A stretch of DNA of 45,010 nucleotides from Clostridia bacterium (lineage in GTDB: Bacteria; Bacillota; Clostridia; Oscillospirales; CAG-272). The notes under the pieces are model-generated. The model had not been told where the DNA came from, made no database searches, and worked only from the letters and a program-made list of their open reading frames with translations. A program made the position numbers and the translations under genes. Below are positions 1-45,010 of this stretch, piece by piece. The DNA is taken from positions 1 through 45,010 of the forward strand of contig JAFYBN010000082.1 of assembly GCA_017540175.1 (NCBI GenBank), written 5' to 3'. How positions within the stretch are numbered: position 1 is the stretch's first letter; each line of letters opens with the position of its first letter.

Positions 1-975
1 ATGACGGAAAACAAAATCGAACAGAGCACCGAACCGGAAACGAAGGAGGAAATCAAAACGGAAACGTCGGCGGAAAACATGACTGACGAAGAGCTCGTCG
101 CGTCGCTGAACCGTGTGTATGCGCCGGAGGAAATCGAAGCGACATACGATGAAGCAGAGAAAGAAGAAGAGCCGGACCCGGAGCTTTCGGATTTCTACTA
201 CAAGTGGATGAAGAGGAACCCGAGCAGGAGGGAAAGAGAAAATGAACAGTTAGCGGAATGGATCAGGGAACTGTATGAGGAACAGGACGGTATACTCGGA
301 TACCGTCAAATGACTATAACGGTGAATCGGGAACACAATGTCCGTTACAACAAGAAACGCATTCGCCGATTGATGCAGATTCTGCATCTGAAATCGGTGT
401 GCCGGAAGAAGAGGTACAATTACATCAGATCCACTCCGGAAGTGACAGCCGAAAACGTGCTGAACAGAGATTTCCATGCGGATAAGCCGAATGAAAAATG
501 GCTGACAGACGTAACGGAGTTCAAGTACTATGTCGGTATCGAGGTAAAGAAGATTTATCTGAGCGTGATCTTCGATCTTTGCGACAGACGCGTCGTGTCC
601 TATCAGATCGGAGACAGCAACAACAATACGCTTGTGTTTGAAACCTTCGATGAAGCGGTTCGGATGAATCCGGATGCACATCCGCTGTTCCACAGTGACA
701 GAGGATTTCAGTATACTAGCAAGCAGTTTCACAACAAGCTCATGGAAGCCAATATGCGTCAAAGCATGTCCCGTGTCGGCAGGTGCATTGATAACGGTCC
801 CATGGAAGGCTTCTGGGGAATCCTGAAATCCGAAATGTACTACCTCAGAAAGTTTACTTCCCGCGAGGAACTGGTTTCTGCCATCGAGAAGTATCTCGAC
901 TTCTACAACAACAGGCGGTACCAGCTGCGATTGAAGTGTATGACGCCGATGGAGTTCCACCGCTTTGTCGCGTGA
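1..975 (+). CDS. IS3-family transposase OrfB (DDE integrase core), possibly 5'-partial
   Basis: This is the catalytic protein of an IS3-type insertion sequence (IS150/IS2-like). An HTH_21-like region (about residues 75-140, with GYRQMTITVN and the KKRIRRLMQ helix) precedes the rve integrase core. The DDE triad is visible: D170 in WLTDVTEF, D233 in HSDRGFQY and E269 in GPMEGFWG, with 35 residues between the second D and the E, as the family requires. The C-terminal YNNRRYQLRLKCMTP motif is also typical. The first 70 residues are very acidic and not typical of OrfB. Since the reading frame begins at the window edge, the true start, or a frameshift fusion with OrfA, cannot be judged. The ends match the element beginning at 44880. 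Confidence 0.93.
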   Translation: MTENKIEQSTEPETKEEIKTETSAENMTDEELVASLNRVYAPEEIEATYDEAEKEEEPDPELSDFYYKWMKRNPSRRERENEQLAEWIRELYEEQDGILGYRQMTITVNREHNVRYNKKRIRRLMQILHLKSVCRKKRYNYIRSTPEVTAENVLNRDFHADKPNEKWLTDVTEFKYYVGIEVKKIYLSVIFDLCDRRVVSYQIGDSNNNTLVFETFDEAVRMNPDAHPLFHSDRGFQYTSKQFHNKLMEANMRQSMSRVGRCIDNGPMEGFWGILKSEMYYLRKFTSREELVSAIEKYLDFYNNRRYQLRLKCMTPMEFHRFVA

Positions 976-976
976 A

Positions 977-1008
977 AATTCCGCCCTGCTGCGCAGCAGG
1001 GCGGAATT
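977..1008. terminator. 32-bp perfect palindrome behind transposase
   Basis: Two 16-base arms (AATTCCGCCCTGCTGC and its complement) pair perfectly, starting 2 bases after the transposase stop. A T-rich run follows at 1021-1032. It probably ends the transposase transcript or blocks read-through at the IS edge. Confidence 0.65.
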
Positions 1009-1014
1009 CGATGC

Positions 1015-1050
1015 AAAATCTTTTGTTTTTTTCACTGTCTACTTGACAGG
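1015..1050. repeat. Right terminal inverted repeat of the IS3 element (approximate)
   Basis: The reverse complement of this stretch contains AAGTAGACAGTGAAAAAAAC. This matches the left end of the element at 44887-44910, which reads AGAGTAGACACACGAAAAAA. The exact outer boundary and any target duplication cannot be fixed. The sequence from 1051 to 1274 shows no gene. Confidence 0.6.
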
Positions 1051-1274
1051 GGGCGGGTCAAACGACCTCCGGGGGTTTCTGTTTCCGCGGGAATGGTGAG
1101 CCGCACTTTACCCCGACCTGCACTTTGAACGGCAAGCTGCACCAAAATAGAAAAGTCTTTTGCCAGGCTTTTCTTCAGAGAAGCCGCGTTTCCCCTTCAG
1201 CGTGATAACAGTATTACATTTTATCAGCGCCGCTTTTCCCCGCACCGGTTCGGCAGCATATTTTTCTCCCCGCC

Positions 1275-1303
1275 TTGACACCCGCGCCGCGGCAGTCTAT
1301 AAT
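1275..1303 (+). promoter_or_regulatory. Consensus sigma-A promoter for the hexosaminidase
   Basis: TTGACA at 1275-1280 and TATAAT at 1298-1303 are separated by exactly 17 bases. Transcription would start near 1310, giving a leader of about 46 nt before the ATG at 1356. Confidence 0.85.
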
Positions 1304-1355
1304 AGAGCAGGAACGTCGCGAATACCGCAATTTGAATTCGGAAAAGGAGATCGCC

Positions 1356-2666
1356 ATGAACGAAAGAATCTGCCTCACGCCCTCGCTCGACGCCGATCCG
1401 CGCTTCGAAGGCTGCGCGGCCGTGTTCGCAGGATACGCGAAGGAAAAGCTCGGAAGGGACTGGACAAAAGGGAAGGGGGGCGTGAGCCTGCGCTTCGATC
1501 CCGCGCTGCCGGAGGAAGGATACCGGCTGACGGTCGGACCGGAGGCGTGCGCGCTTTTCGCGTCCGCGGAAAAGGGGATGCACAACGGGCTTGCCGATCT
1601 GCTCTCCCGGCTTGAAGCTCCGGAGCGGGATGCTCCGGAGCCGGACGGATCCCTTCTCGCCGAACCCTGCGAGCTCACGAATCAACCGGACTGCCCATAC
1701 CGCGGACTGATGGTCGATCTCGCGCGGCAGTGGCATCCGCTCCCGTACCTGCTCGGCTATGTGGATCTCTGCTGGAAGAACAGGGCTTCCCACCTGCAGC
1801 TGCATTTCACCGACTCCCAGAGCTTTACCCTGCCGATGACGGCGTATCCGAAGCTCTCCACCGAGGGGCGGTTTTACTCCCGGGAGGAGATCCGCACCCT
1901 CGTCGACTATGCCGCCGTCCGGGGGATCACGCTTGTCCCGGAGGTGGACGTCCCCGGCCATGCGGCGCAGTTCTTTTTGAAATATCCGGAGATCTTCGGA
2001 AACACGGGCGTCCTTCCCGCGTGCGAGGAGGTGTTCGACGCGCTCCGCGCCGTTTTCGGCGAGGTCGCAGAACTGTTCCCGCATTCCCCCCTGATCCATA
2101 TCGGCGGGGACGAGGCGGATATCGGCGCGTGGGAGCGCTGTCCCCGGACGCGGGAATACATGAAGGCGCACGGGATCGCGGACATTCATGAGATGTACGC
2201 CGAATACGTCCGCACCGTCACGGACGTGATCCTTGGGCTCGGTCGGACCCCCGTCGTGTGGGAGGGCTTCGCGAAGGAATACGACGACCGCATCGACCGC
2301 AGGACGATCGTCATCGCGTGGGAATCCTATTATCAGCCCGCCTACGATCTCGCAAAAGCCGGTTTTACCCTCATCAACTGCTCGTGGAAACCGCTCTATA
2401 TCGTGACGCCCGACACTCATTGGTCCCCCGAGGAGATCGCCGCGCACGACCCGTGGAAGTGGGATCACTGGTGGGAGAAATCGGTCGCGTTCCCGGACGG
2501 GTACCGGATCGACCGGAAATACCCCGTTCTCGGCGCGCAGATCTGCGCGTGGGGCGACCGCATCGCGGGATGGGAGAACTCAGAAGACGGCATCCGGAAG
2601 GAACGTGAACTTGTCGCCGAACGCCTTCCGGCTCTGTGCGGCAAGCTGTGGCATCTCGGAATGTGA
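1356..2666 (+). CDS. Beta-N-acetylhexosaminidase-like glycoside hydrolase, family GH20
   Basis: This is a predicted cytoplasmic enzyme that removes terminal N-acetylhexosamine or related sugars from oligosaccharides. At 436 residues it is short for the family. Residues 1-80 look like the small GH20b domain, ending in the usual GMHNGLADLL segment. The TIM barrel follows, from YRGLMVDLARQWHP to the C-terminus. The GH20 Asp-Glu pair is in HIGGDEAD (D252, E253), and VPEVDVPGHA is the other conserved loop. The ATG at 1356 is preferred because AAAAGGAGA lies 6 bases upstream; an in-frame start at 1275 falls inside the promoter. No signal peptide is seen, so the substrate is probably imported. The next gene starts 18 bases downstream, so the two are likely cotranscribed. 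Exact substrate is unknown. Confidence 0.88.
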   Translation: MNERICLTPSLDADPRFEGCAAVFAGYAKEKLGRDWTKGKGGVSLRFDPALPEEGYRLTVGPEACALFASAEKGMHNGLADLLSRLEAPERDAPEPDGSLLAEPCELTNQPDCPYRGLMVDLARQWHPLPYLLGYVDLCWKNRASHLQLHFTDSQSFTLPMTAYPKLSTEGRFYSREEIRTLVDYAAVRGITLVPEVDVPGHAAQFFLKYPEIFGNTGVLPACEEVFDALRAVFGEVAELFPHSPLIHIGGDEADIGAWERCPRTREYMKAHGIADIHEMYAEYVRTVTDVILGLGRTPVVWEGFAKEYDDRIDRRTIVIAWESYYQPAYDLAKAGFTLINCSWKPLYIVTPDTHWSPEEIAAHDPWKWDHWWEKSVAFPDGYRIDRKYPVLGAQICAWGDRIAGWENSEDGIRKERELVAERLPALCGKLWHLGM

Positions 2667-2684
2667 AACAGGCGGAGGCAGAGC

Positions 2685-3653
2685 ATGAGTACGAGAGGGA
2701 TCGTCATTCACGACACGGACTGTGGGGACTACTGGGCGGGGAGACTTGAGAAAAGCGGTATCGGCGCCGTAGGCGTCCATCCGGCGGGAGGGCAGGGGGC
2801 GCACCTCTCGCTTGCCTCCTGTATGGAACTTGTCAAAACGGAGCGCTTCGCCGCGTTCCGGGACAGGATGCGCCGGGCGGGGATCGCGGTGGAATTCGAA
2901 ATGCACGCGCTGTCGTGGCTGATGCCGCGCGAGCTGTTTTCCGAAAAGCCCGGATGGTTCCGCATGGACGAAAACGGAGAGCGGGTCCCGCACTTCAACT
3001 GCTGCGCCTCCGATCCGGACGCGCTCGAGTTTCTCCGGGAAAGAGCTTCGTCTCTGGCGGCGGCGTTTCCTTCCGACACGCACCGCTACCACTTCTGGCT
3101 CGACGACGTCGCCGAGGCGCGCTGCCGCTGTCCCCGCTGCCGGGAGCTCTCGGCGTCGGATCAAGCTTTGATCCTGACGAACGCCGCGGCGGAGGGGGTG
3201 CGCCGCGCCGATCCCATGGGAAGGACGGCATATCTTGCCTACTGCGGCACGCTCGCCGTCCCGGAGCGTGTTTCCCCATCCCCGGACGTGTTTCTGGAGT
3301 TCGCTCCCATCGGTCGGGCGTTCGACCGCCCCCTTTTCGATCCGGAGAGCGAACGGAACGCGGCTCAGATCGCAAGTCTGCCCGAACTGCTTTCCTTTTT
3401 CGGCAAGAAGGACGCGAAAGCGCTCGACTACTGGGTCGACAACTCCCTGTTTTCCGGCTGGAAACTGCCCCCGAAGGAATTCCGCCTGAACGCAGAGGTC
3501 TGCCGGACGGACGTGGAAGGATACCTCGCGCTCGGCTTTGAGCACGTCACATCGTTCGGGTGCTATCTCGGAGAGAACTACCGGGAGCTGTACGGGGACG
3601 CACCGCTCGAGGAGTATTTCCGGATCATGAAGGGAGACGCCGCCCCCGGTTAA
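2685..3653 (+). CDS. DUF4838-type protein, probable glycoside hydrolase-like TIM barrel
   Basis: This is a 322-residue protein without a signal peptide. The segment YHFWLDDVAEARCRCPRCRE (about residues 130-149) matches the hallmark of DUF4838 proteins: an acidic W-x-D-D loop followed by a CxCPxC cysteine cluster. The family sits next to or inside GH20/GH67-like hydrolases and is thought to be a sugar hydrolase, but no activity is proven that I can cite. The acidic residues of the WLDD loop are candidates for catalysis. It lies 18 bases after the GH20 gene with its own GGAGG-like site (GGCGGAGGC), so the two probably act in the same pathway. The protein is short compared with many family members that carry additional domains. 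Confidence 0.65.
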   Translation: MSTRGIVIHDTDCGDYWAGRLEKSGIGAVGVHPAGGQGAHLSLASCMELVKTERFAAFRDRMRRAGIAVEFEMHALSWLMPRELFSEKPGWFRMDENGERVPHFNCCASDPDALEFLRERASSLAAAFPSDTHRYHFWLDDVAEARCRCPRCRELSASDQALILTNAAAEGVRRADPMGRTAYLAYCGTLAVPERVSPSPDVFLEFAPIGRAFDRPLFDPESERNAAQIASLPELLSFFGKKDAKALDYWVDNSLFSGWKLPPKEFRLNAEVCRTDVEGYLALGFEHVTSFGCYLGENYRELYGDAPLEEYFRIMKGDAAPG

Positions 3654-3736
3654 ACGCTCCGGTCCCGCCGGAGGAAAGCGGCAGACTGATCGGAAACACA
3701 CGGTATCCCGGCTGATTCCCATATTCTCGCAAAGAG

Positions 3737-3776
3737 AGAGCGTTCCCCGGCGTGAATGCAGGAAGAACGCTCTTTT
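3737..3776. terminator. Hairpin terminator between convergent genes
   Basis: AGAGCGTTC (3737-3745) pairs with GAACGCTCT (3765-3773) and is followed by TTT on the plus strand. It lies between the DUF4838 gene and the oppositely directed alpha-galactosidase gene. A second short GC stem without a T run is at 3657-3673. Confidence 0.6.
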
Positions 3777-3859
3777 CGTGTGTACGTATCATTGCCGGAA
3801 CCGTGCGCGGAACGCCTAAGACCGCCCGTTTCCCGTCTCAGGCAGAGCGGCGGACCTCT

Positions 3860-5611
3860 TTATCGGACCCGGACCAGTCCCGTACGCGGAAGCGGGAGCT
3901 TCGTCACGGAGCGCGGCGGCAGGATCTCCGTGCCGAGCGGCTCCGCGCCGAAGCGGGCATACAGGCTCGCTGTTCTCGGACGGTCCGAAACGTTTTCAAG
4001 GAGGATCCCGTCCTCGTCACAGATGGAAAAGATATCGCAGTCGAGCTCGCCGACGCGGAAGTACGGCTCGCCGCAGAGAAGGGCGATCCGCTTCTTTTCG
4101 CCCTCGGCGACGGTCACGGGATAATTGCTTCCGGGACTGGCCGGCAGGAACCTGCCGCGGAGCAGGACGTCGCGGTTGGCGGTCCAATAGGCGATAAAGG
4201 TCCGGATCAATTCTCTCTGTTCTTCGCCGCATTCGGTGAGCAGAACGGAGATCTGGGGGACGGAGAACAACACGCCGAGCAGCTGCTTCGCAACGAGGAC
4301 CGAGGATTCGGACGGAGCCCAGAAGAGCATATCGGAATGAACGGCGACCGGATAGCCGAGCAGCCGCAGATCGACGATCCCGATCCGGTTCACACGGGCG
4401 TCGTACGCGCAGTCCGCCACCCGGAGCATGTTCCCGAAGCGGTTGACGGCGGGACCCACGTAGTTCTGGCGGTACTCGTAGAGAAGCCCCGGCTTGATCG
4501 CGCCGAGCGTCTCTTCGATCTCACCGAGGAGCTTCCGTACGGCATCTCCCACGGTGACGCAGTCCATGACGGCGGGATCGAACGGTGCGGTCTCGTTTCC
4601 CTCCGCGAACGAATCGATGAAGTCGAACTTGAAACCGTCGATATCGTATTGCTTCAGGAATCGGGAATAGTTCCCGATAATGAACGAACGGATTTCCGGG
4701 TACCGTACGTCCAGCACGCCCGCCTGAAGGAGACCGCGATCGACGTGGAGGTATTTCCCACGAAACTGCTCGAATAGAGGGCTCTTCACCCCGATGAACG
4801 GTACGGCGAACCACACGACCAGCTTCATGCCGAGCGCGTGCACGGCGCCCGAGAACGCGCGGAAGTCCGGGAATTTGTCCTCCGCGACCGTCCATTCCCC
4901 GCAGAAAGAATAATCGCCGCAGGAGGGTCCCGGGAACTGCCAGCCGTCGTCGAGGATCACCGTTTTAAATCCGAGCTCCGACGCGATTTTCAGCTCCTCG
5001 ACCAGCTTCGCGCCCTGGGGCGCCTGATGGAAATTGTACCAGGAGGAATAAAGCGGATCGAACGCCGCCGGAGGAGGGGAGGGAATGCCGTAACCGTTTG
5101 CCCGCCAGAAGGGATACGCGTCCCCGACGGCTTCGGAAAACGGGATCTCCCTCGCGTCGACGCGGAGCAGGGTCTCGTAAACCTCACAGGCGTCGGACGC
5201 CTCGGAAAACAGCGTAAGGGCGAATCCCACGGTGTTCCGCTGATCGAGGTCCTTGATCCAAAAGCTCAGCGCGAGCGGCGTCACCGGGTCCGAAACCGCA
5301 ACCGTCGCACGGTTCACGTCCCGGTCCCCGTATACCGCGAGCAGGGGCGCGCCGAAATGAAAGCGGGAGCGGCTGACCGTCGGGGCGAACCACTGACGCA
5401 CCGCGTGGTCCGTTCCGCAGGACGGATGCCACACGCCGAGAATGCCGCGCATCTCGTCCTCCCATTCGATGCGGACCGGAGAAGGCGTCTTTACGCGCGG
5501 AAATCGGACGGACACGCGCGAAACCAGGATCCCGTTTTCATCCGATAGAGGGGTGATCCTGCATTCCGCTTCCGGGTCCTGACAGGTAACGGTAAAACGA
5601 AGGTCGAACAT
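3860..5611 (-). CDS. Alpha-galactosidase, family GH36
   Basis: This enzyme hydrolyses terminal alpha-galactosides in the cytoplasm. Its 583 residues comprise an N-terminal beta-sandwich (about 1-190), a TIM barrel starting near YSSWYNFHQ and containing VILDDGWQ, and a C-terminal beta domain. The GH36 nucleophile motif is GFKFDF with D330. D400 in the RVADCAYD segment is the likely acid/base. No signal peptide is present. The ATG at 5611 has GAAAGGAG a few bases upstream. The protein is shorter than the 700-plus residues of classical bacterial GH36 enzymes and resembles the compact GH36/melibiase group, so other alpha-galactoside-like substrates remain possible. The gene stands alone, convergent with the GH20-DUF4838 pair. 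Confidence 0.88.
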   Translation of the reverse strand: MFDLRFTVTCQDPEAECRITPLSDENGILVSRVSVRFPRVKTPSPVRIEWEDEMRGILGVWHPSCGTDHAVRQWFAPTVSRSRFHFGAPLLAVYGDRDVNRATVAVSDPVTPLALSFWIKDLDQRNTVGFALTLFSEASDACEVYETLLRVDAREIPFSEAVGDAYPFWRANGYGIPSPPPAAFDPLYSSWYNFHQAPQGAKLVEELKIASELGFKTVILDDGWQFPGPSCGDYSFCGEWTVAEDKFPDFRAFSGAVHALGMKLVVWFAVPFIGVKSPLFEQFRGKYLHVDRGLLQAGVLDVRYPEIRSFIIGNYSRFLKQYDIDGFKFDFIDSFAEGNETAPFDPAVMDCVTVGDAVRKLLGEIEETLGAIKPGLLYEYRQNYVGPAVNRFGNMLRVADCAYDARVNRIGIVDLRLLGYPVAVHSDMLFWAPSESSVLVAKQLLGVLFSVPQISVLLTECGEEQRELIRTFIAYWTANRDVLLRGRFLPASPGSNYPVTVAEGEKKRIALLCGEPYFRVGELDCDIFSICDEDGILLENVSDRPRTASLYARFGAEPLGTEILPPRSVTKLPLPRTGLVRVR

Positions 5612-5816
5612 GATGGGGCACTCCTTTCGGTATTCGCCCGGCCGGGGACCGCTGCGAGCGATCCGATCGGGCTTTTGAAATCTGATGCGATTCCGTCCTC
5701 GTCACGGCGGGAAGGGACTTGCGGCGCCGCACGGCCTGTTCCGTGAAGGGAAGGGCGGGGAACGACGGGGGGGGTTTGGGACCGTCCGTGTGATCGACAC
5801 GGGATCATACAGATTC

Positions 5817-5845
5817 AGTATAGCAGAAAAACGGGACCGGCGCAA
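5817..5845 (-). promoter_or_regulatory. Probable promoter of the alpha-galactosidase gene
   Basis: On the minus strand TTGCGC (5845-5840) and TATACT (5822-5817) are 17 bases apart. The leader would be about 200 nt. Nothing else is recognised in 5612-5816. Confidence 0.6.
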
Positions 5846-5876
5846 GATGCCGGAATCAGAATTCGGAAAGAACGGA

Positions 5877-5924
5877 AGTCCCTCCGCAGAGCAGTCCCTC
5901 CGCAGAGCAGCCCCTCCGCAAAGG
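5877..5924. repeat. Three tandem 16-bp units upstream of the alpha-galactosidase promoter
   Basis: The unit AGTCCCTCCGCAGAGC occurs at 5877-5892 and 5893-5908, with a degenerate third copy at 5909-5924. Seen from the minus strand the array lies about 30-80 bases upstream of the -35 box. It could be a protein-binding site, but this is a guess. No gene is seen in 5612-6128. Confidence 0.7.
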
Positions 5925-6048
5925 AACACTCCGCGTAGGAGTCCCTCAGCGGAAGCATCCTTCACAGAGACTGCGGACAGGTCATCGCGCGGGGACCGCT
6001 CGTCAGATGACGGAAGAAACCGCTTCACCCGCACCCTGTGCACAGAAG

Positions 6049-6080
6049 AACAGCCGCCCGAAAGCCGGACGGCTGTTCCT
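6049..6080 (-). terminator. Terminator of the pilus operon
   Basis: GAACAGCCG (6049-6057) pairs with CGGCTGTTC (6070-6078), with an inner stem as well. On the minus strand it lies about 50 bases after the stop of the giant adhesin and is followed by TTCTGT. T-rich sequence also follows on the plus strand, so it may work in both directions. Confidence 0.65.
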
Positions 6081-6128
6081 GTTTGTTTAAGTACGAGCTT
6101 TCGATCAAGTAAGGATCGGCGGATCCCG

Positions 6129-9100
6129 TCAGATCTCTCTTTCTCTGCGTCTGAATCTGATCCAGGCGACTACGGCGCAGGACGCGACCAGGCCCAGGCC
6201 GATGACGGTGTAGTACTTGATGCCGCTGCCGCCGGTGCTCGGGAGAACCAATCCGTTTGAATTCTTGACAACGATCGTGTAGACGCCGTCGCTGTCGGGT
6301 CCGGTCAGCTTGATGATGTCATTTGCCGGCAGGGCGGTCCCATTTTCATCCGTCAGTGACACGGTCCGTTTTGACACCCCGTTGTCAACTTCGATTTGAA
6401 TCTTGAAGTACACATCCCCGCCTGTCATGACGTATCCGGTCGGAACGACTGATTCGGTCAATTTATAGAAACCGACGGGGAGATCTTTCATCACGACCTG
6501 CGTTATGGTCGTCATATCGATCTCGTTGCTCTCAGATTCCGTGGAAGGCGACACGGAGACAGCGCCGCCGGTTGCCGTGACAGCCTGCAGATTAACGGCA
6601 ACCCAAGTTGATCCGTTATAGACCTTCAAGGTGAACTTCGCGCCGGTCAGAGGATTCTCGAAATCATCCACCTTTTTCAGTTTGAGCGGCAGAGGCTGGT
6701 TCGGGATCGTGAGCGTATAGACGAGTTTATCCTTCTGATCCCCGCTCTCCGGAATGGTCGACGTCAGCGTCACACTGTCCGGATGATCCCCCAGGGTGAT
6801 CACACCCATTTGATCGATCGTGAAGTTGATACTGCCGATCAAAGCGAAACCGGCTGCCGCTTCGACTTCACGAAGCTGGTAAGTTCCCGCGGGCAGGGCG
6901 TTGTCCAGATGAGGGATAACGCCGTTCTCGTCCGTGATCAGTTCGGTTTCGCCCTCGAACGCCAGCGCGGCGCTCCAGTCGATCGTCTCGCCGATCTGGA
7001 TCCGTCTATGGAGAGTGAACTTGACGCCCTGCAGCTTTTCATGGCTCAAGCTGTCTTCCTTGACGAACTGCAAATCGTAGGGGCGGTCCTTGATGGTCAG
7101 CGTCACATAATCCTGCGTGACACCGCTCTCATCCGGAACCGATTCAAAGCCCACTTCATAGTAGTCGGTTATGCTGCCCGTTGAAGGAGTAACATGGAGG
7201 GTCCACTCGGAGTTTTCCGTGACCAGCTGGAACGTCAGGTTCTGCGTGAGTCCGTAGTAACCCTGCGGAGCCGACGTTTCTTTCAAAACATAGTCTGTGT
7301 TTTCTTTCAGATGCTCGATCGAGACAAGACCGGTAGTTTCCGCAGAAGTCTTGTCCTCAAAGATCGTCGTAGTCGACTGTGTCAGCGTGAATTTCGCGCC
7401 GGCCAGAGGATGATCGGACCAGTCCTTTTTGAGGATCTTTACGGCGGGCTTATCCGACGGTGTGTTGGTAACCCTGAATCTTCTGAGGTTGGTACCGACC
7501 GTCTCGGGCTGCGCATAACTGACTTTGTATGTGATCGCTTCTTCGGTGGCGCCTTCAGTATTCATCGTTCCGTTGAGAACGATGGTACCGCCGTTCGCGA
7601 CGGGCGTTATGGTGTCATAACCGCTTACTACTCCGTCAGTCCCAACGGTAGTGCCGTCTCCCGTCAACCGCACCTCGCGGACAAAGAAGTTGGAGAACAC
7701 GGGGCTGTCGACCCCCTCGATATCCGTCGGCAGATTCAGATAGAACCACTGCAGCTCCTGAGGATCGTCGCTGTAAGCCAGTTCGCGTACGGAGCCGGGT
7801 ACAAGCGTACTCACCGAATTACCCTCATTATCGACCGTTTCGTAATAAACGGCGAAATCGGCAGGATCGCGATCTTCCATGTTCGAGGCATCCGCCCAGT
7901 TTTTGTACAGATGCAACGCGTAGCCCTTATAGTTCCGTACATACACCTCGGAATCGGTATTCTGCGCGGTACTGATCGTCCCCGTTATACCGTCCCAAGG
8001 ATCGTACGGATCCGTGTGGGAAGCTCCGGTAGGATCGTCTTCGTTCGCGTACTGATAGAACTTAAAGCCTTCGGGTGTTTCGGTTGCGGTGGGACGCTCG
8101 ACGACCATGTACTGCGTGCCGGGAATCAGTTCGAGCGCTTCAACCGTGTAATACGCCGGGATGGTGGCGATGGAGCCGTTCGGCGAAGTCTCAAAACTGG
8201 CGTAGAACTTGCCCCCGTGAATCTTATTGCCCTCACCATCATAGAGCGGATTACCGTTCACATCCGTGGGATCATCCGTCAGCTTACTGAAGTCTTTTGT
8301 TCCGGTCAGATAAGCATCGGGATCTCCGATCATATCGGAACCCTTGATTCTTTCAAACGTTTCCGCTTGTTTATTATACCTGCAATAGTAGCCGTCGGGA
8401 TCCTTGACATGGTAGACATAATAGGCGGCAGGCTGAAAATCGCTGTCGATAGGCGTCTTGAAATACAGGCGGTAATTGAATTTCTGCTCATGCAGAGGAT
8501 CCGGATCCATCTCATCGACTGCAATCTTCGTTACGCTTCCGTTGTTGTCTCTGTACAACTCCTTCGTGATCCTCAGGTCATTCAGCGTTTCAACCTTGTT
8601 GACGTATTTGACTCTCGGCCTGTCTTTAGTCGTCGCCCTTTCAATGCCATAGTCGCTGAGGTCGGGATCATCAGAGTTCGGCACACCGGTGAGCACTACG
8701 TCATTTGCTTTTACTTCCGTATAGATCGTCGGATCGATCCCGCATTCCACGATCCGGTATTCGCCGACCGTCATCTCTTCGTCGACCGTTACCACTTCAT
8801 GTGTGACTTCATCCACGTGTGTGACAGTCCCCATTTTAACGGGGAAGTTGATTACGGCCGTCTCATCCGGCTTCAGCAAGAAGACGTTGTAATACGTAAC
8901 ATAAGTATCGTCGGTCGGATCGTCCGGATCGTTTTCTACCAGCACTTTCAATTCAGGCAGGAAGGTCACCGGCTTGGACGAATCCTTATAGAACACGTAA
9001 TCCGTCGATTCCGCAGTGCCAAATTCGCTGTAATACTGACTGGATGCCTCAGACGGATCAAACGCGTTTCTCAGCATATACTCCGTGGGGGCAGTAACCT

Positions 9101-12100
9101 CTTCATCCGTGTAATAGGGATCGTCCTCCCAGGTATAATAGACCTGATACGGGAAGAGCGCATAGGTCGTTCCCGTGGAGCTCACGCCTTCGAGCTTCTT
9201 GGTCAGTTCTGCGGTCCCCTTCTTGACGGCCGCCAGGTTGAACTTCATATGGAGGTTGGACGCGCCCGCGCCGCGCTCCATGTAGAAGATCCGCATGGTG
9301 TGGTTCGTGTCGTCTTTGAAAACGTGGTTCCCCGCCTCATTCAATTCAAACAGTTGATCCGCCCTTGCCGTCGCCTCCGCCTGCGTAGCGCCGCGCGCGA
9401 TATAGTTCGAAATGAACAGATCATACAGCGTCGTGTACTTTAAGTTCTGCGGCTGATTACTCTTAGGATTCACAATGACCTGTCCGGTCCTGAAGTTCAC
9501 ACTGCCGGATACGGCGCTGTGGATACCGCCGAGGTCGATGACAAGCTCGTCATCCACATAGAGCCAGAAGTCGTCGTCACCGGAGAACTCGAAGATGATG
9601 TCATGTCCCCAGGCGTCCAGACCGCTGGGCGTCTGGACGAAACTGGCCTCCAGCTCCATCGCGAAGAAATAGTCCGTCTTTTCATCAGGGGCTCTCTGTG
9701 TAACGAGATAAAGCTGTTCGTGCTTGCGAGGATCCGTGTCGGGCAGCAGGTCGGCGGTCACCGTGTACAGGTTCTCGGCGTTCGTGGAAGCAAACCGGCC
9801 CGGCTCGATATCGTTGTACGGGAAGAACTGCCCGTGCTGCAGCGTATCCTTTTTGGTGGTATCGTTGGTCCCGATTTCCTTGTAGACGACAAAGTCGCCG
9901 ACTGCGTAGGTCCCGCCGTCGGGACTCGGGGTACCTACCAGCGCGTCTCCTTCTTTCAGGAGGTGGGCAAAGTTCTGGGCGCTGTTGTACTCAAAATAAC
10001 CGGTGGCGCGATAGGTGCTTTCCATGAACAGATGGTTGACATTCTCCGGATTGTTGCCGTCGTAAAGCAGGGAAAGCGATCCGCCGCCTAACGGATCCGT
10101 TGTCGTCGGATAGTCGTTTGTCAGATTTGTCGAAAGAAGTCCCGGCGTGTGATTCCAGGTTTTACCGTTTTGAATGCCGTTATGCAGGAAAGCGTTCATC
10201 TGACCGGTCAGGTCAGAGGTCTGAGAGCTGTTTGAAAGATCCACCATCCTCATCGTAATGCCGTACTGCGTATTGTCAATGGTAGGCACCGTGTGGATCT
10301 CGTCGTCGACGGGGACATCGTCCATGATGGCGAAGTAGAAATCGATGCCGTCCGCCCTGAAGCAGGGTTTCAGGACCGGATCCGGCTGGTTCAGATCGAC
10401 CGTCAGTCCCGAATACATATATTCCGGGTTATCCCACGCCACGATCGGCGTGTAATACTGCTGATTCGTTCTGCCCTGCAGAAGCACGCCGACGGTATGG
10501 TCAAACAGGACCGTGTTCGTGGAAAACTGCGGAGCGAGATAGGAAGGGTCGCCGTTGCCCCTCGCATAGAGGTTTTCCAGCTCGTAGTAGCCGTTGGGCG
10601 TGACGCCGTCGTCCCAGACGTACTCCGTAAACTGCCAGAGCATGTCGTTCAGGTTGCCGCCGTACCATTCGATCGTATCGCCGCTTTCGTTGCAGGGCAC
10701 GAGCTCGCCCTTGCTGTTGATCGCGTAGTATTCATAATGGTCATTTTTCCACTGGCGGGCGTAAATGATGATCTTGGAGCCGGTATTTACCTTTACGGTA
10801 TCGGAGACGCTCACCTTAGTGGCGGTATAGACTTTTTCGTATTGCGGCAGTACATCTTCCGGCAGGGGCGTAACAAGATTCAGCCATTCGCTTCCGGACA
10901 CGCCGCCGATGCCGTAGCCCTGGACATACTTTCCGCTGTAGGTCAGCGCCTTGTTTCCGTTGCCCACGGCTTTGAGGGAAATCTGTCCTTTGTGGTCACC
11001 TGTTCCGGGCGTTACCTTGATCCTGCACGAATTGTCCGGCGTATCAACCAGTTCCAGACCGGCGCTTGTGATCTTAAGGTACTGCCCGTTGTCCGCCTGC
11101 AGATAATAGTAGTGGTTGGATGGATCCTGCAGGATGAACGTCCAGTGCGTGACGGTATCTGCGGTGTTGTTCGGGACGTACAGCTTATCGCTGGCGTCGG
11201 TCTCACGCACCATCACGGAAAGGAACTTGGCTTCGAGACAACCGGAATAGGGTACGTCGTTTTCGTCCGTACCGGTGTTCACCTTGGCCATCAGCGCCTT
11301 GGCAGTTCTGCCGCCGGTCCAGGTCATGAGACCGTAAGACATCCCGTCCAGACCGTAAGGATCCTCGTCCGCTTCCCGGTCTCTCCAGATATACAAGCTG
11401 TTGTTGCTGTCATCGGGGGATTTTACTGCCGCAAAGCCGTTGCCGCCGGAACCGCCCGGCATCGTCAGGTACCAGTCGCCGTTGTGGATGCTGAAGACGC
11501 CGAAGCTGTTTACCTCAACCGAAAACGCGGTTTTCTGGCTCGCATCCGCGGTGAGGGAAATACTGTTGTTTCCGCTGTTGGATACGTACACCTTTTCGGA
11601 AGCACTGTTATAACAGTAAATGTAGTACTTGCCGTCGGGCGCGTTTTCGAAATAATAGCGTACCGCGGTGGTGGTTGCGTTGGTCGTTACGTTGGGAGTA
11701 TCCTTCTGTCCCGTCTTCTGGATATAGGTTCTCCCGCTCTTGGTAGTGGTCGTATTCTTCAGGTAATACCCGGTCGTATGCCCGATATAAAAACCGCCGG
11801 AAACAGAGGTAAGTTCATCGACTGATTTAACCTTTGTATAAGTCGTATTGCTTGAAGGTCCGGGCACGATGGCGTACACGGAGAAGCCGCCCGCCGCGAA
11901 GCTGACGGTGCTGCCGTCTGTTTCGGCGTCGACCACGCTCGCGTTGTTCTCCGCGTCAAAGTGAACGACGCTGTAATCGTCGGCGTCCGCGTCGATCAGT
12001 TCGATCTTCACGTCGACGGTCGTCCCGTCGGCGGGCTGGTAGACGATGTCCTCGTCGAACCTGTCGACGATTTTGATATCAAACAGCCGGATATATCCGA

Positions 12101-13061
12101 TACTGCCTTCATCTATTCCGAGGGCGTTCTCGGTCATCGCGACATATTCCGAATACGCTTCGGATACGACGGAAATCTCATTAACGCTCAGATCGGCGTC
12201 CTCCGGGATGCCGGTATCAGCCGCGTACGTCGCCGTAATCTTGTAATTGTACCCGTCGGAACCAAGCACGGTCTTTTCGATCACGGTGCCGAAAACGCCG
12301 TATACCGAAAAGCTTCCCGCGCAGAAACGTACCGCCGCGCCGTCCTTCGACACGTCGATCACTTCGATCCTGGAATTATTCTCCTCGGCGTCGGGCACGG
12401 TCTCGACGGACTTTTTGCCGTCGTCGGCCGATTTGCCGTCGAAGGAGCCGCCTTTTGCTCCTTTCGTTCCTTTTGTCCCTTTCGCGTCGTCAAACGTGAT
12501 TTCCTCGGAGAAAGTACCTCCGCGGGTCTGCGTTCCTTCCGTCTGCTCGTCACTCTTCTGATCGGAGGCAGCGTCCTTTTCATTGTCGGGGAAATGGATT
12601 ACGGAAACCTTATCGACGCTCGCGACCTCCTCGCCGGCGATCGTCACGTCGACCAAGCCCTCGGGCTCGACGGGTTCACCCGTTTCAGGGTTGATAAGGC
12701 AGATGTCAAAGAAACGTGCGAAGACCGTCTTATCAGTGAACGCGTACGTTTTCTCGGCGGCGGCGAGATACTTTTCGTAGAGTTCGGATCCTTCCGGGAT
12801 CTCGCTCACGTACAGCTCGGTATTCTCCGGGATCTTAGAGTCCTCGAAATATTCGAGCCGGAAATCGTATTCGTCCGTATACGCGGTCAGAACGCCTTCG
12901 CCGTATGCTGTTTCGACATTCTTATCCTCCTCTCCGACCGTGACGAACGCAAACAAATCCGCGAAAGCGGGAGCTGCCGCGGTAAACATCATGAGCGCTG
13001 CCAAAAGCAGGGCCACTACTTTTCGTCTGATCGGTTTCGGTTGATAAGTTCTAAAGACCAT
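6129..13061 (-). CDS. Giant cell-wall-anchored adhesin (fibro-slime and Cna-B domains, LPSTGG), probable pilus tip protein
   Basis: This is a 2310-residue surface protein. A signal peptide (RRKVVALLLAALMMFTAAAPAFA) is followed by two related N-terminal modules (about 40-400, each with a YVSEIPEGSELYEKY-like and a VSVIHF-like segment) and a region that may be beta-trefoil (410-800). A fibro-slime/PA14-like domain around 1130-1190 has FEFSGDDDFWLYVDDELVID, and a series of Cna-B/SpaA-like folds follows (near 1280, 1490, 1870, 1990 and 2120, each with a K-x-D/x-L-x-G-A-K-F-x-L start). The LPSTGG sorting signal is at 2273-2278, with a membrane helix and an RFRRRER tail. The ATG at 13061 is chosen because GGAGG lies 11 bases upstream; an in-frame TTG at 13079 overlaps that site. 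A short collagen-like GTKGTKGAKG run lies near residue 205. It is the last gene of the pilus operon, and ligand binding is inferred. Confidence 0.9.
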   Translation of the reverse strand: MVFRTYQPKPIRRKVVALLLAALMMFTAAAPAFADLFAFVTVGEEDKNVETAYGEGVLTAYTDEYDFRLEYFEDSKIPENTELYVSEIPEGSELYEKYLAAAEKTYAFTDKTVFARFFDICLINPETGEPVEPEGLVDVTIAGEEVASVDKVSVIHFPDNEKDAASDQKSDEQTEGTQTRGGTFSEEITFDDAKGTKGTKGAKGGSFDGKSADDGKKSVETVPDAEENNSRIEVIDVSKDGAAVRFCAGSFSVYGVFGTVIEKTVLGSDGYNYKITATYAADTGIPEDADLSVNEISVVSEAYSEYVAMTENALGIDEGSIGYIRLFDIKIVDRFDEDIVYQPADGTTVDVKIELIDADADDYSVVHFDAENNASVVDAETDGSTVSFAAGGFSVYAIVPGPSSNTTYTKVKSVDELTSVSGGFYIGHTTGYYLKNTTTTKSGRTYIQKTGQKDTPNVTTNATTTAVRYYFENAPDGKYYIYCYNSASEKVYVSNSGNNSISLTADASQKTAFSVEVNSFGVFSIHNGDWYLTMPGGSGGNGFAAVKSPDDSNNSLYIWRDREADEDPYGLDGMSYGLMTWTGGRTAKALMAKVNTGTDENDVPYSGCLEAKFLSVMVRETDASDKLYVPNNTADTVTHWTFILQDPSNHYYYLQADNGQYLKITSAGLELVDTPDNSCRIKVTPGTGDHKGQISLKAVGNGNKALTYSGKYVQGYGIGGVSGSEWLNLVTPLPEDVLPQYEKVYTATKVSVSDTVKVNTGSKIIIYARQWKNDHYEYYAINSKGELVPCNESGDTIEWYGGNLNDMLWQFTEYVWDDGVTPNGYYELENLYARGNGDPSYLAPQFSTNTVLFDHTVGVLLQGRTNQQYYTPIVAWDNPEYMYSGLTVDLNQPDPVLKPCFRADGIDFYFAIMDDVPVDDEIHTVPTIDNTQYGITMRMVDLSNSSQTSDLTGQMNAFLHNGIQNGKTWNHTPGLLSTNLTNDYPTTTDPLGGGSLSLLYDGNNPENVNHLFMESTYRATGYFEYNSAQNFAHLLKEGDALVGTPSPDGGTYAVGDFVVYKEIGTNDTTKKDTLQHGQFFPYNDIEPGRFASTNAENLYTVTADLLPDTDPRKHEQLYLVTQRAPDEKTDYFFAMELEASFVQTPSGLDAWGHDIIFEFSGDDDFWLYVDDELVIDLGGIHSAVSGSVNFRTGQVIVNPKSNQPQNLKYTTLYDLFISNYIARGATQAEATARADQLFELNEAGNHVFKDDTNHTMRIFYMERGAGASNLHMKFNLAAVKKGTAELTKKLEGVSSTGTTYALFPYQVYYTWEDDPYYTDEEVTAPTEYMLRNAFDPSEASSQYYSEFGTAESTDYVFYKDSSKPVTFLPELKVLVENDPDDPTDDTYVTYYNVFLLKPDETAVINFPVKMGTVTHVDEVTHEVVTVDEEMTVGEYRIVECGIDPTIYTEVKANDVVLTGVPNSDDPDLSDYGIERATTKDRPRVKYVNKVETLNDLRITKELYRDNNGSVTKIAVDEMDPDPLHEQKFNYRLYFKTPIDSDFQPAAYYVYHVKDPDGYYCRYNKQAETFERIKGSDMIGDPDAYLTGTKDFSKLTDDPTDVNGNPLYDGEGNKIHGGKFYASFETSPNGSIATIPAYYTVEALELIPGTQYMVVERPTATETPEGFKFYQYANEDDPTGASHTDPYDPWDGITGTISTAQNTDSEVYVRNYKGYALHLYKNWADASNMEDRDPADFAVYYETVDNEGNSVSTLVPGSVRELAYSDDPQELQWFYLNLPTDIEGVDSPVFSNFFVREVRLTGDGTTVGTDGVVSGYDTITPVANGGTIVLNGTMNTEGATEEAITYKVSYAQPETVGTNLRRFRVTNTPSDKPAVKILKKDWSDHPLAGAKFTLTQSTTTIFEDKTSAETTGLVSIEHLKENTDYVLKETSAPQGYYGLTQNLTFQLVTENSEWTLHVTPSTGSITDYYEVGFESVPDESGVTQDYVTLTIKDRPYDLQFVKEDSLSHEKLQGVKFTLHRRIQIGETIDWSAALAFEGETELITDENGVIPHLDNALPAGTYQLREVEAAAGFALIGSINFTIDQMGVITLGDHPDSVTLTSTIPESGDQKDKLVYTLTIPNQPLPLKLKKVDDFENPLTGAKFTLKVYNGSTWVAVNLQAVTATGGAVSVSPSTESESNEIDMTTITQVVMKDLPVGFYKLTESVVPTGYVMTGGDVYFKIQIEVDNGVSKRTVSLTDENGTALPANDIIKLTGPDSDGVYTIVVKNSNGLVLPSTGGSGIKYYTVIGLGLVASCAVVAWIRFRRREREI

Positions 13062-13094
13062 AATGTGTTTATCCTCCAAGACAATCGCCTAACA

Positions 13095-13112
13095 GCGCGG
13101 CGGCAGCCGCGC
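13095..13112 (-). other. GC-rich hairpin upstream of the adhesin gene
   Basis: GCGCGGC (13095-13101) and GCCGCGC (13106-13112) form a perfect 7-bp stem in the 131-bp gap between sortase C and the adhesin. No T run follows on the minus strand. It may influence mRNA stability or partial read-through. Confidence 0.45.
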
Positions 13113-13192
13113 GGTCTTTCGGTTTGTCGGTAAGATTATTTTGATTGAATCATCGCTGCCGCGCGGGATCCGTCTCCGGACCGCGGGGCGGT

Positions 13193-14185
13193 TCATTCCA
13201 GAAATTCAAACTCGTCGGATTCCGATTTCTTTTGCTTGCCCGCTTTCTTTCCCTGAGTCTTCTTTGCGGTCTGCGCCTTTTCGGAGGATTCGTCGAGATC
13301 CATGGCAGCCTGATGCGCGAGGATGCGCTTCATCGCTTCTCTTTTGATCTTTTCTCTTTCCCTGGCTTCGCTTCTTCCTCCGCCGATGAACACAATGAGG
13401 ATCAGAAACAGAATGATCGGGACGGCAAGCACCGCGGCGACCAGAACGGTATCGATCTGCATCGCTTCGCTCGTAAAGTGAAGCGCATTTTCCGTAACGT
13501 TTTCCACGCGGGTACCTCGCACCAGAAGTCGGTGGGTGTTGATTGCGTATGGCGTACAGGTGACAAGCGTACAGTAGTCTTCGTTCTCAACCACCTGCAG
13601 CAGGCTCAGATCCTGCGGTTCGACAATTTTGATCTGATCGACCGAATACCGGTAAGTTTCGCCGAGAACATAGATATCAAACTCATCGCCGACACGGAGC
13701 TTGTCGAGATTCGTAAACAGCTTGGCGGACGGCAGTCCGCGGTGTCCGCTGATGACGGAGTGCGTGCTTTCCCCTCCGACGGGGAGAGAAGACCACTCGA
13801 GGTGACCGACCGCGATCTGCAGGACCGCTTCGGACGTTCCGTGATAGATACCGAGAAAGCAGTCGATGGAGGGGATCTCGATATAGCCGATCATTCCTGT
13901 TCCGGAAGGATCGAGAACGGCGTTGTATTCCGCCTCTTCCTGTTCGTTGAGCTTCATCCGCTCGATGATTTCGTGGTTCGCAAGCTTTCGGTTCCATTCT
14001 CTGGCAACTTCCAGCAGCTTCAAATAACGATCCTCGTCGAGGTTTGCGATATCCTCTGCGTAGTGGGCGATAACCTGGCTCTGATGGAAGCTGTTCCAGT
14101 AGTCGGAGAAGTAGGGGTAGAGTACAAGTCCCAGGCCGACAACAAGAAAAAACACAAGGATCAGGTTGATTATTCGATTCTTCAC
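13193..14185 (-). CDS. Class C (pilin-polymerising) sortase
   Basis: This is a membrane transpeptidase that joins LPxTG pilins through lysine side chains. Its 330 residues have an N-terminal membrane helix (about 7-27), an extracytoplasmic domain, and a second hydrophobic helix near the C-terminus (about 240-265), as is typical of class C. The catalytic residues are visible: H148 in VISGHRGLP, C210 in TLVTCTPY and R219 in NTHRLLVRG. A DP dipeptide (VLDPSG, about residue 91) lies where class C enzymes carry the DPW/DPF lid, but the aromatic residue is replaced by Ser. The cytoplasmic tail is Lys/Glu rich. It lies 87 bases after the first sortase gene and upstream of the giant adhesin, so it is the natural candidate for backbone polymerisation. 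Confidence 0.92.
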   Translation of the reverse strand: MKNRIINLILVFFLVVGLGLVLYPYFSDYWNSFHQSQVIAHYAEDIANLDEDRYLKLLEVAREWNRKLANHEIIERMKLNEQEEAEYNAVLDPSGTGMIGYIEIPSIDCFLGIYHGTSEAVLQIAVGHLEWSSLPVGGESTHSVISGHRGLPSAKLFTNLDKLRVGDEFDIYVLGETYRYSVDQIKIVEPQDLSLLQVVENEDYCTLVTCTPYAINTHRLLVRGTRVENVTENALHFTSEAMQIDTVLVAAVLAVPIILFLILIVFIGGGRSEAREREKIKREAMKRILAHQAAMDLDESSEKAQTAKKTQGKKAGKQKKSESDEFEFLE

Positions 14186-14272
14186 CCTGTGCCTCCCGCT
14201 GCCTCTGCTGCGCTGAACTGAAATAATACAGGCTTGGGCAAGGATGCCCGGTCTATACGCCTCCGGAAAAAG

Positions 14273-14962
14273 TCAGGATGACGATTCGTCCGCCAGGCAT
14301 CTCACGACGATCCTTCGGTTCCCGGTGAGCGTACAGGTGAACAGACTGAGTCCCCACTCCTTGTCCCGGAGAGCTTTTCCGTCATTGCCGTCGAGGATCT
14401 CCTGTCCGACAACGGAATACGTGAACGTGCGACCGGCGAGATCGGTGTAGAGGACGAGGTCGCCCTCCTTCAGACGGTCGATCTTGCCGAGATGACTGCG
14501 GTAATTGTGACCGCCGATGACGAATCCCGGCCGGTATGGGGAACCGCGCCATCTGCCCGGCGCGACGTCGATCGTGCTGTCGTCGCAGACTCTCATCACG
14601 GACAGTTCGAGTCCGAGTACCGGGATGCTGAGTATTCCGATATACTCTCTGCCGTCGACGACGACCGTTATGATTTCGGGCTCCTCGTCATTCACGCCTC
14701 CTGGCGTGAAATCGGGCGTATAAATCCCAGGAAGAAAATCCGAGGCGGTCACGGATCCCGGTTCGTCGGACTCCGTTTCATTCTCTTTTTCTCTATCTAT
14801 TTTGCTCTGGCGGATTACCGTGTACACACGGTCGACGATTTCCTCATTAACTTCTCCGGCGTCGATATCCGTCTTGATATTCCATACTGTAAGACCGACC
14901 GCTGCGACTATCAGGAATACGCCGAGGATGACAATGCAGATCCCTGCTCCGCGCCGAATCAC
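14273..14962 (-). CDS. Second sortase, class D-like or housekeeping-type, GTG start
   Basis: This is a 229-residue membrane sortase. Hydrophobic residues 6-30 form the anchor; a linker and the beta-barrel follow. The catalytic set is H152 in VIGGHNYRSH, C210 in LSLFTCTLTG and R216/R217 in GNRR. The TLxTC motif is altered to SLFTC. There is no C-terminal membrane helix, unlike the class C enzyme next door. The GTG at 14962 is chosen because it overlaps the TGA of the minor pilin gene (GTGA), a usual sign of translational coupling. A longer reading from 15079 would run deep into the pilin gene and begins with basic, unlikely residues. It may handle the IPLTG signal of the preceding protein or anchor the finished pilus to the cell wall; this is inference. 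Confidence 0.85.
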   Translation of the reverse strand: MIRRGAGICIVILGVFLIVAAVGLTVWNIKTDIDAGEVNEEIVDRVYTVIRQSKIDREKENETESDEPGSVTASDFLPGIYTPDFTPGGVNDEEPEIITVVVDGREYIGILSIPVLGLELSVMRVCDDSTIDVAPGRWRGSPYRPGFVIGGHNYRSHLGKIDRLKEGDLVLYTDLAGRTFTYSVVGQEILDGNDGKALRDKEWGLSLFTCTLTGNRRIVVRCLADESSS

Positions 14963-16029
14963 TCTTCGTCGTCCTTCTCTTCGTCGTCCGTTTCTTCTCT
15001 GCTCTTCTTTCTGCAGAGAAGAGAACCGATGCCGACGCAGGCAACTCCGCTCACGCCGAGAACGGGAACCGGCCACCATAAGAGACCGGTCAGCGGGATC
15101 GGTTCATCCGGAATTTCTTCATCGGGAGGCTCCGGGTTGTCCGGCGGATTATAATCGTCCGGGGGATATACCAACGGAACGTCCGGTTCGTCGGGAATAT
15201 CTTCTTCCGGTTCGGGTTCGGGTTCCGGTTCAGGTTCGGGTTCCGGCTCGGGTTCGGGTTCGGGTTCCGGTTCAGTCTCCGGTTCCGTTTCCGGCTCCGT
15301 CTCCGGCTCCGTCTCGACGGTGGTTTCGACGCTGACCTTCGGCGCCAGGTTGTTGCCTGTGTATTTCCATTCCGTGATGTCTGCGTTGACCGTCATTTCA
15401 TACCGGTACATATCGTTCCCGTCGGGTCCTGTCGCTTCGGACGCCTGTTTCCAGTAACCGCCGGGGAGAAAGATGAGCGCCGCCTGAAATCTGTAATGGC
15501 AGGTGATCGTCTGACCGTCGCGGACGATGGGACCGTAATCCTGCTCGGGTATGCGCAGCAGATACAGACCGGCCGTCAGGACCGTCCCGTCCCGAAACGA
15601 CGTGAACGTTACGGAAGCGTCGCCGCCCGCCGTGGTCCCGTCCGCTCTCAGGGCTTCTACCGCCGGTATACCGTTCTGATCGATATAGCGGGGCAGCGCG
15701 GCTTTTTCCGCCAGAGCGTCCCATTTCTCGGTGCTGTCGATTGTGACGGATGTGTCCCAGAAATCCTTGAAATCGTCGGTCGGGATCAGCATTCCCGGAG
15801 CCCACGGACCGTCGTAGCCTTCGCGGACGTCGGCAACCTTCCACACGTATACCTTGAAGCCGGTCAGATTGTTGCCGTAGACCGGATCCTTCAGTACCAC
15901 GGTGATGCTTACCGGCTTATCCGTATCGATGGCCGGGCTCCCGTCGGCTGCAAAAATCGCCTGCGTCAGCGCAGAGCAGAGCAGAAGACAGAGCAGGACG
16001 GCCGCGATCCTTTTTTTCATAAGACTCAT
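14959..16029 (-). CDS. Minor pilin / accessory surface protein with IPLTG sorting signal and Pro-Glu stalk
   Basis: This is a 356-residue exported protein. It has a signal peptide (KKRIAAVLLCLLLCSALTQAIFA) and a pilin-like beta-rich domain (about 25-225) with the form PVSITVVLKDPVYGNNLTGF...YVWKVADV. A stalk of TEPE and EPEP repeats (about 235-275) is followed by a Pro/Asp-rich linker and IPLTG at 311-315. A hydrophobic helix and a charged CRKKSREETDDEE tail complete the sorting signal. The motif differs from the LPSTG of the other two pilus proteins. The ATG at 16029 has AAGGAG 8 bases upstream and is preferred to in-frame starts at 16062 and 16020. The stop overlaps the sortase start. It is likely a base or linker subunit. 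Confidence 0.8.
   Translation of the reverse strand: MSLMKKRIAAVLLCLLLCSALTQAIFAADGSPAIDTDKPVSITVVLKDPVYGNNLTGFKVYVWKVADVREGYDGPWAPGMLIPTDDFKDFWDTSVTIDSTEKWDALAEKAALPRYIDQNGIPAVEALRADGTTAGGDASVTFTSFRDGTVLTAGLYLLRIPEQDYGPIVRDGQTITCHYRFQAALIFLPGGYWKQASEATGPDGNDMYRYEMTVNADITEWKYTGNNLAPKVSVETTVETEPETEPETEPETEPEPEPEPEPEPEPEPEPEPEPEEDIPDEPDVPLVYPPDDYNPPDNPEPPDEEIPDEPIPLTGLLWWPVPVLGVSGVACVGIGSLLCRKKSREETDDEEKDDEE
15205..15320. repeat. Hexanucleotide repeat tract encoding the Pro-Glu stalk
   Basis: On the plus strand the tract is a run of GGTTCG / GGTTCC / GGCTCC hexamers, coding on the minus strand for alternating Glu-Pro and TEPE units. Its 6-base unit means that slippage would change stalk length without breaking the frame. 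Confidence 0.8.
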
Positions 16030-16184
16030 ATCATATTCTCCTTTTTCGTCGGGAGAGGACAATTTCTTCCGTATTGCTTCATTCTGAACGTTGCGTTCCC
16101 GTGATTTCGACGGGCGCCGAAATGGCGTTTGCCGTACACAGCGGGGACGGGACCGGAACGCCGATCGCTCCGATCCTCTCCCCG

Positions 16185-16208
16185 CCGGGCAAGCCGCAGC
16201 TTGCCCGG
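16185..16208 (-). other. Perfect intra-operon hairpin between backbone and minor pilin genes
   Basis: CCGGGCAAGC (16185-16194) pairs with GCTTGCCCGG (16199-16208), with a 4-base loop. It is in the 218-bp gap between the backbone pilin stop and the minor pilin start. On the minus strand no U run follows. A processing, stabilising or partial-termination role is possible. Confidence 0.7.
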
Positions 16209-16247
16209 ACGGATCCTTGGTCAGTTCAGTCGGGATTCAGAAGAATC

Positions 16248-18572
16248 TTATTTCTCTTCTTCTTCCTCTTTGCCCATTCTCTTTCTCGTGACGAGCACAA
16301 CGCCCGCGCCGACAGCCATCAGACCGCCGCCGATGTAGAAGGGATAAACACCGAAGCTACCGGTCGAGGGAAGGATGGTACCGGACTTGTTCTCGATCTC
16401 AACCGTGTTCAGGATGTAGAGACCGGGATCAGCCTTCTTGTCAGCGAAGTTGTCAGCGGTAACGGAGGTTTCCAGGGTATACGCTACAGTCACGACCTTC
16501 TCATAATAGCGTGTATCGGGGTCATAAGCGGTAGCCTGCGCGTATTTTCCATCCGTACCCAGCGTATAATACTCAGTCGAGAAATTCGAAGCGTTTACGT
16601 TGGGCGTGATCTCCGGGTAGGTCTCGGTCTCGGTCTTCGTGTAGTACTTCTCGTTTTCTTTGAACGTGTCAGTGTCGCCGACTTTCGCAAAGCCGCTGCC
16701 GGTCGCGTTCGAAGCTGTGCCGTAGGAGTACGTGACGTTTCCTTTATCGTCAATGACGACCTTGACGTCGCCGGTCAGGAGGTTGTAACCTTCGGCGGTA
16801 GAGGTCTCACGGAGGAAGTAGGTGCCGGCGGCCAGACCGCGAACGTTGCAGACCGTACCCTGCTTGACCTTGATGGTCGTGTTGGTTTCGGTGTCGTCGG
16901 AATCGGTCTTGTAATACTTCTCGTATTCCGTCTCCTCCGTGAGGACGATCTTGGTGGTATCGGGAGCGCCGGTACCCGCTCCGTCCGAATTCTTGGCTTC
17001 GGGGTAAAGCTCGAAGGTCGCTTTGAGATCCGTGTTTTTCTCATCGCCGACGAAGATCTTCTCGATATCGAAGTCGTAAGTGAAGACCTCGGGCTTATGC
17101 GGCACCGTCTTGAACTTGGAGTTTTCAGCGAATTCCGTGTTGACGTAACCGTGATCCGCCGCCGTCAGATCAGTCTCGTCGATCTGGCTCGCGCTGAGAA
17201 GTTCCGCTTCGTACTTGATGACGACGGAAACAGGGACGAATTTGCCGTCCGTGTCCTTATTCGCATCCATCAAAGCCGCGATCTTCGTCGACGGGATGGT
17301 GATCTCGAACGTGCAGCCGTCGGTAAGACCGCTTACGGTGGACGACAGAGTCGCTTCATCGACGACGTATGCCGTATCGGCGGCATAGGAAATGGTCGAC
17401 GCCGTCAAATCGGTCGGCAGCTCGGACGTCTTGCAGACATAGTACTTCAAGCTGGCCTTGTCGAACTTCAGATGAGGATCCAGAATATCGTGCACGATGA
17501 CATCAGAATCGGGATCGATGGTGGTGGGAAGATTGACCGTGATGTAGTAGGTGGCCTTCTCTCCGACGGTGATGTCGGCTCTTTCCACGATCTTATCGTC
17601 GGAGATGTAGCTGTTCTTCGTGGTGATATCGATGTTGGAGGTCGCGAGAATGAGCGCCGTGCCGACGGTGGAATCGATGAGATAGTAACCGTCGTCAACT
17701 TCCGTCGTCGTCGCGGTACCGCTCGCACTGGTGATCGTCTTGTCGGGAGAAATGCCGGCCGTTACAACATTTCCATCCTCATCCAGTACCTCAACATACT
17801 GGTAGAGCCATGCGGCAAACGCCTTCGCGGCATCTTCGCTTTCGTCGAGCTCATCCGAAGAATCCTTCTTGAGGCTCCAAGTCACATTGTAAACGGTAGG
17901 ATCTGCGGCGGACTTCGTAAGGGTGACCCATTTCTGACCGGAAGCGGCAGTCCACTTTCCATCCGAATCGACCGTTCCGAGCTTGGCAAACCAGGGGTTG
18001 TCTGCCGTCGTAGGAGGAGTGGTGCTGGCATCCGTAACGATCTTGGAAGAGATCGTGTAGGCGTAGCCTTCCGCGGTGGCGGTGCCGATGGTGCCGTTGT
18101 TCGTATCCATATACGGAGCCGGACCGGTCTTCGTATAATACGTGGTATCAGCAGCGAACGCAGTCAGCCCTTCGGCTTCCGTGTATTTTTCGGTCAGCGT
18201 GTAGTACGTAATGGAGGAGTGATATTCTTCCGTGTTTTTCGTGTAAGTAGGAGGAGTAGTCGTGTCATCCGTAATGACGTAGTAGTCAACTCCGGACACG
18301 AAGGCGGTCAGACCGTCCTGAGCGGTATAGGTTTCGGTCTTCGTGTAGTAGGTGGTGTCCGCGTCAAAGGTCGCGCTGTCAGGAACTTCGGCAAAGGTGG
18401 CTTTCGCTTCCGCGGTCTTCTTTACGTCGAAGATCTTGAACAGACGGTACGTTTCGGCTCCGGTGGTCCCGTTCAGATTTTTCTGATGGACGGTGATCGT
18501 CGCCGCAAGCGCGCTCGCTGCCAGACCGATGATCATCATCAGGGTCAGCAGAATAGCAAGGAGCTTTTTCAT
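16248..18572 (-). CDS. Pilus backbone (major) pilin, LPSTG
   Basis: This is the 774-residue major subunit. A signal peptide (KKLLAILLTLMMIIGLAASALA) is followed by the N-terminal pilin domain starting TITVHQKNLNG...AETYRLFKIFDV. This domain is interrupted at about residues 45-135 by Tyr/Thr-rich YYTK repeats. A central isopeptide-type domain (VNLPTTIDPDSDVIVHDILD) and a Cna-B domain (FDIEKIF... with E-box YFLRETSTAEGY) come next, then a second Tyr-rich insertion before the sorting signal. LPSTG is at 734-738, followed by a helix and a TRKRMGKEEEEE tail. The ATG at 18572 is supported by AAGGA 9 bases upstream; another in-frame ATG lies at 18590. The pilin-motif lysine cannot be assigned with confidence. 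Polymerised by the class C sortase, by family knowledge. Confidence 0.88.
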   Translation of the reverse strand: MKKLLAILLTLMMIIGLAASALAATITVHQKNLNGTTGAETYRLFKIFDVKKTAEAKATFAEVPDSATFDADTTYYTKTETYTAQDGLTAFVSGVDYYVITDDTTTPPTYTKNTEEYHSSITYYTLTEKYTEAEGLTAFAADTTYYTKTGPAPYMDTNNGTIGTATAEGYAYTISSKIVTDASTTPPTTADNPWFAKLGTVDSDGKWTAASGQKWVTLTKSAADPTVYNVTWSLKKDSSDELDESEDAAKAFAAWLYQYVEVLDEDGNVVTAGISPDKTITSASGTATTTEVDDGYYLIDSTVGTALILATSNIDITTKNSYISDDKIVERADITVGEKATYYITVNLPTTIDPDSDVIVHDILDPHLKFDKASLKYYVCKTSELPTDLTASTISYAADTAYVVDEATLSSTVSGLTDGCTFEITIPSTKIAALMDANKDTDGKFVPVSVVIKYEAELLSASQIDETDLTAADHGYVNTEFAENSKFKTVPHKPEVFTYDFDIEKIFVGDEKNTDLKATFELYPEAKNSDGAGTGAPDTTKIVLTEETEYEKYYKTDSDDTETNTTIKVKQGTVCNVRGLAAGTYFLRETSTAEGYNLLTGDVKVVIDDKGNVTYSYGTASNATGSGFAKVGDTDTFKENEKYYTKTETETYPEITPNVNASNFSTEYYTLGTDGKYAQATAYDPDTRYYEKVVTVAYTLETSVTADNFADKKADPGLYILNTVEIENKSGTILPSTGSFGVYPFYIGGGLMAVGAGVVLVTRKRMGKEEEEEK

Positions 18573-18660
18573 TTTGGAGATTCCTTTCATAAATATTTAT
18601 TATTTTTGAGTGATATCCAAATCCCCCTCGGGGAAATGTTCGGGTAGGTAAGCGTCCCGA

Positions 18661-20709
18661 TCAGTTGAGATCGGTGATCAAGGTGACGCGCCCGCGCTGT
18701 TCGCTGTGCACGTCGAGCCTGGAGGCGCTGCCGTCGTAATCCGCCCGGTAAACCATCGTGGTTCCGTCTTCGGAAAGACCTTCCACGGTGATTTCCACCG
18801 GTCCGGTCGGGATGACCTCCACGAGCCGCATTTCCGCGGCCGTTTCGACAGCTTCGCCGTCTTCCCGTTCATCCCCTTCGGGCGGACCTGCGGACGTTTC
18901 GGGAGATTGATCGCCCGATCCCGCTTCACCGAAGAATTCGTCCGAATCGATGACCGTTCCGGATCCGTCTTCAGCAGGACCGTCGGTTCCGGAGGCTTCG
19001 GAGATCACCGGTTCCCAACGCCAGACGGAAATGTCCAGCCATCGGAGATCGAGACTCTTCAGACCTCTGTTTTCGAGGTCCGCATTCACCGCGTCGGTTT
19101 CGGCGCCGGCGTCTTGTGCGTCAAGGACGCGCAGGACGAGGTCGTCGGTCGGACACGGGAATGCTTCGGACGACGCGACCAGCGTCACGCGGATCCCGTC
19201 TTCCGTTTGCGCGGAAAGTTCCACGAGACGCGGGGGTTCGTCGGGAGGTGAAAGCGGGGGTTCGTCGGGCGGTTCTTCAGAGGGTTCGCCGGGAAGCAGG
19301 TTCGGGTCATCCGAAGTCGGATTCGATCCGTCGAACGTGAGCCCGTCCGGATCGCCGCTCCCCTTCCGGAGATCTCCGACCGGAGCGTTTCCGTCCGGAT
19401 CCATCGGCTGTTCGCCGTCCGTGTTCTCAAGTGAAACGATCGTGTTGTCCGTGACCGGCGGGTCCGGATTCTCCGGAAGCGCCAGATAGCCGATGATGTT
19501 TTCGAATTCCCTCTCGAAGATCTCTTCGCAGACTTCGCCGCGTGTGCCGCCGATCAGCGTTAAGATCTCCTCGTCCGTGACCTTCGTCACGATCGCGACC
19601 CGATCCGCCAGACCGTCTGCGTTGTCGTCGAAGAACACAAGATCGCCCCGCCTGGGTTCACCGTCCGCTTCCATCCAGATCCCGCGCGTTTTCTCGGTTT
19701 CCGAAACTTCCGCGGGCTCCTCTGTTTCCGGAACATCCGGCGGTTCTTCTGATTCGGGAATCTCCTGCGCATCCCGTTCAGCCTGTGCGCGCACGGCGTT
19801 CATCCAGTTGGCAGGCACGGAATCCGTGGGGATGCCATAGATGTTCGCGTAGTGCATACAGAACATGACGTACAGCGCATTCCAGCCGGCGTAGCGGTTG
19901 CCGTACCAATCGCCGTATCGCGTGTATCCGTGCCGGATGTTGTATTCGTCCGTCACGAAGTTGAGATCACTTTCGGCATATCCGAGCTGACTCTCTGCGA
20001 TCGCGATCAGGTCTTCCGCCCAGTCGCCGGTCAGTTCTACGTTGCAGAACGAGGATTCCCAGTCAATGTCGACTTCCACGTGTGCGTGGGGATCGCCCTT
20101 CAGCTTCGGGTAGCATGCCTCGGTGTGCTCATGCTCGGGGATCGTACAGGTCAGAACGCTTTCCTGCACGAAGCAGTACTCGTTGTGAACGTGTCCGACG
20201 CCGGGTTCCGGCTTGCACACGAATATGGGTACGCTTTGCCAGCAGTCATCCGTATGGACGTGGTCGGGATCGTCCTCCATGCCGCATACGAGCGTATCGA
20301 CCCATTCGATGCACTCCGCCGTATGCTCGTGGACTTCGCCCGCGATCATGCCGCAGCTGAGAACCTGTTCCTCAATGAAGCACTCTTCCGTGTGCTCGTG
20401 CTCCGGATCGTCCTCGAGACCGCAGATACAGACTTGGCGTGTGGTATAACAGGATTCGTCGTGCACGTGTCCGGGACTTTCGTCCAACTCGCAAATCTGT
20501 CTTTCGACCGTTTCCCAGCACTCCGGACCGTGTGTGTGTGCTTCTAATCCACAGATCAAATCATACTCTTGGGTAGTAGCCGGGTTGATCAGCAGGATGA
20601 CCGTGGTCAGCGCCACCGTCAGCGCCAGGAGCGAAAATATCGCCCTGTACCTTTTCTTTCGCCGTCTCTCTCTTGCAAGCAGTACCTGTGGACTGATGCT
20701 GAGTTCCAA
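18661..20709 (-). CDS. Membrane-anchored His/Cys-repeat protein with degenerate CHAP domain, first gene of pilus operon
   Basis: The 682 residues contain a basic N-terminus, one membrane helix (about 22-43) and no LPxTG, so it is probably a type II membrane protein with its bulk outside. Residues 50-205 hold seven HxHxxxC repeats, each preceded by another Cys, giving a C..HxHxxxC set that could bind a metal such as zinc. A CHAP/NlpC-like domain (about 225-400) follows with GDLVFFD and DRVAIVTKV. Its catalytic Cys position is Asn (W-N277-A instead of W-C-A) and the His position is R370, so it should lack hydrolase activity. Pro/Glu-rich linkers and a C-terminal beta module follow. The start is TTG at 20709, with AAAGGAGG 10 bases upstream. 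It may bind peptidoglycan or act as an assembly platform; function is unknown. Confidence 0.8.
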   Translation of the reverse strand: MELSISPQVLLARERRRKKRYRAIFSLLALTVALTTVILLINPATTQEYDLICGLEAHTHGPECWETVERQICELDESPGHVHDESCYTTRQVCICGLEDDPEHEHTEECFIEEQVLSCGMIAGEVHEHTAECIEWVDTLVCGMEDDPDHVHTDDCWQSVPIFVCKPEPGVGHVHNEYCFVQESVLTCTIPEHEHTEACYPKLKGDPHAHVEVDIDWESSFCNVELTGDWAEDLIAIAESQLGYAESDLNFVTDEYNIRHGYTRYGDWYGNRYAGWNALYVMFCMHYANIYGIPTDSVPANWMNAVRAQAERDAQEIPESEEPPDVPETEEPAEVSETEKTRGIWMEADGEPRRGDLVFFDDNADGLADRVAIVTKVTDEEILTLIGGTRGEVCEEIFEREFENIIGYLALPENPDPPVTDNTIVSLENTDGEQPMDPDGNAPVGDLRKGSGDPDGLTFDGSNPTSDDPNLLPGEPSEEPPDEPPLSPPDEPPRLVELSAQTEDGIRVTLVASSEAFPCPTDDLVLRVLDAQDAGAETDAVNADLENRGLKSLDLRWLDISVWRWEPVISEASGTDGPAEDGSGTVIDSDEFFGEAGSGDQSPETSAGPPEGDEREDGEAVETAAEMRLVEVIPTGPVEITVEGLSEDGTTMVYRADYDGSASRLDVHSEQRGRVTLITDLN

Positions 20710-20719
20710 GACAAGGTTT

Positions 20720-20728
20720 CCTCCTTTC
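20720..20728 (-). promoter_or_regulatory. Ribosome binding site fixing a TTG start
   Basis: On the minus strand AGAAAGGAGG ends 10 bases before TTG at 20709. No ATG or GTG is available in frame nearby, so this site decides the start. Confidence 0.7.
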
Positions 20729-20749
20729 TTGTGAAGTCAGATCCCAACG

Positions 20750-20807
20750 CCCGCGGCTTCAAGCCGTGGGGGGAAGCATCAGCGCTTTCTCGGACGTCCC
20801 CGGATGC
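20750..20807 (-). ncRNA. Structured 5' leader of the pilus operon (two stem-loops)
   Basis: CCCACGGCTT / AAGCCGCGGG (20770-20750) forms a 10-bp stem with one G-U pair just upstream of the ribosome binding site. A second stem with outer arms GCATC and GATGC (20807-20776) and an inner CGGxxACGTCCG lies next to it. The stem resembles ends of IS200/IS605 elements, but no TnpA or TnpB is present. I do not recognise a known riboswitch class. Confidence 0.45.
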
Positions 20808-20932
20808 CCTCTTCCTTCCGGCTCGGCGGCGGTTTCCCGCGCCTCCTTATTTGTCTTCGGCCGGTTTACGGCTGAAAACGCTCCGGAATGATTGGAATCG
20901 ACCGATTCGCACTTCGAAAAATTTGCTGTAAC

Positions 20933-20961
20933 ATTATACAACTAATTCTCAGACTTGTCAA
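20933..20961 (-). promoter_or_regulatory. Perfect consensus promoter of the pilus operon
   Basis: On the minus strand TTGACA (20961-20956) and TATAAT (20938-20933) are separated by 17 bases. The start near 20926 gives a leader of about 217 nt. This implies strong basal transcription, so control may act on the leader or by repression. Confidence 0.85.
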
Positions 20962-21449
20962 GACTTTTTTCAAAGATTTCAAAGCTTTCTTGAAACAAAG
21001 TATTGGTGGGCCGTATCGGGACTGCATAGGATTTCGGAGGTCCGGTCTGCTTCGGCTCGGGAGAGCGGCACGGGGAGAACCGCCGCGCGCATACAACTTT
21101 TCGTTTTCTGTTTTCGGTAGCCATTCGTCCTTTCCGCGCGCGTCCGACGACCCGCGCCGCTGCATTCTGTCGTTCTGCTGTTAAAACACTTCTGAAAAAG
21201 ATATTGTTGCGGCGAAAACAAAAAATCAGATTTTTTCAAAAATTCCGCGATCGGGACCTTTTCGCCGGACAGGCAGCCGCCGTCCCGCGGCAGAGCTGGT
21301 GCGGGAAACTGCCGCAGAAACAAATCTTCATTACATATAAGCATGCTGTGCAAAGGATATTCATGCCGTCCGAACGCAGTCTTCACCGGGAAACGGTCCG
21401 ATTCTAACGATTCCAAAATCAAAAAATCGAAAAAACCTTCCCTTTCCAC
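20962..21449. other. Divergent intergenic region without genes
   Basis: No supported gene is seen. A 17-base palindrome AAAAAATC-A-GATTTTTT lies at 21220-21236. The region is less GC-rich than its neighbours and separates the pilus operon from the coiled-coil/signal peptidase pair. Confidence 0.5.
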
Positions 21450-21478
21450 TTGCAAAGAAAGGCGGGATCGTGTATAAT
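21450..21478 (+). promoter_or_regulatory. Promoter for the coiled-coil and signal peptidase genes
   Basis: TTGCAA (21450-21455) and TATAAT (21473-21478) are 17 bases apart. Confidence 0.75.
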
Positions 21479-21530
21479 GAAAGAACAATGAATCCAACCC
21501 GACCGGTATGCCGGAAAAGGGGGAAGCGCA

Positions 21531-21977
21531 GTGAAAGAAAAAGATCTGAAAAAGCTGAAAAGAGCCGAGTTGCTCGAGCTGCTCGTCGAAGAAGGCCGTA
21601 TCGTGGAAGAGCTTCAGAAGGAAGTGACGCAGCTCAGAGCGGAATCAGAGCAAAGAAGGATCGCCATTGAAAAAGCCGGTTCGATCGCGGAAGCCTCTCT
21701 CAGCCTGACGAAGATTTTCGAGGAGGCGCAGGAAGCTTCCAAAATATATTTGGATAATATCAGGCAGCGCAGCGAGGAGCAGGACCGCATCAACGCCGAG
21801 CGGGACGAGGAAAGCCGGAAACAGGCGGAGCAGATGTTTCTCAAAACCGCGAAAAAATGCAAGGATCTGGAAACGGCGACCTTCCAGAAATGCCGCCAGA
21901 TGCTCGAAATGACGGCAAAGAAAACGGGAACCGCGCTGCCGGCCGATACGGGAAAACACGCGGATGCGGTTAAGTGA
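21531..21977 (+). CDS. Small coiled-coil protein of unknown function, pilus-locus associated
   Basis: This is a 148-residue, highly charged, helical protein with no signal peptide or membrane helix. Residues 1-50 form a Lys/Glu/Leu heptad-like coiled coil. A segment reading SIAEASLSLTKIFEEAQEAS (about 51-70) is followed by IYLDNIRQRSEE and a second charged helix. From memory, similar SIAEAxLxLxxIFExAQ segments occur in small proteins near sortase and pilus loci of Clostridia, but I cannot check this. It uses GTG at 21531 with GGGGGA about 8 bases upstream, and lies 26 bases before the signal peptidase gene on the same transcript. It might be a cytoplasmic partner in export or pilus assembly; this is inference. 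Confidence 0.7.
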   Translation: MKEKDLKKLKRAELLELLVEEGRIVEELQKEVTQLRAESEQRRIAIEKAGSIAEASLSLTKIFEEAQEASKIYLDNIRQRSEEQDRINAERDEESRKQAEQMFLKTAKKCKDLETATFQKCRQMLEMTAKKTGTALPADTGKHADAVK

Positions 21978-22003
21978 TCATTCGGAGAGGATAGAACGGT
22001 TAT

Positions 22004-22612
22004 ATGAGCAAAAGGAAAGAGCGTTTCGGCGGAGTCGATTCGGTAAGCGGTCTGCCGGACGTGGACGAGCTCAAAGCAGAGCTGAAACGAACGAAGAAGA
22101 GAGAACGGTTCCGGACCGTGCTTCGTTCGACGATATACTCCCTGATCGTGGTTGCCGCGGCTGCGGTCCTTATCGCGACGCTTTGGATGCCCGTTCTGCG
22201 GACGTACGGTTCTTCCATGACCCCCACCATCGAGGACGGAAACATCGTCGTCGCGTGGAAGTCCACGAAATTCAAGACGGGGGATCTCTTGGCGTTCTAC
22301 GCCGACAACAAACTGCTCGTCAAGCGTGTGATCGCGGCTCCGGGTCAGTGGGTCCGCATCGATGACGACGGCACCGTATACGTGAACGATGAGGAACTGG
22401 ACGAGCCCTATATCGATGAAAAGGCGCTCGGAAACTGCAACATCGTCTTCCCTTATCAGGTGCCCGAGTCGCAGTGGTTCGTCATGGGGGACCACCGGAA
22501 AACCTCGTCGGATTCCCGCAACACGGCGGTCGGCTGCGTGTCGCTTGACCGCGTGGTCGGCGTCGTTCTTTTCCGCGTTTGGCCGTTTGAATCGTTCGGT
22601 CTCATAAAGTGA
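22004..22612 (+). CDS. lepB: Type I signal peptidase
   Basis: This membrane serine protease removes signal peptides from exported proteins. Its 202 residues include one membrane helix (about 43-62) after a basic cytoplasmic region. The catalytic Ser is in GSSMTPTI (S71) and the general-base Lys is in LLVKRVIAAPG (K107). GDHRKTSSDSRN is the conserved box E. Both catalytic residues are intact, unlike some pilus-island SipA proteins. The start at 22004 follows GGAGAGGA with a long spacer. It is cotranscribed with the coiled-coil gene and lies about 1.3 kb from the start of the divergent pilus operon, so it may be a dedicated pilin-processing peptidase, as known for streptococcal pilus islands. 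A terminator follows. Confidence 0.92.
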   Translation: MSKRKERFGGVDSVSGLPDVDELKAELKRTKKRERFRTVLRSTIYSLIVVAAAAVLIATLWMPVLRTYGSSMTPTIEDGNIVVAWKSTKFKTGDLLAFYADNKLLVKRVIAAPGQWVRIDDDGTVYVNDEELDEPYIDEKALGNCNIVFPYQVPESQWFVMGDHRKTSSDSRNTAVGCVSLDRVVGVVLFRVWPFESFGLIK

Positions 22613-22623
22613 ACAGGATCCCG

Positions 22624-22665
22624 AAAAGCCCGCCGCCCGAGTATTGATCGAAGGCGGGCTTTTTT
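22624..22665 (+). terminator. Intrinsic terminator after signal peptidase gene
   Basis: AAAAGCCCGCC (22624-22634) pairs with GGCGGGCTTTT (22653-22663) and continues into a T run. No gene is seen between here and 22921. Confidence 0.88.
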
Positions 22666-22921
22666 GCCGTATGCCCGGACTCCGCGGTCCGCGCGCGGCG
22701 CCCCCTCCGGCGTCGGGTTCGGCAGCCCAAATAATAATGAAGGAAATCGATTCGCGTCCGACGGACGGGAGGCGGGATCTCTCCCGCATCCGGATGGGAT
22801 ATACGCATTCCTCAGCGTTGAGCGGGATGAAGCGGATAGCGCGGACCCGTTCCGCTGAAGCCCGCGTCAAAAACGGAAACGGATCGCGGCAGATCCACGC
22901 CCGCCATTTGCCCGCGGAGTA

Positions 22922-22950
22922 TGGACATTCGTGCCGGGATATGGTATAAT
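22922..22950 (+). promoter_or_regulatory. Promoter of the heptose-like operon
   Basis: TGGACA (22922-22927) and TATAAT (22945-22950) are 17 bases apart, 36 bases before the first start codon. Confidence 0.8.
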
Positions 22951-22985
22951 GCTTTTATAAAGGAACGGACGAGGGAGGAACGAAC

Positions 22986-23768
22986 ATGACGGGACTCGAG
23001 ATTTTGATCCCCCATGAACCCATCCGCATGCCGCGCACAGCCGTGCTCGATTTCGACGGGACGGTCTCGAAGCTGCGCTCCGGGTGGGAGACGGTCATGG
23101 GACCGCTGATGGAAGAATTCATTCCTGGGGACGCGGACGAGGTGCGCCGGCTCGTGACGGATTACATCGATCAGTCGACCGGCATCCAGACCATTCGGCA
23201 GATGAAATGGCTCGCGAAGACCGTCGCCGAACGCGGCGGGAAACCGCTCGACCCGTGGGCGTACAAGGACGAATACAACCGGCGGCTCATGGTCGAGGTC
23301 GGCAGACGGAGGTCGGCGGTGAGAGCGGGAGAAGAGGAGCGGGAGAGCTATCTCGTCTGCGGGGCGGAGGGGTTCCTCGCCCGGCTCCGGGACGGCGGCG
23401 CGCGCATCCTCGCGGCGAGCGGCACGGACGAGGAGGACGTGATCGCCGAGGCGGACGCGCTCGGCGTTTCGAAGTATTTCGACGGCATATACGGCGCGAA
23501 GCGGAATTCGGAGCTTTGCTCGAAGGAGGCCGTTCTCGAGACGCTCGTCACGCGTGAGGACCGTCTCTTCGTCGCGGGCGACGGCAAGGTGGAGATCGCG
23601 CTCGGACGGCGGGCGGGCGCGGTGACGCTCGGTCTCTGCACGAACGATATCCCGGGAGACAACAGTCACACGGCACATCCCGCCAAAATTCGCCGTCTGA
23701 CGGACGCGGGCGCGCACGCGCTCGCTCCGGACTTCGCGGATACCGACGCGATTTTTCAGTGGATGTGA
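22986..23768 (+). CDS. HAD-superfamily phosphatase
   Basis: This is a predicted cytoplasmic phosphatase of 260 residues, probably acting on a phosphosugar. The Rossmann-like HAD motifs are present: motif I VLDFDGTVS (nucleophile D22, acid/base D24), motif II ILAASGT, and motif IV VAGDGKVEI. A cap of about 100 residues sits between motifs I and II, giving a C1-cap (beta-phosphoglucomutase or haloacid dehalogenase-like) arrangement. The ATG at 22986 has GGGAGGAAC just upstream. The next gene starts 9 bases after the stop. Its place with a HldE-type kinase and a second HAD phosphatase of the GmhB type suggests a role in a sugar-phosphate pathway, but the substrate is not readable from the sequence. 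Confidence 0.82.
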   Translation: MTGLEILIPHEPIRMPRTAVLDFDGTVSKLRSGWETVMGPLMEEFIPGDADEVRRLVTDYIDQSTGIQTIRQMKWLAKTVAERGGKPLDPWAYKDEYNRRLMVEVGRRRSAVRAGEEERESYLVCGAEGFLARLRDGGARILAASGTDEEDVIAEADALGVSKYFDGIYGAKRNSELCSKEAVLETLVTREDRLFVAGDGKVEIALGRRAGAVTLGLCTNDIPGDNSHTAHPAKIRRLTDAGAHALAPDFADTDAIFQWM

Positions 23769-23777
23769 GGACTCAAT

Positions 23778-24767
23778 ATGGAAAATCAGGACAAAACGCC
23801 CCGGTTCTCCCGGGAGCTCGATCTCTCCGGCATCACGCTCTATTCCGCCCGCGAGCGGCATAACCTTGTGACGACCGAGACCCTTTTGACCCCCGGTGTC
23901 TCCGAAACGCCCCCCTATGACGCGGACGGCTTCGACGAGCTCTGCGAGCGGATCGTCAAGGCGAAGCGGGACGGGCGTCCCGTGATCATGAGCATCGGCG
24001 CGCACGTCATCAAGTGCGGCCTGTCGCGCTATCTGATCGCCCTCGCGCGGGAGGGGTTCATCACCCATCTCGCGGGCAACGGCGCGTGCTCGATCCACGA
24101 TTTCGAGCTGGCGTACCTCGGCGGCACGTCCGAGCACGTGCCGACCGCCATCGAGGACGGCAGCTTCGGCATGTGGCGCGAGACCCTGCTCCCGATGAAC
24201 GAGGCGATCTCCGCCGGCGCGCGGCGCGGCATGGGGTACGGCGAGGCGCTCGCGGAGTACGTCGAAGCGCACCTCGCGGACTTTTCGCACAGGGACGACT
24301 GCGTCTTCTGGAATCTGTGGAAGCTCGATATCCCGGTCACCTATCACGTCGCGCTCGGCACGGATATCATCCACCAGTCCCCGACCTGCGATATGGCGGA
24401 TATCGGCCGCTGCTCCGGCGTCGATTTCCGGCGCATGTGTTATTCGGTCTCGCAGCTCGACGGGGGCGTCTACATGAATTTCGGCTCTGCGGTAATCGGT
24501 CCGGAGGTGTTTTTGAAGGCTCTTTCGATCAGCCGCAACCTCGGGTATCAGACGTTCAGAATCACGACCGCCAATTTCGATATCAAGGACCTCGGCGACT
24601 ACCGGAGCAAGATCGGCTACGACGACCCGAATTATTATTACCGCCCGCGCAAGAACATCGTCAACCGTCCCGTGTCCGTCGCGGGCAGGGGCTGGCATTT
24701 CACGGGCGACCACGCCGCAACGATCCCCGCTCTGTACCGCCGTCTGAAGGAGCTCGACCATGTTTGA
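23778..24767 (+). CDS. Deoxyhypusine synthase-like protein of heptose-type clusters
   Basis: This is a 329-residue cytoplasmic protein. The segments SIGAHVIKCGLSRYL, THLAGNGACSIHDFELAYLG and GGTSEHV are reminiscent of deoxyhypusine synthase-like NAD-binding folds. From memory, similar proteins sit in clusters with HldE and GmhB homologues in bacteria that do not make hypusine. The lysine essential in true deoxyhypusine synthase cannot be assigned, and no eIF5A substrate is expected in a bacterium. It could act as an NAD-dependent enzyme on a sugar phosphate; this is a guess. Spacing is 9 bases to the upstream gene and an 8-base overlap with the kinase downstream, so expression is coupled. Confidence 0.65.
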   Translation: MENQDKTPRFSRELDLSGITLYSARERHNLVTTETLLTPGVSETPPYDADGFDELCERIVKAKRDGRPVIMSIGAHVIKCGLSRYLIALAREGFITHLAGNGACSIHDFELAYLGGTSEHVPTAIEDGSFGMWRETLLPMNEAISAGARRGMGYGEALAEYVEAHLADFSHRDDCVFWNLWKLDIPVTYHVALGTDIIHQSPTCDMADIGRCSGVDFRRMCYSVSQLDGGVYMNFGSAVIGPEVFLKALSISRNLGYQTFRITTANFDIKDLGDYRSKIGYDDPNYYYRPRKNIVNRPVSVAGRGWHFTGDHAATIPALYRRLKELDHV

Positions 24768-25746
24768 TCTCAGTCTCATCGGGCGCGTGAGGATCGGCGT
24801 TCTCGGGGACGCCGCGCTCGACGTACACTGGTACGCCGACATGAAAAAAAGCGAGCTGTCCCGGGAAACGCCGCACTACCCCCTCCCCGTCGTGCGCGAG
24901 GAGTTCTCTCCCGGAGCCGCCGGGAATCTCGCCGCGAACGTCGCCGCGCTTCTGCCGGGACGTCTCGACTTCTGCGGGGTGATCGGCGGCGACTGGCGCG
25001 GGGAGCTTCTGAAAAAGGAGTTCTCCCGGCGTTCCATCGGATGCGGGGGCCTCGTCGCCGAGCCGGGCCGCTTCACGAACGCCTATTGCAAGCCCATGCG
25101 CATGGGAATCTCCGACGTGATCTACGAGGACCCGCGGATCGATTTCTCGTCCGACATGCCCGTGTCCCACGTGGCGGAGGCCGCCGTACTCGACTGGCTC
25201 GACAAAGCGGAAGCGTCGCTCGACGCGCTCTGCGTCTGCGACCAGTTCGAGAAGGGATGCGTCACGGCGGCCGTCCGGGCGCGGCTTGCGGAGATGAGAA
25301 TCCCCGTTTTCGCGGACAGCCGGTACCGGATCGGCTTGTTCCGCGTGAAGAACGGCTGTCTCAAGCCGAACGAGCATGAATGCGCCGCTGCTCTTCTTTC
25401 TCTCGGCGCGGAGCCCTCCGAGGATATGGAGGAAAACGGCAGGAGGCTCAGAGAGCTCACCGGCTCGGATATCCTGCTCACCCTCGGGGAAAACGGCTCG
25501 TTGTGGATCTCGGAGGGCGAAACGGTCCGTGTCCCCGCGGTGAAAACCGCGGGAGAGGTCGATATCTGCGGAGCGGGGGACACCTACCTCGCCGCCTTCG
25601 CCTGTTCTGCCGCGGCCGGAGCCGCGCCGGAGGAGGCGATGCGGATCGCGTCCGCCGCGTCCTCCGTGACCGTACGAAAGCTCGGCACGACGGGGACCGC
25701 GAGCAGGGAAGAGATCGCGGCCGTCATGGGGAACGCGCATGAATAA
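24760..25746 (+). CDS. PfkB-family sugar kinase, similar to the HldE kinase domain
   Basis: This is an ATP-dependent sugar kinase of 328 residues. Features are an N-terminal beta strand with GDAALDVHWY, a glycine-rich GAAGNLAANVAAL substrate loop, and the C-terminal PfkB signature VDICGAGDTYLAAF with catalytic base D274. SRETPHYPLPVV, near residue 35, resembles the SxEAPVPVV segment of the HldE (RfaE1) kinase. There is no C-terminal nucleotidyltransferase domain, so it would only phosphorylate, for example a heptose 7-phosphate at C1. The start overlaps the upstream gene by 8 bases and the stop overlaps the GmhB-like gene by 8 bases. Other PfkB substrates remain possible. Confidence 0.83.
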   Translation: MFDLSLIGRVRIGVLGDAALDVHWYADMKKSELSRETPHYPLPVVREEFSPGAAGNLAANVAALLPGRLDFCGVIGGDWRGELLKKEFSRRSIGCGGLVAEPGRFTNAYCKPMRMGISDVIYEDPRIDFSSDMPVSHVAEAAVLDWLDKAEASLDALCVCDQFEKGCVTAAVRARLAEMRIPVFADSRYRIGLFRVKNGCLKPNEHECAAALLSLGAEPSEDMEENGRRLRELTGSDILLTLGENGSLWISEGETVRVPAVKTAGEVDICGAGDTYLAAFACSAAAGAAPEEAMRIASAASSVTVRKLGTTGTASREEIAAVMGNAHE

Positions 25747-26305
25747 GGCGGTATTTCTCGACCGGGACGGCACGCTCTGCGTCGACCGGCACTACCTGTG
25801 CCGCTTCGAGGAGTTCGAGCTGCTGCCCGGCGTCCCGGAGGCGCTGAAGCTGCTGAAAGACGCCGGATTTTTGCTCATCGTGATCACGAATCAGTCGGGG
25901 ATCGCGAGAGGGTATTACACGGAAGCGGATTTCAGAGACTTCACCGCCCGGATGGAAGAGTACCTGACCGGGAGGGGCGTCTCCGTCGACCGGGTCTATT
26001 ACTGTCCCCATCTTCCCGACGCGGCCGTGCCGTCCCTGCGGAGGACGTGCGATTGCCGCAAGCCGAAAACGGGACTGTTCGAGCGGGCGGTCCGCGATTT
26101 CGATCTGGACCTCTCCGCGTGTTATGCCGTCGGGGACCGGCTGCGGGACTGCGCCGTCTGCCGCGGGACCGCGTGCAGAGGGTATCTCGTCGGCAGGACC
26201 GAGCCGGAGAGCGTGATCCGGGCGGTATCGGAGGGGGAAATACCGGGCGTTTCCTACGCCCCGTCCCTGTACGACGCCGCGGTCGACGTAATGAAGTCGA
26301 TTTAA
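25739..26305 (+). CDS. gmhB: HAD-IIIA phosphatase, GmhB-like (heptose 1,7-bisphosphate or related)
   Basis: This is a 188-residue phosphatase. Motif I is FLDRDGTLC with D8 and D10, motif II is ITNQSGIARGYY, and motif IV is GDRLRD. The zinc loop of the GmhB/histidinol phosphatase group is present as CPH (about 95-97) with CDC (about 109-111), followed by RKPKTG. By family knowledge GmhB removes the 7-phosphate of D-glycero-manno-heptose 1,7-bisphosphate. With the HldE-type kinase it fits the middle of a nucleotide-heptose route. GmhA isomerase and the nucleotidyltransferase are not in this window. The start overlaps the kinase gene by 8 bases, and a 143-base gap follows before the mannosidase gene. 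Confidence 0.85.
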   Translation: MNKAVFLDRDGTLCVDRHYLCRFEEFELLPGVPEALKLLKDAGFLLIVITNQSGIARGYYTEADFRDFTARMEEYLTGRGVSVDRVYYCPHLPDAAVPSLRRTCDCRKPKTGLFERAVRDFDLDLSACYAVGDRLRDCAVCRGTACRGYLVGRTEPESVIRAVSEGEIPGVSYAPSLYDAAVDVMKSI

Positions 26306-26448
26306 GAGTAAATTAAATGAAAAGAAAGCCCGAGACCGGCTGCAGTCCACGGGCGGATCTCTCGCCGGACCCCGGCGGATAAAGCGCATCCGAATCAGAG
26401 CTTCCCCGAAAGAATCGGGGGAAACCGTAAACGAAGAGGAGACTCATC

Positions 26449-29400
26449 ATGGTCAACGCTGTCATCGAGAAAAATCTGAACCTGTTCCGCGAACGCGCGA
26501 CCGTCTTTTCCGCTCCGGTCGACGCGTGGGAATACCGGCTTGCCGAATACCGCGAGCGGGAGGATTATGCCTTTCTTACCGACTGGGCCCCGCTTCGGGA
26601 TACCGACGTGTTCAGCACCGCCGAGACCTTTTTCGGCAGGACGAGCTTCATTCCCGTCCCGCCCGCCGACGGACAGACCGCACATCTCGAGCTGTGCACC
26701 GCGGACGGATGCGAGGCGTTCGTCAAGCTCGACGGCGCGTATTACGCCGGGGTCAACAACGCGCAGGGACGGAATCGGGTCCGTCTCCCCGCCGACGCAT
26801 TGCGCAGGAAAGTGACGATCGAAATCGAGCTGTACGCCTGCAGGCACGCCGCCGCCGAGCGGATGGTGAAGCCGATCTCCTCCTCCCGCTGGGTGATCGT
26901 CGACGACGAAACGCGCGATTTCGCCCACGGGATGCGGCTCTTGTGGGACACGGTGCGGACGACCCCCCTGGAGTATAAACAGGCGAAGCTCCGCGCTCTT
27001 CTCGAACGGCTGATCCGGGAGAGCGATCAATCGCTCGAGGGTGAGGAATACCGAAAAAGCGTCGCCGCGCTGAACGCCGATCTGAAGCGTTCGCTCGAGG
27101 CGATCGGCTGCGGGGATGATCTCGGCTCCCTCGAATGCGTCGCGTCCACGCACATCGACGTGGCGTGGTTGTGGCAGTACAAGGATACGATCCGCAAGTC
27201 CGCGCGCACCGCGCTGAATCAGTTCCGGCTGATGGACCGCTATCCCGAATACGAATTCTCCATGTCCCAGCCTTCGGTCTACAATTATATCAAGGAGGTC
27301 TATCCCGACGTCTTCGACGGGATCAAACGCAGGGTGGCGGAGGGCTCCTGGCGACTCATCGGTCCCATGTGGGTGGAATCCGATCTCAATCTCTCCGGCG
27401 CGGAGACCCTCATCCGTCAGTTCCTCTACGGGCACGCCTTTTTCCTGAAAGAGTTCGGCAAAACCTCCGACGTCTGCTGGATCCCCGATTCCTTCGGCTT
27501 TCCGGCGAACCTTCCCCAGATTTTCGTCAAATGCGGGATGAAGTATTTCTTCACCACCAAGGTGCGCTGGCAGGCCGCCACCGATTTCCCCTACAACGTC
27601 TTCGTTTGGGAGGGTCTCGAGCATTCCCGCCTGCTCGCGAGCATACCGAAGACACAGAACAACTACAACGGGATCATCGAACCCGGATACGTCCGGTACG
27701 CCTCGGACAATCTCCGGCAGAGGGAAATCTGGGACAAGGTGCTGTTCGGCTACGGCTATGGCGACGGCGGCGGCGGTCCGACGGAGGACATGCTGGACAA
27801 TTACCGCAAAATGAAGGCGTATCCCGGGATGCCGAAGCTCCATCTCACCCGCGCCGAGGATTATTACGCCGAACTAGCGAAAATCCGTGACCGGCTCCCC
27901 GTCTGGAAGGGCGAGCTCTTTGTGGAGACCCATCAGGGGACCTATACGACCGTCGCCGAAAACAAGCGCTGCAACCGCTGTGCCGAAACGGCGCTGCGCC
28001 GTCTCGATCTGCTCGCGGCTCTCGCGGGCTGGAAGACCGACGGCGAGGCGTACCGGGAGATCGCGGACGACTGGAAGGATCTGCTTCTGATGCAGTTCCA
28101 CGACGTGCTTCCCGGCAGCTCCATCGACGCCGTTTACGACGATACCCGGAGCATGTACGCGCGCCTCTTCGATTCCGCAGAGCGGAAGCAGGCGCAGCTG
28201 ATCGACGCGGTCTTCTCCCCGGAGCCGGACGAGGACGCGGTGACGGTCTTTAACCCCGACTCCTTCTCCGCCGACGCCTGGGTGCGCGTCGACGACCGCT
28301 TTGCCGGCACCGCCCTGACCGACGGCGTCACGACCTCGAACGTGCTTTCCGACGGCGCGGGGAACGCGGTCTTCTTCGTCTCGGCGCTGCCGGGGCTTTC
28401 CTCCCGCACCTATCGGAAGACCTGCGCCGTCCCCGCGGAGGGGCTTGTGAAGCTCCGGAAAACGGGCGGCGGGGTGGCGGTCGAGACGCCGTTCTTCACC
28501 TTCACCGTCGCCATGGACGGCACCCTGCGCGATTTCTATGACAAGCGGGAACGGATCGTTTATTCCGCGCCGGAGGGGATGAACCGCTTCGTCGCCTGGA
28601 AGGACGGTCCGGAAATCGAGGACGCGTGGAACCTCGATAAGGAATTCAGGCTCCGCCCGGTCGATATGAACTGGTCCGACCGGCTCGAGATCGTCGAAGA
28701 CAACGGCGAGCGCTCTGTGATCCGCTGCACCAAATCGAACGGACGCACGACCCTCACGCAGGATATCACCGTCTACGCGCAGATCCCCCGCGTGGACTTC
28801 TTCTCCCATATCGACTGGCAGGAGAAGTACAAGGTCCTTCAGGTATCCTTCCCGACCGTGATCGAAAGCCCGCAGGCTTCCTATGAGATCGCCTACGGCG
28901 TCTGCCGCCGCCCGACCCATTCCAATACGCCCGCCGAGCGCTGGAAGCACGAATACGCCGCGCACCGCTTCATCGATCTGTCGGACGACAAGCGCGGCGC
29001 CGCGCTGCTGAACGACTGCAAGTACGGCTGCAGCGTCATAGACGGCGACATGACGATCACGCTGTTCCGATCCACGGACTACCCGTCCCATCACCTCGAT
29101 ATGGGCGAGCACGATTTCGCCTATGCCTTCCTTCCCCACGCGGGCGGACTCTCCGCGGGACGGGTGCCGCAGCAGGGGTATCTGTTTGGTTCGCCGCTTC
29201 TTGCCATCCCCGGCAGCTTTTCCTTCCCCGCCGCCGTATCCCTGTCGGACGACGGCATGATCCTCGACTGCGTCAAGCCCGCGGAGGACGGACGCGGGAT
29301 CATCCTCCGGATGTACGAGCCCTGCGGCACCTCCGGCTCCCTCACAGTCACGCTCCCCTCCTCCGCACGGGTCACCGAGACCTCGCCGCTCGAGGAGGCG

Positions 29401-29478
29401 CTGTCCGAACCGAAGGAATGCGCGTCCTTCACCGTCGATTACACGCCCTTCGAATTCCGCACGTTCCGGATCGAATAA
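26449..29478 (+). CDS. Alpha-mannosidase, family GH38
   Basis: This is a large cytoplasmic enzyme of 1009 residues that cleaves alpha-mannosides. After an N-terminal beta domain (about 1-225) comes the GH38 catalytic domain, starting STHIDVAWLW with zinc ligands H235 and D237. The nucleophile is D347 in WIPDSFGFPANLPQ. The mid domain includes QFHDVLPGSSI, typical of the alpha-mannosidase middle domain. The C-terminal beta-sandwich (about 600-1009) carries RPTHSNTPAERW and DMGEHDFAYAFLPH. No signal peptide is present. The ATG at 26449 follows GAAGAGGAG. A strong terminator is found 200 bases downstream. It may be cotranscribed with the upstream heptose-type operon or have its own promoter in the 143-base gap. 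Confidence 0.93.
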   Translation: MVNAVIEKNLNLFRERATVFSAPVDAWEYRLAEYREREDYAFLTDWAPLRDTDVFSTAETFFGRTSFIPVPPADGQTAHLELCTADGCEAFVKLDGAYYAGVNNAQGRNRVRLPADALRRKVTIEIELYACRHAAAERMVKPISSSRWVIVDDETRDFAHGMRLLWDTVRTTPLEYKQAKLRALLERLIRESDQSLEGEEYRKSVAALNADLKRSLEAIGCGDDLGSLECVASTHIDVAWLWQYKDTIRKSARTALNQFRLMDRYPEYEFSMSQPSVYNYIKEVYPDVFDGIKRRVAEGSWRLIGPMWVESDLNLSGAETLIRQFLYGHAFFLKEFGKTSDVCWIPDSFGFPANLPQIFVKCGMKYFFTTKVRWQAATDFPYNVFVWEGLEHSRLLASIPKTQNNYNGIIEPGYVRYASDNLRQREIWDKVLFGYGYGDGGGGPTEDMLDNYRKMKAYPGMPKLHLTRAEDYYAELAKIRDRLPVWKGELFVETHQGTYTTVAENKRCNRCAETALRRLDLLAALAGWKTDGEAYREIADDWKDLLLMQFHDVLPGSSIDAVYDDTRSMYARLFDSAERKQAQLIDAVFSPEPDEDAVTVFNPDSFSADAWVRVDDRFAGTALTDGVTTSNVLSDGAGNAVFFVSALPGLSSRTYRKTCAVPAEGLVKLRKTGGGVAVETPFFTFTVAMDGTLRDFYDKRERIVYSAPEGMNRFVAWKDGPEIEDAWNLDKEFRLRPVDMNWSDRLEIVEDNGERSVIRCTKSNGRTTLTQDITVYAQIPRVDFFSHIDWQEKYKVLQVSFPTVIESPQASYEIAYGVCRRPTHSNTPAERWKHEYAAHRFIDLSDDKRGAALLNDCKYGCSVIDGDMTITLFRSTDYPSHHLDMGEHDFAYAFLPHAGGLSAGRVPQQGYLFGSPLLAIPGSFSFPAAVSLSDDGMILDCVKPAEDGRGIILRMYEPCGTSGSLTVTLPSSARVTETSPLEEALSEPKECASFTVDYTPFEFRTFRIE

Positions 29479-29675
29479 AAGCGCAGCGATCCGCGCGCGG
29501 GACGGGAAAACGGGAAAACGGTATCCGACCGCAGCCGCCTCGCGGTATGAGAAAACGGGAGACGGTATCCGACGGGAACGGGATCCCGGCCCCGCCGCCC
29601 CCTCCCGGCATCGCCCGGCAAACCGCGGGACCCCGGAACACGACGCGGGGCATCAGGTTAATAATATGATACGAC

Positions 29676-29710
29676 AAAAGCGCGGCTCTCGCTCGAGTAC
29701 CGCGCTTTTT
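29676..29710 (+). terminator. Intrinsic terminator after the mannosidase gene
   Basis: AAAAGCGCGG (29676-29685) pairs with CCGCGCTTTT (29700-29709), followed by a T run. The stretch 29479-29675 holds a near-repeat, ACGGTATCCGAC, but no gene. Confidence 0.85.
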
Positions 29711-29721
29711 CCCGTTCCCGT

Positions 29722-29841
29722 CTCAAGCCGAAACAGGTCGCGGACCTGCTCGGACACAGCACGTCGGAGATCACGGAGATGTACTACGTCAAGAGAGACA
29801 ACACCCGCCTCATCGGGATTACGGACGGGTTCGCGCTGTAA
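29722..29841 (+). pseudogene. Tyrosine recombinase C-terminal relic, copy A
   Basis: In frame it reads LKPKQVADLLGHSTSEITEM, then YYVKRDNTRLIGITDGFAL and a stop. This is the last part of a phage-type integrase: the LLGHS motif and the region of the catalytic Tyr (EMYY). No N-terminal or HxxR part precedes it; the mannosidase terminator lies directly upstream. The final 12 codons recur at 31083-31120 and 32806-32835. Confidence 0.75.
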
Positions 29842-29859
29842 AAAATCTGTCGAAATCTA

Positions 29860-29888
29860 TTGAAAGAAGGGGAAGAAGGTGGTATAAT
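29860..29888 (+). promoter_or_regulatory. Promoter-like sequence before the GH38 fragment
   Basis: TTGAAA (29860-29865) and TATAAT (29883-29888) are 17 bases apart. No convincing ribosome binding site follows. Confidence 0.5.
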
Positions 29889-30760
29889 ACCATGACACAT
29901 GGAGCCACTCAAAAAACTTCTTTACTGACGTGATGGCACGCTTCTCCGACGCGTGTGTTACTATTGTGGAAAACGGTCCTGTAAGAGCGACTGTGAAAGT
30001 GGAAAGCAGATACAACGATTCCACTCTTATCCAATACTTCAGCCTCACCGCAAGCGATAAAAAACTAACCGTACGTGCAAGAGCCGACTGGCACGAAAAG
30101 CATAAGACGCTAAAAATGGTATACCCTATGGCAGTGGAAAACCCGAAGGCTTACTACGAAATTCCCTTCAGCGTTATCAAACGTCCTGCTGACGGCGAAG
30201 AAGAACCCGGCTTAGGCTGGACTGTCGTTAAAGGCGACGATGCCGCGTGGGCGGTACTCAACAACAACACTTACTCCTCTTCCGTGAAGGGTAGTACCCT
30301 CATGCAGACTCTTCTCAGAAGTTGTATCTACGGAGATCACGGCGGACCGAGAACCGAAGAAAGTGAATTTACCGACCAGGGACAGATGGACTTTACCTAT
30401 GTTCTCATGCCCGTAGGCGAAACATGGCATGAAGTTACCAAGGCTGCTGCTCAGCTGAACAAACCCGTTACTGTTATAATCGAATCATGGCACGAGGGCA
30501 AGCTTAGCGAGACCTTTAGAGGCATTTCAATCGATTGCGACAATGTGATGCTTTCCGCAGTGAAGAGAAGCGAGGACGGATGCGGCACGGTGGTGAGACT
30601 CTACGAAATCGACGGACATGAAGCCGATGTTACCGTATCCGGCGCGATTCTTCCCGTTGAGATCAAGGATAAGATTACACCATGGTCTGTTGAGACCTAT
30701 TACCTTGAAGACGGCGCAGCGGAATGGAAGAGAGTTCTGTTGACCGAATTTGATGCGTGA
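29888..30760 (+). pseudogene. C-terminal fragment of a GH38 alpha-mannosidase
   Basis: The open frame begins after a TAA at 29885-29887 and reads YHDTWSHSKNFFTDVMARFS. It continues for 290 residues of the C-terminal beta-sandwich of GH38 (for example VRATVKVESRYNDS, LMPVGETWHEV and VRLYEIDGHEADV). The catalytic domain, with its HxD and nucleophile motifs, is missing. Base use is clearly less GC-rich than in the intact mannosidase upstream, which suggests a different donor rather than a duplicate. GTG/ATG codons at 29930/29933 lack a good ribosome binding site, so the fragment is probably a relic, though the frame is intact to the stop at 30760. Confidence 0.75.
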
Positions 30761-30869
30761 TTTTTAAAAGCAGTTTGATAAGATCATGAGGGCGTTTAAC
30801 GAAACCCTCGACTGAGGAATTATAGAAAAACTGTATACCTTGTGCGGCTGTTTCGCTGTTTGAATATGA

Positions 30870-31040
30870 CTCATGCCATAGAAAGAATTTCATTTCTTAA
30901 TTGTGGAGGCACGCGGTCTTCCGGTCAATATCCATTTTCACCGATAACGGAACACTCCCTGCCGGTTTCCTGCCGACCGAGAACCACCCGCTATCCCCGA
31001 ACTCCTTTCCCCGCAAGTCCTCGCGCGATGGACGTCTACA
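30870..31040. repeat. Dispersed repeat copy R1
   Basis: It contains GGAGGCACGCGGTCTTCCG near 30905-30923, then TCCATTTTC and a C-rich stretch with CGGAACACTCCCTGCCGG. The same pattern is found near 32387 and 44588. A similar AT-rich lead-in (ATTTC..TTAATT) is shared with the copy at 44588. No protein is evident. Confidence 0.6.
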
Positions 31041-31120
31041 ACAACGATTTAGCATCATCTACTAAACCTCAGATAGATTACACCCGCCTCGCCGGGATCA
31101 CGGACGGGTTCGCGCTGTAA
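31028..31120 (+). pseudogene. Integrase tail relic, copy B
   Basis: The frame reads MDVYNNDLASSTKPQ, then DYTRLAGITDGFAL and a stop at 31118-31120. The TRLxGITDGFAL tail matches copy A. The rest of the recombinase is absent. The stretch 31121-31205 holds no recognised gene. Confidence 0.65.
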
Positions 31121-31205
31121 TGCGAATAAAAAGACCATAAAGATATCTCAAGAGCTCGGACTTGAGAATAAACCATTCAGCTGGAAAAGGATACTCTGAA
31201 AACCT

Positions 31206-31258
31206 AAGCCCCGCTTAAGTCAGCCTAAGAACGGCTCTCTTGCGGGGCTTGCTTTTTT
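31206..31258 (+). terminator. Terminator upstream of the XRE regulator
   Basis: AAGCCCCGC (31206-31214) pairs with GCGGGGCTT (31242-31250), followed by GCTTTTTT. Its second arm overlaps the -35 box of the regulator promoter. Confidence 0.75.
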
Positions 31259-31268
31259 GTGATACAAT
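31240..31268 (+). promoter_or_regulatory. Promoter of the XRE regulator gene
   Basis: TTGCGG (31240-31245) and TACAAT (31263-31268) are 17 bases apart. The leader is about 44 nt. Confidence 0.65.
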
Positions 31269-31318
31269 GGGGACAACGGAAGGGCCCTCCGGAATCCATA
31301 CCTCGGAAGGAAACGAAT

Positions 31319-32362
31319 ATGACTCAGGAAATCATCGGAAAAAACATCCGCAAGGCGCGGCGCGATCTCGATATGACACAGGACACGCTGGCGGAGCGGC
31401 TTTCAGTGACAGAATCGGCAGTAAGCCAATGGGAGAGCTGCAAAACCGTCCCCGATGTCATGATGATCCCCGCCCTCTGTGCTGTCCTCGGCGTCACGTC
31501 GGACTGGCTGCTCGGGGTTAACGAAGAAAAGCGGCGGGAGGAGATCGAAGCGATCAAAAAGCAGGCCGACGCGTTGTCAAGCCGCGGACATGAGGATGAA
31601 GCAGCTGCTCTCCTCGAAGAAGGACTGAAGCAGTACCCGAACGAGGAAGAGCTGATCGTCGGTCTCCTATTCCTCGAAAAGGATAAAGACCGCGTGATCG
31701 AGCTGGGCGAATGGATGCTCAAAAACAGTGCCGACGAGCTCAACCGCCAATGCGCGATCCAGTGCCTGGTTTACGCTTATCGAAACAAAGGCGATCTTGC
31801 GCGGGCGAAGGAACTTGCCTCTTCCATGCCCCCTCTGCATCTGGCCTCCGACTTTCTCTTGAACGCGCTGCTCGAAGGAGAAGAGCGGGAGCGGCACATC
31901 CGGGTTCTTCGTTCGTCGCTGCTTGACAGTCTTGCTTTCGACATTGGAGCGGTCGAAGATGCGGAGTATGCCGCAAAAAAGGTCATCGCGCTGTATGCTC
32001 TGCTCTACGAGGACGGGGATTATGCGTTTGCCCACGTGCGTCTGTATGACCGCTGGATCGTCCTCGCAAAAGCGGCGGCAAAACGGCAGGAACGCGAAGG
32101 AACCCTTGAAGCTCTGCGTGAGGCCGAAAAGCATGCCCTCGCGTTCGATGTCTACGTTGATGCTCCTGCATACACCCACACTTCGGTGCTGTTCCGCGGG
32201 ACACACAAACCCAATGTCAGCATGAATTTCACGGAGAACATCGCGCAGGGTCTTTTGAACACGATGTCCGTTCCAATCTTCGATTTTGTTCGGGACACGC
32301 CGGAATTCAAAGCCATCGCAGATCGTCTCTCCGCCGAAGCGGGAGAATGGAAAGTGAAATGA
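31319..32362 (+). CDS. XRE-family transcriptional regulator with helical-repeat (TPR-like) domain
   Basis: The 347 residues begin with a Cro/C1-type helix-turn-helix (about 6-62: IGKNIRKARRDLDMTQ, then LAERLSVTESAVSQWE and VTSDWLLG). An all-helical region follows from 75 onward, with TPR-like segments such as ADALSSRGHEDEAAALLEEG and YAYRNKGDLARAKELA. This RRNPP/Rgg-like layout is often found in regulators that sense a peptide or a partner protein, but no peptide gene is seen nearby. The ATG at 31319 follows GGAAGGAAACG. An in-frame start at 31259 would lie inside the -10 region. Targets are unknown. It stands alone between decayed integrase sequences, which may mean it came with a mobile element. 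Confidence 0.85.
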   Translation: MTQEIIGKNIRKARRDLDMTQDTLAERLSVTESAVSQWESCKTVPDVMMIPALCAVLGVTSDWLLGVNEEKRREEIEAIKKQADALSSRGHEDEAAALLEEGLKQYPNEEELIVGLLFLEKDKDRVIELGEWMLKNSADELNRQCAIQCLVYAYRNKGDLARAKELASSMPPLHLASDFLLNALLEGEERERHIRVLRSSLLDSLAFDIGAVEDAEYAAKKVIALYALLYEDGDYAFAHVRLYDRWIVLAKAAAKRQEREGTLEALREAEKHALAFDVYVDAPAYTHTSVLFRGTHKPNVSMNFTENIAQGLLNTMSVPIFDFVRDTPEFKAIADRLSAEAGEWKVK

Positions 32363-32379
32363 GTTCGGATTGCTGCATG

Positions 32380-32520
32380 ATGCACAGCACGCGGTCTTCC
32401 GCTCCATTTCCGTTTCCCCGAATTCGGAGCAATGCTCTCCCGTTTTCGGACAAACAGGAACCGCCCGCCGCCCCCGGACTGATCATTTTCGTATGGTTCC
32501 CCTTTCCCGAAAATGATTTC
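32380..32520. repeat. Dispersed repeat copy R2
   Basis: It contains GCACGCGGTCTTCCGCTCC (from 32387), then CGGAGCAATGCTCTCCCG, and a C-rich stretch. A perfect 10-bp inverted repeat, ATCATTTTCG / CGAAAATGAT, lies at 32482-32491 and 32508-32517. It is related to the copies near 30905 and 44588. Confidence 0.6.
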
Positions 32521-32616
32521 TCCGCTGACGGCATTGTGCCCGATGCTCACGATTTTTGTGGAATGAGTACGTAAAACCGATCCGACGCCTTCCGGACAAA
32601 GCAGCAGGACAGAACG

Positions 32617-32835
32617 CTGAAATGCCTCTCGCCGAAGCAGGCCGCCGATCTGCCCGGTCACTCCATGTCGGAGATCGGCAGGTGTACGATAATGGGGAAG
32701 ACCCCTGCTCGCTAAACGGAAAGACCCCTGCTCGCTAAACGGAAAGCCCCCCTGCTCGTTAAATGGGAAGACCCCCTGCTGGTTAAATGGGAAGACCCCC
32801 TGCCGGTCGGGATCACGGATGGGTTTGCGCCGTGA
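32617..32835 (+). pseudogene. Tyrosine recombinase C-terminal relic, copy C, interrupted by a minisatellite
   Basis: It reads LKCLSPKQAADLPGHSMSEIGRCT (32617-32688 in frame), matching copy A. Tandem repeats replace the following region. The tail VGITDGFAP and stop reappear at 32806-32835. The conserved LLGHS is changed to LPGHS. Non-functional. Confidence 0.7.
32695..32805. repeat. Tandem minisatellite, about 4.5 units of 23-24 bp
   Basis: The units read like GGAAGACCCCTGCTCGCTAAAC with small changes (GCTAAAC, GTTAAAT, GGTTAAAT). They lie head to tail inside integrase relic C. No spacers separate them, so it is not a CRISPR array. Confidence 0.85.
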
Positions 32836-32854
32836 TCCCGGGAGTACGGATCGT

Positions 32855-34600
32855 TCATGTTAACGTCAGCCAGGTCCGATAAGCTGCGCCGGAGAGACCG
32901 AGGTGGTAGAAATCGCAAAGGACGACATCGCCGACCCTCCAGAGGATCGAGCCGTCGGGGGCGGGGACGGGGAGGGAGGTCTCAAGCGAATTGCGCGAGA
33001 TATCCGGCAGAACGCGGACGTCGAGCGCAGGGTTGTGCGACGCGTCCGCTCCGTAGAGTACGGGACCGCTGTACACGCTTGTCTTTCCGCTGTAACCGAG
33101 TCCTCCGGCAGCGTAATACGGCGAAAAGTCGAGCTCCAGCGTAATCTCTTCCCGCTCATTCCAATTGTCGGGGCGATATGCGGTCCCCGGCGCTGCCTCT
33201 GCCGCTGCGGATCCGACGCGGACCAGCGCGGTTTTTGACCAGCCGGGAATGCGCAGCGCGACGGGGCGGTATTCGCCGGAAAGCGTGATCCTGATATCAC
33301 CCGGCGCGGGATACGCGCTTTCGATCCGGACATGGGTCCCGCCGAAATCCGCTTCGAGCGGTTCGTAAAAGTTCAGCACGAGCGTGCCGTCTTCCTCGGT
33401 GAACATCCAGTCCGCGCACTGACCGACGCCGCGGGGCGCGTTGACCGAGCAGCAGTTGAGAAACGGCGAACCCGGGCGGCTCTGGAAATTGATGGAATTT
33501 GTGTTGGATCGCTTTTCTCCGTCCATCGGGGTGTTATAGGTCGACCAGCGTCCCGAGGGGGAGTTGGAGCCGAGGACCGCGTTATAATGGGAAAGCTCGA
33601 GAAAATCAAGGAGTTTCCGATCTCCCGTCAGACCGGCGACCCGGGCGGCGAGGGCGTTGAACGCAGCGACGCAGCAGGTTTCGATGTTGGAATTGGTGTA
33701 GGGGTTGCCGATCGCCTGCTCGTCCGTGGAAAAAGCGCCCGTATTGTGCACATCGGTACGGAGAATGCTTTCGGTAATTTGCCGCGCGGACTTGAGATAA
33801 ACCGCGTCCCCGGTTGCCGCGTACATCTCCGCGATGCCGAGGATGGCGTGCAGGCTTTCCCAGCGCGGCTTGGAGCATTCGTAAAACTCCAGTCCCCGGA
33901 GCGAGGTTCCGAGATAGTCTCCCGCATCGTCCCGTGAGAGGTCGCCTTCGATCTTTTTGGCGAAGTACAGATACTTTTCCTCCCCTGTCAGCTCATACAG
34001 CTGCACAAAGATGTGGTAGGGCGCGAGGTTCATTTCGGTCGACCCGATGGAGGCGAGGGAGGGCTTGCCGTCATAGAAGGACGCAAGGAACAGATCGGCG
34101 ATGCGCAGAAGCGCGGCGCGGTAATCCTCCCGTCCGGTCAGCCCGTACCAAAGCAGAAGCCCGGTCATGATGTGGTAATGGTTCCACGCGTCCCACGTGC
34201 AGCCGGACGCGGCGGGATTCTGCGAAAAGGCTCCCGTCAGGCGGCAGTCCTTTGCAAAACAGCCGAGATATCCGTCCTCCGCCTGATAGGTCAGCATTTC
34301 GTCGATGAAGGACACCGCGGCACGGTGCAGCTCGGGTGAACGGGTGAGCAGATAGATATAATAGGCCCCGGTGATGTGCTTTCCGGCGAATTCACCCGAC
34401 CACGGCAGAAGATCGCGGTAGGGCAGGACGTCCCGATCCCGGAACATGTCAAGGATCGCCGGATTGGACTCTCTCAGTCCGATCAGCCAGTTCGATGCGA
34501 TATTCGAGGCGAGCTGTCCGGTTGTTCCTCCGAGACGGAGCGAATCGGGGATACACGGGCAGCAGAGGTTCTTGCGCAAAAAAATGGGATTGATTTCCAT
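32855..34600 (-). CDS. Cytoplasmic GH127-type beta-L-arabinofuranosidase-like enzyme (DUF1680)
   Basis: This enzyme of 581 residues probably removes beta-L-arabinofuranose or a related sugar from oligosaccharides. The N-terminal and central (alpha/alpha)6 barrel includes WDAWNHYHIMTGLLLWY and KPRWESLHAILGIAEMY. The metal site of the family is present: E307 and C309/C310 in NIETCC, and C383/C384 in LNCCSVNAPRG. By family knowledge one of these Cys acts as nucleophile and the Glu/Cys set binds zinc. A beta-sandwich domain forms the C-terminus. No signal peptide is present. The ATG at 34600 follows GGAGG. It is divergent from an AraC regulator with shared operator-like sites, so it is probably induced by its substrate. 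GH127 and related families (GH146 and others) are not distinguished here. Confidence 0.85.
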   Translation of the reverse strand: MEINPIFLRKNLCCPCIPDSLRLGGTTGQLASNIASNWLIGLRESNPAILDMFRDRDVLPYRDLLPWSGEFAGKHITGAYYIYLLTRSPELHRAAVSFIDEMLTYQAEDGYLGCFAKDCRLTGAFSQNPAASGCTWDAWNHYHIMTGLLLWYGLTGREDYRAALLRIADLFLASFYDGKPSLASIGSTEMNLAPYHIFVQLYELTGEEKYLYFAKKIEGDLSRDDAGDYLGTSLRGLEFYECSKPRWESLHAILGIAEMYAATGDAVYLKSARQITESILRTDVHNTGAFSTDEQAIGNPYTNSNIETCCVAAFNALAARVAGLTGDRKLLDFLELSHYNAVLGSNSPSGRWSTYNTPMDGEKRSNTNSINFQSRPGSPFLNCCSVNAPRGVGQCADWMFTEEDGTLVLNFYEPLEADFGGTHVRIESAYPAPGDIRITLSGEYRPVALRIPGWSKTALVRVGSAAAEAAPGTAYRPDNWNEREEITLELDFSPYYAAGGLGYSGKTSVYSGPVLYGADASHNPALDVRVLPDISRNSLETSLPVPAPDGSILWRVGDVVLCDFYHLGLSGAAYRTWLTLT

Positions 34601-34636
34601 ACTGCGCCTCCGTTGTGAAATGGATTCCGCATGGAT

Positions 34637-34665
34637 ATTTTAACAGAAACGGTGGATTTTTGCAA
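34637..34665 (-). promoter_or_regulatory. Promoter of the GH127 gene
   Basis: On the minus strand TTGCAA (34665-34660) and TAAAAT (34642-34637) are 17 bases apart. One AACAGAAA-type site lies in the spacer. Confidence 0.65.
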
Positions 34666-34710
34666 GGGAACGTGATATACTGTTTCTGTTCTGAATCAAC
34701 AATTTCTGTT
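34642..34710. promoter_or_regulatory. Operator-like sites for the AraC regulator
   Basis: AACAGAAA occurs at 34642-34649. Its complement TTTCTGTT occurs at 34683-34690 and 34703-34710, 20 bases apart, which equals two helix turns. The latter two lie just upstream of the -35 box of the GH127 promoter, the usual place for AraC-type activation, and over the expected start of the regulator gene (TATACT at 34676-34681). Confidence 0.5.
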
Positions 34711-34730
34711 ATGAGAGAGGAGATTTTTCG

Positions 34731-35672
34731 ATGAGCCGGCCGGAATCAAGGGAAATCTATCAGATCGCCAAAATGCATATGAACCTGACGCCCGCTCTGT
34801 CCCGGGATCAGGCGCGCTTTTCCCACGTATATTACGAATACAGCTCCGCCTTTGACGTTGAGTTCATGATCGGGATGCCTCTGCACGTGCTGTCCGTAGC
34901 GAAATACAGGAGCGAGGGAGGATTCCGCTATTCGACCGGCGCGCTTGACGTGTACGACCTCCTCGTGATCTATTCCGGAGGACTCGAATATGCCTGCAAG
35001 GACAAGACGATCACGGCGGGGAAGGGGGACGCTTTGTACATCAACGCCGCGCTGCCCGGTGAAGTGCTGCAGAAGGGAGACGAGCCTCTCGAATTTTTGA
35101 TCCTGACCCTGAGCGGCATTTCCGCGCTGAACTATTACGCGCTCCTTTCCAAGAAACGGTCGGAGCCCATCCCGCTGCACGAGCCGGAAAAGATCGACGC
35201 GCTGCTCGAAAAGATCGTCTATTATATGAAATACCCGACAAACAAGAACAACGTGCTGCTTGTGGACGCCATGAGCGGGATCTTCACCGAGCTTTATCTC
35301 AATATCTCGGGCGACGCCGACCGTGACACATACTACAACCACCCGCAGTGGTTCATCTCCACCATCGGCTACATCGAAAGCCGTTCGCTCTCGGGCATCA
35401 GCGTCCAGAAGCTTGCCGAGAATCTCGGCATGAGCGATTCCCGGTTTTACAGGGTTTTCCGGGAATATACCGGGACGACCCCGTATCAGTACCTTCTGAA
35501 CCTGCGCGTCAAAGCGGCGCAGAATCTCCTCGCGACGACGGACCATCAGATCAAATACATCGCCTATACGGTGGGCTTCAATTCGGTCAATCATTTCATC
35601 ACGCATTTCAAGGAGGCGGCCGGATGCACGCCGTCCGAGTACCGCGCCATGAGGAGGAACCGATCGGAATAA
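34731..35672 (+). CDS. AraC-family transcriptional regulator
   Basis: The 313 residues contain an N-terminal cupin-like ligand domain (about 55-165, with DLLVIYSGGLEYACKDKTITAGKGDALYI) and a C-terminal double helix-turn-helix (about 210-310). The latter includes ISVQKLAENLGMSDSRFYRVF and the second motif IKYIAYTVGFNSVNHFITHFK, closing with GCTPSEYR. This form is typical of sugar-responsive activators. The ATG at 34731 follows GAGAGGAG. It is divergent from the GH127 gene and probably controls it, and may also control the following GH127/lipoprotein operon; repeated TTTCTGTT sites between the divergent genes support this. The inducer is likely an arabinose-containing or related sugar, by inference. 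Confidence 0.9.
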   Translation: MSRPESREIYQIAKMHMNLTPALSRDQARFSHVYYEYSSAFDVEFMIGMPLHVLSVAKYRSEGGFRYSTGALDVYDLLVIYSGGLEYACKDKTITAGKGDALYINAALPGEVLQKGDEPLEFLILTLSGISALNYYALLSKKRSEPIPLHEPEKIDALLEKIVYYMKYPTNKNNVLLVDAMSGIFTELYLNISGDADRDTYYNHPQWFISTIGYIESRSLSGISVQKLAENLGMSDSRFYRVFREYTGTTPYQYLLNLRVKAAQNLLATTDHQIKYIAYTVGFNSVNHFITHFKEAAGCTPSEYRAMRRNRSE

Positions 35673-35763
35673 CGGCGTGGATATACGATTTCTGCCGTCC
35701 GGACCTCGCGGGCAGCCGGACAAGAATCGTATATCGGAAACACGAATGGTATATTGTTCGCAA

Positions 35764-35792
35764 TTGACGGAGCGCTTTTTTTGCTTTACAAT
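35764..35792 (+). promoter_or_regulatory. Promoter of the lipoprotein-GH127 operon
   Basis: TTGACG (35764-35769) and TACAAT (35787-35792) are 17 bases apart, giving a leader of about 50 nt. Confidence 0.75.
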
Positions 35793-35848
35793 GAAATCAT
35801 CGGAGCATTGCCGCCAAATAACGAACGAAAAAGAAAGGAATCATCATC

Positions 35849-37540
35849 ATGAAGAAACGGATATGCATCCTGCTCGCGGTGCTTCTGTCGCTCGGCATGC
35901 TTGCCGCCTGCTCGAAGGACGAGCCGAAAGAAAGCGTGAACGACACGACTCCCCCTGCGGCAGACGTCGAAACGACGCCTTCCGAAAACACGGAGACGCC
36001 GGAAAATCAGACGAATCTCGAGTATGAGGAAGAGGACGCCTTTTCCGATTTCGATTTCAGTACGGTCGATACTTCGCTGAAAATCGAAAACTTCCTCAAC
36101 GACTGGTCGGGCGTAGTGCTCGGCAAGACGAAGCAGGTCGCGGTCGAAAAGGGACGCGGCTATCAGGGATCGAACGCGCTCGCGGTCTATTCCATCGGTC
36201 TCGGCGCGGACAACGACCTCGACGTGAAGTATGAAAACGACTCCACGGCGGTCATCGACTGGACGGGCGCGGAACAGGTTTGGTACTATGTCGACGGAAC
36301 GGATTTCGGAAACGCTCAATTCTATACCAACTTCGGCATTCAGGAGCAGAACGCCGAGGATGACGGCGTAGTCAACGGGACATGGCAGGCATGGTGCGTC
36401 ACCGAGGGAACGGTCGTCCACATCTATGATACGAACAAAAACAGCGGCTGGCAGGATGTGACCTGCGTCACGAGTCCCAATACCACGTGGGATCCCGGCA
36501 GAATCCCGCTTCCGGCAGGCTTCAAGGGCTGGGTCGCGATCGACACCGAAGCTCTTGTTTCCTACTGGGCGGACGGCGTGGGAACGGACGATCCTCTCAA
36601 CCTTGTGTACATGAACCAGTTCAACTGGTCGGTCGAGGGTTCCGAGGCGTCGATCGGACGTGTCTGCTACATCGACAGCTTCTCCATCGTCGGCAAGAAC
36701 GTGCAGAACGGCAAGGACTGCCCGGTCACGCCCATGAACGCCGGTGCGAAATGGGTCGAGGTCTGGGGACTGGAAGCCTTCGTTCCCACCGATCCGAAGA
36801 ATACGGACAGCCTGATCGCGGACGCGAACAAGCTCATCTTTGACAAGGTCTGCAACGACTGGGCGGGCGTGGTTCCCGAAATGAAGTCGCTGAAGGTCGT
36901 CGAGGGCAAGGGCACGAACGGCTCGAAGGCGCTGGCGGTCACGGCGAACGCTTACGGCTCCGACGCGGACTGCGACGTTTACAACACGCAGGACAAGACC
37001 GCGGTCACCGACTGGAGCGGCGCGGAGCAGATCTGGTTCTGGCTCGACGCTTCCGACTATGGCACGACCGGCTTCCTCGCCGGCTGCGCGTTCGCGGAGG
37101 AAAACATCAACGGCGAAGGCAATCTCGACGGCACGAGCCAGGCATGGGCGATCGTCGAGGGCGTCACGGCGCACCTCTATGACGTGAACAAGAACAGCGG
37201 CTGGGAGGATGCGGTCTGTGTCAACACTACGCTGACCGACTGGGATCCCGGGCGTATTCCGATCCCTGCGGGCTTCAAGGGCTGGGTTGCCGTCGACGTC
37301 TCCTCCATGAAGCCCTATTGGGCAAACGCGGAGGTTCCCGAAGTATTTGATCTCAAGAACGTCAACCAGTTCAACTGGTCGATGGAAACGAGCGAAAGCG
37401 CGGTCGGGCATACCCTCTATGTGGATTCCTACGCCGTGGTCGGCAAGTCCGTGAACGGCGGGGACTGCCCGGTCAAGTCCATGATCGACGGGGCGAAGTT
37501 CCTCGAGGTCTGGGGATTCGAAGGCATAGACGCCGAATAA
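35849..37540 (+). CDS. Lipoprotein with two tandem carbohydrate-binding-like modules
   Basis: This is an exported lipoprotein of 563 residues with lipobox LAAC (C21). A Thr/Glu-rich linker (22-65) is followed by two copies of an about 240-residue module (about 75-300 and 325-555). Each copy has DW(S/A)GVV, then a W-(T/S)-G-A-E-Q-(V/I)-W core, VNKNSGW-like and WDPGRIP segments, PAGFKGWVA, a QFNWS segment, and a closing VDSY-VVGK. The pattern of Trp and beta-rich segments suggests a jelly-roll carbohydrate-binding module, but I do not recognise an established family. A third copy is fused to the GH127 enzyme encoded next. It may hold glycans at the surface for that enzyme. The ATG at 35849 follows AAAGAAAGGAA. 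Confidence 0.72.
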   Translation: MKKRICILLAVLLSLGMLAACSKDEPKESVNDTTPPAADVETTPSENTETPENQTNLEYEEEDAFSDFDFSTVDTSLKIENFLNDWSGVVLGKTKQVAVEKGRGYQGSNALAVYSIGLGADNDLDVKYENDSTAVIDWTGAEQVWYYVDGTDFGNAQFYTNFGIQEQNAEDDGVVNGTWQAWCVTEGTVVHIYDTNKNSGWQDVTCVTSPNTTWDPGRIPLPAGFKGWVAIDTEALVSYWADGVGTDDPLNLVYMNQFNWSVEGSEASIGRVCYIDSFSIVGKNVQNGKDCPVTPMNAGAKWVEVWGLEAFVPTDPKNTDSLIADANKLIFDKVCNDWAGVVPEMKSLKVVEGKGTNGSKALAVTANAYGSDADCDVYNTQDKTAVTDWSGAEQIWFWLDASDYGTTGFLAGCAFAEENINGEGNLDGTSQAWAIVEGVTAHLYDVNKNSGWEDAVCVNTTLTDWDPGRIPIPAGFKGWVAVDVSSMKPYWANAEVPEVFDLKNVNQFNWSMETSESAVGHTLYVDSYAVVGKSVNGGDCPVKSMIDGAKFLEVWGFEGIDAE

Positions 37541-37555
37541 TGAGAGTACGGCATG

Positions 37556-37581
37556 GAAAGCTCCCGACTGCGGGGGCTTTC
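37556..37581 (+). terminator. Weak intra-operon terminator or attenuator
   Basis: GAAAGCTCCC (37556-37565) pairs with GGGGGCTTTC (37572-37581), with one G-U pair, followed by TTGCC. It lies between the binding lipoprotein and the GH127 lipoprotein, so the first product may be made in excess. Confidence 0.5.
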
Positions 37582-37631
37582 TTGCCAAACCCGCATCCCG
37601 GCGCAGGAGGCGCGCAAACGGAGGAATTATC

Positions 37632-40316
37632 ATGAAATCGATACGGGGCATTCTGCTTTCCCTCCTGCTGCTCCTGGCACTGACTGCCTGCGCCGGCGCG
37701 GGGGAACGAACGGCGGAGCCGGAAGAGACCGAGGAGGAGGAGACTGTGAAGATCCGGGAAATCAGGAAAATCTGCACGACGGCATCCCCTGCGCCGGAAC
37801 TGAGCCTGAAGGGAGTCGGGGAGAGTGTCCGCGCCGCCCGCACGGTACGCTCGGTCACCCTCTCCGGGTACCCCGAAAAGATGATCGGGGGAAATATCGA
37901 AAACTGGGCGCTTTCCGCGCTGAACGACAACCGCTCGATTGTCGATCAGATCGCGATAGCGGGGGGTGCGGGCACGCTTCGTGACCACATCGGAGACGCC
38001 TTTTCCCAGATCGCGGACGGAATTTCCGCCTGGAGCGTCTCCGAGACGAGGGGATGGGACGGAGGCCGCTCCGTCAGCGTCACCTCAAAGAAAACGGGGG
38101 TTTACGGGGATATTGATCTCCGAATCTCCGAGATCACGGGCGTGCGCATGGACTGGCGCGGAGCGAAGGAGATCTGGTTCTATGCCGACCTGACCGACTA
38201 CGGCCCGTTCGGCGCGCAGATCGGCTTCGCGTTTCAGGAATGCGAACCGCGGGCGGACGGCGCGCCCTCCGACGTCCGGGAATCGTGGGGGCTGCGAGTC
38301 GGCTCGTCTGTCTCGGTACGCAATCTTGCGGACGGGGACGAATGGGAAAGCGCGCGGGTCACGGCGAGCTCCTCCACGACATGGAACGGCGGCAGGGTGC
38401 GCCTCCCCGCGGGCTTCAGAGGCTGGGTCGCGATCCCGCTGGAACGGAAGAATCTGATCAATTACTGGACCTCCGGCGGGGGAGACGGCGAGTTGAACCT
38501 GATCCGGATCGATCAGCTCCAGCTGTGTGCGGAGGGCAATCCGGGTTCGACGGGCAGGACGCTCTACCTCTCGGGGTACGGTGTCGCCGGAGACGGATTT
38601 GAAGGAGAATTGCCCGTGGAGCGCAGCGGTTCGCCTGGCGCGTGGACAGCGATTCTGCCGCTCGATTCCCTGCTTGCGGGAGAGGGTGCGTCCTATTCCG
38701 GGTCCCTCATGCCGTGGTATGACGAATTTCCCGGCAAGCTGCTCACCGGCATCGCGGAGAACTACGCGCTCATGCCCTCACAGGAGCTGAAACGGGCGGG
38801 GGACGAGCTTGCCGACGCGCTCCGGGACGCGCAGCAGGAGGACGGCTACCTCGGTATCTACCGGGACGCCGGACGTTTCGGAGGGAACGGATCGAATTGG
38901 GACGTCTGGGGACACTATCACAGTATCTACGGACTTCTCTCATGGTACCGCGCGGCGGGAAACCGGGATGCTCTCGATACGGCGATCCGGGCGGCGGAGT
39001 GTGTGAGGACGCATTTTGCTGATCGAACCTACGATTCCGCGGGCTCGCAGACCATGAATCTCGCCGTGAGTCACGCCTTCGCGGAGCTCTGGAAGGAGAC
39101 CGGGGAGCGGAAATACCTCGACGAAGCGGTCCGGATCGTGGAGGAGGACTGGCCGCGCTCCGGGAACTGGCTGAACGGCGCGCTCGGCGGCTCGGAATTC
39201 TATCAGTCCCCGCTGCCGCGCTGGGAAGCCCTGCATACGATCATGACGCTCGGAACTCTTTGGGAAGCGACCGGGGAAGGGAAGTATTACACCGCGCTCG
39301 AGGACATCTGGTGGAGCATCGCAAAGACCGACCGGCACAACGACGGCGGCTTCACGAGCGGCGAGGCTGCGTGCGGCGATCCCTACAACCGCGGCGCGAT
39401 CGAGACCTGCTGTACCGTAGCCTGGATGGCGCTCACGACGGAATACCTTTCGATGTCAAAGAATCCTGTCGCCGCGGACGAGCTCGAGCTCTCGTATTAC
39501 AACGCCATGTTCGGTTCCCTGCTCGACGGGGAACGGTACGTCACCTACAATACGCCGATGGAAGGCGTGAAACGCGTCCCCTCCCAGACGGATATTTCGT
39601 TCCAGTATTTCAGCGGCTCCCCGGACTTCAACTGCTGCCAGGCAAATGTCAGCCGGGGGCTCGGAGAGCTTTCCCGGTGGGCGGCGATGACGTCCGGCGA
39701 AGAGCTCTTTCTGAACTGGTACGGTGAAGGAACCGTCGAAGCGCTTACGCCCGGCGGGCAGGCGGTTCTTCTGAAGGAAGAGACGGCATATCCGCTCGAC
39801 GGGGAGATTTTGCTGACGGTGGACGGCCTTGCGAAAGACGAGACGTTTACGCTCTGTCTCAGAATCCCGAGCTGGGCGGTCGGCAGCGCCGTTTCGGTCG
39901 ACGGAAGGACGGAGACGGCGGACGCGGGGACCTATTATGCAGTCCGGAGGGTATGGAAGAACGGAGACACGGTCCGGTTTTCCGTTGAGATGAGCTACCA
40001 TGTCTGGGCGAACGAAAGACACCCGGGAGAGATATCGGTATATTACGGTCCGATCCTGCTCGCGGCGAAGGGAAAGCTTTCGGCGGACCTGTCCTATAAG
40101 GATTTCGCGGATACGACCGTTCGGTATGCCGACGACGGGGAACACTGGATGGAATTTGAGGTCGGCGAGGGAGAAAACCGTACTCTCTTCTGCGATTTCG
40201 CGTCAGTCGGGAAATTCGACTCCTATACGACGTGGTTCAGCCTCAGGAACACTCCGGCACGAATCGCGGCACAAAAAGGCGGCGCGCCGATCTGGTGCAA
40301 TACCATACTGCATTGA
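37632..40316 (+). CDS. Surface lipoprotein GH127-type hydrolase with fused binding-like module
   Basis: This is an 894-residue exported lipoprotein (lipobox LTAC, C20). After an acidic linker, residues 70-325 are a copy of the module found twice in the upstream lipoprotein (MDWRGAKEIWFYADLTDYG, PAGFRGWVAI, GRTLYLSGYGVAG). The GH127/DUF1680 catalytic region follows (about 340-890): NWDVWGHYHSIYGLLSWY, LPRWEALHTIMTLGTLWE, metal and catalytic motifs AIETCC (E591, C593, C594) and FNCCQANVSRG (C668, C669), then a beta-sandwich. It would trim beta-L-arabinofuranosyl or similar residues outside the cell, while the enzyme at 32855-34600 works inside. The ATG at 37632 follows GGAGGAATT. The next gene begins 10 bases after the stop. 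Confidence 0.83.
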   Translation: MKSIRGILLSLLLLLALTACAGAGERTAEPEETEEEETVKIREIRKICTTASPAPELSLKGVGESVRAARTVRSVTLSGYPEKMIGGNIENWALSALNDNRSIVDQIAIAGGAGTLRDHIGDAFSQIADGISAWSVSETRGWDGGRSVSVTSKKTGVYGDIDLRISEITGVRMDWRGAKEIWFYADLTDYGPFGAQIGFAFQECEPRADGAPSDVRESWGLRVGSSVSVRNLADGDEWESARVTASSSTTWNGGRVRLPAGFRGWVAIPLERKNLINYWTSGGGDGELNLIRIDQLQLCAEGNPGSTGRTLYLSGYGVAGDGFEGELPVERSGSPGAWTAILPLDSLLAGEGASYSGSLMPWYDEFPGKLLTGIAENYALMPSQELKRAGDELADALRDAQQEDGYLGIYRDAGRFGGNGSNWDVWGHYHSIYGLLSWYRAAGNRDALDTAIRAAECVRTHFADRTYDSAGSQTMNLAVSHAFAELWKETGERKYLDEAVRIVEEDWPRSGNWLNGALGGSEFYQSPLPRWEALHTIMTLGTLWEATGEGKYYTALEDIWWSIAKTDRHNDGGFTSGEAACGDPYNRGAIETCCTVAWMALTTEYLSMSKNPVAADELELSYYNAMFGSLLDGERYVTYNTPMEGVKRVPSQTDISFQYFSGSPDFNCCQANVSRGLGELSRWAAMTSGEELFLNWYGEGTVEALTPGGQAVLLKEETAYPLDGEILLTVDGLAKDETFTLCLRIPSWAVGSAVSVDGRTETADAGTYYAVRRVWKNGDTVRFSVEMSYHVWANERHPGEISVYYGPILLAAKGKLSADLSYKDFADTTVRYADDGEHWMEFEVGEGENRTLFCDFASVGKFDSYTTWFSLRNTPARIAAQKGGAPIWCNTILH

Positions 40317-40326
40317 GGAGGCAGAT

Positions 40327-41274
40327 ATGAAGCAGAATTACGAAATCAAAACCGAGCGTATCCGGGAACGATTTCTCACGTATAAAAAAGAGCACCCGGA
40401 GCGTCTCGTGAACCGTCTGAAATTCTCATGGTCGAACTGGGGCTTCGGACTTGAGGAATTCTCCCGGTCCTGCGAGAGACTGAACCGGGCGGGGATTTCC
40501 TACATCGAACTGCACGGCAATCATTACGGTCCCGATCTTGGCTACCGGCCCGCCGAGATCCTCCCGATCCTGAAGGAATACGGGATTCGGACGGCGGGCG
40601 TGTGCGGAATGTTCTCGGCGGACAACGACCTTTCTTCCAATCGGCACATCCAGCGGCAGGCCGCGATCGACTACATCAGGCGCGAGGCCGCGTTCACGGC
40701 AGAGATGGGCGGAAAATACATGCTCGTTTGTCCCGCCGCGGTCGGACGCGCGAAAAAATACGACGACAGCGAGATCGATCGTTCTGTCGAATCACTCTCC
40801 CGTGTCGCCGACGTGTTCGTAGACGCGGGGATCCGCGCCGCCATTGAACCGATCCGATCTGCCGAAACGACCCTTGTGCATTCCGTCGCGGATGCGATCG
40901 CGTATATTGAGCGGCTGAATCACCCCGGCGTACAGCACATCAACGGCGACGTCTATCACATGCTGGTCGAGGAAAGCCACATCGGGGAGGCAATCCTTGC
41001 GGCCGGCGGGAGGCTGACCAATCTCCACATGGCGGATACCAACCGATGCGCGCTCGGAGACGGTTCGCTTGATCTTGACACGATCATTATGGCGCTGTAT
41101 CTGCTGGATTACAACAACAACGAAAACGCTTTCGTCACGCCCGAACCGCTCGGACCGGGCGGCGATCCCTATCCGATGCAGAATTCGAAAACCGATCCCG
41201 CGATCCTTGACAGACTCGTCTTCTCCAGCGTGAACTATTTCCGCGCCAGGGAGACGGAAGTTCTGTCCCTCTGA
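40327..41274 (+). CDS. Sugar isomerase/epimerase-like TIM barrel (AP_endonuc_2 family)
   Basis: This is a 315-residue cytoplasmic enzyme resembling ketose 3-epimerases and inosose-type isomerases. The pattern includes GISYIELHGN near the N-terminus, AAIEPIR (probable metal-binding Glu), HINGDVYHM (Asp and His), LTNLHMADTNRCALGDGSLD (His/Asp) and a late FVTPEPLG Glu. These match the usual Glu-Asp-His-Glu divalent-metal site of the family. The ATG at 40327 follows GAGGAGGC. It is 10 bases after the GH127 gene and 16 bases before the sugar-binding lipoprotein, so it probably converts the released sugar. The exact sugar cannot be read from the sequence. Confidence 0.8.
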   Translation: MKQNYEIKTERIRERFLTYKKEHPERLVNRLKFSWSNWGFGLEEFSRSCERLNRAGISYIELHGNHYGPDLGYRPAEILPILKEYGIRTAGVCGMFSADNDLSSNRHIQRQAAIDYIRREAAFTAEMGGKYMLVCPAAVGRAKKYDDSEIDRSVESLSRVADVFVDAGIRAAIEPIRSAETTLVHSVADAIAYIERLNHPGVQHINGDVYHMLVEESHIGEAILAAGGRLTNLHMADTNRCALGDGSLDLDTIIMALYLLDYNNNENAFVTPEPLGPGGDPYPMQNSKTDPAILDRLVFSSVNYFRARETEVLSL

Positions 41275-41290
41275 GAAAGGCGGTATACCA

Positions 41291-42790
41291 ATGAAGAAGA
41301 TGTTCATCCGTTCCCTCTGTCTTACGCTTGCGCTTTTGCTGCTGTTCCCGGCGTGCGCGAACACAGGGAATGAGGAAGAGACGGATGCGGCAAACACGGC
41401 CGAAGAAAACGGCGAAGAGACAAACGAGGATACAGAGGTCTTTACGGGATTGCCGGAGTACGATCTCGAGGGCTATGAGTTCCGTATTCTGACGAACGGC
41501 GTGTCCGCGGAGCATTGCCATCACAGCGCTTGTCTGGCGGTCGAGGATTTCAACGGCGAAGGCGTGAACGACGCAGTCCATCAGCGTCAGCTGCTGCTCG
41601 AAGATCGCTATAATTTCTCGATCTCCCCACAGCCGGTACAGGTGCACGACAGCGGCTGGTCGGACGCATTCCGCCAATCGGTCAGCGCGAGCGACAAGGA
41701 TTTTGAAATGGGAATCTGCACGACCTCTCCCTGCGCAACCGTTGTGCTCGGCGGCTATACCGTTCCGTGGAACGAACTGGAATACGTCGATCTTTCCGAA
41801 CCCTGGTGGAATCAATCCGCATTGCAGTCTATGTCCGTCAAAGGCGTGACTTATTATACGACGGGCGACATGACCTACGAGACCATCGCGTTCACCTACT
41901 GCATGTTCTTCAATAAAGAGCTTTGCGAGGACTGGGGTATCACGGCGGATTCGCTCTACGAGACGGTGGATCAGGGACGCTGGACCCTGTCCCAGCTGTA
42001 TAAGCTGACAAAGGATGTGTACGTGGACGTCAACGCGGACGGGCAGCGCGATTTCGACGACCTCTACGGCGTGACGATGAATTCCCTGAGCGGACAGAGC
42101 ATATTCCAGAACTCTACGAACACCCTGACAACCTATAAGGATGAGAATGACGTCCCGCACATCATCGAAGACACCGAACGTCTCGCGAGCCTGATCGAAA
42201 AAATGTATATCCTGATGTACGAAAGCACGGGGACCTTTCCGGTGACAAAAGGCTACTCCACGCGCACGGGCTCCCATGATTGGTGGGGGATGACGTCTTA
42301 CAAGCTCCTGACCCATTCCTCGCTTTTCTCGACCGGTCTCTTTTATGAGCTGTATCATGAGTATACCGAAAAGGATTTCGACATCGGCGTCCTTCCCCTG
42401 CCGAAGTACGATACGGCACAGGAGAAATACCTGACCATGTCGGATTATCACGGACCGTTTGCCGTGCTGCCGAAGACAACGGATACCGAGCGCACGGGCT
42501 TCTGCTCCACCGCCATCTCTGCGTACGGACGCGAGATCATCACCCCGGCGTACTATGAGACCGCATTGAAGACCCGCTATGCGGATACCCGGCGCGATTC
42601 CGAAATGATTGAGCTGACGATGCAGGGTCTTATCTTTGACATGTACGGCGTCTACACCACGTCGAGCATCCTCCAGCGGATCATCTACGACCACAACTAC
42701 AATTTCGCCTCCTATTGGGCGAAGAACCAGAATTCCATCCGGAAGCAGTTCGATAAGATCATCAAGACATTTGACGATTATATCGACTGA
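41291..42790 (+). CDS. ABC-type sugar-binding lipoprotein (family 1 extracellular solute-binding protein)
   Basis: This is a 499-residue exported lipoprotein with lipobox FPAC (C22) and an acidic linker rich in Glu and Thr (25-48). The mature part follows the usual two-lobe pattern: YEFRILTNGV at the start, NDAVHQRQLLLEDRYNF, FNKELCEDWGI, QGRWTLSQLYKLTKDV, DIGVLPLPKYD and, near the end, a helical segment. It would capture the oligosaccharide for import, but no permease or ATPase gene follows. Those components must be elsewhere or shared. The ATG at 41291 follows GAGAAAGGCGG. It is the last gene of the operon. Confidence 0.85.
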   Translation: MKKMFIRSLCLTLALLLLFPACANTGNEEETDAANTAEENGEETNEDTEVFTGLPEYDLEGYEFRILTNGVSAEHCHHSACLAVEDFNGEGVNDAVHQRQLLLEDRYNFSISPQPVQVHDSGWSDAFRQSVSASDKDFEMGICTTSPCATVVLGGYTVPWNELEYVDLSEPWWNQSALQSMSVKGVTYYTTGDMTYETIAFTYCMFFNKELCEDWGITADSLYETVDQGRWTLSQLYKLTKDVYVDVNADGQRDFDDLYGVTMNSLSGQSIFQNSTNTLTTYKDENDVPHIIEDTERLASLIEKMYILMYESTGTFPVTKGYSTRTGSHDWWGMTSYKLLTHSSLFSTGLFYELYHEYTEKDFDIGVLPLPKYDTAQEKYLTMSDYHGPFAVLPKTTDTERTGFCSTAISAYGREIITPAYYETALKTRYADTRRDSEMIELTMQGLIFDMYGVYTTSSILQRIIYDHNYNFASYWAKNQNSIRKQFDKIIKTFDDYID

Positions 42791-42846
42791 AGCCTTCCGC
42801 ATCAGACATGAGAGCCGCCGCGCCGGCTCCCGAAAATCAGCAATAT

Positions 42847-42894
42847 GCTCCCTCTGTGAATGACAAGGGAAACACGGTCGTTCACAGAGGGAGC
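42847..42894 (+). terminator. Large hairpin after the sugar-binding protein gene
   Basis: GCTCCCTCTGTGAA (42847-42860) and its complement TTCACAGAGGGAGC (42881-42894) pair perfectly over 14 bp. Only a weak T-rich tail follows. Confidence 0.65.
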
Positions 42895-42910
42895 GTTGTC
42901 ATATTAGGGC

Positions 42911-43263
42911 GTGTTCACACGACCGTTCAAGCGGATATCTGCGGAGGGGTGCTGCTTCGGAGGAGACGCCCTGCTCGTGTGCGATCAGCCGCTGACCTTC
43001 GGTCAGCCGGGCGTCTACACCCGCCCCGTCAACTTCCGCAAGCGGTATTACAAGATCCTGAAAAACGCCGGGATCGAGCAGAAAGGTTTGCACTCCTTCA
43101 GGCATACATTCGGCTCTAAACTTGTAAACGGAATCAAACAGCCGGATGGGTCACTCCTCTGCCTCTCGCCAAAACAGGTCGCGGATCTGCGCACAGCACG
43201 TCGGAGATCACGGAGATGTATAGCGTGCGAAGCTAAGCGGACACGTCCAAAAATATTTAGATA
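42911..43263 (+). pseudogene. Tyrosine recombinase C-terminal relic, copy D (frameshifted)
   Basis: It preserves ALLVCDQPLTFGQPGVYTR, then GLHSFRHTFGSKLVNGIKQP with the HxxRH catalytic motif, and LCLSPKQVADL. Relative to copy A at 29722, a 4-base deletion (the TCGG of CTGCTCGGACAC) after the VADL codons shifts the frame. Beyond it, LGHSTSEITEMYS can still be read in another frame. No N-terminal part is found. It is the longest of the four relics in the window. Confidence 0.8.
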
Positions 43264-43308
43264 AAAATCTAAAAACCTCTTGACAGAAAGTATTTAGATG
43301 GATATAAT
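43252..43308 (+). promoter_or_regulatory. Consensus promoter with overlapping operator-like repeats
   Basis: TTGACA (43280-43285) and TATAAT (43303-43308) are 17 bases apart. TTTAGAT-AAAA-ATCTAAA at 43256-43273 is a 7-bp inverted repeat, and TATTTAGAT is repeated at 43291-43299 in the spacer. These sites suit control by the ArsR-type protein encoded downstream. Confidence 0.75.
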
Positions 43309-43330
43309 AATACTGTCAGGAGGTGATTCC

Positions 43331-43921
43331 ATGGACGATTACAATTACACGCCGGAAGACTGGGCGGCATATCCTGTCACCTGCGCGGCACGGGATGCCC
43401 TGTGCGGCATCGCGGAGCGGTACATCGGCGAATACGAGACCGCCCTGAGAGCCGCGCCGAAGGAGAAGAAGCTCGAAAAGCGCGCGCTGTCCATTCAGCT
43501 GAATATGGCCAAGCTTACACGGACGTTCATTTGCTTCAATTACAACCGCGTGCCGATGAAGGAGCAGAGCTTTGTCCGGAAGAGCATTTTTTGGCGGTTC
43601 GGCGTCTCGGAACCCGACACGCCGGAGTACGCCGCGCTGACAGAAGACGAAAAGAGCGCGTGGATTCAGTTCGCCGAGTCGACGGCTTTCCTCCACCACG
43701 CATTTATCGATCAGCATCTTGCCAAGCTGCGCGCCGGGATCGAATCCGGGAACGCAGATCAGGTCTTTGAGAGCCGGATCGTACTCGGGACGCTGTACAC
43801 TGTCCTCCGGGAATGGCTCGTGTGGTGGCGCGAAGAGGGGACGTATCCCTTTGAACAGTGGACCTACGAGGACGAGCCGTGGCGGGACGACGAAGACGGG
43901 GGATGCGGCGATGGAGAATGA
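43331..43921 (+). CDS. Helical protein of unknown function
   Basis: This is a 196-residue soluble protein, mostly helical and rich in Trp and acidic residues near the C-terminus (REWLVWWREEGTYPFEQW). There is no signal peptide and no motif I recognise. It contains IFWRFGVSEPDTPEY and the helical segment LHHAFIDQHLAKLRAG. The ATG at 43331 is set by a perfect AGGAGGTGA site; an in-frame ATG at 43298 precedes the -10 box and is excluded. It overlaps the ArsR gene by 11 bases and shares its promoter, so it may be the protein whose production that regulator controls. Confidence 0.78.
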   Translation: MDDYNYTPEDWAAYPVTCAARDALCGIAERYIGEYETALRAAPKEKKLEKRALSIQLNMAKLTRTFICFNYNRVPMKEQSFVRKSIFWRFGVSEPDTPEYAALTEDEKSAWIQFAESTAFLHHAFIDQHLAKLRAGIESGNADQVFESRIVLGTLYTVLREWLVWWREEGTYPFEQWTYEDEPWRDDEDGGCGDGE

Positions 43922-44492
43922 GAACGCGGCGGTCGCCGTTTTCAAAGCGCTCGGGGACGAATCCCGCCTCGCGATCCTGCGCATCCTGCTCGCGGAGGAG
44001 GAGTCCTACGTGGAACTGCTCGCGAGTCGGCTGGGGCTGACATCGGCGACGGTGAGCTTTCATCTGAAAAAGCTCGAAGCCGCGGGGCTGGTGAGCTGCC
44101 GCCGGACGCAGTTCTACCGGATCTACTCGGTCGAGCGCGCGCTTTTTACGCAGTCGCTGGAGGCCCTGATCGGCAAGACGCCCGCCCCGGATGACGACAC
44201 GAAATACCGCAAGGCGGTGATCGCGGCCTTTTTCGAGAACGGCTCCTCAAGCGGGCGGTTGAAAGCGCTCCCGACGCAGCGGAAGAAGCGCGAAGTGGTC
44301 CTGCGCGTGCTGGCGGAGGCGTTTGAGGCGGGCCGTGACTATGCGGAATCTGCAGTCAACGAGGCGATCCGCGCGCATTACGACGATCCGTGTACTGTGC
44401 GCCGCGAGATGATTTCGTTTGGGATCATGACCCGGCGGCACAACCCGGCGGGGGGAGAGGATCTGTATGCGGTGAGGATGGAGGAGAATTAA
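43911..44492 (+). CDS. ArsR-type regulator with C-terminal DUF2087 domain
   Basis: The 193 residues begin with a winged helix-turn-helix of ArsR type (about 5-80: FKALGDESRLAILRILL, then SRLGLTSATVSFHLKKLEAAGLV). The metal-binding cysteines of ArsR/SmtB (ELCVC) are missing; the corresponding positions read SYVELLASRLG. Residues 115-185 match DUF2087: LPTQRKKREVVLRVLAEAFE, then YAESAVNEAIRAHYDD and VRREMISFGIM. This pairing is typical of Firmicute regulators of unknown signal. The ATG at 43911 overlaps the upstream gene by 11 bases, and the start of the longer in-frame reading is excluded. It probably represses its own promoter through the TTTAGAT repeats. Confidence 0.9.
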   Translation: MENENAAVAVFKALGDESRLAILRILLAEEESYVELLASRLGLTSATVSFHLKKLEAAGLVSCRRTQFYRIYSVERALFTQSLEALIGKTPAPDDDTKYRKAVIAAFFENGSSSGRLKALPTQRKKREVVLRVLAEAFEAGRDYAESAVNEAIRAHYDDPCTVRREMISFGIMTRRHNPAGGEDLYAVRMEEN

Positions 44493-44549
44493 GGATTGTT
44501 TCAATTAACACGCATTTTCCGGAGTTTCTTGCTGACATACAGATGATTG

Positions 44550-44720
44550 ATCTCATCAGCAAAGCCAAACGATTTTCGTAATTAACGGAGGCACGCGGTC
44601 TACCGCTCACCTCCCATTTTCTAAAAATACGAAGCACCTCCCGCCTGTTTTCCTTCACCCTCGAAATCCCCGACCCTCCCGAAACCGTTGCCCCACAAGC
44701 CTCCGCAATCTCAACAAAGA
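44550..44720. repeat. Dispersed repeat copy R3
   Basis: It contains GGAGGCACGCGGTCTACCG (44588-44606), then CTCCCATTTTC and a C-rich stretch (CACCTCCCGCCTG). It matches the copies near 30905 and 32387, including the AT-rich lead-in. The region 44493-44879 has no supported gene. Confidence 0.6.
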
Positions 44721-44879
44721 CACCGCTCCTGCCACTATTTACCAAAACCCCAGGAGCATTTTCGATGCTCTGACAGCAAAAAACGGGCGAAAACCGCCCG
44801 AAAACAGCCAAAAACATCTCACTTACGCCCAAATTCTGGACACAAGGAAAAACCCCCGGAAGCCAATCCTTGATATAAT

Positions 44880-44929
44880 CCCCTTAGAGTAGACACACGA
44901 AAAAACAAAAACGTGTCTACACTAAGGGG
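44880..44929. repeat. Left end of an IS3 element with long inverted repeat
   Basis: CCCCTTAG-A-GTAGACACACG (44880-44899) pairs with CGTGTCTAC-A-CTAAGGGG (44912-44929) around an A-rich loop. The AGTAGACA part and A-rich block match the right end of the element at 1015-1045 in inverted form. Confidence 0.75.
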
Positions 44930-44936
44930 GTTATTC

Positions 44937-45010
44937 ATGTCAAGGAGGAAGAACAAAAGGTACAGCATGGAACTAAAGGTGACAGCGGTCGAAGCGTACC
45001 TGAAGGGAGA
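44937..45010 (+). CDS. IS3-family transposase OrfA, 3' end outside the window
   Basis: The reading from ATG at 44937 begins MSRRKNKRYSMELKVTAVEAYLKG, the start of an HTH_23/OrfA-type transposase N-terminus (ELKxxAVExYLxG). It is cut by the window edge. The element runs in the same direction as the one ending at 975. Confidence 0.75.
   Translation, partial: MSRRKNKRYSMELKVTAVEAYLKG

Follow-up and report, generated by a model that had tools for sequence, protein, structure and literature searches.

A triad-less CHAP-like protein with Cys/His repeats opens a clostridial pilus operon and may be the separated head of a tip adhesin

The first gene of the pilus operon in the window (the whole 45,010-nucleotide stretch of DNA analysed here) encodes a protein with a CHAP-like domain that lost its catalytic triad long ago but has a scaffold preserved by selection. 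We believe with moderate confidence that this gene encodes the head module from the N-terminus of a pilus-tip adhesin, split from the remainder by gene fission, with a pseudo-hydrolase serving as a binding head on knuckles. In the arrangement we propose, a CHAP-fold head without a triad would stand behind a row of Cys/His knuckles acting as a spacer. In one-piece relatives this module, lying far from the C-terminal LPXTG signal, would form the outermost part of the pilus, whereas in the clade of the window the head would be produced on its own, either secreted or held at the membrane, and would probably cooperate with the 2316-aa LPSTG adhesin encoded in that operon. Such a head would bind without cutting, and its ligand is most plausibly a cell-wall peptide or something related.

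The gene (18661..20709, minus strand) is an open reading frame with a TTG start that encodes a protein of 682 aa. It lies upstream of the SpaA pilin and class C sortase genes, in agreement with an earlier note on this DNA that had described a pseudo-CHAP gene at the head of a pilus operon. The same note had claimed attachment other than by sortase, and a C-terminal sorting signal is indeed absent, so that the window protein cannot itself be a sortase-linked tip. Sequence and model place a basic N-terminus and a long helix with a hydrophobic stretch at residues 7-45 (20575..20691, minus strand). These are followed on the same strand by seven C-x4/7-HxHxxxC units (residues 53-199; 20113..20553) recognised by motif count, alignments and a repeat-region model, by the pseudo-CHAP domain (residues 225-415; 19465..20037) delimited by alignments and modelled fold, and by a C-terminal domain (residues 476-680; 18670..19284). 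An acidic, Pro/Glu-rich insert at window positions 19681-19782 (approximately residues 310-343) of the pseudo-CHAP domain is missing from all of the 17 relatives aligned there.

To compare the catalytic positions we aligned 40 active-looking rows (32 counted without repeats and 8 with repeats) and 82 inactive rows. Codon reading and alignment put Asn277 (codon AAT, 19879..19881, minus strand) and Arg370 (codon CGG, 19600..19602, minus strand) in the columns of the catalytic Cys and His, which are occupied by Cys and by His in 40/40 active-looking rows, and both replacements named earlier are thereby upheld. Beyond what had been noted, the third triad position is also gone, with Gly388 (19546..19548, minus strand) aligned to a column that is Asn in 40/40 active-looking rows; the claim of an inactive site now covers the whole Cys/His/Asn triad (N277, R370, G388). 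Among the inactive rows, column 277 holds Ser in 48, Asn in 28 and Asp in 6, column 370 holds mostly Thr, Arg, Ala or Ser, such that the His position is free there, and column 388 holds Asp in 65 and Asn in 10 of 80 rows, while the scaffold residues W276, Q241, Y265 and W268 are present in 82/82. The Cys is thus replaced by Ser, Asn or Asp only; these are helix N-cap residues, and the structure model of the window protein has a helix beginning at residue 277. The Pfam match to the CHAP profile is sub-threshold (16.7 bits against a cut-off of 26). The predicted structure bore out the CHAP-like domain suggested earlier, with the AlphaFold model and VIA-align giving a papain-like CHAP/NlpC fold. 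Foldseek alone returned zero matches to the pseudo-CHAP model at E 0.001 or better.

Relative loci were collected by scanning genome contigs with the single motif [RHN]G[YI]TRYG[EQD]W, which omits the catalytic positions yet favours this protein family, and the best 80 of 108 were used. Within this set plus the window, the Cys is lacking in 71/81 proteins (42 Ser, 26 Asn and 3 Asp) and ten have both Cys and His; none of the 81 keeps the Cys without the His, and six of the 71 Cys-less proteins keep the His while two are gapped at that column. Profile A2 was built from 13 rows, all of them Cys-less, so active relatives are under-sampled. A draw of 391 genomes from the class yielded 77 places at E 1e-8 or better, and of the 76 that remain once the window is set aside, 41 were examined, all but the 35 weakest. 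All 11 of the examined places with repeats lack both Cys and His and all 30 without repeats keep both, an association that is not an independent test because the rows are related and that has counter-cases in the motif-scan set, where eight repeat-bearing copies keep both residues. At 1e-30 a match was found in 9/391 class genomes, including that of the window, and in a draw of 398 genomes from the phylum only in the window's own genome; in the same genus the full-length protein was matched in 7 of 24 other genomes at 1e-5. A tree of 119 rows was built by a quick method that leaves 39 of 116 inner branches open, its rows not being independent, after L078 and L108 (cut by contig ends) and L076 (a twin of L074) had been dropped. 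The Cys state requires two changes on this tree against a shuffled mean of 33.8, with 0/500 shuffles as low and with the starred branches forcing just one, and the His state requires seven; the window groups with L031-L034 on a starred branch, five rows in all.

The seven HxHxxxC motifs reported earlier are all present, with the first His at residues 58, 81, 104, 127, 150, 173 and 193 and a Cys lying 4 residues ahead of it in two units and 7 in five. By comparison, 2000 shuffles of the window protein gave a mean of 0.012 such motifs and a maximum of 1. The four Cys/His ligands ascribed to each unit proved to be strongly conserved among relatives. We counted 378 HxHxxxC units across the 81 proteins, occurring in 80 of them, and the nearest Cys before the first His is exactly 4 residues away in 172 and 7 in 133, that is in 305/378 units, the Cys frequency being 1.4%. 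In a 68-row alignment the last unit has C188 in 66 rows and H193, H195 and C199 in 67 rows each; unit 1 scores 68/68, but the rows were trimmed to the first HxHxxxC and the sole independent count there is that of C53. Modelled alone, the repeat region has a mean pLDDT of 85.9 and consists of a regular short turn followed by a seven-residue strand. A PDB sequence search with the repeat gave no match, and a PDB fold search with the repeat region gave no meaningful match. From the set of ligands we infer that these knuckles probably bind a metal, zinc or some other; as a row they would act as a spacer.

Ahead of the repeats, an AxA-like site lies one residue before the first repeat Cys in 52 of the 79 relatives with a readable N-terminus, and N-terminal cleavage is likely in many of them. 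A PA-x-T-type sequence takes this position in 21/81 proteins, including the window protein, in which we found no AxA-like cleavage site; the rest of its clade lacks one too. As this site is common in relatives, most of which also have a linked signal peptidase gene, and is missing from the window clade, the N-terminal helix may be a membrane anchor instead of a signal peptide, and the evidence between the two is mixed.

The minus strand of the operon continues with a backbone pilin carrying a SpaA domain and an LPSTG tail (16248..18590; open reading frame and Pfam), a small surface protein or minor pilin with an IPLTG-type tail (14959..16062; open reading frame, no Pfam match), a second sortase (14273..15079; Pfam), a class C pilus sortase (13193..14185; 267 bits, cut-off 160) and the giant LPSTG adhesin with PA14 and SpaA domains (6129..13079). 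The plus strand carries a small gene judged by eye to be coiled-coil-like (21531..21977), with homologues in 49/80 relative loci, and a signal peptidase I gene with Ser/Lys motifs (22004..22612), which is divergent in the window and elsewhere usually precedes the tip gene on that gene's strand. Among testable relative loci the signal peptidase is upstream in 63/70, a backbone pilin downstream in 49/55 and a class C sortase present in 47/49. Seven of the ten Cys-keeping copies (L035, L037, L039, L042, L052, L055 and L075) have a signal peptidase upstream and three (L085, L100 and L110) do not. The relatives that are complete at both ends measure 1000-2000 aa in 53 of 66 cases, and a regular expression found a sorting-signal tail in 52 of the 67 frames having a 3′ end, a count that misses at least L074/L076 with their MPSTG tails. 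Cna_B, SpaA, PA14 and ricin-type domains occur in the large relatives that were scanned, and large LPXTG proteins encoded at the corresponding place of the operon have the module at their N-terminus. On the strength of operon slot, size, adhesin-type domains and LPXTG signal, the large one-piece relatives are likely to be pilus tip adhesins. The earlier proposal of a base, a length control or a metal switch, while not disproved, found no support, as the module of the relatives is the N-terminus of an LPXTG protein in the same slot; that proposal is probably wrong, and a tip-derived head takes its place.

Several tip genes elsewhere appear to be interrupted, with in-frame stops and an open LPXTG-tailed frame behind them in L073 (2724) and L090 (11277) and breaks of another sort in L061 and L095; these may be due to errors of assembly, to decay or to switching. 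An unverified 'Bacteriophage sp.' record from human faeces (L151, MT835974.1) contains the small gene and the signal peptidase together with a relative of 1724 aa that has six HxHxxxC units, a pilin and a class C sortase. The record, which places the pseudo-CHAP/repeat module in the human gut, is probably host DNA or a mobile element.

The short form without a sorting signal occurs in four genomes (the window; L031 and L034 of one MAG; L032; L033), although L034 looks truncated. A giant frame homologous to that of the window follows srtC in L033, where it is open at the contig end and has a VWA domain rather than PA14, and in L032 the start of such a frame follows srtC as a partial frame at the contig end. 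The giant protein of the window matches 24 of the 80 relatives at E 1e-3 or better, and against L037 it aligns in order behind the CHAP domain (residues 63-188 with 596-731, and 1136-1197 with 1718-1775). By iterated profiles, residues 476-680 of the short protein are homologous to the domain right after CHAP in two one-piece relatives, L035 and L064. The giant protein's N-terminal domains are likewise homologous to the post-CHAP place in L037, L042, L109 and others; a profile seeded with giant residues 267-412 strayed into CHAP sequence and was kept just for post-CHAP matches that other seeds reproduce. By these alignments the short and giant proteins together cover one protein of other lineages. 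Both carry the post-CHAP domain type, so that the split would have duplicated a domain or have fallen within a tandem array. The window gene thus looks like an N-terminal part split off by gene fission. The reverse polarity, fusion in other lineages instead of fission in the window clade, is weakly disfavoured by the tree, in which the short clade is nested among one-piece rows but the forks at that place are open. Two further copies from one Lachnospiraceae MAG (L067 and L083) end after post-CHAP domains without a sorting signal, and are possibly a second short form or truncations.

A gene lacking both the sorting signal and the adhesin region might be the decaying remnant of a tip gene whose function is gone, and its C-terminal part does evolve faster (dN 0.47-0.71; against L032 a loose dN of 0.713 with dS 1.38). 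We nevertheless reject decay, and regard it as very unlikely, on the dN/dS values of the repeats and CHAP-like domain, which are approximately 0.12-0.41 in all three relatives tested, with dS near saturation in the repeats. For the CHAP-like domain the dN and dS values are 0.168 and 1.08 against L032, 0.235 and 0.75 against L031, and 0.382 and 0.92 against L033, and for the repeats they are 0.28 and 1.71 against L032. As this low dN relative to dS indicates, the protein is maintained by selection. The ligands of all seven repeats are intact, and the occurrence of the short form in more than the window genome also speaks against decay. It is barely credible that the CHAP-like domain is still an enzyme acting through other residues. 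Papain-like enzymes with a Cys-to-Ser change may keep some activity (PMC10318531), and Ser is the most frequent residue of column 277 in the inactive rows, but in the window itself the triad is replaced by Asn, Arg and Gly, so that this point concerns its relatives more than the window, and the freedom of the His position in the inactive rows also weighs against activity. C284, seven positions past the nucleophile, had been named earlier as a Cys that might stand in at a working site; it is Cys in 81/82 inactive and 38/40 active-looking rows, a residue conserved in both classes, and is ruled out as a replacement nucleophile by its equal presence in the latter.

A further alternative, which we consider unlikely but of more weight, is that the protein is a membrane-anchored assembly factor or base, its helix staying in place and its pseudo-CHAP domain holding nascent wall peptide beside the sortases in a role like that of SipA. 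The absence of a sorting signal is consistent with this, as are the long helix, the basic N-terminus and the lack of an AxA-like site, and a study of SipA describes a pseudoenzyme that has retained the peptide cleft and without which pili are not polymerised (PMC4049620). On the other hand, relatives with a like N-terminus often carry a sorting signal (the 52/67 given above) and would then be anchored twice, and the linkage of a signal peptidase gene that has Ser/Lys motifs also counts against this alternative. The separated tip head is our preferred reading.

More tentatively, and with considerable doubt, we picture a clostridial pilus lineage with a hydrolase-fold tip head that exists in two states in the same slot, a rarer active-looking one that could cut and a common dead one that would grip the wall peptides of neighbours, on a metal-knuckle stalk of an undescribed kind, with the head later released in the window clade. 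If true, the known range of pilus-tip domains would come to include a dead enzyme used as a binding head, with active-looking siblings as natural controls, along with a Cys/His repeat that has no PDB structure match here. It would bear on how gut and rumen clostridia hold surfaces or one another, and on the question whether a tip module needs a sorting signal of its own in order to act.

Among known systems, the fold of the window domain is common to the CHAP and NlpC-P60 peptidoglycan hydrolases (PF05257, PF00877; e.g. C. difficile autolysin Acd24020, PDB 7cfl), from which it differs in the replacement of all three triad residues, a Pfam score under the cut-off and the fused Cys/His repeats. 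DUF1175, an inactive papain-like family reported to bind peptidoglycan, shares an inactive papain-like fold tied to wall binding but is another family (PMC10318531). SipA of Streptococcus pyogenes, described as an inactive signal peptidase in pilus operons, is like the window protein a catalytically dead hydrolase kept in such an operon, and differs in having another fold and in being a separate membrane factor rather than an adhesin head (PMC4049620). The window gene shares with the sortase-pilus tip pilins CafA/FimB of A. oris an operon with backbone pilin, class C sortase and signal peptidase, and its relatives are likewise large and mostly LPXTG proteins. SpaC and RrgA are also sortase-pilus tip pilins. 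In A. oris the CWSS is necessary for tip assembly (PMC11389406); the window member differs from these tip pilins in its CHAP-like head and in having the sorting signal on a separate giant protein.
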